DNA from: an uncultured Bacteroidia bacterium
GTDB lineage: Bacteria; Bacteroidota; Bacteroidia; Bacteroidales; UBA932
Direction: 5' to 3'
DNA length: 49,264 nt
Assembly: GCA_902762655.1 (NCBI GenBank)
Contig: CACWOZ010000012.1
Location: 1 to 49,264 of the forward strand
Below the pieces are notes generated by a model. The model was not told the origin of the DNA. It saw nothing but the letters and a program-made list of their open reading frames with translations, and ran no database searches. This document shows, piece by piece, positions 1-49,264 of the stretch. Position 1 is the first letter of the stretch. Every line of letters starts with the position of its first letter. The translations under genes were made by a program, and so were the position numbers.

Positions 1-738
1 GGTGTAACCCATTCCGCCACCGATGATCAGGTTGTCTACCTTGGGAAGAAGGTTCTCAAGAACTGCGAGTTTGGAAGAAACCTTGGATCCGCCGATGATG
101 GCGGTGAAGGGCCTCTTGGCGTTCTTCAGCACGTTGTCGATGGCCTTGATCTCACCTTCCATCAGATAACCGAACATCTTGTCATTGGGGAAGTATTCGG
201 CGATGAGGGCGGTGGAAGCGTGTGCACGGTGTGCGGTTCCGAATGCGTCGTTGATGTAGCAGTCTGCGTAGGAAGCGAGCTTCTTGGTAAACTCCTTCTG
301 CGAAGCCTTCACGGCCTTCTTTGCGGCAGCCTTCTCCTCGTCGGTGGCATCCTCTGCGAGTCCGCGGGGTTTGCCTTCCTCTTCTGCGTAGAAGCGGAGG
401 TTTTCGAGAAGCAGGGCCTCGCCCGGCTTGAGGGCGGCAGCCTGCGCGTCGGCGGTCTGGCAGTCTTCTGCGAACTGTACGGGAACGCCGAGGCATTCGC
501 TCACGTGAGCTACGATATGCTTAAGGGAGAATTTTGCATCAACTTTCTTGGGACGGCCGAGGTGGCTCATGATGATGAGGGAACCGCCGCCTGCAAGCAC
601 CTTCTTGAGGGTAGGGATGGCCCTGCGGATGCGGGTGTCGTCGGTAATTTCGAAGTTTTCGTTCAGGGGGACATTGAAATCAACGCGGACAATAGCTTTT
701 TTGCCGGTGAAATCGTAAGAATCAATGTGCTGTTGCAT
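1..738 (-). CDS. pgk: Phosphoglycerate kinase, N-terminal part (3' end cut by window edge)
   Basis: Glycolytic enzyme that converts 1,3-bisphosphoglycerate and ADP to 3-phosphoglycerate and ATP in the cytoplasm. The 246 visible residues start [10 protein letters not shown] and contain the family hallmarks: the substrate-loop block [10 protein letters not shown] near residue 18, the SHLGRP motif near 60, LLLENLRF near 100, and [20 protein letters not shown] near 210. The full protein is usually about 400-420 residues, so roughly the nucleotide-binding half lies beyond base 1. The start at 738 gives the normal N-terminus. A TAnnTTTG box lies 32 bp upstream on the same strand, so pgk appears to have its own promoter, divergent from the small lipoprotein gene. 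Identity is near certain. Confidence 0.97.
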
Positions 739-769
739 AATATTTTGAAATTTTGTAATTTTCCGGGTG

Positions 770-777
770 CAAAGTTA
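770..777 (-). promoter_or_regulatory. Putative -7 promoter element for pgk
   Basis: On the minus strand these bases read TAACTTTG, an exact match to the Bacteroidetes -7 consensus TAnnTTTG. The 48-bp divergent gap between pgk (start 738) and the lipoprotein (start 787) is AT-rich. Transcription would start near 763, giving a leader of about 25 nt. I see no clear -33 TTTG at the usual distance. No equally good box was found for the plus-strand gene. Confidence 0.5.
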
Positions 778-786
778 GCAAATTAT

Positions 787-1335
787 ATGAAAAGAGCAGT
801 TATTTCCGCATTTATTCTCCTCTCTCTCGCAGCTTGTGCTCCCAAACAGTCCGATCCCGTAAAAGACGCCATCCGGGGCAAGGTGGAGGAACAGCTCGGA
901 GAGCTCAAGAGCTTGAGTTTTATCAATCTGGAACTCGTGGAGAGTTCCACCTTCGGCGAGGAGATTGCGCGCAGGCGCAGTACCATCGAACTGCGCCGCA
1001 AGCAGAACATAAAACTTGCGGAAGGATATCAGGCGAACGGCAAAGTGCTCAATGCCAACGCCAAACTGGAGGCCGCCCTCAAGGACGAAGCCGTTCTCAA
1101 GGGGATCGAAGCCATTGAAAAGAGGCTGGCGGACCACGACTCCCTGGGCGTCAAGGAGCTGGACATCTACAAGTTCAGCGCAGTCGCCCGCACCACGGAA
1201 GGCAGCACCGATATCAAGGGCATGTTCATCGCCATCACCCCCGCAAGCGAGATCGTGGCCATGGACTACAAGAAAGAAAACCTGCTGAAATCCAGCGGCA
1301 GCCTGATTCCGGGCTACAAGGCCCTGTTCGACTAA
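787..1335 (+). CDS. Small hypothetical lipoprotein
   Basis: 182-residue protein that I do not recognise. It has a type II signal peptide: the MKRAV start, a hydrophobic stretch, then the lipobox LAAC with Cys near residue 17, so it is probably anchored in the inner or outer membrane. The mature part is mostly charged helix (residues about 25-130, rich in E, K, R and L), with a possible small beta-domain at the C-terminus (MFIAITPASEIVAMDY). The frame stays open upstream to base 220, but that region is antisense to pgk, and the ATG at 787 with its signal peptide is clearly the start. It is divergent from pgk and convergent with the beta-helix gene, with a strong hairpin between the two 3' ends. 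Confidence 0.8.
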   Translation: MKRAVISAFILLSLAACAPKQSDPVKDAIRGKVEEQLGELKSLSFINLELVESSTFGEEIARRRSTIELRRKQNIKLAEGYQANGKVLNANAKLEAALKDEAVLKGIEAIEKRLADHDSLGVKELDIYKFSAVARTTEGSTDIKGMFIAITPASEIVAMDYKKENLLKSSGSLIPGYKALFD

Positions 1336-1377
1336 AAGGCTGGTGGCACGTAATATGTTGATTTCCCAGCGTTTAGG

Positions 1378-1415
1378 GGGTAGTGCCTTCCCTCCAAAGC
1401 GCGAAGGCACTACCC
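1378..1415. terminator. Strong hairpin between convergent genes
   Basis: A perfect 13-bp stem (GGGTAGTGCCTTC at 1378-1390, its complement at 1403-1415) with a 12-nt loop lies between the 3' ends of the plus-strand lipoprotein gene and the minus-strand beta-helix gene. Neither side is followed by a good T-tract, so intrinsic termination is uncertain. A bidirectional, Rho-assisted or mRNA-protecting role is possible. It is the centre of a longer, imperfect inverted repeat that reaches into the beta-helix gene (see findings). Confidence 0.5.
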
Positions 1416-1421
1416 GTCAAA

Positions 1422-2813
1422 TCACTTATTATCAATCAGTTGAGCGCCACCAGCACCCAGCACCTTGACCGGGCGGCCAGCGGTGCGGACGATGGAATTG
1501 ATGTCATCCGCCTCCACGTTCTGCAGCTTCACGACCGTGGTGTCGTACACCATCCCCTCCGTGTCGAGGGCGTGCAGCATGCGGATGTCGCTGCTGCCTA
1601 TGCGGGAGTCGCGCACGATGATGCTGTCCACCGGCGTACGGCTCTGGATCAGGGTGGGGATCTCATTCTCCACGAACACTCTCTCGAACACAATGTTGCT
1701 CTGCACGGGGATCTCCGCGTAAGGATAGAAACTGCGGGAGTACTGGTCGTGGTCGAAGTGCAGGCAGAGGGCGACCTTGCGTTTCTTGGCTAGATGGATG
1801 TCGCGGAACACCACGTTGCGCACGCCGCAGCTGTGGCAGATGTTCCGGTTCTGGCTCATGGTCCAGGTGATGCCGTCGGGGTAGGTCACCGTGCCCTCGG
1901 CGTGCTCAGGGCGGCAGGTGGAGACGAAGGTCTGCTTCACCTTGGGGCCGTTGCTGCGGTAGATGCGCCCTCCGCAGACCACCGCATCTCCTGAGGACTG
2001 GATTTCCATTCCTGGTTCCCAGTCACGCCAGCCGCCTGCCAGTATGCGGGCGAAGAAGCCGGTGGTGCCGTTCGCAGGGTCGTCCAGATCCACGCAGTCC
2101 TCAATCACGCCGTTTTCTATCCATCCGAGCTCGGGATTGGAGGTGGTATAGTCGTGCGCATTCAGCGCGATGGGATCGTCGTAGGTCTTGAACACTCCGT
2201 GGCGGACGACGAAGTTGCGCCCGGGGCCGAAATGGACGGCGTCCTTCATCCCCTCGATGTGCACGTTCTCCACCAGCGCGTTTTCGAAGGTGCAGATCTG
2301 GATTGCAAAATCGTGGGGAGGCAGGTCCATGGTGGTATAGTCGTCGATGTGCAGGTTGCGTACATAGAAGAATGCTGTCTGGCAGATCATCCCCACGATA
2401 GGAGGGATGTCCATCTCGATGCCCGACCCGGAGTCGATGCCGTTGCAGCGCAGGTTCAGGCCCTTTATGGAGATGTTTTCGTTGAATTCGCGGGTGAGCG
2501 CACCGCGGTTCAGCAGCACGAAGCGCGCCACCTTCCCTTCGCTGTCCGCGGCCCTGCTGAGTATGGCACCTTCCGCGAATTGCAGTTCGGTGTCGGAATC
2601 CAGATAGATGGTGCGGCAGAGTTTATATTCGCCGGCCTTGCGGACCATGATGCGGCCGCCGCCGTCGAGGCAGCGCTGGAAGGCTTCGGAGTTGGTGATT
2701 GCGTCGTTTTCCGGCAGGAAGCCGTACTTGTCGGCGTACTTTGTTTTGGTGCATGAGGGCAGGACCGCCATCATGGCAACCGCTGCGACGATTAGTATAC
2801 TTTTCCCGTTCAT
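1422..2813 (-). CDS. Lipoprotein with right-handed beta-helix (pectate-lyase/GH28-like) fold
   Basis: 463-residue exported protein. The N-terminus has a signal peptide ending in a lipobox (LPSC, Cys near 21). The body is a succession of short repeated strands typical of parallel beta-helix carbohydrate-active proteins: blocks such as ISIKGLNLRCNGID near 113, NVHIEGMKDAVHFGPG near 180, then the DDPIALNAHDY block near 213. The repeated I/V-x-F-x-D/N pattern, with Asp pairs in the central rungs, resembles GH28/pectate lyase folds, but I cannot identify the full GH28 catalytic set. A polysaccharide lyase or hydrolase role is inference. The frame is open a further 54 codons upstream through hairpin repeats; the ATG at 2813 is chosen because the signal peptide begins there. 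Confidence 0.8.
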   Translation of the reverse strand: MNGKSILIVAAVAMMAVLPSCTKTKYADKYGFLPENDAITNSEAFQRCLDGGGRIMVRKAGEYKLCRTIYLDSDTELQFAEGAILSRAADSEGKVARFVLLNRGALTREFNENISIKGLNLRCNGIDSGSGIEMDIPPIVGMICQTAFFYVRNLHIDDYTTMDLPPHDFAIQICTFENALVENVHIEGMKDAVHFGPGRNFVVRHGVFKTYDDPIALNAHDYTTSNPELGWIENGVIEDCVDLDDPANGTTGFFARILAGGWRDWEPGMEIQSSGDAVVCGGRIYRSNGPKVKQTFVSTCRPEHAEGTVTYPDGITWTMSQNRNICHSCGVRNVVFRDIHLAKKRKVALCLHFDHDQYSRSFYPYAEIPVQSNIVFERVFVENEIPTLIQSRTPVDSIIVRDSRIGSSDIRMLHALDTEGMVYDTTVVKLQNVEADDINSIVRTAGRPVKVLGAGGAQLIDNK

Positions 2814-2882
2814 ATTCTCTGTTCTGTTGCGGAGCCCGATGTTTCGTGCACTGTTTCTGCCGTTTTGTTCCCGATTCGGGAT

Positions 2883-2970
2883 GTTTGTTCCCGTTTCAGG
2901 CGGTTTTTCGGAACAAACTTCACATTTCCGCCGCTTTGTTCCCGATTCAGGCCGTTTCCGGGAACAAAGC
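2883..2970. repeat. Two hairpin units with 51-bp period (stem word TTTGTTCCC)
   Basis: Two long inverted repeats lie head to tail: 2883-2918 (arms GTTTGTTCC/GGAACAAAC) and 2933-2970 (12-bp arms GCTTTGTTCCCG / CGGGAACAAAGC). The TTTG of the arms falls at 2884 and 2935, exactly 51 bp apart. The stretch after each hairpin is also similar (ttcacattt / ttcacattc). A partial third unit (TTTTGTTCCCGATTCGGG) precedes them at 2863-2880. The array begins inside the 3' end of the Rid remnant and ends upstream of the beta-helix gene. The spacing and architecture match the arrays at 5541-5669 and 39206-39285, but with a different stem sequence. Confidence 0.8.
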
Positions 2971-3249
2971 TTCACATTCCATTTCTATCAGCCAGCCGGG
3001 CCGGCAGATGCGCGCCTCCAAAACGATGCGCGGCACCCCCGGGAAGCGAGCCTGCATATACGCGTCAATCTTCGCATAATCGGAGATGTCCCGCAGATAA
3101 ATCACGAAATACGGCACGCCAACAACCTCTCAGCAGCTTCCCAGCCGGTCTTTCAGCGCCTCCGCCTGGTTCTGGGCGTCGCTAAGATAGAAACCACGCT
3201 TTCCAGGGCTTCTGTAAACGTCCCCGATGCCTGCGGCCTTATGATCCGA
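2947..3249 (-). pseudogene. Degraded remnant of a Rid-family (YjgF/RidA-like) gene
   Basis: One frame, 101 codons, reads from just after nfnB to a TGA at 2947-2949, with an internal TGA at 3130-3132. The 60 codons after the internal stop contain VPYFVIYLRDISDYAKIDAY and then RICRPGWLIEMECEAL. This is the typical C-terminal pattern of Rid/YjgF-like proteins: a strand, a D-Y helix, a P-x-V strand, CRP-[EG]-WLIEMEC. No start codon or N-terminal domain is present, and the codons before the internal stop are only loosely recognisable. I therefore call it a decayed, N-terminally truncated gene. Its last codons overlap one of the 51-bp-period hairpins. A sequencing error at the internal stop would not restore a full-length gene, because nfnB ends at 3260. 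Confidence 0.6.
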
Positions 3250-3259
3250 TAATTCTCCA

Positions 3260-4666
3260 CTATTTTGTCTTCAGGTACTCGTCGATCGCGGCGGCGGCTT
3301 TGCGGCCGGCACCCATCGCGAGAATCACAGTAGCGGCGCCGGTGACGGCATCACCACCCGCAAACACGCCGGGGCGTGTGGTGGCGCCGGCTTCGTCGGC
3401 GACCAGGCCGCCGCGCCGTGTAGTCTCCAGACCGGGCGTGGTACGGGCGATCAGAGGGTTGGGCGAAGTGCCGAGAGCCATGATCACGGTATCGGTAGGT
3501 ATCTCGAATTCGGAACCTGCCACCTCGACGGGACGACGGCGACCGCTTTCGTCGGGTTCGCCGAGTTCCATACGCACGCAGCGCAGGGCACGAACCCATC
3601 CGCGCTCGTCGCCGAGTATCTCCACGGGATTGGTGAGCATCTTGAAGTCGATGCCTTCCTCCTTCGCGTGATGGACCTCCTCCTTTCGCGCGGGAAGTTC
3701 CACCTCGGTACGGCGGTAGACGATGGTCGTTTCGGCGCCGAGGCGCAGGGCCGTGCGGGCCGCATCCATCGCGACATTGCCGCCGCCCACGACACAGACA
3801 CGCTCCCCGGCATGGATGGGGGTGCGATAGTCGTCGCGGAAGGCCTTCATGAGGTTGTTGCGGGTGAGGAATTCGTTGGCGGAGAACACTCCGTTGAGGT
3901 TTTCACCGGGGATGCCCATGAACTTCGGGAGACCGGCGCCGGTGCCCACGAACACGGCCTCGAAGCCTTCTTTGTCCATGAGGGAGTCGATGGTGACGGT
4001 GCGGCCGATGATGACGTCGGTTTCGATCTTCACGCCCAGGGCGCGCACCTCATCGAGCTCGTGTTTCAGCACCTTCTCCTTCGGGAGACGGAATTCGGGA
4101 ATACCGTATTCGAGCACTCCGCCGGGTTTGTGGAGGGCTTCGAAGATGGTGACGTCGTAGCCGGCTTTGGCAAGGTCCGTAGCGCAGGCAAGGCCTGCAG
4201 GGCCGGAGCCGATAACGGCCACCTTACGGTGTCCATTATCGGCCCTCCCGCTGTCGCGGGGGACCTTTATCAAACCATCTCTGGCATTGGCGAACGTCCA
4301 GTCGGCGACGAACCTCTCGAGCTTGCCGATGGACACCGGCTCGAACTTCACGCCCAGCACGCAGGAGCCCTCGCACTGGCTTTCCTGGGGGCACACGCGG
4401 CCGCAGACGGCAGGCAGCGATGAATCTTCCGCAATCTTTGCGGCCGCGCCGGCGATATCCCCGGCGACTATGCGCTCGATGAAATCCGGAATCTTGACGG
4501 CCACGGGGCAGGCCGCCACGCAGCGCGGATTCTTGCAATGCAGGCAGCGGGAAGCCTCCAGCTGCGCCTCTTCCAGATTGTATCCGTAGCAGACCTCGTC
4601 GAAATTGTGCGCACGCACTTTCGGATCCTGCTCGCGGGCAGGCACCCTTGGGATTCTATTTGCCAT
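3260..4666 (-). CDS. NfnB/SudA-like NAD(P)H oxidoreductase (glutamate synthase small-subunit family)
   Basis: 468-residue cytoplasmic flavoprotein. Two four-cysteine [4Fe-4S] motifs occupy the N-terminus (C-x2-C-x4-C-x3-C from residue 41; CGRVCPQESQCEGSC from 88). An FAD-binding GSGPAGLACA follows near 153, and an NAD(P)-binding GGGNVAMDAA near 287. The C-terminal FAD motif is VFAGGDAVTGAATVILAMG. This is the GltD-like fold of NfnB in electron-bifurcating ferredoxin:NADP+ oxidoreductase and of sulfide dehydrogenase SudA. The start at 4666 follows from MANRIPRVP and overlaps the upstream partner gene by 11 bp, so the two are cotranscribed. Bifurcation is inference from the pairing. A linker near residue 135 contains a small palindrome (see findings). 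Confidence 0.9.
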   Translation of the reverse strand: MANRIPRVPAREQDPKVRAHNFDEVCYGYNLEEAQLEASRCLHCKNPRCVAACPVAVKIPDFIERIVAGDIAGAAAKIAEDSSLPAVCGRVCPQESQCEGSCVLGVKFEPVSIGKLERFVADWTFANARDGLIKVPRDSGRADNGHRKVAVIGSGPAGLACATDLAKAGYDVTIFEALHKPGGVLEYGIPEFRLPKEKVLKHELDEVRALGVKIETDVIIGRTVTIDSLMDKEGFEAVFVGTGAGLPKFMGIPGENLNGVFSANEFLTRNNLMKAFRDDYRTPIHAGERVCVVGGGNVAMDAARTALRLGAETTIVYRRTEVELPARKEEVHHAKEEGIDFKMLTNPVEILGDERGWVRALRCVRMELGEPDESGRRRPVEVAGSEFEIPTDTVIMALGTSPNPLIARTTPGLETTRRGGLVADEAGATTRPGVFAGGDAVTGAATVILAMGAGRKAAAAIDEYLKTK

Positions 4667-5492
4667 TTGAGAGGCCCTCCTCGGCCTTATATTGAGCGGC
4701 ACGCCGCATAGCTTCGTCAAAATCAACAAGATAACCGTCGAACTCGGGACCGTCCACGCACGCGAACTTGGTCACTCCACCGACGCTCAGGCGGCAGGCC
4801 CCGCACATCCCCGTGCCGTCCACCATCAGGGTGTTCATGCTTACCCAGATGGGAATGCCGAGCTTCTTGCAGGTGAGAGCCGAGAACTTCATCATGATCA
4901 TGGGGCCGATGGCGACCGCCTGCGTGTACTTCTTCCCTTCAGCCACGAGCGCTTCCAGACGCGCCGTTCCCACACCCTTGAAGCCGTAGGAGCCGTCGTC
5001 CGTGCACATATAGAGATTGTCGGTCACGCTCCCAAATTCTTCCTCATAGATGAGCAGGTCCCTGGTGCGGGCGCCGATGATCACGTCCACCGGCACTCCG
5101 TGCTCGTGCAGCCACTTGGCCTGCGGATAGACTGGAGCGGTGCCGAGGCCTCCGGCGATGAACACCACGCGCTGGGCGGCGAGTTCTTCGGGACTCATCT
5201 TCACGAACTCGGAAGGGTTTCCCAGAGGGCCTGCCACGTCGGCGAAGGAATCTCCCTCGGAGAAGTCGTTCACCATGCTGCGTGTAGATGCGCCGATAGG
5301 CTGGATGACAATTGTCACCGTTCCGGCTTCACGATCGAAATCACTGATAGTAAGAGGGATACGCTCCCCGGGTTCATCTGCGCGCACAATCAGGAACTGC
5401 CCTGGAAGAGCGGCCCTGGCGATACGCGGAGCTTCGACCACCATCTTGCAGATGGTAGGGTTGAGCATCTTTTTCTCAAGAATCTTGAACAT
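4656..5492 (-). CDS. NfnA/SudB-like FAD/NAD-binding [2Fe-2S] subunit
   Basis: 278 residues, related to the dihydroorotate dehydrogenase electron-transfer subunit PyrK. It has an N-terminal FAD-binding beta-barrel (PGQFLIVRADEPGERIPLTI near 30-50), an NAD-binding domain with FIAGGLGTAPVYPQ near 110, and a C-terminal cysteine cluster (DGTGMCGACR...FACVDGPEF, near 220-245) for a [2Fe-2S] centre. It would pass electrons between NADH and the NfnB-like partner encoded immediately downstream. The reading frame is open upstream to 5666 through hairpin repeats, which would add 58 codons. I prefer the ATG at 5492 because homologous proteins begin there (MFKILEKK) and a TAnnTTT-like box (TAACTTTA) lies about 20 bp upstream. 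A partial second copy of this gene start lies at 5848-5914. Confidence 0.88.
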   Translation of the reverse strand: MFKILEKKMLNPTICKMVVEAPRIARAALPGQFLIVRADEPGERIPLTISDFDREAGTVTIVIQPIGASTRSMVNDFSEGDSFADVAGPLGNPSEFVKMSPEELAAQRVVFIAGGLGTAPVYPQAKWLHEHGVPVDVIIGARTRDLLIYEEEFGSVTDNLYMCTDDGSYGFKGVGTARLEALVAEGKKYTQAVAIGPMIMMKFSALTCKKLGIPIWVSMNTLMVDGTGMCGACRLSVGGVTKFACVDGPEFDGYLVDFDEAMRRAAQYKAEEGLSNGK

Positions 5493-5540
5493 ATTCAGTT
5501 GGTTATCTGCCTTAAAGTTACGCATTTTTCCGACACTCCG

Positions 5541-5669
5541 TATGCAAAACCGCCCTTTTTGCATACATCCACCCCCAATTCGCCCGACTTGTATGCAAAT
5601 CGCCCCGTTCTGCATACATCTCCTCCCAAAAAAGCGAATCGGTATGCAAAACGCGGAGTTTTGCATACC
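5541..5669. repeat. Three hairpin units with exact 51-bp period (stem word TATGCAAA)
   Basis: Hairpins lie at 5541-5565, 5590-5618 and 5641-5669. Each has arms of the type TATGCAAA / TTTGCATA around a GC-rich loop. The TATGC word starts at 5541, 5592 and 5643, giving two intervals of exactly 51 bp. Spacers are C-rich and alike (CCACCCCCAATTCG / TCCTCCCAAAAAAG). On the minus strand the array is free of stops in the nfnA frame and would encode 17-residue repeats of the form MQNGAICI..G. The central unit's loop (AACGGGGCGATTT on the minus strand) is nearly the same as the loop of the unit inside atpG at 39257-39285, although the stems differ. Confidence 0.88.
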
Positions 5670-5694
5670 GATCTGTCAAAAATCGTACGTTCTA

Positions 5695-5847
5695 TCAGAA
5701 AGCGTAGCGGATACCAAGACCAACGCTCTGCCAGCCGAAACCGGTGGAAGGAACGATGTCGAATACGGGACGCCAGTCAAGCGAAATCTGAAGAGGGAAG
5801 CTGGGGAAGATGTACTCGAGACCAACCTGGGCACCGACACCGAGTGC
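5695..5847 (-). pseudogene. C-terminal fragment of a lost outer-membrane beta-barrel protein
   Basis: About 50 codons on the minus strand end with GLGIRYAF and a stop at 5695-5697. Alternating hydrophobic/polar strands (VGAQVGLEYIF, LQISLDWRPVFDIV, GWQSVGLGIRYAF) with a terminal Phe are the signature of the last beta-strands of a Bacteroidetes outer-membrane protein. Nothing upstream continues the barrel: the sequence runs instead, out of frame, into a copy of the nfnA start. It is therefore a 3' fragment left by recombination and not a working gene. Confidence 0.65.
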
Positions 5848-5914
5848 GCGGGGTCTCGACCACCATCTTGCAGATGGTCGGGTTGAGCGCCTTTTTCTCA
5901 AGAATCCTGAACAT
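5848..5914 (-). pseudogene. Partial duplicate of the nfnA 5' end
   Basis: From the ATG at 5914 the minus strand encodes MFRILEKKALNPTICKMVVE, against MFKILEKKMLNPTICKMVVE at the true nfnA start (5492). About 60 bp match at most positions, and the few bases upstream also look alike (CTTTAAA.TACC versus CTTTAAGG..ATAACC). The match ends near 5848, where the outer-membrane protein fragment begins in a different frame. The differences between copies show that the duplication is not recent, or that it came from a diverged paralogue. Confidence 0.75.
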
Positions 5915-5937
5915 AGGTAATTTAAAGCTGGCTATTG

Positions 5938-6612
5938 TTATTCACAGGCTGATAGTTCCATGTAAATAGGTGTGAAGAATTCTTTTCGTGCCTTATCGTT
6001 ATATATCCCAGCACATGCTGTTGCGTCCGCTGTGATTGCGGGGAGTGTCTCGTAAAGAAGTATTCCTCCACCCAGAATTGCAGTCAGCGGGAGACCAGAC
6101 CAGAAGGCAAATGACATTGCAGAGAGAATGCCGCATTCTACAAGAAAATTGCGGCCGGCTTTTTCCCATTCCCCAGAATATGCATGCCCAAGGCCTGGTA
6201 TGACACTCATCAGCATCGCTGCATTTGGGTTGCGCCGCCGCAGTTTCCCAGAGGGCGCAGGCGAAGAAACGATGCCTTCGGCACATGCTTCATCCAGCAT
6301 TGCGCAGAAATCATCCATCATACCAGCCTCCCATGCACAAATCATTTTTTTACGCAGCAAATCCCATCGCATACCAACATCTTTGCCAAAAGGTGAAATG
6401 CGGCACAAGGTACTATAAGCTGCTGCCGGCTTGCCCGCTTCCATAAGAAAAGTTGCCTTCCTGAAAAGCAAGGAATCCCCTATAATAGCACTGCCGGATT
6501 CCCAGGCTGCCATCTCACAGAGAGCAGCTGAAAGATCTGCATCTTGAGCACGCAGGTTAAAAACTGTGCAAAGGAATACGCAGATTAAAAAGCAATGTGG
6601 TTTTCTGAGCAT
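5938..6612 (-). CDS. Hypothetical exported membrane protein with TM2-like PGxGxxYxG motif
   Basis: 224 residues. A signal peptide (MLRKPHCF, hydrophobic core, ending LRAQ near 22) precedes a helical region resembling TPR units (residues 25-125). The C-terminal part then has SVIPGLGHAYSGEWEKAG near 138 and two or three hydrophobic segments. The motif is shared with the next gene upstream (AIIPGSGKIYAGD), so the two look like diverged paralogues. It is the last gene of a four-gene minus-strand cluster and overlaps the upstream gene by 56 bp, which is unusually long. No later Met preserves the signal peptide, so I keep the start at 6612. Function unknown; an envelope role is inferred. Confidence 0.75.
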   Translation of the reverse strand: MLRKPHCFLICVFLCTVFNLRAQDADLSAALCEMAAWESGSAIIGDSLLFRKATFLMEAGKPAAAYSTLCRISPFGKDVGMRWDLLRKKMICAWEAGMMDDFCAMLDEACAEGIVSSPAPSGKLRRRNPNAAMLMSVIPGLGHAYSGEWEKAGRNFLVECGILSAMSFAFWSGLPLTAILGGGILLYETLPAITADATACAGIYNDKARKEFFTPIYMELSACE

Positions 6613-7390
6613 CGTTAAGACTGTCTTTGATTATGGATACTGATAGATAACTTCCATAAATATCTGCCGTATAAAAAAGTCCAAGAATAGAACCAAGGGC
6701 AATGGTCCTCCAGTTGTCTAAGCCTTTTTTATTCCAGGAATCAGCGAACATTCCACCCAATGCTCCCACTATCAGAAAAGAGGATAAGCCGCTGGCGACA
6801 TCTCCTGCATATATTTTCCCAGATCCGGGAATAATTGCCGACATTACGGCGGCAATCTTAGGATTCTTGTGGTAATCTGCTTCCGGAGAGTTTTCCCATA
6901 CATCAAGGAAAGACTTCGCAAGAACGCTGTAGGGGCTGTCAGAAGGAATCTTGCGGAAATATTCATATGCAAGAGAGAAGTCGTGGATGTCATAGCAGAC
7001 TAGACCGCGGAGATAATCAAGAGTATCGGATGGGTGGAAGAGCCCCTCGGCGAAAAGAAGCCTTGATGCATCTTCATACATATGACTTCCTAGAGCATAG
7101 GAAAAGAATGCAGGATTGAGTGCACGTGTTGTCCCTATTTGGGAAGAAGTTATGTCAAATGTTGGGGTAAAAACCTCCAGAACCTTCTTCCGGAGAGAAT
7201 AAATACCTCTGGAGCGGGAGATAAATGAATTATTCAAAATCCTGTCTGCAAACGACAGGGGGCCGGCAACTTCGGGCCATGAAGGGTTGCTGAAATGGAG
7301 GATGCCAGTGCTATCGACGGGGGCCGATGCACCTGAATGGAACATAAACAGGAACAACGACAAAAGCGCACAAATGGTCTGTTTCATCAT
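6557..7390 (-). CDS. Hypothetical exported membrane protein, paralogue-like to its neighbour
   Basis: 277 residues with an N-terminal signal peptide (MMKQTICALLSLFLFMFHSG). The middle is a helical-repeat-like region (YLRGLVCYDIHDFSLAYEYF, near 128), and the C-terminus is membrane-associated with AAVMSAIIPGSGKIYAGD near 187 followed by two hydrophobic helices. The PGxGxxYxG pattern resembles the glycine motif of TM2-type membrane domains. Its start codon overlaps the stop of the LolA-like gene (ATGA, 7387-7390), which indicates translational coupling. Start at 7390 or 7387 (Met-Met). Function unknown. Confidence 0.78.
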   Translation of the reverse strand: MMKQTICALLSLFLFMFHSGASAPVDSTGILHFSNPSWPEVAGPLSFADRILNNSFISRSRGIYSLRKKVLEVFTPTFDITSSQIGTTRALNPAFFSYALGSHMYEDASRLLFAEGLFHPSDTLDYLRGLVCYDIHDFSLAYEYFRKIPSDSPYSVLAKSFLDVWENSPEADYHKNPKIAAVMSAIIPGSGKIYAGDVASGLSSFLIVGALGGMFADSWNKKGLDNWRTIALGSILGLFYTADIYGSYLSVSIIKDSLNDAQKTTLLFNLRIPLHSF

Positions 7391-8151
7391 TTACCTTTAA
7401 AATCCTTCAATCCCTTCTTAATGTCAATAACTACGGCATCGGAAGGAACCTTAAAATCATGCATATCCTCCCGCTCATCAATACGAAGATTACTATATAT
7501 ATCTAGCCTGACGGTAGAATCCCTCTGCTCTCCAAAATAAGATATTTCAGTGACCCGCATCGGAAAATGAAAGCCCTTCAATTCGGTATAATGTGACAGA
7601 TACGTCTTGGTAATGACCTGTCCCTTTTTATCGTAATAAAAACAACTGACCGGATGATAGGAAGAGTCTAGGGCTAACTGCACCATGGCGCACATGGAAC
7701 CAGATTTCAGAGGTTCGTATCGCCGGACGGTATAATCCCCATCCTTGAATGTGGATTTAAAAGCATAACCTTCTCTGGAAAGACCAAGGTCTGATCCCTG
7801 ACCGTCTGCAAAGATGCACAGAAGCTCATCCGAAGTATTAAACATACCTGGATCAAGGACCGCGAGCTCATTTTTCCCGGGATAGTATATATCAGTCCCT
7901 CCAAATGGATTGCTCAGCATGTAATATGTTGAGGGTCCATTTCCAAACGACACGATAAGACGTGATCCCCTAGTGTAATACAACTTCTTATCAGCCACAC
8001 GCATCTTTCCATTTGTCGCGGTTTTAGTCTGTTCTTCTACAGTAAACCATCTCTGCGCAGCACAGGGCACACATAATAAGACACAGTACAGCACTGAAAC
8101 AACAAAAAGGCGACCGGATGTGATCGCCCTTTTAGATTTTTTTTCCGCCAT
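7387..8151 (-). CDS. LolA-fold periplasmic protein (hypothetical)
   Basis: 254 residues. After a basic N-terminus and a signal peptide ending at CAAQ (about residue 32), the mature protein is strand-rich. It has the layout of LolA/LolB-like lipid-binding proteins: YYTRGSRLIVSFGN, then VTKTYL-type strands, and a C-terminal MRVTEISYFG...RLDIYSNLRID...DFKVPSD pattern like the FxVP ending of LolA relatives. Family assignment is by overall pattern and not by a decisive motif. The start at 8151 is chosen to give the signal peptide. It lies between the TM2 gene (12-bp gap) and the two PGxGxxYxG proteins, suggesting a shared envelope process. Confidence 0.65.
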   Translation of the reverse strand: MAEKKSKRAITSGRLFVVSVLYCVLLCVPCAAQRWFTVEEQTKTATNGKMRVADKKLYYTRGSRLIVSFGNGPSTYYMLSNPFGGTDIYYPGKNELAVLDPGMFNTSDELLCIFADGQGSDLGLSREGYAFKSTFKDGDYTVRRYEPLKSGSMCAMVQLALDSSYHPVSCFYYDKKGQVITKTYLSHYTELKGFHFPMRVTEISYFGEQRDSTVRLDIYSNLRIDEREDMHDFKVPSDAVVIDIKKGLKDFKGK

Positions 8152-8162
8152 TGGAAACCGGG

Positions 8163-8570
8163 CTAAATCCACATTATAAATGCAGGATTGTCCAGCCAGT
8201 TGGCCTGTCCCTTGACAAGGTCTACGATAAGGAGAATACCATCTACAAGGGGAACAACTCCGAAGATACCTCCAATGGTAAGGAAATACCAAAGGCAGTT
8301 AATGGGTTTTGTGCCAAGAATAAGCCTGTGGATACCGATTCCGCCAAGACCGACCCAGTCGACCACGAGGGCAATCACATTAGTTATCTGGGGATCTCCG
8401 CCCACAGATGATACGCTTGTTTCCGCCATTGACATGGAGGATGCAGACGCTTCCATTACAGCTTCACTGAAAATGGCATCAACTGCCGCCTCATCAACAG
8501 AGTAGTTGTTTGCAGAAGCAATCGCTACGAAAGCAAACACTGCAAAAAGGACTGCAAAAATCTTTTTCAT
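8163..8570 (-). CDS. TM2 domain protein with signal peptide
   Basis: 135 residues. A cleavable signal peptide (MKKIFAVLFAVFAFVAIASA) is followed by a short acidic and Ser-rich segment. Two membrane helices then carry the TM2 signature: GLGGIGIHRLILGTK near 75, then LWYFLTIGGIFGVVPLVDGI near 93. TM2 domains are pairs of helices joined by a short turn, often with a D-G pattern in the second helix; their function is generally unknown. This is the first gene of a four-gene minus-strand cluster, with a clear -7 box just upstream. Confidence 0.85.
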   Translation of the reverse strand: MKKIFAVLFAVFAFVAIASANNYSVDEAAVDAIFSEAVMEASASSMSMAETSVSSVGGDPQITNVIALVVDWVGLGGIGIHRLILGTKPINCLWYFLTIGGIFGVVPLVDGILLIVDLVKGQANWLDNPAFIMWI

Positions 8571-8595
8571 AAAAATAAGGTTTTAGTTAGTTATA

Positions 8596-8603
8596 CAAAT
8601 GTA
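8596..8603 (-). promoter_or_regulatory. Putative -7 element of the TM2 gene cluster
   Basis: The minus strand reads TACATTTG, matching TAnnTTTG exactly, and ends against the rnfA stop codon (8604-8606). The start codon of the TM2 gene is at 8570, so the leader would be about 20 nt. This separates the envelope cluster transcriptionally from the rnf operon that precedes it on the same strand. Confidence 0.55.
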
Positions 8604-9203
8604 TTAAACAATTCCGGAAAAACCAAGGAATGCCAGGGCCATGATGCCGACGGATATCAGCGCGATGGGCAGGCCCTTGAAAGCCTTGGGCACCTCGTTC
8701 ATGGCCAGATGCTCGCGGATTCCCGCAAAGAGCACCATTGCAAGGCCGTAGCCGAGCGAAGTGGCGAACGCGTAGACGGTCGCTTCGCCCAGGCCGAGCA
8801 TGTGGGCTTCTCCCCCGAAGGTGAATTCCTTGGTCACCACGTTGATGGCAACGCCGAGCACGGCGCAGTTGGTGGTGATGAGAGGAAGGAAGATTCCGAG
8901 GGCCTGATAGAGCGAAGGAGACACCTTCTTGAGCACGATCTCGACCATCTGCACCAGCGCCGCGATCACGAGGATGAAGGCGATGGTCTGCAGGAAGGTG
9001 AGGCCGAAGGGAACAAGCAGATACTTGTTGATGAGGAAGGTGACAACGGTTGCGAGCGTGATGACGAAGCACACGGCGAGGCTCATGCCGGAAGCCGTGG
9101 ACAGTTTGTTCGACACGCCCAGGAAGGGGCAGATTCCGAGGAACTGCGCCAGGACGATATTATTGACGAAAATCGCCGAGATGATGATGAGCAGATATTC
9201 CAT
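8604..9203 (-). CDS. rnfA: Rnf complex membrane subunit RnfA
   Basis: 199-residue integral membrane protein with six predicted helices. RnfA and RnfE form an inverted-topology pair in the Rnf (ferredoxin:NAD+ oxidoreductase) complex and bind an intramembrane iron-sulfur centre through cysteines in helices 1 and 4. The sequence has LAQFLGICPFLGVSNKL near 18 and LPLITTNCAVLGVAI near 107, the two conserved Cys-containing segments. Last gene of rnfBCDGEA. It can resemble NqrE, but its RnfB and RnfC neighbours settle it as Rnf. Confidence 0.94.
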   Translation of the reverse strand: MEYLLIIISAIFVNNIVLAQFLGICPFLGVSNKLSTASGMSLAVCFVITLATVVTFLINKYLLVPFGLTFLQTIAFILVIAALVQMVEIVLKKVSPSLYQALGIFLPLITTNCAVLGVAINVVTKEFTFGGEAHMLGLGEATVYAFATSLGYGLAMVLFAGIREHLAMNEVPKAFKGLPIALISVGIMALAFLGFSGIV

Positions 9204-9209
9204 AACGTC

Positions 9210-9791
9210 CTACTTTTTAGCGAGTTTATTGAACAGAACCATCAGATAGCCGAGCACGAGGAACGCGCCGGGAGCCATCACGAATGCAAGGATGCCGTCG
9301 CCGCTGATGAACTTCCATCCGAACACGGCGCCGCTGCCGAGAATCTCACGGACGATGCCGATGACGGTCAGCGACAGGGTGAAACCAAGGCCGATTCCGA
9401 TTCCGTCGAGGGCCGAATCCCAGACTCCGTTCTTGTTGGCGAAGGCTTCGGCGCGGCCGAGGATGATGCAGTTCACCACGATAAGCGGGATAAAGAGCCC
9501 AAGGGTCTTGTAGACGTCGGGAGTGAAGGCCTGCATAAGCAGCTGCAGCACAGTCACGAATGTGGCGATCACGACGATGTATACGGGGATGTGCACCTTG
9601 TCGGGCACTATCGGAGCAATCAGGGAAATCACTATGTTCGAGAGAATCAGCACGAACATCGTGGCAAGCCCCATCTCAAGGCCGTTCATGGCCGAGGTGG
9701 TGGTTGCAAGCGTAGGGCACATGCCCAGCACCAGCACGAAGGTCGGGTTCTCTTTCAGCAACCCTTTGGTAATCAAAGAAAACTTACTCAT
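9210..9791 (-). CDS. rnfE: Rnf complex membrane subunit RnfE
   Basis: 193-residue integral membrane protein, partner of RnfA. Conserved Cys segments are VLVLGMCPTLATTTSA near 20 and LFIPLIVVNCIILGRAEA near 98. The protein starts MSKFSLITKG and sits 3 bp after rnfG and 6 bp before rnfA, within one operon. It belongs to the electron path of the ion-translocating ferredoxin:NAD+ oxidoreductase in the inner membrane. Confidence 0.94.
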   Translation of the reverse strand: MSKFSLITKGLLKENPTFVLVLGMCPTLATTTSAMNGLEMGLATMFVLILSNIVISLIAPIVPDKVHIPVYIVVIATFVTVLQLLMQAFTPDVYKTLGLFIPLIVVNCIILGRAEAFANKNGVWDSALDGIGIGLGFTLSLTVIGIVREILGSGAVFGWKFISGDGILAFVMAPGAFLVLGYLMVLFNKLAKK

Positions 9792-9794
9792 GGC

Positions 9795-10349
9795 TTATTC
9801 CTCCAATGTTTTTACAAGAGCAACCGCCTGTGCGACAGCCTTGGTGTAGGCACGGGAAGTGATTGTGGAAGCGGTGATGGCATCTATGTCGCCACCATCC
9901 TTGGTGACGGCGAGCTTGCCTGCAAAACCCTTCCACTGCTCGCGGAAATGAGAATTCTCCTCGGTGCACTTCGCGCCCAGACCGGGGGTCTCGGAATGCG
10001 AAAGTACCGAAGTATTGTAGACGGTGCCGTCGGGAAGCACGCCCACCATCAGAGTGACGGGGCCTCCGAAGCCACCGGTAGTGGATTTCACTGCATAAGC
10101 GGTGACAGCGCCTTCGCCGTCGGTCTGGACGAAATATCCGTCCACACCTTCAGCATCCGAACTGAGTTCTTCGGAAATCTCCCCGCCCTCGGGAAGCACT
10201 TTGGCGATGGACGCCTGCGCTTCGGCGGCAGCGGCGGCTGCGATGGGCTCCGCAGTCACGACATAGATGACTCCCAGGATCGCGGCGCACACAAGGCAGA
10301 CCGCGGTCAGCACCAGAGCCATGTTGGTAAGATTCGATTTAGCTGCCAT
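9795..10349 (-). CDS. rnfG: Rnf complex flavoprotein subunit RnfG
   Basis: 184 residues. One N-terminal membrane helix (residues 8-32) anchors a periplasmic domain that carries covalently bound FMN. The flavinylation site is the DAITASTITSRAYTKAV segment near residue 155, where the family motif is S/T-G-A-T-S/T. Here the Gly and Ala before the flavinylated Thr appear as Ala and Ser, which is within the spread of the family. ETPGLGAKC near 120 is the other family signature. The Ala-rich stretch after the helix is typical. The gene sits between rnfD and rnfE. Confidence 0.93.
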   Translation of the reverse strand: MAAKSNLTNMALVLTAVCLVCAAILGVIYVVTAEPIAAAAAAEAQASIAKVLPEGGEISEELSSDAEGVDGYFVQTDGEGAVTAYAVKSTTGGFGGPVTLMVGVLPDGTVYNTSVLSHSETPGLGAKCTEENSHFREQWKGFAGKLAVTKDGGDIDAITASTITSRAYTKAVAQAVALVKTLEE

Positions 10350-10351
10350 AT

Positions 10352-11311
10352 CTACTTCCTCCCGAATTTACGCTGGTGGAACTTCATATTGATGAGCGGC
10401 ACCGCCATGTTCATGAGAAGGATGGCGAAGGACATGCCCTCGGGATAGGACCCGAAGTAACGTATCATCATCACGATGAATCCGATGCCGACTCCGTAAA
10501 TCACGCCGCCCCAGGTGCTCATGGGAGAAGTGACATAGTCGGTGGCCATGAAGCAGGCTCCGAGGATGACACCGCCGGTGAGCAGGTTGAAAAGAGGGCC
10601 AGTGAACTGCGCGGGATCCGCCAGATGGAAGATGCACGCAACGACCGCCACGGTAGCGAAGATGCTGAGGGTGATCCAGGGCTTGATGACCTTGCGGACG
10701 AGCAGGTACACCCAGCCGGCGAGCAGCGCAAGCGCCGAAATTTCGCCGGCGGAACCGCCGATGTTGCGGAAAAGGGTCTGCAGGTTCACGAGTTTGTCGG
10801 CCTCAAGGGCGCCGAGGATGGGCACCTGGCCCAGCAGGGTCGCACCGGAGAAGGCATCCACGTTGCTGATGAAACCGGCGGGAACGGTCCAGTCGGTCAT
10901 GAAGGTCGGGAAGGACACGAGCAGGAACACGCGGCCGGTGATGGCCGGATTGAAGATGTTCTGCCCTATGCCGCCGAAGGTCATCTTGGCGACCGCGATG
11001 GCCACGACCGCACCGATGAACACCACCCACAGGGGGCAGGTCGGAGGGAGGTTCATGGCGAGAAGAATTCCCGTGACGATGGCTGAAAGGTCGCCCGTGG
11101 TGGAAGCTTTCTTAAGAAGATACTTGGTGATTGCCCATTCCAGCACGACGCAGGAGGCCACGCTGAATGCCATGATGGCAATTTCGCTCAGTCCGTAGTA
11201 CAAGAACGAGACGATGACAGCGGGGCACAGGGCAATGATAACGTCCAGCATCAGCTTCCTGGTGCTGACCGCTGCATGTATATGGGGATTAGGTGATACG
11301 ATATAGGCCAT
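10352..11311 (-). CDS. rnfD: Rnf complex membrane flavoprotein subunit RnfD
   Basis: 319-residue membrane protein with about nine helices, which binds a covalent FMN on the outer side. The flavinylation motif is clear: DAFSGATLLG near residue 155 (S-G-A-T). The N-terminus SPNPHIHAAVSTRKLMLDVI is the family signature, as are TFGGIGQNIFNPAITGRVFL near 113 and FMATDYVTSPM near 258. It lies 2 bp upstream of rnfG and 5 bp downstream of rnfC. Confidence 0.96.
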   Translation of the reverse strand: MAYIVSPNPHIHAAVSTRKLMLDVIIALCPAVIVSFLYYGLSEIAIMAFSVASCVVLEWAITKYLLKKASTTGDLSAIVTGILLAMNLPPTCPLWVVFIGAVVAIAVAKMTFGGIGQNIFNPAITGRVFLLVSFPTFMTDWTVPAGFISNVDAFSGATLLGQVPILGALEADKLVNLQTLFRNIGGSAGEISALALLAGWVYLLVRKVIKPWITLSIFATVAVVACIFHLADPAQFTGPLFNLLTGGVILGACFMATDYVTSPMSTWGGVIYGVGIGFIVMMIRYFGSYPEGMSFAILLMNMAVPLINMKFHQRKFGRK

Positions 11312-11316
11312 AACTA

Positions 11317-12687
11317 CTACTGTTTAGTGTTAGACTTCTGCGCAGCAGCCCTTGCCCGTATCGCGGCCATCACCTGACCCTTTGCCTGGCGGATATGGTC
11401 CAGCAGAGGGATATAGGCGGGGCAACTGTAAAGGCAGCAGCCGCACTCGATGCAATCCTGCACGGCATTCTTCTCAAGAGCTTCGAGATCGCCGGCCGCA
11501 TAAAGCCTGCGGAGCAGGAAAGGCTCCAGGCCCATGGGGCAGGCATCTGCGCAACGGCCGCAGCGGATGCAGAGACTCTCCTGTCCGCGCCTGGTCGATG
11601 CCTCGGAAAGATAAAGTATGGAAGATGAGCCCTTGACGGTGGCGGCGTCGAGATTCGCAATGGCGCGCCCCATCATGGGACCGCCGCTCACGAGTTTCGC
11701 TGCCCCCTCAGGCACTCCGCCGGCATATTCGGCGATGTAACTGAGCGGCATGCCGATGCGGAAAAGGTAGTTGTGCTGCCTTTCCACGGGCAGGCAGTTG
11801 CCGGTGATGGTCAGGGTGTTGGTAATGAGCGGCTTATTCTTCTGCACAGCCTCGTAGACCGCGAGAGACGTGGCCACGTTCTGCACCACTGCGCCAACAC
11901 TGATAGGCAGTCCGCCGGAACCCACCTCACGGTGCATCACGGCCTGGATCAACTGCTTCTCACCGCCCTGCGGATACTTCTTCTTGAGAGGAAGCACCTC
12001 GATTCCCTTGTAAGGGAGTGTGGCGAGGGCCTTGCCCATGGCCTCGATGGCCTCGGGCTTGTTCTCCTCGATGCCGATCACGGTGCGGCATCCGCCGAGC
12101 ACCTTCTGCATGATGGCTGCACCGACGATGATCTCCTTCGTGCGCTCGAGCATGATGCGGTAGTCGCTGGTGAGATAGGGCTCGCACTCAGCTCCGTTCA
12201 GGATGAGGCACTCGGCCACACTGCCGGGAGCGGGATTGAGTTTCACATGGGTGGGGAAGGTCGCACCTCCGAGTCCGACCACGCCGCAGGCCTTGATCTT
12301 ATCGAGGATGGCAGCACGGTCTTCCGGGATTTCAGTGACGAGGGTGTCGGAGAGATCGACTCCCTCTACCCACTCGTCGCCCTCAACTGCGATTTCAACA
12401 TGCATGACATTGTTGCCGGCAAGGTCCTTGCGGGGAGCGATGGACTTCACGGTGCCGGAAGCTGGGGCATGCACGAATGCGGATATGAATCCGCCGGGTT
12501 CGGCTATCACCTGGCCTGTCTTCACCTTGTCGCCGACGGCCACGATAGGCTTCGCGGGGGCTCCGAGGTGCTGGGCCATGGAAACATACATGGTCTGGGG
12601 CAGGGGCAGCACCTCGATGGCGCAGCCGCGTGCCAGCTTGGCGTCATCCGGATGCACACCGCCAATTGCAAACGTTATCTTACTCAT
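11317..12687 (-). CDS. rnfC: Rnf complex NADH-binding subunit RnfC
   Basis: 456-residue cytoplasmic subunit that exchanges electrons with NAD+. It has the Nqo1-like FMN/NAD domain (CGVVGLGGATFPTHVKL near 134, LILNGAECEPYLTSD near 163), then two [4Fe-4S] motifs at the C-terminus (CIRCGRCADACP and CIECGCCLYSCP). The start at 12687 is supported by an excellent Shine-Dalgarno (AAGGAGG, 7 nt before ATG), which is notable because such sites are uncommon in this phylum. The gene overlaps the rnfB stop by 8 bp. Confidence 0.97.
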   Translation of the reverse strand: MSKITFAIGGVHPDDAKLARGCAIEVLPLPQTMYVSMAQHLGAPAKPIVAVGDKVKTGQVIAEPGGFISAFVHAPASGTVKSIAPRKDLAGNNVMHVEIAVEGDEWVEGVDLSDTLVTEIPEDRAAILDKIKACGVVGLGGATFPTHVKLNPAPGSVAECLILNGAECEPYLTSDYRIMLERTKEIIVGAAIMQKVLGGCRTVIGIEENKPEAIEAMGKALATLPYKGIEVLPLKKKYPQGGEKQLIQAVMHREVGSGGLPISVGAVVQNVATSLAVYEAVQKNKPLITNTLTITGNCLPVERQHNYLFRIGMPLSYIAEYAGGVPEGAAKLVSGGPMMGRAIANLDAATVKGSSSILYLSEASTRRGQESLCIRCGRCADACPMGLEPFLLRRLYAAGDLEALEKNAVQDCIECGCCLYSCPAYIPLLDHIRQAKGQVMAAIRARAAAQKSNTKQ

Positions 12688-13693
12688 TGCTGACCTCCTT
12701 TTTAACTGATTCCGTCGCGGCGGAAACGGCAGTGCCGTCAACGGAAGTTTTTTGAGCGGGCTCGTGCGTGGCGGTAGCGGAGTTGACGGCACTGCCGTCT
12801 CCGCCCTGCGCCGCAGCCTTGGCAGCAGCATTGCGGGCAGCAACACGCGCCTTGATACCATCGCGATCAAGCGGTTTCGGGAAATTCACCCCATGGATGG
12901 CCCCGGTCGGGCACATCGCCTCGCACTCGCGGCAAAGCTTGCACTTCGCGAAATCTATATAAGCAATATTGTTCTCCAGAGTTATGGCATCGTGAGTACA
13001 GGTCTTCACGCAGATACCGCAACCGATGCAGGCATTGGCGCAAGCCTTCCTGGCGGCAGGGCCCTTGTCCTGATTGCGGCAGGACACGAACTCCCTCATA
13101 CCGCGAGGCCCCTTTGCCCTAAGTTCGATGAGGGCCTTCGGGCAGGCCTTCACGCACTTGCCGCAAGCCACGCACTTAGCCTCATCCACCACCGGCAGAC
13201 CGGTTTCGGCATCCATGCTCAGCGCACCGAACTCGCAGGCAGCCACGCAATCCCCGCAACCAAGGCAGCCGAACGAACAGCCCGTGTCACCGGAATAAAG
13301 CGCTGCCTTCACGCGGCAACTGAGCGCTCCATCATAAACATTCACCTTGGGGCGTACGGCACAACTGCCATTGCAGCGCAACACGGCCACCTGAGGGGCT
13401 TTCTCCTCGACTTTGTAACCGAGAATGTCAGCAACCTTCTTCATCACTTCGTTCCCTCCTACGGGGCAGAAATGCGCACTGAGGTCGCTGGCCTTCACGG
13501 CAGTATCGGCGAAAGCATGGCAGCCGGCATAGCCGCAACCGCCGCAATTCGCTCCCGGCAGAGTCTTCTCGATCTGCTCGATGCGCGGGTCTTCCTCAAC
13601 CTTGAATTTCTCGGCGATGAGGAAGAGGACCACTGCGAGCAGCAGACCCAGCCCGGCCAGGATCACGATAGTCCAGATAACAATTGAATTCAT
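12680..13693 (-). CDS. rnfB: Rnf complex ferredoxin-like subunit RnfB, long form with palindrome in its tail
   Basis: 337 residues. An N-terminal membrane helix (residues 4-27) is followed by a four-Cys [4Fe-4S] domain (GANCGGCGYAGCHAF, near 48). Ferredoxin-like motifs follow: CLGCGDCVAACEFG, CVACGKCVKACPKA, CIGCGICVKTC and CKLCRECEAMCPTGA. This fits the longer anaerobe-type RnfB that accepts electrons from reduced ferredoxin. The last 45 residues are a low-complexity Ala/Thr/Ser tail that contains a 24-bp-arm palindromic element (12719-12805). The gene follows rseC with a 4-bp ATGA overlap. Confidence 0.95.
   Translation of the reverse strand: MNSIVIWTIVILAGLGLLLAVVLFLIAEKFKVEEDPRIEQIEKTLPGANCGGCGYAGCHAFADTAVKASDLSAHFCPVGGNEVMKKVADILGYKVEEKAPQVAVLRCNGSCAVRPKVNVYDGALSCRVKAALYSGDTGCSFGCLGCGDCVAACEFGALSMDAETGLPVVDEAKCVACGKCVKACPKALIELRAKGPRGMREFVSCRNQDKGPAARKACANACIGCGICVKTCTHDAITLENNIAYIDFAKCKLCRECEAMCPTGAIHGVNFPKPLDRDGIKARVAARNAAAKAAAQGGDGSAVNSATATHEPAQKTSVDGTAVSAATESVKKEVSNE
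12719..12805. repeat. Palindromic insertion element in the rnfB tail
   Basis: Arms at 12719-12742 and 12782-12805 are inverted repeats matching at 23 of 24 positions (GGCGGAAACGGCAGTGCC.. and its complement). They are separated by 39 bp. The element is in frame in the C-terminal tail of RnfB and encodes VNSATATHEP and SVDGTAVSAA-type sequence. The core is unlike the 73-bp core in fmt and atpG, but the architecture (long near-perfect arms, coding in frame, poorly conserved protein segment) is the same. Confidence 0.8.
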
Positions 13694-14106
13694 TTTTCCT
13701 TTATATAAAAAGAATATTCGTTTTTAAGCCTGTTCCGGAAAAGCCACAGGAACAGATAGTACACGCCTACCGCAGCAATCGCGGCGAGCCCGGAGGCAAG
13801 TTCGCCAAGACCAGCGGCATTGAGCCCGAGCAGGACGGCCATCAGAACCACAAGGGGAATCGCATAAGCCAGCCAGACGGCCTTGAAGCCCATGCTGCGC
13901 TTGAGCAGGACATGTACCTCCTGCCCTACATGCCAGTCGCCCACGGTAGCCGGCACGCTGATGGCCTTGTGGGTGGCGTCCGCGGTACCGCAGAGCCCTG
14001 CCGCATGACAAGTTGCACAAGCGGACTCCGCCACGATTTCTACCGTGATGAAGTCCGGTGCAATGTCTACGATTTTCCCTATATGTGATATTTCCGCTGC
14101 CGCCAT
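13690..14106 (-). CDS. rseC: RseC/MucC-like membrane protein at head of the rnf operon
   Basis: 138 residues. A small N-terminal domain has the redox-type cysteine pattern of SoxR-reducing/RseC proteins (CATCHAAGLCG near 30), followed by GQEVHVLL and two membrane helices (about 75-95 and 100-125). RseC-family genes commonly precede rnfB in Bacteroidetes and assist or regulate the complex. The stop overlaps the rnfB start (ATGA) and the start lies 5 bp after dnaB. The family is clear; the exact role is inferred. Confidence 0.88.
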   Translation of the reverse strand: MAAAEISHIGKIVDIAPDFITVEIVAESACATCHAAGLCGTADATHKAISVPATVGDWHVGQEVHVLLKRSMGFKAVWLAYAIPLVVLMAVLLGLNAAGLGELASGLAAIAAVGVYYLFLWLFRNRLKNEYSFYIKEK

Positions 14107-14111
14107 GTCTG

Positions 14112-15554
14112 TTATTCGAAATCGCTGTTCATGGCTGACGCCACAGGCCCCTCCTGGGCATAGAGGACGTCATCCAGTTCGAGGAACTTCACACGCTCGC
14201 TCTTGAAGACCATGTCGATATCGCGGGTTTCGCCGTTACGGTGCTTCGCGATGATGATCTGGGTCTTCTCCTTGTCTTCGGGGTTTTCGGAAAGGCCCAC
14301 AAAGTCCGGACGGTGGATGAAGATGACCATGTCGGCATCCTGCTCGATGGAGCCGGACTCGCGGAGGTCGCTCAACTGGGGCTTGCCTGCGCCGCCCGTG
14401 CGCTGCACGGCCTGGCGGGACAACTGCGAAAGGGCTATGATGGGAACGTCCAGTTCCTTTGCTGTGGCCTTGAGCGTGCGGGAGATGGCAGCCACCTCCT
14501 GCTCACGCATGCCGCGGAGTTCGGCAGGGCCCTGCATCAACTGCAGATAGTCCACCACGATCAGCCGGACTCCCTTGTTCTTCACCAGATTCTTGGCCTT
14601 GGTGCGGAATTCCATGAGAGGCAGACCGGGGGTATCATCGATATACAGGGGGGCCTTCGCAAGGTCTTTGATCTTGTATTCCAGCTGCTCCCACTCGTAA
14701 TTCTCGAGTTTGATTGCACCCTTGATCTTGTCACCGCTGAGGCCGGTCTCGCTCACCGCAAGACGCTTGGCCAACTGCTTCGCGGACATTTCCAGGGAGA
14801 AGAAGGCGACGGGCATGTGGTGGTCCACTGCCGCATTGCGGGCGATATTCAGGCTGAAGGCGGTCTTACCCACGGAGGGACGGGCGGCGAGGATGATGAG
14901 GTCGCTCGGCTGCCAGCCCTGCGTGATGGTATCCAGCGTAGGGAAGCCCGAAGGCACTCCGCTGAGGCCGGTCTCGTCCTGACGCTCCTGAATGTCGGAG
15001 ATGACATCGTTCAGCACGGAGCCTATCTCCTGCACATCCTTGCGGACGTTGTTCTGCACGGCATCGTACACCTTCGACTGGGCCATATCGATGAGATCGT
15101 CCACATCGGTGGAGTCGTCGAAGGCTTCCTTGAGAATGGCATACGAAGCGGAGATGAGGTCCCTCTGGATGGTCTTCTGCTTCAGGATCTTGATGTAATA
15201 TTCCACGTGCGCCGCAGAACCCACCCTTTCGGAGTAGTTCGCAAGCACGACGGATCCGCCCACGGCCTCCAGGTTGCCCAGGGCCTTGAGTTTTTCACTC
15301 ACCGTGATGATATCGAGGGATGTATGCTCGTTCACGAGCTTGCTCATCGCCTCGAAAATCATCTGGTTCTTCTTATCGTAGAAGCAATCCTTGGTGAGTT
15401 CCGCCATCGACGCGTCGACGATGGCAGGTTCGAGCAGCATCGCGCCGAGCACGGCCTCCTCCGCCTCCAGGGCCTGAGGGGGTTTGTTCCCTATCTCGAG
15501 CCCGAGGGTTTCGATACCGGCCTGTGCCTTGCGGCGTGTTTTCTGCTCTGCCAT
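14112..15554 (-). CDS. dnaB: Replicative DNA helicase DnaB
   Basis: 480-residue hexameric helicase that unwinds DNA ahead of the replisome. The N-terminal domain starts near residue 28 (PPQALEAEEAVLGAMLLEPA). The RecA-like domain has the Walker A AARPSVGKTAFSLN near 213, Walker B IVVDYLQLM near 324, and SQLSRQAVQ and SGSIEQDADMVIF further on. The Walker A Ser-Val replaces the common Ser-Met. No intein is present. It lies 6 bp after the zinc-ribbon gene and 5 bp before rseC, in a long gapless gene chain. Confidence 0.97.
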   Translation of the reverse strand: MAEQKTRRKAQAGIETLGLEIGNKPPQALEAEEAVLGAMLLEPAIVDASMAELTKDCFYDKKNQMIFEAMSKLVNEHTSLDIITVSEKLKALGNLEAVGGSVVLANYSERVGSAAHVEYYIKILKQKTIQRDLISASYAILKEAFDDSTDVDDLIDMAQSKVYDAVQNNVRKDVQEIGSVLNDVISDIQERQDETGLSGVPSGFPTLDTITQGWQPSDLIILAARPSVGKTAFSLNIARNAAVDHHMPVAFFSLEMSAKQLAKRLAVSETGLSGDKIKGAIKLENYEWEQLEYKIKDLAKAPLYIDDTPGLPLMEFRTKAKNLVKNKGVRLIVVDYLQLMQGPAELRGMREQEVAAISRTLKATAKELDVPIIALSQLSRQAVQRTGGAGKPQLSDLRESGSIEQDADMVIFIHRPDFVGLSENPEDKEKTQIIIAKHRNGETRDIDMVFKSERVKFLELDDVLYAQEGPVASAMNSDFE

Positions 15555-15560
15555 CAGGAA

Positions 15561-16373
15561 TTAGATTTCGGGGTTCACGATAATGCGCCCGCAGTGCTCG
15601 CAAATCACGAGTTTGGTGCCGGATGCGATATCCACAAGCCTCTGGGGAGTGATGGTGTTGAAGCATCCTCCGCAAGCCTCGCCGTTATATACGGGAACGA
15701 CTGCAAGGTGATTGTGGGTGCTGGCCTTGATGCGCTCGTATGCACTGATGGTGCGGGCGTCGAGTTTGGCAGCAAGCGCGTCGCGCTTTTCGGTATAGGT
15801 TTTTTCTTCGTCTGCGGTAGAGCCAACGATTGCAGAGAGTTCCTCGTTCTTGGCTGCGAGATCTTCCTCGCGCACGGAGATGCGCTCCTGGAGCTCCTCG
15901 ATCTGCTTATTGTCTTCTACGATGCGGTCCTTTGCTTCGCCGATGAACTTGTCGGCAATGCGCAGCAGCAGGTTCTCATTCTCCAACTCCTTGCTGATGG
16001 AGTCGAACTCGCGGCTGTTGGCGATATTCTCGAGCTGGGCCTTGTACTTCTCGATATCTGCCTCATGCTCGGCAATCTTGCCTTTGTTTACCTCGATGGC
16101 GGCCTCTTCTTCCTTGATGGACTGGTTCAGTCGCTCGATCTTGGTTTTGAAACCTTCGATTTCGCCTTCGAGAGCAGCGACCTCGGCAGGAAGTTCTCCC
16201 CTCAACTGCACCAGCTTGCCGATTTCATTGTCGGCTGCCTGGAGTTGATAGAGGACTTTCAGTTTCTCGGTCACGCTGAGATCGGAGTCTGCGAACGTCT
16301 TCTGCAGGCTCACGAAAGTCTCACGCGAATCGTTGGGGGTTTCGACTTTCTTGATAGTTTTCTTGGTTGCCAT
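15561..16373 (-). CDS. Coiled-coil protein with C4 zinc ribbon
   Basis: 270 residues. A long helical hairpin (about 40-185, heptad-like E/K/L-rich) is followed by a C-terminal zinc ribbon with two Cys pairs: CGGCFNTI near 231 and CEHCGRII near 257. This matches the C4-type zinc-ribbon/coiled-coil family found beside nif3 in many bacteria, thought to bind nucleic acid, with unproved function. The conserved pairing with the Nif3 gene 7 bp upstream supports the call. Confidence 0.88.
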   Translation of the reverse strand: MATKKTIKKVETPNDSRETFVSLQKTFADSDLSVTEKLKVLYQLQAADNEIGKLVQLRGELPAEVAALEGEIEGFKTKIERLNQSIKEEEAAIEVNKGKIAEHEADIEKYKAQLENIANSREFDSISKELENENLLLRIADKFIGEAKDRIVEDNKQIEELQERISVREEDLAAKNEELSAIVGSTADEEKTYTEKRDALAAKLDARTISAYERIKASTHNHLAVVPVYNGEACGGCFNTITPQRLVDIASGTKLVICEHCGRIIVNPEI

Positions 16374-16380
16374 ATTGTAA

Positions 16381-17160
16381 TTACAAATAATTTACCGGAT
16401 TTGCCCCGCCGATACACTCGGACATAAGGGATACAAAGGTAGGAAATTTTTTCCGTATAACGGAAAGCAGCACCTTTGTTATTTCAACTTCTGTTTCAAA
16501 ATGCCCTGCATCCACCACCATGAAGCCTTTCGGCTGGAAGAAATAATGGTAGGAAATGTCGCCGCAGACATACATCTGAGCGCCTGCCTGACGGGCCGCG
16601 GGAATCAGCGAGGTGCCGGAGCCTCCGCATACGGCAATCCTGCCCACAGGCTCCTCGACAAGGGCCGAAGTCCGCACACAGGGCGTACCGAGGGCCTTTT
16701 TCACCAGTCCAACGGCTTCAAGGGCAGGCAGCATCACGGGGAGATCTCCAACCGCCCCGAAACCGACACCTCCGTCTTCCGGTGCGAGCACCCTGACGTT
16801 CTGCAGGCCGAGTTTCCCTGCCAGCGCCCAGCTGACTCCGCCGGGAGTCTTGTCCACGCTGGTATGGCAGCCATACACCGCCACGCCGTTCTTTATGGCG
16901 GCAATCACAGCGGCCGCGCCAGGATCCTCGGGGTAGATATTACGCAAGGGGTGATAAATAAGGGGATGATGAGTAAGAATCATGTCGCATCCCCGGCTCA
17001 CGGCCTCCATGACCAGCGCCTCTGTGCAGTCGAAACCTATCAGCACCCCGTGCACTTCCTGCTCGGGAGAGCCAACCTGAAGGCCCGTATTGTCGTATTC
17101 CGCCTGTATTCCGGCGGGTGCGAATTCCTCGATCGCAGCGATTATATCCTTTACTTTCAT
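16381..17160 (-). CDS. Nif3-like dinuclear metal-centre protein
   Basis: 259 residues of the Nif3/YbgI family, hexameric toroids with two metal ions per subunit. The N-terminus MKVKDIIAAIEEFAP and the NTGLQVGSPEQEV, MILTHHPLIYHP (His pair near 63) and YGCHTSVD motifs supply the first ligands; DAGHFETE near 225 supplies the last. This is the short form, without the PII-like insert that lengthens many Bacteroidetes versions to about 365 residues. The biochemical role is unsettled. It overlaps the MerR gene by 4 bp. Confidence 0.92.
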   Translation of the reverse strand: MKVKDIIAAIEEFAPAGIQAEYDNTGLQVGSPEQEVHGVLIGFDCTEALVMEAVSRGCDMILTHHPLIYHPLRNIYPEDPGAAAVIAAIKNGVAVYGCHTSVDKTPGGVSWALAGKLGLQNVRVLAPEDGGVGFGAVGDLPVMLPALEAVGLVKKALGTPCVRTSALVEEPVGRIAVCGGSGTSLIPAARQAGAQMYVCGDISYHYFFQPKGFMVVDAGHFETEVEITKVLLSVIRKKFPTFVSLMSECIGGANPVNYL

Positions 17161-17474
17161 AGGCTCTTGCGTATTTCTGCGAGTTGCTTGCGTATGCTCT
17201 TCAGGGACTCCAGGGCACGGACGCGCCCCTCGACGGACGCCCGGTCGGCGCCGAGCTGCTTCGCGGCTCCGTCCAGGGTCAGGCCTTTCTCCTTTACAAG
17301 GAAGTGGATCTGCTTGAAGGTCTCGACATCTTCAGGCATGAAGCGGCGGTCGCCCTTTGCCGTACGGGAGGTCTTGAGGAACTTCTCGAAGTACCCCGAC
17401 CAGTAGCGGACGAGGGAGACATTCTCTCCGAGAATCTCCGCCGTCTCTCCGATGGTATAGAAAAGTTTGCTCAT
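17157..17474 (-). CDS. MerR-family transcriptional regulator
   Basis: 105 residues with a MerR-type winged helix at the N-terminus (YTIGETAEILGENVSLVRYW). The second motif, RFMPEDVETFKQIHFLVKEK, and a helical C-terminus follow. No effector domain or metal-binding cysteines are visible, so it belongs to the short MerR regulators of unknown signal often found next to M23 peptidases and alaS in this phylum. The gene is flanked by a 3-bp gap (M23 upstream) and a 4-bp overlap (Nif3 downstream). Confidence 0.9.
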   Translation of the reverse strand: MSKLFYTIGETAEILGENVSLVRYWSGYFEKFLKTSRTAKGDRRFMPEDVETFKQIHFLVKEKGLTLDGAAKQLGADRASVEGRVRALESLKSIRKQLAEIRKSL

Positions 17475-17477
17475 ATA

Positions 17478-18431
17478 TCAGTCCATTGATTGTCTGGTGT
17501 TTATACTCATATAGAGGAAATTGGGGTATGCCTCCGGCGCGATCGATCCGAAAAGATAATTAACCGGGTCGCGGAAGGCCCCGTCCAGCAGCACCTCGTA
17601 GTGAAGGTGCGGTGCATACGCGTTGCCGGACATGCCGACCGTGGCGATTTTCGCCCCACGCCTCACTCTCTGCCCCTTCGAGACGTTGATTTCCCCAAGA
17701 TGCAGATAGCGGGTGGAATATCCTCCCGAATGCCTGATTACCAAGGTGTTGCCATCTCCCTTGGACGTCCGCACCACCTCCTCCACGGTGCCTTCGGCGG
17801 GAGCATAGACGGGAGAGCCCTGAGGCACGATGATATCCAACCCGTGGTGAGACACTTCCGTCTTGTAGAAAGGATTCAGCCGGTCGCCGATGGACGCTCC
17901 TATCTGCGGATAGGACACATCCTTGACGGGCATGCTCATCGGAGGCATAACGAAACCCTCCCCGGCCAGTGTCCGGTAGATTTTCTCGAACTGTGCATCC
18001 ACCTCTGCCGCGGTCTTCATCAGGGCGTCCGCCTTGCGGGAAGTGTAGGAGACTATCTTGCCGTCCGGGATGGTATCAGCCCCGAAAAGGAAGTCCAGGG
18101 ATCCCACCGGATCCACGGCCGGAGCCTGGGTGTGGAAGACCTCCTCATATATCTTCCCGTCCTTCCACGATAGGATTTCGAGCGATTTGGAGAGCAGTTC
18201 CTGCTGCTCCGGCACAGAGGCGAACATCTTCTCGTAAGCTTTGTTCTCGCGACGCAGGCGCTTCTCGGTATCGGTGCTGATTACCAGCGAAAGCACAAGG
18301 TAGAGCACTATGAAGAGCGACAGCGACACCAGCAGCACCCTCAGCACGGACCACACCGTGGTCCACACCGACTTTGTAACCTTGCGCACCGTCATGGCGG
18401 CCGCGTCGAATATGTAGGTCTTCCTGCTCAT
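17478..18431 (-). CDS. M23-family peptidase (LytM domain), membrane-anchored, second copy
   Basis: 317 residues: a membrane helix near 30-52, a coiled region (residues 55-160), then a C-terminal LytM/M23 domain. Zinc and catalytic residues are seen in HHGLDIIVP near 197 (H-x3-D) and the PHLHYEV motif near 280. The RYLHLGEI strand is also conserved. Such proteins cut or recruit peptidoglycan crosslink hydrolases in cell-wall growth and division. It overlaps the other M23 gene by 4 bp, so the two paralogues are likely partners or redundant. Confidence 0.93.
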   Translation of the reverse strand: MSRKTYIFDAAAMTVRKVTKSVWTTVWSVLRVLLVSLSLFIVLYLVLSLVISTDTEKRLRRENKAYEKMFASVPEQQELLSKSLEILSWKDGKIYEEVFHTQAPAVDPVGSLDFLFGADTIPDGKIVSYTSRKADALMKTAAEVDAQFEKIYRTLAGEGFVMPPMSMPVKDVSYPQIGASIGDRLNPFYKTEVSHHGLDIIVPQGSPVYAPAEGTVEEVVRTSKGDGNTLVIRHSGGYSTRYLHLGEINVSKGQRVRRGAKIATVGMSGNAYAPHLHYEVLLDGAFRDPVNYLFGSIAPEAYPNFLYMSINTRQSMD

Positions 18432-19393
18432 CGTCCGTGTCCTTTAAGCAATTCCAGGGTAGATTTGGTCTTGGGGCCCGACTCCTCCCTGCGGCGGGTA
18501 ATCATGGCGATGTATTCCTCCACCGTCATGTCCAGGTTCATGTAACTGTAGGGATTGATGGCGTTGCCTTTGTAAATCACCTCATAGTGCAGGTGCGGGC
18601 CTGTCGCCTTTCCCGTCTTGCCCACGGCGCCGATTTTATCACCGCGCAGGACCTTCATCCCCTTCGCCACGTCGATGCGGCTCAGGTGGGCGTAGCGCGT
18701 CTTGTAACCGAATCCGTGATCTATGATTATCTCATTGCCGTAGCCGGTAAAGCTGTATTCCACTTTCTCTACCACTCCGTCACCCGTGACATACACCGGA
18801 TACCCGACATCGGCGGCCAGATCCTGCCCGGCATGGAAGCGCGTGCCCCCATACACAGGGTCCGTGCGGTAACCGAAAGGGCTGGCCATATGGAAAGAGC
18901 CCTTCTTGGGGAGGATCGGGGGCACGGCGGGGATGTGGGACACCATATCTCCGGCATCCACCGCTATCCCGTACACCTCGTCGAGGGCCATGGTTTGCAC
19001 GTAGGCGCGCTTTGTGAGGGAGTTCAGGCGGGAGATGAGGGGATCCGCCTGCGGATCCAGCTTTGCCGCCTTCACTTCTTCCGGGATCACGTTCATGCCG
19101 AAAATGGAACGGTAGACATTGTCATCGCGCTCCTCGATACCATTCAGGGTTTCCTCCATTATGTCCAGCTGGCGCTCTGCGAGGGCGATCTTCGACTGCC
19201 ATCCGGCATTCTCCTTCTTAAGCCGCGCCGTCTTAGGCAGGTCCATGCCGAGTACGGATGTATATATCCAGAAATAAAGCACGCAGAGCCCTGCGGCAAC
19301 GATTATCGTGAGTGAGGTGCGTATATACCGGGTGTAACGGGGTTCTTCGCGGACCTCGTACTGCAATGTGATCGGATTGAACACATACCTCAT
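18428..19393 (-). CDS. M23-family peptidase (LytM domain), membrane-anchored, first copy
   Basis: 321 residues. A single membrane helix near 25-48 is followed by a coiled coil (55-95) and a C-terminal LytM domain. FHAGQDLAADVG near 187 gives the H-x3-D zinc ligands and GPHLHYEVIYKG near 270 the HxH pair; RYAHLSRI is the intervening strand. The predicted substrate is peptidoglycan cross-bridges in the periplasm. The start overlaps the stop of the LptG-Fmt gene (4 bp), so it is translated as part of the alaS-rnfA chain. Confidence 0.94.
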   Translation of the reverse strand: MRYVFNPITLQYEVREEPRYTRYIRTSLTIIVAAGLCVLYFWIYTSVLGMDLPKTARLKKENAGWQSKIALAERQLDIMEETLNGIEERDDNVYRSIFGMNVIPEEVKAAKLDPQADPLISRLNSLTKRAYVQTMALDEVYGIAVDAGDMVSHIPAVPPILPKKGSFHMASPFGYRTDPVYGGTRFHAGQDLAADVGYPVYVTGDGVVEKVEYSFTGYGNEIIIDHGFGYKTRYAHLSRIDVAKGMKVLRGDKIGAVGKTGKATGPHLHYEVIYKGNAINPYSYMNLDMTVEEYIAMITRRREESGPKTKSTLELLKGHGR

Positions 19394-21921
19394 ACAAACT
19401 TATAAGTTTCTATCTCACGGAAGCCACGCAGGAATGCATCGGCACTCATCCGCTTCTTGCCTGCCAGCTGCAACTCGATAATCTCGAGCCATCTGTCGCC
19501 TGTGGCGACAAATAGCTTCTTGCCATAGGTACGTACCGTCCCGACGGCAAAGCCTGTCTTGGATTCTGCTCTGACGGAGATGGAGGTGTCGATGTCCGAT
19601 TCGGACGCCATATCCGCCCTCGGATGTAGAGGGAGGGACCCACCGGAGGTGGGAGGGGCCGTCAGGCCGGCTTGAGAATCGGACATCGACACCTCCGGCC
19701 CTGCGGAAGCGACCGCAAAGATCTTTACATCAGTGGATTTGCCGTCCCGCACCAGCGTAGTCCAGGCGGAAGGATAAGGATTCAGACCGCGGACAAGATT
19801 GCGGATATCCTCCGCAGGACGGCTCCAGTCGATACGCGTATTCTCCTTCGTAAGTTTCGGCGCAGCCTTCAAAACCTCGGAACCCTGGATGAACGAGCGC
19901 TGCACACGGGTCTCGACATTATGCTGGAAAATACCCTCCGTAGTCTCCACCACCAACTTCGCACCGACCTCCATCAAGCGGTCATGCACATCCCCCGCAG
20001 TATCGTCGGGCCCGATGCGCACCTCGTGGCGCAGAATTATTCCTCCTGTATCTATATCCTTGTCTATCATGAAAGTAGTCACGCCGGTGATACGCTCGCC
20101 GTTGATTACCGCCCAGTTGATAGGAGCGGCCCCGCGGTACTGAGGCAGCAGTGCGGCGTGAAGATTGAAAGTGCCAAGCTTGGGCATGCCCCAGACTTCC
20201 TCAGGAAGCATGCGGAAAGCCACCACCACGAACAAATCCGCCTTCCATGCGGCGAGCTGCTTCAGGAATTCCGGATCCTTGAGTTTAAGCGGCTGCAACA
20301 CCGGAAGCCCATGCTCCACCGCATATTGCTTGACCGCAGATTGATGCACCTCGAGCCCGCGCCCGCTGGGCTTGTCCGCCACTGTAACCACTCCTACCAC
20401 CTTATATCCCGCTTTCACCAGTGCATCGAGCGAAGCCACGGCGAACTCGGGCGTACCCATGAATACTATCCTTGCGGGGCGGAAGAAACGCACCACCCTG
20501 CTCTTGAATTTGCGCCAGTAGTTCATAAGCGAATCGTTGCTGAAAAGAGTTGCGTCCTTTATGGCGCGCGAAGTGAGATAGGCGCCTATCGGCCCCAGGA
20601 CAAGGGCGGAGATGAACGCCCCCAGCGGGGCTCCTACGGCACCATCCCTCGCGAGTTTCGTGCCCGTGATGTCCACCACCCAGTAGAGCACGAAGAATAG
20701 CACCGAGATGATCGCGCTCACACCCAGCGCGCCCTTACGTACGAAGGCCCCGAGCGGAGCACCTATGAAGAAAAGCAGCAGACATGCGAGAGCCTGCGCG
20801 AACTTCTTGAGGAGTTCGATATCGGTACGGCGCAGATAGAAGTAGTATTCATACACTTCGCTGCCGTAGGCCAGCAGGCTCGTCTGCAACCTGTCGGCAT
20901 TGTCCGCAGCCTTTTCATAGGCCTTGCGCTTGCGGGATGCGTTGTCCCAGGTGAGATAATTTTCGTTTTCGAAGTATGACTGGTATTTCTCGCGGCTGCT
21001 GCGCTTGGCGGTATCCAACTGCTCAATCAGACGGAAAGAGCCGTACTGCGATAGTTGGGCATAACGGTTCTCCCGGGCCTCCCGGGCCTTCACCTCGAGG
21101 GAATCCTTCTGCTCTTTCAACTGGCTGAGGCGCATGGCCTTGACCTGGTCGCCGTAGCGGCTGCTGTCGGACTTATGGAAACTGTAGTTCTTGAGAGGTA
21201 TGATGAGTTCCTGCCTATCGAAATCGATGTGCTGGAGTTCGCGCGTGGTGTCCCTCAACTTGCGGGTGTTGTTCTCCTGATAGTTGGTGCCATGATAGAG
21301 GGTGAAGGTGAGATAATCCTTGTTCTTGCTCATCTTCATCATGGCGGAATCGGCAAGCGAAAGGGAGGTGTTGCCCTTGCCTGCGGTGTGGTCGTAGACC
21401 ATCACCCCGTGCATCATGCCGTTGTCATCCTGGGTTTCGGTGCGCAGCACGTAACCATCGATGCCGTCGTAGAAGGTGCCCGCCGGAATCTTGATCTCGT
21501 TCTTCGTACGGCCGATGTCATCGCGCAAGGTATAGATCTCGTTCCAGGCGATAGGCACCAGGTTGTTGCCGACATAGAAGGCTCCGATGCTGATGAACAC
21601 AGATGCTATCATCAGCGGCAGCATCACCCTCGCGAGCGAAACGCCGGAACTCTTGATGGCCATCAACTCGTTATGGTCGCCCATCTGCCCGAGCACCATC
21701 ATCGATGCCAGCAGTGTGGCGAGAGGAAGGGCGAGAGGGAGGATGGTGCATCCCCCCAGAAGCATGAATTCGAATACGACCTTCAGCCCCAGGCCCTTGC
21801 CTACGAGTTCGTCGATATACACCCAGAGGAACTGCATCATCAGGATGAATATGACGATTACCAGGATCGCTATGAACGGTCCTATGAAAGCCTTGAGTAT
21901 GAACTGGTCGAGTTTCTTCAA
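19390..21921 (-). CDS. Fusion of LptG-type permease and methionyl-tRNA formyltransferase
   Basis: One open frame of 843 codons. Residues 1-470 are a YjgP/YjgQ (LptF/LptG) permease of lipopolysaccharide export: N-terminal helices (10-32, 55-80, 100-120), a periplasmic beta-jellyroll with a coiled insert (about 130-365), and C-terminal helices (378-450). From residue 484, [19 protein letters not shown] starts a complete methionyl-tRNA formyltransferase with [16 protein letters not shown] near 585 (the usual Ser after His is Ala), DKDIDTGGI near 620 and [12 protein letters not shown] near 709. No stop separates the parts. GTG codons at residues 476 and 477 could allow internal initiation of Fmt. 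Residues about 743-785 contain an inserted palindromic element. The gene overlaps alaS and M23 by 4 bp each. Confidence 0.88.
19582..19696. mobile_element. In-frame palindromic element in fmt (73-bp core, 21-bp perfect arms)
   Basis: Arms at 19582-19602 and 19676-19696 are perfect 21-bp inverted repeats (GGAGGTGTCGATGTCCGATT + C and its complement). The 73-bp interval 19603-19675, read on the minus strand, matches 38720-38792 in atpG at 63 of 73 positions without gaps. A small internal stem (CCCACC tcc GGTGGG) is preserved in both copies. The element encodes [20 protein letters not shown] inside Fmt, between the RNA-binding-domain strands, with no stop. It has no recombinase or other gene of its own. 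Confidence 0.85.
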
Positions 21922-24536
21922 ATCTTTTCAATCATTTTGTCAAGAGCCGCAGAGAGACCTGCAATATCCTTGCCGCCTGCGGTGGCAAGCCCCGGCTGGC
22001 CGCCGCCGCCTCCCAGGATGAGCCTGGCGGCTTCGCGGATGTCGGCGCCGGCATTCTTTCCGGCCTTCACGAGATCCTGACTGTACATGAGCAGCAACTG
22101 AGGCTTGCCCGCCGACTCGAACGCGGCGGCGATTACCAGATTTTCTGTCTCTTTCTGCAGCATGGTGGCAGCATCGCGCAGCAGCGTAAGGTCGCGGGAC
22201 TCATTGATCCTGATGACCTTGTGTCCGTTGATATCTTCCGCCTTGTCGAGGAGGGTCTTCTTGAGTTGGAGGGTTTTCTCCTTGGCAACCTCGGCTATCT
22301 GCTTCTTGTAGTTGTCGTTCTCTTCGATAAGTTTCTGGATGGCTTCGGTGAGGCCTGGGGCGTTGTTGAACATGGCTCTTGCGGTGCGCACCAGTTCCTG
22401 TACTCCGTTCACGAGCATCTCGGCATCAACTCCGGTGACTGCCTCGATACGGCGTATGCCTGCCGCGATGGCGGATTCGCCGGTAATCTTGAAGAAGCCT
22501 ATATTACCGGTGCGGGAGGTGTGGCATCCGCCGCAGAGTTCGACGCTGGGGCCGAACTTGACCACGCGCACACGGTCGCCGTACTTCTCGCCGAAGAGGG
22601 CGATTGCGCCCATGGCATTGGCCTCCTCCATGGTAGCCTCACGGTTCTCGATGAGGGGGAAGTTGCTGCGTATCATCTCGTTCACACGGGCCTCTACGGC
22701 ACGGATCTGCTCGTCGGAAAGTTTCTCAAAGTGGGAGAAGTCGAAGCGGAAGTACTTGTCGCAGACATAAGAGCCCTTCTGCTCGACATGGGTTCCCACG
22801 ATCTCGCGCAGAGCACGGTCCAGCAGGTGGGTGCAAGTATGGTTGTTCGCTATCTTCTTCCTGCGGGCTGCATCCACCTTGAGGGTGAAGGCACCTTTGC
22901 AGTCGGCAGGAAGCCTGTCCGCAATATGGATGGTAAGATTGTTCTCCTTTACGGTGTTGAGGATCTTTATCTCCTCTCCATCGGCGGAAACGGCCACACC
23001 GGTGTCGCCCACTTCGCCGCCCATCTCTCCGTAGAAGGGGGTACGGTCGAATACGAGCTGGAGCATCTCCTTGTTCTTCTGCACCACCTTGCGGCTCTTC
23101 AGGAGGAGCGCGCCCTCCTGCTCCACGGTGTCGTAACCGGTGAACTGCACGTCCTCGCCCTCGTGGTAGACCGTCCAGTCGCCGAATTCGTTGGCGGTAG
23201 CGTTACGCGCACGTTCCTTCTGCTTTCCAAGTTCCACCTGGAATCCATCCAGGTCCACCTTGTAACCCTTCTCACCTGCGATGAGTTCGGTGAGGTCGAT
23301 GGGGAAGCCGAAGGTATCGTAGAGCACGAATGCGTCCACTCCAGGCAGCACCTTGGTGGCGGCGTTCCTGGCCATGTAGTCGTCCAGGAGTTTGATGCCG
23401 CGGTCGAGGGTGCGCAGGAATGCGAGTTCCTCTTCGCGGATGACGTTCTCGATGAGTTTCTGCTGGGCCTTCAGTTCAGGATATGCGTCGCCCATGTCGT
23501 CGATGAGCTGGGGCACGAGCCTGCAGAGGAAGGGCTCGCTGAAACCGAGGAAGGTGTAGCCGTAGCGCACTGCACGGCGCAGGATGCGGCGGATGACGTA
23601 ACCCGCCTTCACGTTGGAAGGCAGCTGGCCGTCGGCGATGCTGAACGCTATGGCACGGATATGGTCGGCGCAGACGCGCATGGCGACGTCCGTATCGTGG
23701 TTCTCGCCGTATTTGTGTCCGGAGAGTTCGCCCAGTTTGCCAAGAAGGCCGGTGAACACGTCGGAGTCGTAGTTACTATTCTTGCCCTGGAGCACGGCGC
23801 AGAGGCGCTCGAAGCCCATTCCGGTATCGATGTTCTTTGCGGGGAGGGGTTCGAGATGGCCGTCGGCCTTGCGCTCGAACTGCATGAACACCAGGTTCCA
23901 TATCTCGATCACATGGGGATCGCTCTGGTTGACAAGGTCGCGTCCGGGGATGCCGCTGGCGCGCTTCTCTTCCTCGCTGCGGATATCGATATGGATTTCG
24001 GAGCAGGGGCCGCAGGGGCCGGTCTCCCCCATCTCCCAGAAATTGTCGTGCTTGTTGCCGAGCAGGATGCGCTCTGCAGGGAGATGCTTGAGCCAGGCCT
24101 GGCGGGCCTCCTCGTCGAGGGCGGTGCCGTCTTCGGCGCTGCCTTCGAACACTGTTGCATAAAGGAGTTCGGGATTGATGCCGTAAACCTCGGTAAGGAG
24201 TTCCCAGGCCCAGTCTATGGCTTCGGACTTGAAGTAGTCGCCGAAACTCCAGTTGCCCAGCATCTCGAACATTGTATGGTGATAGGTGTCATGTCCTACT
24301 TCTTCAAGGTCGTTGTGCTTGCCGCTCACGCGGAGACACTTCTGGCTGTCGGTCGCGCGGCGCATCTTCGGCGTGCTGTTGCCCAGGAAGATGTCCTTGA
24401 ACTGATTCATGCCGGCGTTGGTGAACATCAGCGTCGGATCATTTTTCACAACCATTGGTGCAGAAGGGACGACTGTATGTCCCTTAGTCTCGAAGAAGTC
24501 AAGAAATTTCTTACGTATTTCCTTAGAAGTCATCAT
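21918..24536 (-). CDS. alaS: Alanyl-tRNA synthetase
   Basis: 872 residues, normal length. The N-terminal catalytic domain has [38 protein letters not shown] and [10 protein letters not shown]. The editing domain zinc ligands are [16 protein letters not shown] near 565 and [13 protein letters not shown] near 665. The C-terminal region includes the [14 protein letters not shown] motif near 850. It attaches alanine to tRNA-Ala and clears misacylated Ser and Gly. It is the first gene of a gapless minus-strand chain and is divergent from purA, with matching -7 boxes in the shared 117-bp gap. The start at 24536 could equally be the second Met at 24533. Confidence 0.98.
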
Positions 24537-24567
24537 GATAAAAGTGTGTATCTAAAGTACAATCCTG

Positions 24568-24575
24568 CAAAGATA
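24568..24575 (-). promoter_or_regulatory. Putative -7 element for alaS and the downstream gene chain
   Basis: The minus strand reads TATCTTTG, an exact TAnnTTTG match. The alaS start is at 24536, implying a leader of about 25 nt. A TTTG lies at 24599-24602 on the same strand, a little further than the ideal -33 spacing. It is the only clear promoter seen ahead of the 15.9-kb run of genes ending in rnfA. Confidence 0.55.
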
Positions 24576-24618
24576 CTTCTTTTTTGGGAAAAGACTTTCA
24601 AATTCCCCCGAAAAGCCG

Positions 24619-24626
24619 TATCTTTG
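24619..24626 (+). promoter_or_regulatory. Putative -7 element for the pur operon
   Basis: The plus strand reads TATCTTTG, identical to the divergent alaS box. The purA start codon at 24654 would give a leader of about 20 nt. The two boxes face away from each other across about 43 bp of T/A-rich sequence. I see no PurR-type operator. Confidence 0.55.
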
Positions 24627-24653
24627 ATATGTCATTCAATCTCATGATCCGCT

Positions 24654-25925
24654 ATGAATAAAATAGACGTCGTCCTTGGTCTCCAATGGGGAGACGAAGG
24701 CAAGGGTAAAATCGTGGACTGCCTCACCCCTGGTTACAAGGCAGTTGCAAGATTCCAGGGAGGCCCGAATGCCGGGCATTCGATCAGCATAGGGGGCCGC
24801 AGCCATGTGCTTCACACCGTTCCCTCCGGCATTTTCCGCGAAGGAGTGCTCAATATCATAGGTAACGGCGTAGTGGTCGATCCGGTCATCCTGCAGGACG
24901 AAATCAGCAAAATAGAGGCTCTCGGCATAGATGTCACCGGGAGGCTCATCATCTCGAAACGCGCGCATCTCATCCTCCCTACCCACAGGGCCCTGGATGC
25001 CGCCAGCGAGGCCGCCAAGGGCAAGGCCAAGATAGGCTCGACCCTCAAGGGGATAGGCCCCGCATACATGGACAAGACCGGGCGCAACGGGCTCCGCTTC
25101 GGTGACATACTCCTCCCCGAATTCGAGCAGAAGTATCTCACCCTCAAGAAGAAGCACCAGCAGATGCTCTCGCACTACAAGGACTTCTCCATGTTCAACA
25201 CCGACGACTACGAGCAGAAGTGGTTCGAGGCGGTCAACGCCCTGCGCCGCTTCCCCTTCGTGGACACGGAATTCCTGGTCAACAGGGAACTGGACGCCGG
25301 CACCCCCATACTTGCCGAAGGCGCACAGGGATCGCTGCTCGATGTGGAGTTCGGTTCCTATCCCTTCGTCACATCCTCCAACACCCTCGCCGCGGGCGTC
25401 TGCTCCGGACTCGGCGTAGCACCTTCGAGGATAGGCAGGGTGTACGGCATCTTTAAGGCCTACTGCACCCGCGTGGGCAGCGGCCCCTTCCCCACCGAAC
25501 TCTTCGACGAAACCGGTGAGTCCCTGCGCAGCATAGGCAAGGAATTCGGTGCCACCACAGGCCGCCCGCGCCGCTGCGGATGGCTCGACATGGTGGCCCT
25601 CAAATACGCCGTGATGATGAGCGGAGTCACCGACCTCATCATGATGAAGTCCGACGTCATGGACGGTTTCGACACCATCAAGGTCGCGACATCCTATATG
25701 ATAAACGGTAAGGAAACGGCGGAATACCCCTACGACGGCGGCACCAACGCCCAGCCCGTCTACACCGAGTTCAAGGGCTGGAAAAAGGATATCAGCGGCG
25801 TGCGCAGCTTCGAGGACCTTCCCGCCGAACTCAAGGACTACATCGCTTTCATCGAAAAAGAAACCGGCTGCCCCGTGCGGATAGTCTCCGTCGGACCCGA
25901 CCGCGAAGCCATAATCTCCAGATAA
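24654..25925 (+). CDS. purA: Adenylosuccinate synthetase
   Basis: 423 residues. Joins IMP and aspartate, using GTP, to give adenylosuccinate on the way to AMP. The P-loop [14 protein letters not shown] is near residue 9, followed by [16 protein letters not shown] near 39, the active-site [18 protein letters not shown] near 127 and [11 protein letters not shown] near 300. It begins the purA-purC-purB operon, one base before purC, and is divergent from alaS. Confidence 0.98.
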
Positions 25926-25926
25926 A

Positions 25927-26853
25927 ATGAACACTATCCTCAGCACAGATTTCAAGTTCCCCGGACAGAAGGGCAAATATACCGGCAAGGTCCGCGACGT
26001 ATACGACCTCGGTGACAAGATTGTGATGGTGGCCACCGACCGCATCTCCGCATTCGACTGCGTGCTCCCCAAGGGCATTCCATACAAGGGGCAGATCCTC
26101 AACCAGATAGCAGCCATGTTCCTGGACGCGACGGCCGACATCATCCCCAACTGGAAACTTTCCGTTCCCGATCCGGCAGTCACCATAGGCCATAAGTGCG
26201 AGCCGTTCAAGGTGGAGATGGTCATCCGCGGCTGCCTCACCGGGCACGCCTGGCGCGAATATGCCGAGGGCAAGCGCATTCTCTGCGGAGTGCCTCTCCC
26301 CGAAGGAATGAAAGAAAACGAGCGCTTCCCCGAGCCTATCATCACCCCCACCACCAAGGCGGACGAGGGGCACGACCTGGACATCTCCCGCGAGGAGATA
26401 ATCGCCAGCGGCCTGGTAGGGGCGGAGGATTATGCGCAGATCGAGGCCTACACCCGCGCCCTTTTCGCAAGGGGCTGCGAGATGGCCGCCAAGCGCGGGC
26501 TCATCCTCGTGGACACCAAGTATGAGTTCGGCAAGAAGGACGGACGCATCATGCTGATGGACGAGGTGCACACCCCCGACTCTTCCCGTTACTTCTATGC
26601 CGACGGCTACGAGCAGCGCATCGCCCGCGGCGAGAAGCAGAAACAACTCTCCAAGGAGTTCGTGCGCGAGTGGCTGATGGCGAACGGCTTCAACGGCGGT
26701 GCCGGGCAGAAGGTGCCCGAGATGACACCCGAGGTAGTGGACGGCATCAGCAAGCGCTACATCGAACTCTATGAGCATGTGACCGGCCAGGCCTTCAGCG
26801 GCTCCGGGCGCACTGCCGCGGAAATGGAAAAGAACATCCTCTCGGCACTATGA
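25927..26853 (+). CDS. purC: SAICAR synthase (phosphoribosylaminoimidazole-succinocarboxamide synthase)
   Basis: 308 residues. Joins CAIR and aspartate with ATP. The N-terminal [20 protein letters not shown] and [19 protein letters not shown] motifs, ECEPF-type block [20 protein letters not shown] near 90 and [20 protein letters not shown] near 198 are diagnostic. It is the longer, eukaryote-like form found in Bacteroidetes. It lies one base after purA and overlaps purB by 4 bp (ATGA). Confidence 0.98.
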
Positions 26854-28145
26854 TAGAAAGGTATTCCCGCCCGCAGATGAGGGCGATCTGGACAGAAGAA
26901 AACAAATTCAACGCCTACCTCAAGGTAGAGATCCTCTCCTGCGAGGCCTGGAGCAAACTCGGGGTGATTCCCGAGGAGGACGTCCGCAAAATCGCGGAGA
27001 AGGCGCGCTTCGATGTGGAGCGCATCCGCGAGATAGAGGAGCAGACCCGCCACGACGTGGTGGCTTTCACCCGCTGCGTGAGCGAAAGTCTGGGCGAGGA
27101 GAAGAAGTGGGTGCACTACGGCCTCACCTCCACCGACGTGGTGGATACCGCCAACGGCTGGCTCATCCGCCAGGCAGATGAAATCCTCCTCCAGGACATC
27201 AAGGATTTCATGGAGATACTCCGCCGCAGGGCCCTGGAATTCAAGGACACCCCCTGCATAGGCCGCACCCACGGCATACACGCGGACATCACCTCCTTCG
27301 GCCTCAAGTGGGCCCTCTGGTACGAAGAGATGAAACGCAATCTCGAGCGCTTCGAACTGGCCCGCAAGGGCGTGGAGGCCGGCAAGATGAGCGGGGCTGT
27401 GGGCAACTTCGCCAACATCCCCCCGTCGATCCAGGACTATGTGTGCGGGAAACTGGGCATTGAGAGCGCCAACATCTCCACACAGGTGCTGCAGCGCGAC
27501 AGGCATGCATTCTATCTCTCCACCCTCGCGGTAATCGCGTCTTCTATCGAGCAGATGGCTATGGAGGTGCGGAGCCTGCAGCGCACCGAGGTTCGTGAGG
27601 CCGAGGAGGCATTCCGAAAGGGCCAGAAGGGCTCCAGCGCGATGCCTCACAAGCGCAACCCCATAGGCAGCGAGAATATCTGCGGCTGCGCCCGCGTCAT
27701 GCGAGGCTACATGGCCACCGCGAACGAGAACGTCGCACTCTGGCACGAGAGGGACATCTCCCACTCCAGCACCGAGCGCATCATACTCCCGGACGCCACC
27801 GAACTGCTGGACTACATGCTGACCCGCTTCGGCGGCATACTCGACAACCTGGTGGTCTACAAGGACAAGATGCTGCAGGACATCTACATCACCAACGGGG
27901 TCATCTTCGCCCAGAGGGTGATGAACGCCCTGATAGGCAAGGGATTGTCCCGCGAGCAGGCATACGACACCGTACAGCCCCTGGCCATGAAGGCCTGGAG
28001 CGAGCATGTCGATTACGCCGGCCTGCTGAAAAGCAGCGAAGCGGTCACCGCCCTGCTTTCCGCGCAGGAGATCGACGACTGCTTCACACTGGATTACTAT
28101 TTCAAGAATGTAGATTACATCTTCGGAAGGGTAGGCATCAATTGA
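26850..28145 (+). CDS. purB: Adenylosuccinate lyase
   Basis: 431 residues of the fumarase/aspartase superfamily. Releases fumarate from SAICAR and from adenylosuccinate, so it acts directly after both purC and purA. Signatures are [17 protein letters not shown] near 87, [14 protein letters not shown] near 139 and the flexible catalytic loop [18 protein letters not shown] near 262. Its 3' end overlaps the convergent M6 protease gene by 8 bp, leaving no room for an intergenic terminator. Confidence 0.98.
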
Positions 28146-30681
28146 CGAGTATCACCTGTTCGATTTCCTCTTCAGAGCCGTCGGCGTAAGTCACGACGGC
28201 TTTAATTGTATGCGTTCCGGCCGTGAGAACCACGGACGGATCGCTTGTCTGTACGCCGTCGAAGTACCAGATTGTGCTTGCGGCAACACCGCCTGCAAAA
28301 GGATTCTCGAATGCAAAGGTAAACTCCGTACCAGCCGAATAAGGCTCGCCTTGCCCGGGATTGGAGATCACTTTGATGCCCAGGGAAGTAAATGGCGATA
28401 CCACGGACATTAAATCCGCGGAGATGACGAAATTGTATCCGGATTCGTTCCAGTCCCTTCCGCCGGCAGTTTGGTAACCGCTGCGCATCATTCCGCCGCC
28501 CTCGACTCCGGTTGCGCCGTCTATAGTCATCCAATACTGTGTGGTGATGTCCTTGACAGCATACCCGACATAAACGTTCGTATTTTCGGGAATTATTATC
28601 CCGGCGTCGCTGATATCTATCGAATGCAGTTTATTGAATTCGGGCTTGATTGTACGCGTGAACGCTCTCTTGGTGCCGAAATCGATGAAAACGTCAACTA
28701 CGTCCGCCTTGTTTCCGGCTATCATATAATTGATCGTGGTAAACTTGTATCCGGCATAGGCCGCAAGTTCTTCCTTCTTGAAGAGGACGGCGTTGGTCGC
28801 CGACCAACTGTCCGCTGAACCTGTGAACCCGAGCGCACTGCCTGGAACAGAGTACTTCTTCAGCAGAGCCGGTTCTCCTTCGGAAACGTTGAACATGGTT
28901 ATGTCCAGCACCGTGGCTTTGGCCTTGGAAAGTTTCAGCGGCTCGGTCCTGGTGGTAAAGTATTCAAGACTGAACACCACAGTGACATCCAGCGAAGCGG
29001 AAACAGGTATTTCTATGGAATAACTGCCGTCTTCTCCAGTAGTAGCCTGCAAGGATGAGAGTCTCTTTATGGAGGCAGGGGCAAGCAGCTTTGATGAAGA
29101 CTTCAAAGCGGCCATTGCGGCATCGCTGTCAAAGGTCACCGAGACCTGAACGCCCTGAAGAGGGCGCCCCTTGCTGTCGTTCACCTTGCCGGAAAGAGTT
29201 CTGTTTTCGAATGCACTGAGTTTAAACGCAGCCGTGCCGTCATTGTAGGCGATGTCCGTGAGTTTGTAACCGCTCTCCTGTTTAGCCCAGTCCACGCCTT
29301 CAAAGGTGGTAGTACCGGATGTGCCCGGGAACATCAGATCCTGATATGAACTGTAGGATATGGTCGGCCGCACTATGTAGTAGCAGGGATGGCTGCCATA
29401 GCAGTTTAGGTCGTTGCTGGACCAAAGGGAGCTTGCAGGGTAGGAAGAGATTAAATTGTCATCGGACATATCCACATGATAGACAAGCATCCCGCTGGGA
29501 GGATTATCTTTATTTGAGGCTTTGATATAACGGTCCCAACCGGAGCCATCTCGCACCTCGTATAGGAAGAACTCTCCTTCAACCGAAGTGGGCGTGGTGC
29601 ATCCTCCGTTTTCGTATACAGGACGAATGTTTACGTCCTGGGAAGTTCCGAGTTCAGGAAGGTCCTCGATCCAGCCGAGAATCCAGCGTTCAAGGGCGCC
29701 CAGATAGGGAGGTGTGCGGCCATTGTTATTGTAATTGCCGTTGCACATCAGCGAAAACGCGTAGACGGCATCGGCAGTTCCGTTTTTCTCATAGTCGGTG
29801 TCGTAGAAGTCCGGAAGCCCGAGTGCGTGACCGAACTCATGGCAGAAAGTGCCGATGCCGGCCATCGTGGTGCCCGAACTGCCCCTGTACTCCGACGTAC
29901 AAGCGTAAGACCCGGCGCGCACGCCATTGGCAGAGAAGTTTCCAAGATAAGACTGGTGGGGCCAGATGGCATCTTTACTGCCACCTTCCGCTTCATTGTG
30001 ACCGGCGAAATAGAAGAACAGATTGTCTATGTATCCGTCGCCGTCATTGTCGTATTGAGAAAAATCGATCAGATTCTGGGCAAGAGCCAGACTGCAGGCC
30101 TCAACGAAAGCCCCCCGGGCATCTTTGTCCGAGCCATCGTCATTGTTGCCGCCATATTCAGCAAAGCCCTTGCTGAGGGTAACGGGGCCTATGACGTCAT
30201 AGACAGGATCGAACTGTCCGCATGAATTCTCGTAGTAGTAATCATACACCGAACCCGTACCTCCGTTCTCGGAGTAACCGCGCTCGTTAAGCATTTTTGA
30301 AAAGGCTTCAACAGGATTCTCCACTGTGAATTTCAGATCGGAGAATTCAACCAGAAAAACGGGGAATCTCTTCTTTCCTATGGAAATGGACTTGCGTCCG
30401 GCCACCCTTGCAGGCACGATCGGACGGGAAAGATTGTTCATCCTGCGTTTCTGCGGATTGTAGAAGGGCTTTACGGCAGGATGATAGAAGCCGTCGTCCC
30501 CAAGTTCTACCACCTTCCCTCCGGAAGTTGTGTAGTGCCAGAATTCATCGCCATGCAGGGTAATTTCTATAATGCTCCCGTCCGGCTGACGATATTTTAT
30601 GGGATAAGGATATGCAGGTGCCGCATCAAGCGATATGTACAAGAAAAGGGATGCGACAGACAACAATATATACTTTTTCAT
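28138..30681 (-). CDS. Secreted M6-family metalloprotease
   Basis: 847 residues. A signal peptide (about 1-21) and a short pro-region precede an M6 (immune inhibitor A-like) catalytic domain from about residue 105. The zinc-binding [11 protein letters not shown] is at 281-291 (two His, catalytic Glu, Gly and Asp). [19 protein letters not shown] near 206 is the typical calcium-binding strand before it. A carboxypeptidase-regulatory-like beta domain ([20 protein letters not shown], about 506) and Ig-like C-terminal domains follow. The start at 30681 is set by the signal peptide. It is the distal gene of the SusC/SusD locus, so it probably digests protein at or outside the outer membrane. No type IX sorting domain is evident at the C-terminus. 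Confidence 0.93.
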
Positions 30682-30692
30682 AAGGTATTCCT

Positions 30693-31649
30693 CTATTTCC
30701 TGACAACATAACAAACTTCGCCATCGAGCAGCCAGACCTTGTCCGTTTCAATCTGTACCACCTCCGCCGAAACCGCCGTCTCATATCCCAGCGAAGGCAA
30801 TACGTTCTGCACAAGATTGAAATCCACCTTGTCTCCTTTCTTCATGGAAGAAGGGAGTGAACCAAAGACGACGAACTGGTTTTTGGATGGTATTATGATG
30901 CGGAAATCGCATGATGCCCCCGGTTTCTTCAGCATGGAAGTCTGATGAGCATACTCATCGTAAACGAATGAAGCACCATTGCCGTCATAATTGTATACAC
31001 CGAAGGCAGGAGCAAGCAGGTCGGTAACCGGCTGGGTGACTCCGATCTTCAACTCGGCGCCTGACAGGTTCACCACAACACTCCCCTTGCGGTCTTCGCC
31101 GTCGAGATTAACACTCGAGGCGCAGAAAGACACTACCTTGGAGACATTGGCGGTACCGGAGTCGGCATCGGCCGAGAACCATGTAGCAGGACTTCCGTCA
31201 GCATTCCTGCAGGAAAGGGTCCATTTGTCCGGAAAGCGCAGGGAAAGGACCGTCGCCTTGAGGTTTGTAAGTGTAATCTCCTGCACAGGCAGCAGTTTGC
31301 CTATCGGTGACTGGGAAACAGTAACATCTACGCTCTTTTTGCCGGCAACTACAGTCAAGGTAGCAGTCCTGGAGTCGGAGCCGCCGTTCGTTTCCAACTT
31401 AAGAGTAACAGGCGTTACATCTTTCAACCTCTCCCCAATGGATGTGCTGATCCATTCGGAATTATTTGTTTTCACCTCGAATGCCTTTTCGCTCGTGACT
31501 TTCAATGTGACTTCGTGTGCCACGCCGGATTCATCCGCAAATTTTTCCGAACTGACCTTGAGCACCGAAGGGGTCGCCTCTTCCAAGGGGTCCTTGCAGG
31601 ATACCAGTGCCAGCGCCAGCAGCGACAACGATAAAAATAAATGCTTCAT
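30693..31649 (-). CDS. BACON-domain surface lipoprotein
   Basis: 318 residues. The lipobox LVSC lies near residue 18. Residues about 28-107 form a BACON-type beta-sandwich (VTSEKAFEVKTNNSEWIS, then TATLTVVAGKKSVDVTVSQS), a domain common in Bacteroidetes PULs and linked to substrate or mucin binding. A second all-beta region fills residues 115-318. The start at 31649 is set by MKHLFLSLSLLALALVSC. Only 11 bp separate it from the M6 gene. A terminator hairpin lies just upstream, so the pair may be expressed partly by read-through from the susCD genes. Confidence 0.82.
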   Translation of the reverse strand: MKHLFLSLSLLALALVSCKDPLEEATPSVLKVSSEKFADESGVAHEVTLKVTSEKAFEVKTNNSEWISTSIGERLKDVTPVTLKLETNGGSDSRTATLTVVAGKKSVDVTVSQSPIGKLLPVQEITLTNLKATVLSLRFPDKWTLSCRNADGSPATWFSADADSGTANVSKVVSFCASSVNLDGEDRKGSVVVNLSGAELKIGVTQPVTDLLAPAFGVYNYDGNGASFVYDEYAHQTSMLKKPGASCDFRIIIPSKNQFVVFGSLPSSMKKGDKVDFNLVQNVLPSLGYETAVSAEVVQIETDKVWLLDGEVCYVVRK

Positions 31650-31652
31650 ATC

Positions 31653-31686
31653 AAAAAAAGGAGGCCACCGCCAAACGATGGCCTCC
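31653..31686 (-). terminator. Intrinsic terminator after the susCD-lipoprotein genes
   Basis: On the minus strand, an 8-bp perfect stem (GGAGGCCA / TGGCCTCC) with an 11-nt loop is followed directly by seven T residues. This is a textbook Rho-independent terminator 18 bp past the stop codon of the lipoprotein gene at 31705. It would stop or attenuate transcription before the BACON and M6 genes, setting their level relative to susCD. Confidence 0.85.
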
Positions 31687-31704
31687 CGGATATTAGGGTG
31701 TCTG

Positions 31705-32559
31705 TTATTCGCCCTGGAACACTTCGTAACCGTAACCAAGACTACCAGCAGAAACGAACCACTGCAACCAGAGTTGGCAGTATTTGTCAGCAGGATAGTA
31801 CTTGTTTGCATCGGCATAAGAGTCATCGCCCTGCCAGTAAGCAACGTCACGGAAGCTGATCATGCCATAAGAGCCATAGGTATCGTTAAGCTCCTGAGGA
31901 GCAACGCGCATGACGAGATATGTATCTCCATCTTTGTCCGTTTTCTCTTCACCATCGGTCGTGAACAGAGGATTCACGCCTGTCCCCCAAGGATCGATAA
32001 AACGATAACGTTCAGGGAAGGTTAAGCAGTGCTGGAACACAACATCTTCAACATCGCCTTCCATCCACCAGGAGTTGAGAGTGCCCGTTGCAACGGTTTC
32101 CCAGGATACCTTAAGGAAGGTAAAAGAGACGTAAGTAGTGTCCTTGGCATAAAGAGAAGCATACTGAGGGTCGGTAACCATAATGTGGCATTTGTATTCC
32201 ACACCGATTGCAGCCTCCGGGAAAGAGACTTCGAAGGTGGCCTCATTCTCTCCGTCTTCGAACACAAGGTCTGTATGCTTGAACACGAATGCGGAATCGA
32301 AAGGAACCTGCTCGACAATCAGAGGAACGGTGATCTTGCCGGTAGTGACCTGACGCTTGGCCTTGATGGTAACGGTGCTGGCAGAAGCATCGTTGGGATC
32401 GAGCTCGTAAGAACTGAGCACAGTCTGCTTAGGGAACGAAACCCTGTAGCATCCATCAACTTCGGGCTCGCCGGGAGTGTAGGCTTCTTCCTTGCTTGTG
32501 CAAGCGAATGCCAGAGCACCTGCAGCGAGAAATGCGAGAATATAATTGATCTTTTTCAT
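31705..32559 (-). CDS. SusE/SusF-position surface lipoprotein
   Basis: 284 residues. The lipobox AFAC (Cys near 20) is followed by acidic CTSKEE, a typical surface-export context in Bacteroidetes. The body is strand-rich, with an Ig-like or Calx-beta-like region (VTIKAKRQVTTGKITVPLIV near 67, FEVSFPEAAIGVEYKCHIMV near 111), then a C-terminal domain rich in W and Y. I do not recognise a named family. Its place directly after susD suggests a ligand-binding accessory protein of the same transporter. Confidence 0.72.
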   Translation of the reverse strand: MKKINYILAFLAAGALAFACTSKEEAYTPGEPEVDGCYRVSFPKQTVLSSYELDPNDASASTVTIKAKRQVTTGKITVPLIVEQVPFDSAFVFKHTDLVFEDGENEATFEVSFPEAAIGVEYKCHIMVTDPQYASLYAKDTTYVSFTFLKVSWETVATGTLNSWWMEGDVEDVVFQHCLTFPERYRFIDPWGTGVNPLFTTDGEEKTDKDGDTYLVMRVAPQELNDTYGSYGMISFRDVAYWQGDDSYADANKYYPADKYCQLWLQWFVSAGSLGYGYEVFQGE

Positions 32560-32577
32560 ATCTACACTAATTAAGGA

Positions 32578-34242
32578 TTATTCTTCCCAAGCTTCGAGAG
32601 CCTCACTAGGATCAGGATTGTTGTATCCGTCGATGGCAGGATTGCCGTTGACCTCACGCTGAGGGATGGTGAAGTTCCACGCGGGGCATACACCCGTGCA
32701 GTTGATACGGAAGTCAGCCTCGGCATTGGTTCCGGGATAACCGTTCTTCATACCTGCGCCGATTCGCTTTGCATCGTGGAAGATAAGGCCTTCACCCCAG
32801 AGTTCAATCCTCTTCTGGAAGTAAACTTCGTTCTGGAAGAAGTTGTCCGGAACAGAGGTGCAATCATAAGCGGAGTCGCGAGTCTGGATCAGGCTGTTGA
32901 GAACGGCCTTCCCACCGGGGACATCTCCTGCAAGTGCGAGAGCCTCTGCCTTGATGAGGTACATTTCTTCAACACGCATAAGAGGAACGTCGGTAGCGCC
33001 GCCGGTCTTGTAAACGCTGTAATTGCCTTCACCGGGACGGAACTTGATTGCTGTGTAAGGATTGAGTTTACGGTTGGAACCGTATCCGGAAGGAGCGGAG
33101 AAGAAATCCCTGTTGCGAGGATAATCATAATAGGAGTATCCTTTGGGATCTATCCAGCTGTGCTTGCGCCAGTCGGTATCGGGGATGCTCTCATATACGC
33201 TTTTGGAGATTCCGCGTCCGGTTGCGCATCCATACGCTGTCCAGCACTCTTCACCGCTCATGTGGGCGACGAAAGTGTTCAGGTTGCCAATGGTTTCAGC
33301 CGAATAACTGATGTACCACATCCAGGAATTGCTGTTGGCAGCAAAACTGTTGAATCCGGTAGCAGGGGCTTCCCACTGTGCCTGGGTAAGAGGGGAACCG
33401 GCGTGAGCGGTAATGGCCTTGTCGGCATATTCGGCGGCCTTGTCGTATGCGCCGGCGACACCGTCAGAACCCATCTTGAGGTATGCACGGGCCTTCAGAC
33501 CATAAATAACAGCAAGGTTAGGGAGAAGGGATCCTCCTGTTGCCTCAGTATCTACATACTTTTCGGCATTATCAAGATCGTTGATGATGAACTCATACAT
33601 ATCCTTGACAGGGACGCGCGGATTATTCTTCGCATCTTCCTGGGTGGTGGCGTCTGTTACGAGCGGAACGGTGAGACCGAGGATATCGTTCTCGGGTTTG
33701 TAACTGGCACTCACTGCAGGATCGGTAGGAGCCTTGTACTCATACATGTCTGCGAATGTCATATAGAACAGTGCACGGTATGCAAGAGCCTGTGCAAGAT
33801 AATTCAACTGCTCATCATTTGCATTCTCAACATCAACTGCGCCGATGACGTCGTTAGCACTCTTGATGAACATGAACATTGTCCTCCAGGGAACGTAGGA
33901 GGTTGGATATTCTGCAGCAAGGCCATGGGCGGGGCAGCTCCAATAAGAATACCAGTCATAATTGGAATCGCCGTTGTCGATAATTTCGCCTGTTACGCTG
34001 TCAAGTATAATCATTAGGCCGGGCCAAGCCATATCGAATTCCCATTCCTGCCGGCCGTAAACCAGATATCCGGTAGCCATCTGTGCAGGGATAGCCTTAA
34101 CCATGGCGGTAAGAGCCGAGGAAGAAGTGGCAAGCTGTTCCTTGGTGGCAGTATCGCTCATAGGGAAGGTTTCCTTGATGCAACTGCTGCCAAGTACGAG
34201 AACCAGACCGAAGATCGCTATTTTTCCAAATATATTTTTCAT
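32578..34242 (-). CDS. SusD/RagB-family outer-membrane lipoprotein
   Basis: 554 residues. The lipobox GSSC (Cys near 21) and the RagB/SusD TPR-like fold are visible: YLAQALAYRALFYMTFADMY near 148 and PLMRVEEMYLIKAEALALAG near 423. The C-terminus has ELWGEGLIFHDAKRIG near 486. SusD proteins form a lid over SusC and capture the ligand. It lies 22 bp after the SusC gene. The ligand is unknown; the protease in the same locus suggests peptides or glycoprotein fragments. Confidence 0.95.
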   Translation of the reverse strand: MKNIFGKIAIFGLVLVLGSSCIKETFPMSDTATKEQLATSSSALTAMVKAIPAQMATGYLVYGRQEWEFDMAWPGLMIILDSVTGEIIDNGDSNYDWYSYWSCPAHGLAAEYPTSYVPWRTMFMFIKSANDVIGAVDVENANDEQLNYLAQALAYRALFYMTFADMYEYKAPTDPAVSASYKPENDILGLTVPLVTDATTQEDAKNNPRVPVKDMYEFIINDLDNAEKYVDTEATGGSLLPNLAVIYGLKARAYLKMGSDGVAGAYDKAAEYADKAITAHAGSPLTQAQWEAPATGFNSFAANSNSWMWYISYSAETIGNLNTFVAHMSGEECWTAYGCATGRGISKSVYESIPDTDWRKHSWIDPKGYSYYDYPRNRDFFSAPSGYGSNRKLNPYTAIKFRPGEGNYSVYKTGGATDVPLMRVEEMYLIKAEALALAGDVPGGKAVLNSLIQTRDSAYDCTSVPDNFFQNEVYFQKRIELWGEGLIFHDAKRIGAGMKNGYPGTNAEADFRINCTGVCPAWNFTIPQREVNGNPAIDGYNNPDPSEALEAWEE

Positions 34243-34264
34243 AATACTGTTCTCCTATGTTTGA

Positions 34265-37200
34265 TTAGAACTTGAGAGTTACGCCCCCGGAGATAGTCCT
34301 GATAGGGAGGTAAGAAGTGAAGGCGGAGTCACCCGAGTAAGATGTGCGGGGATCCAGACCCTGCCTTACAGACCAATAACCTACATTCTCGCATGCTGCA
34401 TAAACACGCAGGGATGCGATGCCTGCCTTGCTGGTGAGTTTGGAAGGGAAGGTGTAACCGACATTGATGTTCTCGATGTTCAGATAACTTGCCTTGGTGA
34501 GGAAGCGGTCGGAAGAAGCGTTGGAATAAAGGTCTCCATACTGGAAACGGGGAATGTCTGAATTGGCATTTTCTTCGGTCCAGGCCTTCAGCAGATCCTT
34601 GTGGTAGTTGAAACCTGTGGATCCGGAAGTAGGAGAGTTCATGAGCTGCTGGTAACCGTTGTCGAAGATTTCACCGCCGATCTGGTAGGAGCAGTTGATA
34701 GAGAAATCAAAGCCTTTCCAGTCATAGGAGATACCGAAACCGCCATAGAGAGCAGGGATGGGATCCTTGCCAAGATAGTAGTCGGCATTGGAGTAGTTGT
34801 CGGTGGTCTCGCGTCCTATAGGATCGCCGTTATCGTCAAGGATATTCTTGTACCAGAGAGACTTACCTGTGGAAGCATCGACACCTGCATACTTCTTGAT
34901 GTACTTGGTGTAGATAGGGAGTCCTTCACCGATATAGTACATTCCGCTGTTGTAACCGCCTACGCCTTCGATGTTAAGGGTCTTGAGGTCATCAGCGATC
35001 TTGGTAATCTTGTTCTTGTAGTGGGTAGCGTTGAAATTGACAGAAAGGTGCTGATCCTTTGTGTTGATGAGATTCGCCGTGATGGAGAACTCGATACCCT
35101 TGTTATACATGTCGCCGATGTTGTCGTAGTATCCGGTGTAACCGACTGAAGGAGCGGTTGCAAACCAGAAGAGCATGTCGGTGGTGTTGCGTTTGAAGTA
35201 CTCAACGCTACCGTCGATGACACCCTTGAAGAGAGTGAATTCAAGACCGGCGTTGAAATTGGTGTTGGTTTCCCATGTGATGTTGGGATTACCCTTCTGT
35301 GCGAATGCCACGGAAACTTCACCAGCGGAAGGAGCGACGGTGTAAGTATCGGTATACTGATAGGCACCGATGTCATCGTTACCCTGGCTGCCGATGGATG
35401 CCTTGAGTTTGAGGATGTCGACTGCAGGGACATTGAAGAAGTCTTCCTTGCTGACGATCCATGCTCCACCCAAACTCCAGAAGTTACCCCAGCGGTGATC
35501 CACTGCGAAGTGGGAAGAAGCGTCACGACGGAAGGAAGCGCTTGCATAGTACTTGCCGTCGTAATCTGCCTGCAAGCGGGAGAAGTAACCTTCTACATTA
35601 TACTTGGTGGTGTAGGAATCTGCGGAGGCGTTATCCTTGATTGCACCGCCAAGTTCTTTGTTGTCCTGGGAATACATGTTCTGCTTTGCAGCATAGAGCA
35701 AATATCCGTCGGTAACATAGTACTCGTGACCAACCATGGCGCCAACGCTCAGTTTGCCGAAATCCTGATTGTAGTTGAGGATCTGCTGAGTGTTGAAAGC
35801 GGTGGTACGGGAGTGCTGCTTGCCAACGGAACCCTTGGAGGACACGAACTGTCCGTAGTAAGGATTCTGTACGGAGGTGTAGCGATACTCGTCTACGTTC
35901 TCGGTAGCATTGAGAGTGAACTTGAAATGCTTGAGGAATGTGAAGTCGGCGGCCCCGGATGCATTGATTGCATTGCCCTCACTGTAACGGGTATTGGCCA
36001 CGTTGGCGAAGAGAGGGTTCGCGTTCACCATATAAGGACGTACAAGTCCGCCGAGCATGCCGTCACCATAGTCCATCTGCTCGAAGCCCCACTTGTCGAT
36101 CACGATATTCTTCTCTGCATCCCTCACATAGAGAGGATAGATAGGAGCGATCTGCGTGGTGAAGGCCCAGATGTTGGCGGTGGAGTTGCTTGTTCCGTTG
36201 TTGCCGAGGGAGTTGCTGTCATACTTGGTGTAGGACATGTTTCCATAGACCTTTAGCCAACTCTTTGCCTGATAGTCTGCTTTGAGACGGCCGGTGAAAC
36301 GGGTCTGGTCGGAATTGCGGGTGATACCTTCATTCTTGAGGTAACCTACTGAAGCGTAGAAGTTGCTGCGGGTGGAACCTGCGGTAACGCTCACGTTGTA
36401 TTCCTGACGATGTCCGGTACGATATGCATAGTCCTTCCAGTTGTCAGGCTGAGCCCAGAACTGGTTGCCTTCATCGTCGGTAACGAGGCGTCCGAGGGTC
36501 GCATTGGGATTGACCTTGCCGTTCATGCCGATGAACGCCTGTCCGGCAGGGACATCATATACCTGATAACCAAGACCGCCGCTGTTCTGATGTCCGGTGA
36601 TGACACCGTTCAGAGCCTCTATGGCACCCTGCTTGGACAGCCCCTTCTCATGCATATAGTAGTGCTGGAGGGCAAGTGCGTGTGCCTCGTAGTATGCGGG
36701 CACGCTGGTGATATAGTCATACTCCTTCATCGCCTGGTTGTTGACACCGGTCTTGGCATCGAAGGTCACGACTGCATCTTTGGATTTGCTTCTCTTGGTG
36801 GTGATCATGATGACACCGTTCGCGCCACGTGCGCCGTAAAGGGCATTGGATGCAGCATCCTTGAGAACGGTCATGCTTTCTACGTCGGCAGGATTGATAC
36901 GTCCGATTGCTCCGTCGTAAGGCACTCCGTCAACCACGTACAGAGGTTCCTGCCCTGCATTGAGGGAACTGAAACCGCGGATACGGATGGTAGGAGCGGT
37001 ACCGGGAGCACCGGATGCCTGAGTCAACTGAACACCGGCGACCTGACCTGCAAGGGCAGAAGTTACGGCACTGACCTGGGATTTAGCCAGTTCGTCCGAC
37101 TTCACTACCTTTGCGGAACCTGTGAAGGACTCCTTGGTCGAAGTACCGAAAGCTACGACGATGGTTTCTTCGAGCTGCTGAGTATCCTCTGCGAGGACCA

Positions 37201-37480
37201 CATTGATAACAGCCTTCCCATTGACTTCCACTTTCTGCTCTACATATCCGATGGATGTGAAGGCCAGAGTGGCATTTGACGGTACACTGATCGAATACCT
37301 ACCATCAAGATCGGTGGTGGTCCCTTTGGTGGTTCCGTCCACAAGAACAGCCGCAGATGGAACAGGTTCGCCTGCGCCATCCAGAACGACGCCCTTGACC
37401 GTAATGTTCTGCGCATTTGCAGCAACGCTGGCCATCAGGGTCGCAACGACTGTAACAAGAAAGAGCTTAAATTTTCTCAT
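34265..37480 (-). CDS. SusC/RagA-family TonB-dependent outer-membrane transporter
   Basis: 1071 residues. A signal peptide (ending VAANAQ near 24) is followed by a carboxypeptidase-regulatory-like domain (ITVKGVVLDGAGEPVPSAAV). The TonB box region is ETIVVAFGT near 104, and the plug contains LQTASGAPGT-type sequence and LYVVDGVPYDGAIGRINPAD near 180. DAASNALYGARGANGVIMIT near 207 is the SusC signature. The barrel ends ISGGVTLKF. Neither an STN domain nor an adjacent ECF sigma/anti-sigma pair was seen, so regulation by that route is unlikely. It is the first gene of the locus, with a long AT-rich upstream region. Confidence 0.97.
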   Translation of the reverse strand: MRKFKLFLVTVVATLMASVAANAQNITVKGVVLDGAGEPVPSAAVLVDGTTKGTTTDLDGRYSISVPSNATLAFTSIGYVEQKVEVNGKAVINVVLAEDTQQLEETIVVAFGTSTKESFTGSAKVVKSDELAKSQVSAVTSALAGQVAGVQLTQASGAPGTAPTIRIRGFSSLNAGQEPLYVVDGVPYDGAIGRINPADVESMTVLKDAASNALYGARGANGVIMITTKRSKSKDAVVTFDAKTGVNNQAMKEYDYITSVPAYYEAHALALQHYYMHEKGLSKQGAIEALNGVITGHQNSGGLGYQVYDVPAGQAFIGMNGKVNPNATLGRLVTDDEGNQFWAQPDNWKDYAYRTGHRQEYNVSVTAGSTRSNFYASVGYLKNEGITRNSDQTRFTGRLKADYQAKSWLKVYGNMSYTKYDSNSLGNNGTSNSTANIWAFTTQIAPIYPLYVRDAEKNIVIDKWGFEQMDYGDGMLGGLVRPYMVNANPLFANVANTRYSEGNAINASGAADFTFLKHFKFTLNATENVDEYRYTSVQNPYYGQFVSSKGSVGKQHSRTTAFNTQQILNYNQDFGKLSVGAMVGHEYYVTDGYLLYAAKQNMYSQDNKELGGAIKDNASADSYTTKYNVEGYFSRLQADYDGKYYASASFRRDASSHFAVDHRWGNFWSLGGAWIVSKEDFFNVPAVDILKLKASIGSQGNDDIGAYQYTDTYTVAPSAGEVSVAFAQKGNPNITWETNTNFNAGLEFTLFKGVIDGSVEYFKRNTTDMLFWFATAPSVGYTGYYDNIGDMYNKGIEFSITANLINTKDQHLSVNFNATHYKNKITKIADDLKTLNIEGVGGYNSGMYYIGEGLPIYTKYIKKYAGVDASTGKSLWYKNILDDNGDPIGRETTDNYSNADYYLGKDPIPALYGGFGISYDWKGFDFSINCSYQIGGEIFDNGYQQLMNSPTSGSTGFNYHKDLLKAWTEENANSDIPRFQYGDLYSNASSDRFLTKASYLNIENINVGYTFPSKLTSKAGIASLRVYAACENVGYWSVRQGLDPRTSYSGDSAFTSYLPIRTISGGVTLKF

Positions 37481-37795
37481 AAGCCATTTTTTTAATTAAA
37501 CAATAAACTATACTAACTATACTTTTAGCCTTGTTTCTATACTTTACGCTCAAAGTACATTGAGTCGGCAATTTCGGAAAAAATAATTACAATTGCAAAC
37601 TTTTTAAAAATGCCTTTAAATAATGTCCTTTAAGGATTTTTAAATTTTTTTGCATTTATTTTGCAATTTATTTAAAAAGGGACTTGCAAATTGAAACCAG
37701 AATCCGGCAGAATTCTTTCAAATTGAAAGAGAAAAAAATTTGAAAATTATTTAAAAACTCCCTTTCACGCGCGAACCTTATAATAGTATAAGTGC
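37481..37795. promoter_or_regulatory. AT-rich upstream region of the SusC/SusD locus
   Basis: These 315 bp hold no gene and are far more AT-rich than the neighbours. A minus-strand TACTTTG at 37551-37557 is one base short of the TAnnTTTG consensus and would give a susC leader of about 60 nt. Two dyads stand out: TCCTTTAAGGA at 37626-37636, and CTTTCAAATTGAAAG at 37715-37729 (symmetrical except at the centre). Either could be a regulator site, or the second could help end the atp-thiN transcript. No firm terminator with a T-tract was found after thiN. Confidence 0.4.
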
Positions 37796-38440
37796 TTAAT
37801 CCAGAATAACCAGGACATCTCCGGGATGATTGAAAACGAGCTTGACCACGTCGTTTTCAGCCATGTTCAAAGTGCCTCTGAACCAATAATCGAAACTCAC
37901 CTCGTCAAGCGGCCAGCGCAGGCCGGTGGTGCTGATGCGCAGGGAAGGGTCCTGCGCGAAAAATGAAACTTTTCTTCCTTCTCCTATGTGGAGTTCGCAA
38001 CTGTCGCAGACCGCAAAGGCCGTGTTGTAGTCGGACACCATATCGACATTGATTCCGGAGGCGTCCAAAGCATACTGCTTCTCCCAGAAAAGGAGATATG
38101 ACAGATTGCCCAGCGCGTGGGCTTCGCTTTTACCTGTGGCGCCGAGAATGTGAATTTCCGTCGCTTCCGGGCAGTTCTCCCTCAACCACAGGAAGGCCTT
38201 GTTGAGATCATTGTAATCCTGTTCCTCCACCTTTACCGCCTTGTCTCCCAGGGATTTGCGCTCCGCATCGGAGATGGAATCCAAGTCCCCCACCACTGCC
38301 CCCGGCTCAACGCCGAGCCTGCGCAGGCGCCGCACATTCAAGGCGCTGTCGCAGCAGACCACCACGTCGGCATTTTTCAGCAGCCAGAGCGGATACTCCC
38401 TGCGGGGAAATTCCCCGTTTGCAAGAATCACTGCCGTCAT
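37796..38440 (-). CDS. thiN: Thiamine pyrophosphokinase
   Basis: 214 residues. Makes thiamine diphosphate from thiamine and ATP. The N-terminal ILANGEFPRREYPLWLLKNA, CCDSALN near 29, PGAVVGDLDSIS near 46 and EEQDYNDLNKAFLWL near 72 are the characteristic catalytic motifs. The C-terminal beta-barrel (residues about 140-214) binds thiamine. Its start overlaps the atpG stop by 4 bp, so it is cotranscribed with the ATP synthase genes. Confidence 0.93.
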   Translation of the reverse strand: MTAVILANGEFPRREYPLWLLKNADVVVCCDSALNVRRLRRLGVEPGAVVGDLDSISDAERKSLGDKAVKVEEQDYNDLNKAFLWLRENCPEATEIHILGATGKSEAHALGNLSYLLFWEKQYALDASGINVDMVSDYNTAFAVCDSCELHIGEGRKVSFFAQDPSLRISTTGLRWPLDEVSFDYWFRGTLNMAENDVVKLVFNHPGDVLVILD

Positions 38441-39483
38441 TGCTGCGCTCCTCCCACGAGATCGAGGATTTCGGATGTGATCTTCTGCTGACGGCCCTTG
38501 TTGTATTCGAGTGTGAGTTCGGAGAGCAGATCTTCGGCATTGTCGGATGCGGCCTGCATCGCAAGCATACGCGCCGCATGCTCCGCAGCGATCGAATCCA
38601 GCAGCACCGTATGAATCCGGAGGCGCATCACCTGAGGCAGCAGCGTCGCGAGTATCTCCTCCCCGGAGGGTTCGAGGATGTATTCGCTGTCAGGGGCAGA
38701 CGGATGGGCTATACCCTCCTCAAGCCGGCCTGACGGCCCCTCCCAGCAAAGCTGGGCCCCTCCCACTTCATCCGTGGGCGGATAGGGCGTCCGGAGGGTA
38801 TAGCCCATCCGCTGCCCTCCACCGAACGGCAGGTAGGTTTCGGTCTGGACTTTCTGCGAAGCCGTGCTGACGAAATGATTGTATACCAGCAGGATGCGGG
38901 TGTAGCGCCCGGAATTGAAAGCGTCGATAAGCTCCTGCGCGAACGCCGACGATTTCTCGAAACTGTTGCGGCCGACGAGATCGGCATGATCTTCCGGCGC
39001 AAACCCCATCTTGCGCATCGCCTCCGCCATCTTCCGCCCCACTGAAATCACCTCCACCCCGGCTCCGGCGGCCTTGCACTCCGCCACCAGCTCCTGCACG
39101 CGGTGCACTACATTGATATTGAACGCCCCGCAAAGCGACGAATTGCTCGCCACCGCCACGATGGCCACCCTTCCAGCCCCAGCCACATCCGCTCCACTTG
39201 TTTCCCGTGCGTAAAAAGCCTGATTTTGCGCACGAGGGCCTCCAAAATCAGCCTCCCGTGCGTAAATTGCCCCGTTTTGCGCACGGCCGTCAGGAATGAC
39301 AGGCGCGTCAGCCATCACTTGCGCAAGCATCTGCGACAGCGCGGCGGTGTACGGCCGTATGCCCTCCGCGGCCTGCTGAGCCTTGCGGAGCTTCGCCGAA
39401 GCCACGAGCTTCATCGCCGAAGTAATCTTCAGCGTACTACGCACCGATGCGATGTGATCCTTTATCTCCCTGAGCGATGCCAT
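38437..39483 (-). CDS. atpG: ATP synthase gamma subunit with two inserted repeats
   Basis: 348 residues, about 50-60 longer than the usual 290. The central-stalk helices are intact: IKDHIASVRSTLKITSAMKL at the N-terminus and AEHAARMLAMQAASDNAEDL near 299. ASNSSLCGAFN near 112 is the conserved core strand. Two extra segments interrupt it. Residues about 64-103 encode two 17-residue repeats (RAQNGAIYAREADF, RAQNQAFYARETSG). Residues about 220-265 encode the 73-bp-core palindrome. Both sit in loops of the Rossmann-like domain that vary between species, so the subunit may still work. The gene lies 5 bp after atpA and overlaps thiN by 4 bp. Confidence 0.95.
   Translation of the reverse strand: MASLREIKDHIASVRSTLKITSAMKLVASAKLRKAQQAAEGIRPYTAALSQMLAQVMADAPVIPDGRAQNGAIYAREADFGGPRAQNQAFYARETSGADVAGAGRVAIVAVASNSSLCGAFNINVVHRVQELVAECKAAGAGVEVISVGRKMAEAMRKMGFAPEDHADLVGRNSFEKSSAFAQELIDAFNSGRYTRILLVYNHFVSTASQKVQTETYLPFGGGQRMGYTLRTPYPPTDEVGGAQLCWEGPSGRLEEGIAHPSAPDSEYILEPSGEEILATLLPQVMRLRIHTVLLDSIAAEHAARMLAMQAASDNAEDLLSELTLEYNKGRQQKITSEILDLVGGAQQ
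38701..38811. mobile_element. In-frame palindromic element in atpG (73-bp core, 19-bp perfect arms)
   Basis: Arms at 38701-38719 and 38793-38811 are perfect inverted repeats (CGGATGGGCTATACCCTCC and its complement). The core 38720-38792 is exactly 73 bp, as in fmt. It matches that copy at 63 of 73 positions, with the first 26 bases identical. The inner stem is CCCAGC aaa GCTGGG here and CCCACC tcc GGTGGG in fmt, so one base pair differs by a compensatory G-C to C-G change. Relative to the gene, the element is inserted in the opposite direction to the copy in fmt, yet is stop-free in frame. Total length is 111 bp (37 codons). Confidence 0.85.
39206..39285. repeat. Two hairpin units with 51-bp period inside atpG (stem word GTGCG)
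   Basis: Hairpins at 39206-39234 and 39257-39285 have arms CGTGCGTAAA and TTTGCGCACG. The GTGCG word begins at 39207 and 39258, 51 bp apart. On the coding strand they read as two 17-residue repeats beginning AQN in the gamma subunit. The loop of the second unit (AACGGGGCAATTT on the coding strand) matches that of the central unit at 5590-5618 at all but one position, while the stems are unrelated. Confidence 0.88.
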
Positions 39484-39488
39484 GAAAC

Positions 39489-41075
39489 CTAAGCGTTAAT
39501 CTGCGAACAAACTTCGGCCGCGACTTTCTGCAGCACTGCCTCCACTCCCTCGTCGATCTTGCCGGCGGAAAGAGTGTCCAGCGCGTCTTTGTGCGAAGCG
39601 CGCATCCGGTCGAGGAACAGATGCTCGAACTCGGAAACCTTGTCAAGAGCGATATCCGCCATCAGGGCGTGCGTGCCGCAGTAGAGAATGGCCACCTGCT
39701 CACCCACGGGCATGGGTGCGTACTGCGGCTGAATCAGCAGACGGTTGTTCTTGCGGCCCTTGTCCAGCGCCATGGCAGTCACCTTGTCCATGTCGGAACT
39801 GAACTTGCTGAAAGCCTCGAGCTCGTTGTACTGCGCCTGGTCGATCTTGAGCGTGCCCGCGACCTTCTTCATGCTCTTAACCTGCGCGGAGCCGCCCACA
39901 CGCGACACCGAAATACCGACGTTGATTGCGGGACGGAAGCCCTGATTGAAGAGCGAACTCTCGAGGTAGATCTGGCCGTCGGTGATGGAAATCACGTTCG
40001 TGGGGATGTAGGCGGAAACGTCGCCCGCCTGTGTTTCGATGATGGGCAGGGCGGTGAGCGAGCCACCGGCCTTGACGCGGCCCTTCAGCGACTCGGGCAG
40101 ATCGTTCATCTGCTCCGCGACCTCCTGCTGGCCGATGATCTTGGCGGCACGCTCGAGCAGGCGGCTGTGAAGATAGAAGACATCTCCCGGATATGCCTCG
40201 CGCCCGGAAGGACGGCGCAGAATCAGCGACACTTCGCGATAGGCGACCGCCTGTTTGCTGAGATCGTCGTAGACTATGAGCGCGGGGCGGCCCGTGTCGC
40301 GGAAATACTCTCCGACGGCAGCCCCGGCGAAAGGCGCATAATACTGCACCGCGGCGGGGTCGGACGCAGTCGCCGCTACGACGATGGTATAGTCCATGGC
40401 TCCCTTTGCGCGCAGGGTTTCAACGATGGACGCGACGGTCGAACCCTTCTGCCCGACGGCCACGTAGATGCAGTAGACGGGCTTTCCCGCCTCGAAGCAG
40501 CTGCGCTGATTGATGATGGTGTCGATGGCGAGGGCGGTCTTTCCGGTCTGGCGGTCGCCGATGATGAGCTCGCGCTGGCCGCGGCCGATTGGAATCATCG
40601 AATCCACAGCCTTGAGGCCTGTCTGCAGAGGCTCGGTGACCGGTTCGCGGTATACCACTCCCGGAGCCTTTCGCTCCAGGGGCATCTCGAAAGTCTCCCC
40701 TTTGATCTCGCCCATTCCGTCCAGCGGCTCTCCGAGCGGATTCACCACGCGGCCGACCATCCCTTCTCCCACATTGATGGAAGCGATGCGGCCCAGCCTG
40801 CGGACCGGCATACCCTCCTTCACCTGGTCGGTTGGACCGAGAAGCACGGCGCCCACGTTGTCCTCCTCAAGGTTCATCACCACGCCCTTCACACCGGAGT
40901 CGAACTCCAGCAGCTCGCCGGCCTCGGCGTTCACCAGGCCGTAGATGCGGGCAACCCCGTCGCTCACCTGGAGCACCTTGCCGGTCTCTTCGAAGTGGAC
41001 GGTGGTATCTATGTCTTTCAGCTGTCCGAGCAGGATGTCGGAAATCTCGCTGGGCTTGATAGTATTCTGCGTCAT
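39489..41075 (-). CDS. atpA: ATP synthase alpha subunit
   Basis: 528 residues. Non-catalytic nucleotide-binding subunit of F1. The Walker A is [14 protein letters not shown] near 174, with [20 protein letters not shown] near 270 and the signature [17 protein letters not shown] near 371. It lies between atpH (4-bp overlap) and atpG (5-bp gap). Length and motifs are normal, and no insertion element is visible here. Confidence 0.98.
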
Positions 41076-41548
41076 ATGATTCTGTTGTTCTTTTGTACGA
41101 GGGAACGGCGGATGTCGTCGATCTGGCGGCGCACGCTGGCGTCCAGTGTTTCATTTTCCAATTCGATAATGAAACCTCCGAGCAAATCCGGATCCACCTC
41201 GGTTTCAAGTATTATCCTGCAGCCGCTGCGGTCCTTGAGAAGGGACTCGATGCGTTCAGGCAGGCCTGGAGAAGGCACGGCGGTGACCAGCCGGGCGAGA
41301 AGGATCTTCTGATCGGAGCACCAGAGCCGGACGAAATCGTTCAGCACGAACTTGAGACAGTCCAGACGGCGGTTCCGCCTCAGCAGCAGCACCAGTTTTT
41401 CGATGTCCGGCTCCAGCGGCTGCGGGGCGGACGACGCGTCCTTAAGCGGGGCCCTCACCTGAGCGAAGACCTGCTCCCCCCTTCCGCTTTCACTGACCAA
41501 TTCCAGGAAAGCCTTGGCGTATCGGCTAGCTACTGCTCCTTGATTCAT
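41072..41548 (-). CDS. atpH: ATP synthase delta subunit
   Basis: 158 residues. Connects the peripheral stalk (b subunits) to the top of F1. The N-terminal [14 protein letters not shown] and C-terminal [20 protein letters not shown]-type strand are family hallmarks. It is slightly shorter than the usual 175-180. The start at 41548 overlaps the end of atpF by 23 bp. Confidence 0.94.
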
Positions 41549-42023
41549 CTACATAACGATCTATCAACTTCTGCTGTTCCACGCTGCTGTCGAGCTTAGA
41601 GCGAAGCACTTTCTCCGCTACATCCACCGACAGCAAGGCAACCTGCCGACGGATATCCCGGAGAGCCGACTCCCTCTCGTTCTCTATCTGCTCACGCGCC
41701 TTGCTCACCATCTCGGCAGTCTGCGCCTTGGCATCCTCCTTCGCCTGCGCGAGGATCTCCGCCCTGGCCTGGGCCGCTTCCTTGAGGATGCGTCCCTGCT
41801 CCTGTCTGGTTTCGGCTATGAGCTTTTCCTGCTCCTCCGCAAGCCTCGACATGCGCGCCTGAGCCTCATCGGCGAGACGAAGACTCTCGCTGATGTGTTC
41901 GTTGCGTTTGTCCACCATACCGGTAATCGCCGGAAAGCCCCACTTGGCAAGGATGAAGAACACGATGCCGAAAATGAGGACCATCCAGAACAGAAGGCCG
42001 GTATCCGGAGTGATCAGATTCAT
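41526..42023 (-). CDS. atpF: ATP synthase b subunit
   Basis: 165 residues. One N-terminal membrane helix (about 8-28, LLFWMVLIFGIVFFILAKWG) is followed by a long charged helix (30-155) that forms the peripheral stalk. A single b-type gene is present, so the stalk is probably a homodimer. It lies 3 bp after atpE. Confidence 0.96.
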   Translation of the reverse strand: MNLITPDTGLLFWMVLIFGIVFFILAKWGFPAITGMVDKRNEHISESLRLADEAQARMSRLAEEQEKLIAETRQEQGRILKEAAQARAEILAQAKEDAKAQTAEMVSKAREQIENERESALRDIRRQVALLSVDVAEKVLRSKLDSSVEQQKLIDRYVDESRSSS

Positions 42024-42026
42024 TTT

Positions 42027-42284
42027 TTACTTGATTACGATTGCAAGGAGGCAGACGATGATGCCCAGAAGGGCGGCGCCTTCGATCATACCTGCAACGA
42101 TGATCATGCTGGAACGGATGTTGCCTGCGGACTCAGGCTGGCGGGCGATGGCTTCCATTGCAGCGGTGCCGACCTTACCGATTCCATAACCTGCAGCAAA
42201 GGCTGCGAGAGCTGCAGCGACTGCGGCGCCGGCCTTTCCGAGGGCCGCTCCGGCAACTGCCTGAAGAATGATTGTAAGTAACAT
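42027..42284 (-). CDS. atpE: ATP synthase c subunit
   Basis: 85 residues: two membrane helices joined by the conserved polar loop ARQPESAGNIRSSM (residues about 47-60). The ion-binding Glu is in GMIEGAALLGII near 68. The Na+-type ligands are absent: no Gln in the first helix (GYGIGKVG), and Gly instead of Ser/Thr after the Glu. The ring is therefore predicted to carry protons. The gene lies 20 bp after atpB. Confidence 0.96.
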   Translation of the reverse strand: MLLTIILQAVAGAALGKAGAAVAAALAAFAAGYGIGKVGTAAMEAIARQPESAGNIRSSMIIVAGMIEGAALLGIIVCLLAIVIK

Positions 42285-42304
42285 AATATTAACGATTTAA
42301 GTTG

Positions 42305-43383
42305 TTATTCTCCTTTTGCGCGCGCCATACCTATATAGATGGACGACAGCATTGTGAATATGTAGGCCTGGATGAAGGAAATCAGGATTTCCAGCACATC
42401 CAGGAAGATTCCGAAGAGAAGCGTTATGACCGTGGCGCCACCCGTCATCGCAGGGCCGTACTTGGCCATGATGAAAATGATGCTCACCATGCAGAGTATC
42501 TGTATATGCCCCGCCAGCATGTTCGCGAAGAGTCGGATGGTGAGCGAAATGGGCTTCACCAGGGCGGAGAAGGTCTCGATGACCGCCATCAGGGGCTTGA
42601 GCACGCCGGGCACGGCCGGCGAGAAAATCTCCTTGTAGTAATGCTTTGTGCCCGTGAGGTTCACGGTGAAGAAGGTGAAGAGGGCCAGCACCAGGGTGCA
42701 GGCGATGTTTCCCGTGAGATTGGCTCCTCCGGGGAAGAAGGGGATGATGCCGATGACGTTGCTCAGCAGGATGAAGAGGAAGGCCGTGAGCAGATATGGC
42801 GAGTAGCGGCGGTAGTCGTCTTCGCCTATGTTCTCGCGGGCCATGTCGTGTATCATCATTATGAGAGGCTCCATCAGGGCCGCGATGCCGGTGGGATGCT
42901 CCTTGAGGGCGTCGTGGCGCTTGTACCAGCGGGCGGTGAGAAGGACGATGAGCACCAGGAGGAGGGCGTTGATCATCAGCTGCAGCACGTTCTTGGTGAT
43001 GCTGATGTCGAAGGGCTTGCTGCCGTCCTCGCGGACTATCTTCCCTTCGTGCGGAGCGCCTTCGGGGGCGATGTGCCAGCGCCCGTAGCTGCCCGTTTCG
43101 AGGATTTCCCGGGAATTGAATGCGTGTATGCCGCGATCGATGAGGATTACGGGGAGATGTATAGCGACAGGCTTGCCCTTCCATTCGGTCAGGTGCCATT
43201 CGTAGCTGTCGAGGACGTGTTCGAAGATGATGTTGCCGATGTCCGGGACGCTCTCCTGTTCCTCCGTGGCAGGCTCTGCGTCAATGGCTCCGGCTCGCAG
43301 AAAAATGCTCTCCGGCACCATTGCCGACGTCGCCTGCACCGTAAATACAAGCAACAACAAAAGAATCATTTTTCTTCCGCCAA

Positions 43384-43387
<4 letters not shown>
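42305..43387 (-). CDS. atpB: ATP synthase a subunit with extended N-terminus
   Basis: 360 residues. A signal-like hydrophobic N-terminus and a periplasmic extension (IGNIIFEHVLDSYEWHLTEW near 45) are typical of Bacteroidetes AtpB. The membrane part has the ion-channel helices with the essential Arg in ISLTIRLFANMLAGHIQIL near 270. The start is at 43387, where ATG overlaps the atpC stop (ATGA). The open frame continues 89 codons further upstream, but that is atpC read in another frame. No atpI/atpR gene lies between atpC and atpB. Confidence 0.95.
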
Positions 43388-45131
<1,744 letters not shown>

Positions 45132-45175
45132 TCAGGGTTTTAATACTCTTCGCCGGTATCCGCCGGCGCAAGTTC

Positions 45176-45183
45176 CAAAGTTA
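45176..45183 (-). promoter_or_regulatory. Putative -7 element of the ATP synthase operon
   Basis: The minus strand reads TAACTTTG (TAnnTTTG). With the atpD start at 45128 the leader would be about 40 nt. It includes a GC-rich hairpin at 45151-45168 (CGCCGG / CCGGCG, 6-nt loop) that might affect ribosome access. The 180-bp region 45129-45308 holds this promoter, the hairpin unit at 45250-45279 and nothing else recognisable. Confidence 0.55.
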
Positions 45184-45249
45184 CAAAAAAGATTCCTAAT
45201 TGACTAATTTTCGACCTTTGCGCAACTTCTGATTCCGAAAACTCCCCCG

Positions 45250-45279
45250 CGGGCAGAAAAACGCCCCGATTCCTGCCCG
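45250..45279. repeat. Single hairpin unit related to the 51-bp-period repeats (stem CGGGCAG)
   Basis: Arms CGGGCAG (45250-45256) and CTGCCCG (45273-45279) enclose a loop that reads, on the minus strand, GAATCGGGGCGTTTTT. This resembles the AACGGGGCRATTT loop of the units at 5590-5618 and 39257-39285. It lies 30-59 bp past the GH2 stop codon (45309) and upstream of the atpD promoter, so it may also act as a 3'-end structure for the GH3-GH2 transcript. No second unit is seen 51 bp away. Confidence 0.6.
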
Positions 45280-45308
45280 GAGCCCGCAAAAACGGGACAC
45301 CTGCAGCA

Positions 45309-47675
45309 TTAGAGGGCTGAATTGACGGAGAGTTTGGCGGTGCGGAGACGGCGGCCGGAGACCTTAAGACGGATGCGGCCGGGAGTTTGGGAAGATTGAA
45401 CGATTACAGTGAGTTTGCCGTTGAAGGCGTGCATACGGGGTTCGTGGAAAATATCCAGGCAGGTGGGATCGCCGTTCGCTGCGGCACGGTATGAACCTGC
45501 GCCGGAGACCTTGAATTTGAGTAGAGACCCGTCCAGAGGACATAGGTTGCCTCTTTTATCCAGAATCGAAACGGTTACATAGGCGAGATCCTTGCCGTCG
45601 GATTTCAATGCGTGACCGTCATAAGACAGGCTGATTCGATGTGGTTTGCCGGCCGTGCGAACGAAAGCGGAATCCGCAGGAGCGCCATCGCGATAAGCCA
45701 CCACCTTCAGTTCACCTGGCTCGTAATCGATATCTTCCCATATCAGGCGGTAGCGGCTTTCGAGCGCTTCCTCCCGGCCACCGTGCGTGGGTTCCACGGC
45801 AACGGCTTTCTTTCTGATACCCAATGACTTTCCGTTCAGGAATAGCTCAGCCTCATCGTAGCTTGCGAACACCATAACCGGCACCTTGTCACCCTTCTTC
45901 CAGTTCCAGTGAGGTAAAATATGAAGGGTTTCGGAGTTGCGGTTCCACACGCTTCGGAAGAGCCAGAAGCGGTCTTTAGGCAGGGATGCCAGGTCGATGA
46001 TACCGAACATCGAAGAGTGGTTCGGCCAGGCATCGGTATCGTATGGGCTGGGCTCGCCCAGATAGTCGAATCCCGTCCAGACGAACTGCCCGAGGGTCCA
46101 GGGATAATCGTCCGCCAAGGCGAAATCCACGTCCGGGATATTTGACCATGAACAGGCATCCAACTCATAGGCGGAGCACTGCTGGTCGGGATCTTTTGCG
46201 CTGAAACGCTTTACCGCCGGCAATTTGTAAACCCCGCGGGAACTCACGGTAGAACCAGTTTCCGTGCCGAGGATAAATCCCTGGGGCAGAGCCGCATACG
46301 CCTCTTCGTAGCGGAAGGTGCGATAGTTCAGGCCGGGCACGTCGATGCAGGCTGCAAAGCCATTTGAAAGCACGCACGAAACCTGGTCCATGCCACAGGT
46401 GACAAGCCGCGTGGGATCTTCCCTGTGACAGATGTCCCGCAGGAAAGAAGCGACTTTATACCCCTCCGGGCTGCACTGCGTGGGTACTTCGTTGTCAAAA
46501 TATCTGTGATAACCATTGCGGCATTTGGCCACATCCCATTCATCGAAAGGCTCGACCATCATCATGAAGCCCATCTCATCGCACAGGCGAACCAATTCCG
46601 GGGCCGGCATGTTGTGAGAAGTCCGGATGGCGTCACAGCCCATATCCTTCAACAATTCAAGCTGGTGCCTGATTGCCGACTCATTTACGGCTGCTCCCAA
46701 AGGCCCGAGGTCATGATGATTGCAGACACCCTGGAACTTGCGCGATTCGCCATTCAGCAGGAAACCCTTTCCGGGGATAAACTCCACACTGCGGATTCCA
46801 AAAACCGTCTCATAGCGGTCTGTCTCACGAATCCCGTCCCCTATTACCGATACCGCCTTGTACAAAGAAGGTGTTTCAGGGCTCCATAGTTCCGGAGCCG
46901 GGATGCCGAAATCCTGGACCGCAGTGCTTTCTCCGGGCTGAAGAGAAGAATCCGCTTCTGCAACCACGTCTCCGTCAGGCCCTATTATGCAAGTATGCAC
47001 CTTGGCACCTATGTCATCTACCCCTTCCAGAGTTGTTTCCAGGTGAACGGAGGCGAAATCGGCAGATACCTCAGGAGTAGCAACGTGTGTTCCCCATACT
47101 CCTACATGTAAAGTTTCAGTGAGAACAAGATGAACGTTGCGATAGAGGCCTGCACCGGGATACCAGCGAGAAGAGTTGGGGAGATTTTCCAAACGGACTG
47201 CAAGCTCATTGCCGCCAGGATGCACCGCCTCGGTAATATCGACATGGAAGGAATTATAACCATAAGGCCAGAAGCAGACCTCTTTTCCGTTGACGAATAC
47301 GTGCGCGTCGCTCATTGCACCGTCGAAGACCAGCGTCGCCCGCTTGCCGGAGGGCACCTCGAAACTGCATCTGTACCATCCGCAGCCCACATAAGGCAGG
47401 CCGCCAGTGCGTCCGGTCTTAAGCGAGGCCTTTTTCTCGTAATTCTGCGTAACCGCCACGTTCTGAAGATCGTACTCACGGCTGAAAGGGCCGTAGATAG
47501 CCCAATCGTGGGGTATGCACACTCCCTGCCAGGCGGAATCGTCATAAGCGGCGGCAGAGGCCTCGGGGGCATCTCCACGATGGAACTTCCACCCCTTCTC
47601 CAGCAGCACTTCGCTCCTCTGGGCGAAGGCTGAAATCGAAAGCGACAAGGTCGCAACCAGCAGGAGTGCACGCAT
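45309..47675 (-). CDS. GH2-family glycosidase (beta-galactosidase-like) with internal deletion
   Basis: 788 residues. A signal peptide (ending SAFAQ near 19) is followed by a jelly-roll sugar-binding domain (25-185), an Ig-like domain (190-295), the TIM barrel (about 300-560), a DUF4982-like segment (570-660) and a C-terminal Ig-like domain. The substrate strand QGVCNHHDLGPLGAAVNE near 315 and the nucleophile region ILGTETGS (Glu 472) are present. Around the acid/base Glu the text jumps from NGYHRYFD to NEVPTQ (residues 387-400). Relatives have about 25 extra residues here, including the HPS-x4-WS-x-GNE strand. Activity is therefore doubtful. The start codon overlaps the GH3 stop by one base. 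Confidence 0.9.
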   Translation of the reverse strand: MRALLLVATLSLSISAFAQRSEVLLEKGWKFHRGDAPEASAAAYDDSAWQGVCIPHDWAIYGPFSREYDLQNVAVTQNYEKKASLKTGRTGGLPYVGCGWYRCSFEVPSGKRATLVFDGAMSDAHVFVNGKEVCFWPYGYNSFHVDITEAVHPGGNELAVRLENLPNSSRWYPGAGLYRNVHLVLTETLHVGVWGTHVATPEVSADFASVHLETTLEGVDDIGAKVHTCIIGPDGDVVAEADSSLQPGESTAVQDFGIPAPELWSPETPSLYKAVSVIGDGIRETDRYETVFGIRSVEFIPGKGFLLNGESRKFQGVCNHHDLGPLGAAVNESAIRHQLELLKDMGCDAIRTSHNMPAPELVRLCDEMGFMMMVEPFDEWDVAKCRNGYHRYFDNEVPTQCSPEGYKVASFLRDICHREDPTRLVTCGMDQVSCVLSNGFAACIDVPGLNYRTFRYEEAYAALPQGFILGTETGSTVSSRGVYKLPAVKRFSAKDPDQQCSAYELDACSWSNIPDVDFALADDYPWTLGQFVWTGFDYLGEPSPYDTDAWPNHSSMFGIIDLASLPKDRFWLFRSVWNRNSETLHILPHWNWKKGDKVPVMVFASYDEAELFLNGKSLGIRKKAVAVEPTHGGREEALESRYRLIWEDIDYEPGELKVVAYRDGAPADSAFVRTAGKPHRISLSYDGHALKSDGKDLAYVTVSILDKRGNLCPLDGSLLKFKVSGAGSYRAAANGDPTCLDIFHEPRMHAFNGKLTVIVQSSQTPGRIRLKVSGRRLRTAKLSVNSAL

Positions 47676-49264
47676 TACAGGTTCAGCTTAAGATCTTTGT
47701 CACCTACAAGGATATGATATTCTCCGGGCTCGACGAAATACTTCCCGTCACCGTCCAGATAACCAAGGTCCCGTGCGGGATCCACCTCGAAGCGGAATAC
47801 CTCCGTGGCCCCAGCTCGTATCATCTTCTTTTCGAAGAACTTGAGTTCCTTTTCGGGACGAGTGAGCACCGAGCAGTACGGGTCACTCACATACCAGAGC
47901 ACTGCTTCCTTGCCGTCCACGGAGCCGGTGTTCGACACGCTCACCTCAACGGAGAACGGTGCATCCAGGGATGCAGTCCCGACCACCACGGGCTCGCCGT
48001 ATTCGAAGGTGGTATAGCTCAGGCCATGCCCGAAGGGATATAGGGGCTCGGTTGGCATTCCGTCCTTATAGATGCCTTGGGTGCCCCTGCGGCCGGATTT
48101 GTGACGGTTATAATAGATAGGTATCTGCCCTGTCACATAAGGGAAGGTTATGGCTAGTTTTCCGGAAGGATTGATGCGTCCGCTCAGTATTCCCGCAAGG
48201 GCGGATGCACCGTTGCAGCCCGGTTGCCAGGTTTCCACGATAGCTTTTGCGAAGGGTACGATGTGGCAGAGTTCCAGCGGGCGGCCGTTTGTGAGCGTGA
48301 CCACCACCGGCTTACCGGCCATACTGACCATGCTTAACAATTCCTGCTGGCCATTTGGCAGGGCGATGGAGGTGCGGGAGGTGTTCTCCCCGCTCCAGTT
48401 CAGTTTTTCGCCCAGGCACAACACCACGGCATCCGCCCATTTGGCCAGTTCCACGATATCGTTGATATTGTCAGCCTTTTTCCCCTCAACTTCGCAACCT
48501 TCAGCATAACGCACCTCGGCATCCGGGAACTCCCGAACGATCGCATCGAAGAAAACCTCTACCTCATCAGCTTCGGAATGTCCGCGCCAGTTTCCGCGCA
48601 GGTCGCTGCCGTTCTTGGCCAAAGGGCCGATGACAGCCAGTTTCTTCACCCCCTTCAGGGGCAGGATGCCGTCATTCTTCAGCAGCACCATCGATTCAGC
48701 CGCCAGTTCGAATGCGGTCTGCATGGCCTCTGGAAGGAAGAATCGCTCCTCGGGAGCAGATTCGGGGGTGTAAGGGTTCTCGAAGAGGCCAAGGCGGAAC
48801 TTCACCCGCAGCACTCGGCGTACGGCCTCGTCCACCACACTCTCGGGGACCTTCCCCTCTCTTACCAGTTCCTCCAGGTATCTGTCGTATCCGTGGGACA
48901 TCATATCGATATCCACGCCAGCGGTCAGGGCGGCTGCGGAAGCCTCCTTCAAATCGGCGCTATATCCCTGATTGATAAGCTGTTTCACCGCATCCCAATC
49001 GGAGACGACAAGCCCGTCGAAGCCCCAGCGGTCCCGCAGGACCCCGGTCATGGTATAGTGATTTGCCGAGCCGGGCACGCCGCTTATGTCGTTGAACGAA
49101 CTCATGAGCGACACCGCTCCCGCATCCACACCCATTTTATAAGGATAAAGGTACACGTTCCAGAGTGTGGGACGCGAAATTTCGGTATACACATAATCGC
49201 GGCCGGCCTCCGAGGCGCCATAGCCGACGAAATGCTTGAGGCAGGAAGCTACGGCATCCTGCGA
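47675..49264 (-). CDS. GH3-family beta-glycosidase (5' end cut by window edge)
   Basis: 530 visible codons, open to the window edge at 49264. The fragment begins in the N-terminal TIM-barrel domain (ASCLKHFVGYGASEAGRDY). It contains the nucleophile Asp in GFDGLVVSDWDAV near residue 88, the alpha/beta sandwich domain (VLLKNDGILPLKGVKKLAVI near 180; GENTSRTSIALPNGQQELL near 295) and a C-terminal fibronectin-III-like domain (ASLDAPFSVEVSVSNTGSVD near 432). It probably cleaves beta-linked glucose or xylose from oligosaccharides in the periplasm. The stop codon overlaps the GH2 start (TAATG), so the two are translated together. Confidence 0.95.
   Translation of the reverse strand, partial: SQDAVASCLKHFVGYGASEAGRDYVYTEISRPTLWNVYLYPYKMGVDAGAVSLMSSFNDISGVPGSANHYTMTGVLRDRWGFDGLVVSDWDAVKQLINQGYSADLKEASAAALTAGVDIDMMSHGYDRYLEELVREGKVPESVVDEAVRRVLRVKFRLGLFENPYTPESAPEERFFLPEAMQTAFELAAESMVLLKNDGILPLKGVKKLAVIGPLAKNGSDLRGNWRGHSEADEVEVFFDAIVREFPDAEVRYAEGCEVEGKKADNINDIVELAKWADAVVLCLGEKLNWSGENTSRTSIALPNGQQELLSMVSMAGKPVVVTLTNGRPLELCHIVPFAKAIVETWQPGCNGASALAGILSGRINPSGKLAITFPYVTGQIPIYYNRHKSGRRGTQGIYKDGMPTEPLYPFGHGLSYTTFEYGEPVVVGTASLDAPFSVEVSVSNTGSVDGKEAVLWYVSDPYCSVLTRPEKELKFFEKKMIRAGATEVFRFEVDPARDLGYLDGDGKYFVEPGEYHILVGDKDLKLNL

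What the first reader, a model, noticed from the sequence alone, without database searches (positions are those of the whole stretch)
19582..19696. Palindromic element with a conserved 73-bp core and locus-specific perfect arms, inserted in frame in fmt
The core 19603-19675 has a partner in atpG (38720-38792): equal length, 63 of 73 ungapped matches by eye, first 26 bases identical in element orientation, and one compensatory base-pair change in an inner stem. The outer arms (21 bp here, 19 bp in atpG) are perfect inverted repeats but unrelated between the loci. So the centre is inherited from a common element while each stem is private to its site. A plausible reading is a small non-autonomous palindromic element that inserts into genes, or one whose insertion copies a neighbouring sequence in inverted form. 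Rickettsial palindromic elements (RPE) are the closest concept I know; I do not recognise this sequence.
Basis: partly seen in the sequence, partly recalled or inferred. Interest (0 to 1): 0.9.

Follow-up and report, generated by a model that had tools for sequence, protein, structure and literature searches.

The report
Hairpin elements with locus-specific paired stems
Bacteria of one Bacteroidales genus carry up to nearly fifty copies of a small jumping DNA hairpin whose folded head stays the same while its long stem differs from site to site yet keeps pairing, and some copies sit in frame inside important genes.

Summary
The fmt core (19603-19675) matches the atpG core at 63 of 73 positions; arms are perfect 21 and 19 bp inverted repeats. 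It is a family: 9 matches in this genome at E<=0.01, at least one in 170 of 200 genomes of the genus, few elsewhere in the order (5 of 247, own included). The core is a hairpin whose loop forms a pseudoknot, paired in 109 of 109 readable copies, with covariation. Arm mismatches favour G.T over A.C on one strand (39:11), so one strand folds. Between orthologous copies the core changes 3.0% (14/466), 4-fold sites 17-51%; 19 arm positions changed in both arms, 9 in one. At 5 of 5 empty sites examined the arm is absent, so arms are not copied from the flank. Best reading: a non-autonomous, strand-specific palindromic element whose stem drifts in concert. Copy number co-varies with RAYT-like Y1 genes (OR 16.6), not with reverse transcriptase, but lineage is uncontrolled and the main RAYT class is absent from element-bearing genomes outside the genus. 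A new variant of RPE/REP-like elements.

The parts
19582..19696 (+). Whole element in fmt (functional 'B' strand = +, antisense to fmt)
19582..19602 (+). 5' outer arm (21 bp, private)
   Evidence: perfect complement of 19676-19696; no other place in the genome matched this part of the 115-nt query at E<=10
19676..19696 (+). 3' outer arm (21 bp)
19603..19675 (+). Conserved core (head)
   Evidence: model R1 77.1 bits for 19608-19675
19612..19625 (+). P1 hairpin (ATCC 19612-19615 with GGAT 19622-19625)
   Evidence: alignment A1; 99.3% paired and all 4 pairs change on both sides over 110 distinct copies
19617..19633 (+). Pseudoknot: loop CCCTC 19617-19621 with GAGGG 19629-19633
   Evidence: paired in 109 of 109 readable copies, 2 of 5 pairs change on both sides (29 and 19 copies)
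19639..19653 (+). P2 hairpin (CCCACC/GGTGGG), differs from copy to copy
   Evidence: 96.9% paired, 3 of 6 pairs change on both sides
19657..19668 (+). P3 hairpin (GGCC-GTCA-GGCC)
   Evidence: fold; not tested for covariation
38701..38811 (-). Second element, in atpG (B strand = -, sense to atpG); arms 38701-38719 and 38793-38811, core 38720-38792
19390..21921 (-). Host ORF: LptF/LptG-like permease fused to Fmt, 843 aa, open through the element
   Evidence: Fmt homologues without insert. Gene names recalled from sequence motifs, not from a family search
38437..39483 (-). Host ORF: atpG, 348 aa, open through the element
   Evidence: in 12 homologues aligned (of 19 other held loci tried) the same loop is variable and none shows this peptide (by eye)

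Best explanation
A dispersed, non-autonomous, strand-specific palindromic mobile element of about 100-130 bp. One strand (B), as single-stranded DNA or RNA, folds into a long stem (the arms) capped by a conserved head: a hairpin whose loop pairs with five bases just downstream (pseudoknot), then two more hairpins. The head is the recognised, constrained part; the stem only has to pair, so its sequence drifts while its two sides change together. SHOWN: the family and its spread, the pseudoknot, strand specificity, concerted arm change, core constraint between orthologous copies, filled/empty sites with whole-element gain or loss, open reading frames through copies. INFERRED: (1) movement by a single-strand-acting Y1 (HUH) transposase of the RAYT kind working in trans on the folded B strand; (2) arm concert comes partly from hairpin-templated correction during replication and partly from selection for pairing; (3) the core stays intact because the folded form still matters at each site, or because broken copies are lost.
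For: Copies: G000 9, G023 39, G046 47 matches at E<=0.01; 170 of 200 genus genomes at E<=1e-3, counts there limited to 24 scored candidates a genome. Fold: 98.6% of 1632 cells paired, slid controls 33-60%. Strand: arm mismatches G.T 39, A.C 11, other 27 of 1973 pairs in 92 copies (p 9e-5); P2 pair 48-115 is A-U in 54, G-U in 46, U-A in 1, other in 9. Concert: seven ortholog comparisons, 19 positions changed in both arms (11 transversions), 9 in one arm; about 3 of 170 expected if independent (own arithmetic). Core: 6 differences in 266 sites in four pairs, where 4-fold rates of 17-38% would predict about 68 (own arithmetic). Mobility: empty sites; patchy presence outside the genus. Transposase: element yes/no by Y1 yes/no 137/33/6/24, OR 16.6, p 2e-10, median copies 10 v 1; class A or strong class B: element in 131 of 133 with, 39 of 67 without; RVT_1: 50 of 57 with, 120 of 143 without, p 0.66.
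Against: The RAYT link is weak where it should be strong. Class A is absent (E<=1e-20) from all four element-bearing genomes outside the genus. Eight genus genomes with 8-16 copies have no PF01797 hit; four of them have class A by profile, four (G014, G158, G194, G215; G194 97% complete) have neither class; 18 genomes have the element without class A or B at E<=1e-25. A clear copy lies in only 2 of 19 Y1 neighbourhoods of about 8 kb (a third is weak, E 0.03), and 3 of 29 RAYTs counted by hand on partly truncated lists are within 1.1 kb of a copy (about 0.8 expected, own arithmetic). Three own-genome class A genes are flanked by other, simple hairpins. Nothing is corrected for phylogeny. No conserved tetranucleotide beside the stem foot, though the foot is not a fixed point. 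The orthologous copies compared were ones the model detects; among 31 sister intervals still holding element sequence, 29 keep the pseudoknot pattern, one is a variant that keeps it by eye, and one (L156) has lost it.
Confidence: 0.55

Rival explanations
1. A structured RNA that works where it sits: the B strand is transcribed (own or read-through promoter) and each copy has a cellular role, so selection keeps head and pairing; mobility is secondary.
For: Core 3.0% changed (14/466) against 34-51% at 4-fold sites for the YgiQ-like and TrmB-like pairs and 17-38% for the others; pseudoknot paired in 109 of 109 readable copies; G-U rich covariation; the same protein site filled in three loci each for YgiQ-like and TrmB-like genes, a further TrmB-like row (L261) being a repeat of L090 by its arms and flanks. 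In neighbourhoods fetched around copies, 29 of 38 element sites aligned on both sides have an element in the sister genome too (the choice of neighbourhoods favours this).
Against: B strand is antisense more often than sense to local genes (52 v 28; from the rows, one duplicate included), so mRNA is usually the wrong strand; no Rfam family at gathering score in 17 loci nor a credible one at the window copy; filled/empty differences between close relatives show that single copies can be done without.
Confidence: 0.25
2. A MITE of a DDE-type or other double-strand transposon, with the stem as terminal repeat.
For: Size, copy number, inverted ends, whole-element gain or loss.
Against: Ends are hardly shared between copies (outer arms 32-36% pairwise against 24-31% shuffled); only one of the two sites viewed suggests a short (TAG) duplication; no transposase-like gene recognised by eye among the 22 largest clusters of 907 proteins near copies; strand asymmetry.
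Confidence: 0.12
3. One reading: insertion copies a flank in inverted form, so arms are written at the target.
For: Two G003 copies with an identical 66-bp core have different arms; some stems run on past a one-base bulge into the flanks (12 of 71, none in shuffles).
Against: The arm is absent from five of five empty sites; the YgiQ-like trio shows stepwise mirrored divergence of one inherited stem.
Confidence: 0.04
4. Ordinary protein-family sequence or chance palindrome.
For: ORFs stay open.
Confidence: 0.01

Closest known systems
Rickettsial palindromic elements (RPE)
   Same: About 105-146 bp palindromes found between genes and in frame inside conserved genes (PMC2229807, passages read)
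   Different: That paper lists a 12-bp TIR for RPE; PMC6649704 (passages) says RPE lose repeat identity with time, whereas here arms stay paired by mirrored change. Pseudoknotted head. Other phylum; RPE sequences were not compared here
REP/BIME sequences and RAYT (TnpA_REP) transposases
   Same: Hairpins acted on as single strands, many chromosomal copies, sometimes inside genes (PMC6006769, PMC3733652, passages); copy number co-varies with RAYT-like Y1 genes in this genus
   Different: REPs are 21-65 nt with a GTAG/GTGG foot tetranucleotide (PMC6006769, passages; Bacteroidetes subclass 2.6 has atypical structures without it); here 100-130 bp, no such foot seen, three-hairpin head
Bacterial MITEs (Correia, RUP, ERIC/RU-1)
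   Same: Short, non-autonomous, in-frame fusions known (PMC2229807, passages)
   Different: MITE ends are shared between copies (recalled); these hardly are
Coding palindromes of Nematomorpha mitochondria
   Same: Perfect arms inside genes, thought to be kept perfect by conversion; template switching proposed (PMC6649704, passages)
   Different: No conserved core mentioned in the passages seen; animal mitochondria
Integron attC sites (recalled)
   Same: Structure-defined, strand-specific folded sites
   Different: attC conserved boxes lie at the outer ends (recalled); here the outer ends vary and the centre is conserved

Membership tests
RPE | Palindromic, about 105-146 bp, in frame within genes | tested here: met
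   (44 of 99 rows inside open ORFs; totals 91-199 bp, mostly 100-130)
RPE | Shared terminal repeat sequence | tested here: not met
   (weak residual similarity in four of five genomes)
RPE | Sequence similarity to RPE families | not tested
   RPE consensus not fetched
REP (RAYT-associated) | GTAG/GTGG tetranucleotide at the 5' foot of the hairpin | tested here: not met
   no flank position above 39% for one base in 91 copies; foot position is variable
REP (RAYT-associated) | 21-65 nt hairpin | tested here: not met
REP (RAYT-associated) | RAYT gene flanked by the repeat (REPtron) | tested here: inconclusive
   2 of 19 Y1 neighbourhoods with a clear copy; three own RAYTs flanked by other hairpins
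REP (RAYT-associated) | Co-occurrence with RAYT | tested here: inconclusive
   strong in genus; against outside it; no phylogenetic correction
MITE | Constant TIRs shared with an autonomous element | tested here: not met
   for the ends; for a parent only neighbours of copies were looked at, whole genomes were not scanned
MITE | Target-site duplication | tested here: inconclusive
   possible 3-bp TAG at one of two sites
Known structured RNA (Rfam) | Match at gathering score | tested here: not met
   (17 loci, 0 matches at gathering score); window copy only with an E-value threshold (best 13.5 bits, that family's gathering score 100)
Phage, plasmid or viral cargo | Core found in those collections | tested here: not met
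   blastn of the fmt core, E<=0.01, no match; exact pattern of one common core sub-type, which the two window copies do not fit, no match

The most novel reading that the evidence does not exclude
A new class of strand-specific structured nucleic acid that is both mobile and functional in place: a pseudoknotted head kept under purifying selection at each insertion, even inside important genes, on a stem whose sequence is free but whose pairing is enforced, so that each locus ends up with its own private paired stem.
Probability: 0.35. Interest if true: 0.9.

Novelty: new variant of a known kind. Interest (0 to 1): 0.75.

Why it matters
It separates what a small palindromic element must keep (a folded head) from what it may change (stem sequence), in over a hundred natural copies with orthologous series. 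Two old questions become testable: how palindrome arms are kept identical in bacteria, and which single-strand activity moves short elements into genes. It also warns that core proteins (Fmt, AtpG, RibF-like and others; names recalled) of this genus carry translated foreign inserts that annotation could take for family variation. Rfam, phage, plasmid and viral-contig searches found nothing, and eight paper searches listed, by title and abstract start, no description of it in the open-licence library.

Tried and rejected
Inverted copying of the flank: rejected at five sites. Partner gene in cis: 907 proteins within 3 kb of 219 pattern-found cores clustered; the 22 largest clusters looked like housekeeping genes by eye (not run through a family library). 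Reverse transcriptase as mover: no association. RAYT class A as the sole mover: weakened. Inner AAAAC motif shared with simple hairpins: 2 of 85 hairpins, dropped. Replication-strand bias by GC skew: 36 agree, 34 disagree. Conserved flank motif: none. An early gene caller was replaced.

Limits of counts. Copy counts are lower bounds; the match lists were truncated. One search has 99 rows, one of them (c32:L075) repeating an L143 copy; two loci were left out as short. In one search, 21 of 113 copies had arms below score 10 and were left out of the arm counts. sums seven of eight comparisons; the eighth (L114-L197: 6 both, 3 one, core 6/67) was left out as not independent. The L112/L122 pair there is out of register by one base between arms; it has one changed position. 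Orthologous pairs L144/L127, L143/L123 (5841) and L154/L138 were seen but not counted. 'Strong class B' is my cut at a best E below about 1e-90. In one search, 32 of 70 copies had no two-sided alignment; neighbourhoods were fetched around copies, which favours shared sites; two of the seven absences have long sister intervals and are unsure.

Full report
Observation. The two features exist as described: 63 of 73 ungapped core matches, arms perfect over 21 bp in fmt and 19 bp in atpG. The fmt strand folds far better than shuffles (z -7.8). Three held Fmt homologues lack the insert (L056 of the same genus, L180, L227). For AtpG, 12 homologues from 19 other loci tried could be aligned; the loop is variable and none shows this peptide, though some have other extra residues there (by eye).

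A family. A DNA search of the own genome gave three full cores and two partial ones; the further copies have their own arms. A covariance model from 14 copies (A1, R1) gives 9 matches in the own genome, 39 in G023 and 47 in G046 at E<=0.01, and at least one in 170 of 200 genomes sampled from the genus at E<=1e-3 (68 of 80 good ones); 79 of 200 have 10 or more. In 247 genomes of the order, 5 have it at E<=1e-4: the own genome, one of another genus of the family, and three of other families, one with 14 copies. No match in phages or plasmids by blastn, nor in viral contigs by exact pattern (that pattern covers one common core sub-type, not the window's own).

Anatomy on strand B (that of ..GAGGGAGGGGCCC..): outer arm, inner arm often ..GAAAACC, hairpin P1 with loop CCCTC, pseudoknot partner GAGGG, AGGG(G), hairpin P2, AGGG, hairpin P3, then the arm complement. 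On 110 distinct rows 98.6% of 1632 cells pair, against 33-60% for slid versions; all four P1 pairs change on both sides somewhere, the pseudoknot is paired in all 109 readable copies and two of its pairs covary, P2 covaries. This alignment was fitted to a model with P1 and P2 but not the pseudoknot. Of 113 distinct copies, 92 have arms of score 10 or more, mean 21 bp, 43 perfect.

Strand. In 1973 arm pairs there are 39 G.T, 11 A.C and 27 other mismatches read on strand B (p 9e-5). Double-strand events alone would give equal G.T and A.C, so strand B folds, as RNA or ssDNA. Some stems run on beyond a one-base bulge (3' G in 7, 5' in 5 of 71; none in shuffles).

Arms. In five genomes outer arm bases agree 32-36% between copies against 24-31% shuffled (shuffles reaching the value: 17, 0, 202, 0 and 1 of 500), cores 67-73%: nearly private, with weak residual likeness. 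Two G003 copies have an identical 66-bp core and different arms. Between orthologous copies the stem is inherited and changes in step: over seven comparisons 19 positions changed in both arms, 11 of them transversions, 9 in one arm only. The YgiQ-like trio shows one stem diverging across three loci while the core keeps 61-64 of 67 bases. In G147/G239 outer arms also change in mirrored fashion, and once the outer arm is wholly different while core and inner arm agree (L154/L138).

Insertion. At two sites viewed in full between G003 and G188 (genes of that neighbourhood 9% diverged) the whole element with both arms is present in one and absent in the other; one sits just after a stop codon and carries about 20 more AT-rich bases, with TAG repeated at its ends. 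A systematic pass over the 70 copies of G003, G188, G147 and G239 found 38 with a two-sided alignment: 29 have an element in the sister, 7 are absent there, 2 hold changed element sequence. In five short empty sites the longest exact run of the arm or its complement is 5-7 bases, no more than for shuffled arms. Of 99 rows, 44 lie inside an ORF that stays open, 44 between genes, 11 across gene ends (own dicodon gene caller). Where direction can be read, B is antisense in 52 and sense in 28; strand A has more stop-free frames (1.97 v 1.25 of 3; 0.95 shuffled), which may explain part of this.

Constraint in place. Core differences between orthologous copies: 1/65, 2/61, 1/67 (4-fold sites 17-26% changed) and 2/73 for fmt in G000/G160 (38%); 14/466 over the seven comparisons. 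Fmt cores of two species (71/73) are closer than fmt and C15 (92%) or atpG (63 of 73) cores in one genome, so conversion between copies does not explain it. Copies were found by the model, so decayed ones could be missed; of 31 sister intervals holding element sequence only one had lost the pseudoknot pattern, so this bias looks small.

Mover. Y1_Tnp matches, mostly in open frames of about 290-370 aa, occur in 143 of 200 genus genomes (129 over the cut-off). Five tested match the NCBIfam REP-associated tyrosine transposase below its cut-off (28-47 v 80 bits). Element presence and number go with them (137/33/6/24, OR 16.6); RVT_1 shows nothing. Class A is in 118, class B in 156 genomes at E<=1e-25. 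Against it: class A is missing from the four element-bearing genomes outside the genus, 18 genus genomes have the element without either class, only 2 of 19 Y1 neighbourhoods hold a clear copy, and three class A genes of the own genome, of six RAYT loci looked at, are each flanked by their own simple hairpin pair. I hold 'moved by a Y1 enzyme' at about 0.4 and 'mobile palindromic element with a constrained folded head and co-varying stem' at about 0.9; the combined statement gets 0.55.

Literature. Eight full-text searches listed no paper recognisable by title and abstract start as describing such an element in Bacteroidales; subscription papers are not held. Passages were read in PMC6006769, PMC3733652, PMC2229807 and PMC6649704; PMC186582 was not held. 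The tools give no genus name; titles of records with the element suggest a rumen and gut Bacteroidales group (inference).

Noticed in passing
window 19390-21921 (-): LptF/LptG-like permease and Fmt form one open reading frame of 843 aa without a stop between; L086 shows the same join and L056 may.
   Followed up: partly
window about 39220-39290 (-), in atpG: Two in-frame repeats GTGCGCAAAA..TTTACGCAC, short hairpins of another kind, encode NGAIYARE/NQAFYARE.
   Followed up: partly
window 5537-5671: Three neighbouring hairpins of the form GTATGCAAA..TGCATAC.
   Followed up: no
window 12719-12805: 24-bp inverted repeat (96%) with 39-nt loop near the end of ORF 12680-13693 (-), without the core described here.
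   Followed up: no
L312 (C33), L314 (C1), L316 (C7) of the own genome: Each class A RAYT-like gene is flanked on both sides by a matching simple hairpin, different for each gene; not seen at L294, L295, L305.
   Followed up: partly
L143/L123 about 9110/9430; L147/L131 about 9014/9436; L158/L134 about 5170/11145: At orthologous spots sister genomes carry the element in opposite orientation with other arms: independent insertion at a hot spot, or inversion of the core between its arms.
   Followed up: partly
L118, L132, L186, L228, L256 (RibF-like); L090, L217, L281 (TrmB-like); L114, L165, L197 (YgiQ-like): Copies at several loci occupy the same protein site (YgiQ-like, TrmB-like) or lie within about 20 alignment columns in either direction (RibF-like) (gene names recalled from sequence).
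   Followed up: partly
L054 (AtpG of a relative): Another short in-frame insert, DQVG.DVSVMPG-like, occurs twice in one AtpG; a partial likeness is in L060 (by eye).
   Followed up: no
L123 5717-5860; similar long cores at L127 17873-17991, L133 639-757: P2 replaced by a much longer nested hairpin while the rest of the core is unchanged (compared for L143/L123; the others only by length).
   Followed up: no
L156 9426-9505: A degraded copy: P2, P3 and the G-rich strand remain, the pseudoknot loop side is replaced by other sequence.
   Followed up: no
L284, L288 (G407, another family): Same core with stems of about 25 bp by eye in AT-richer surroundings.
   Followed up: no
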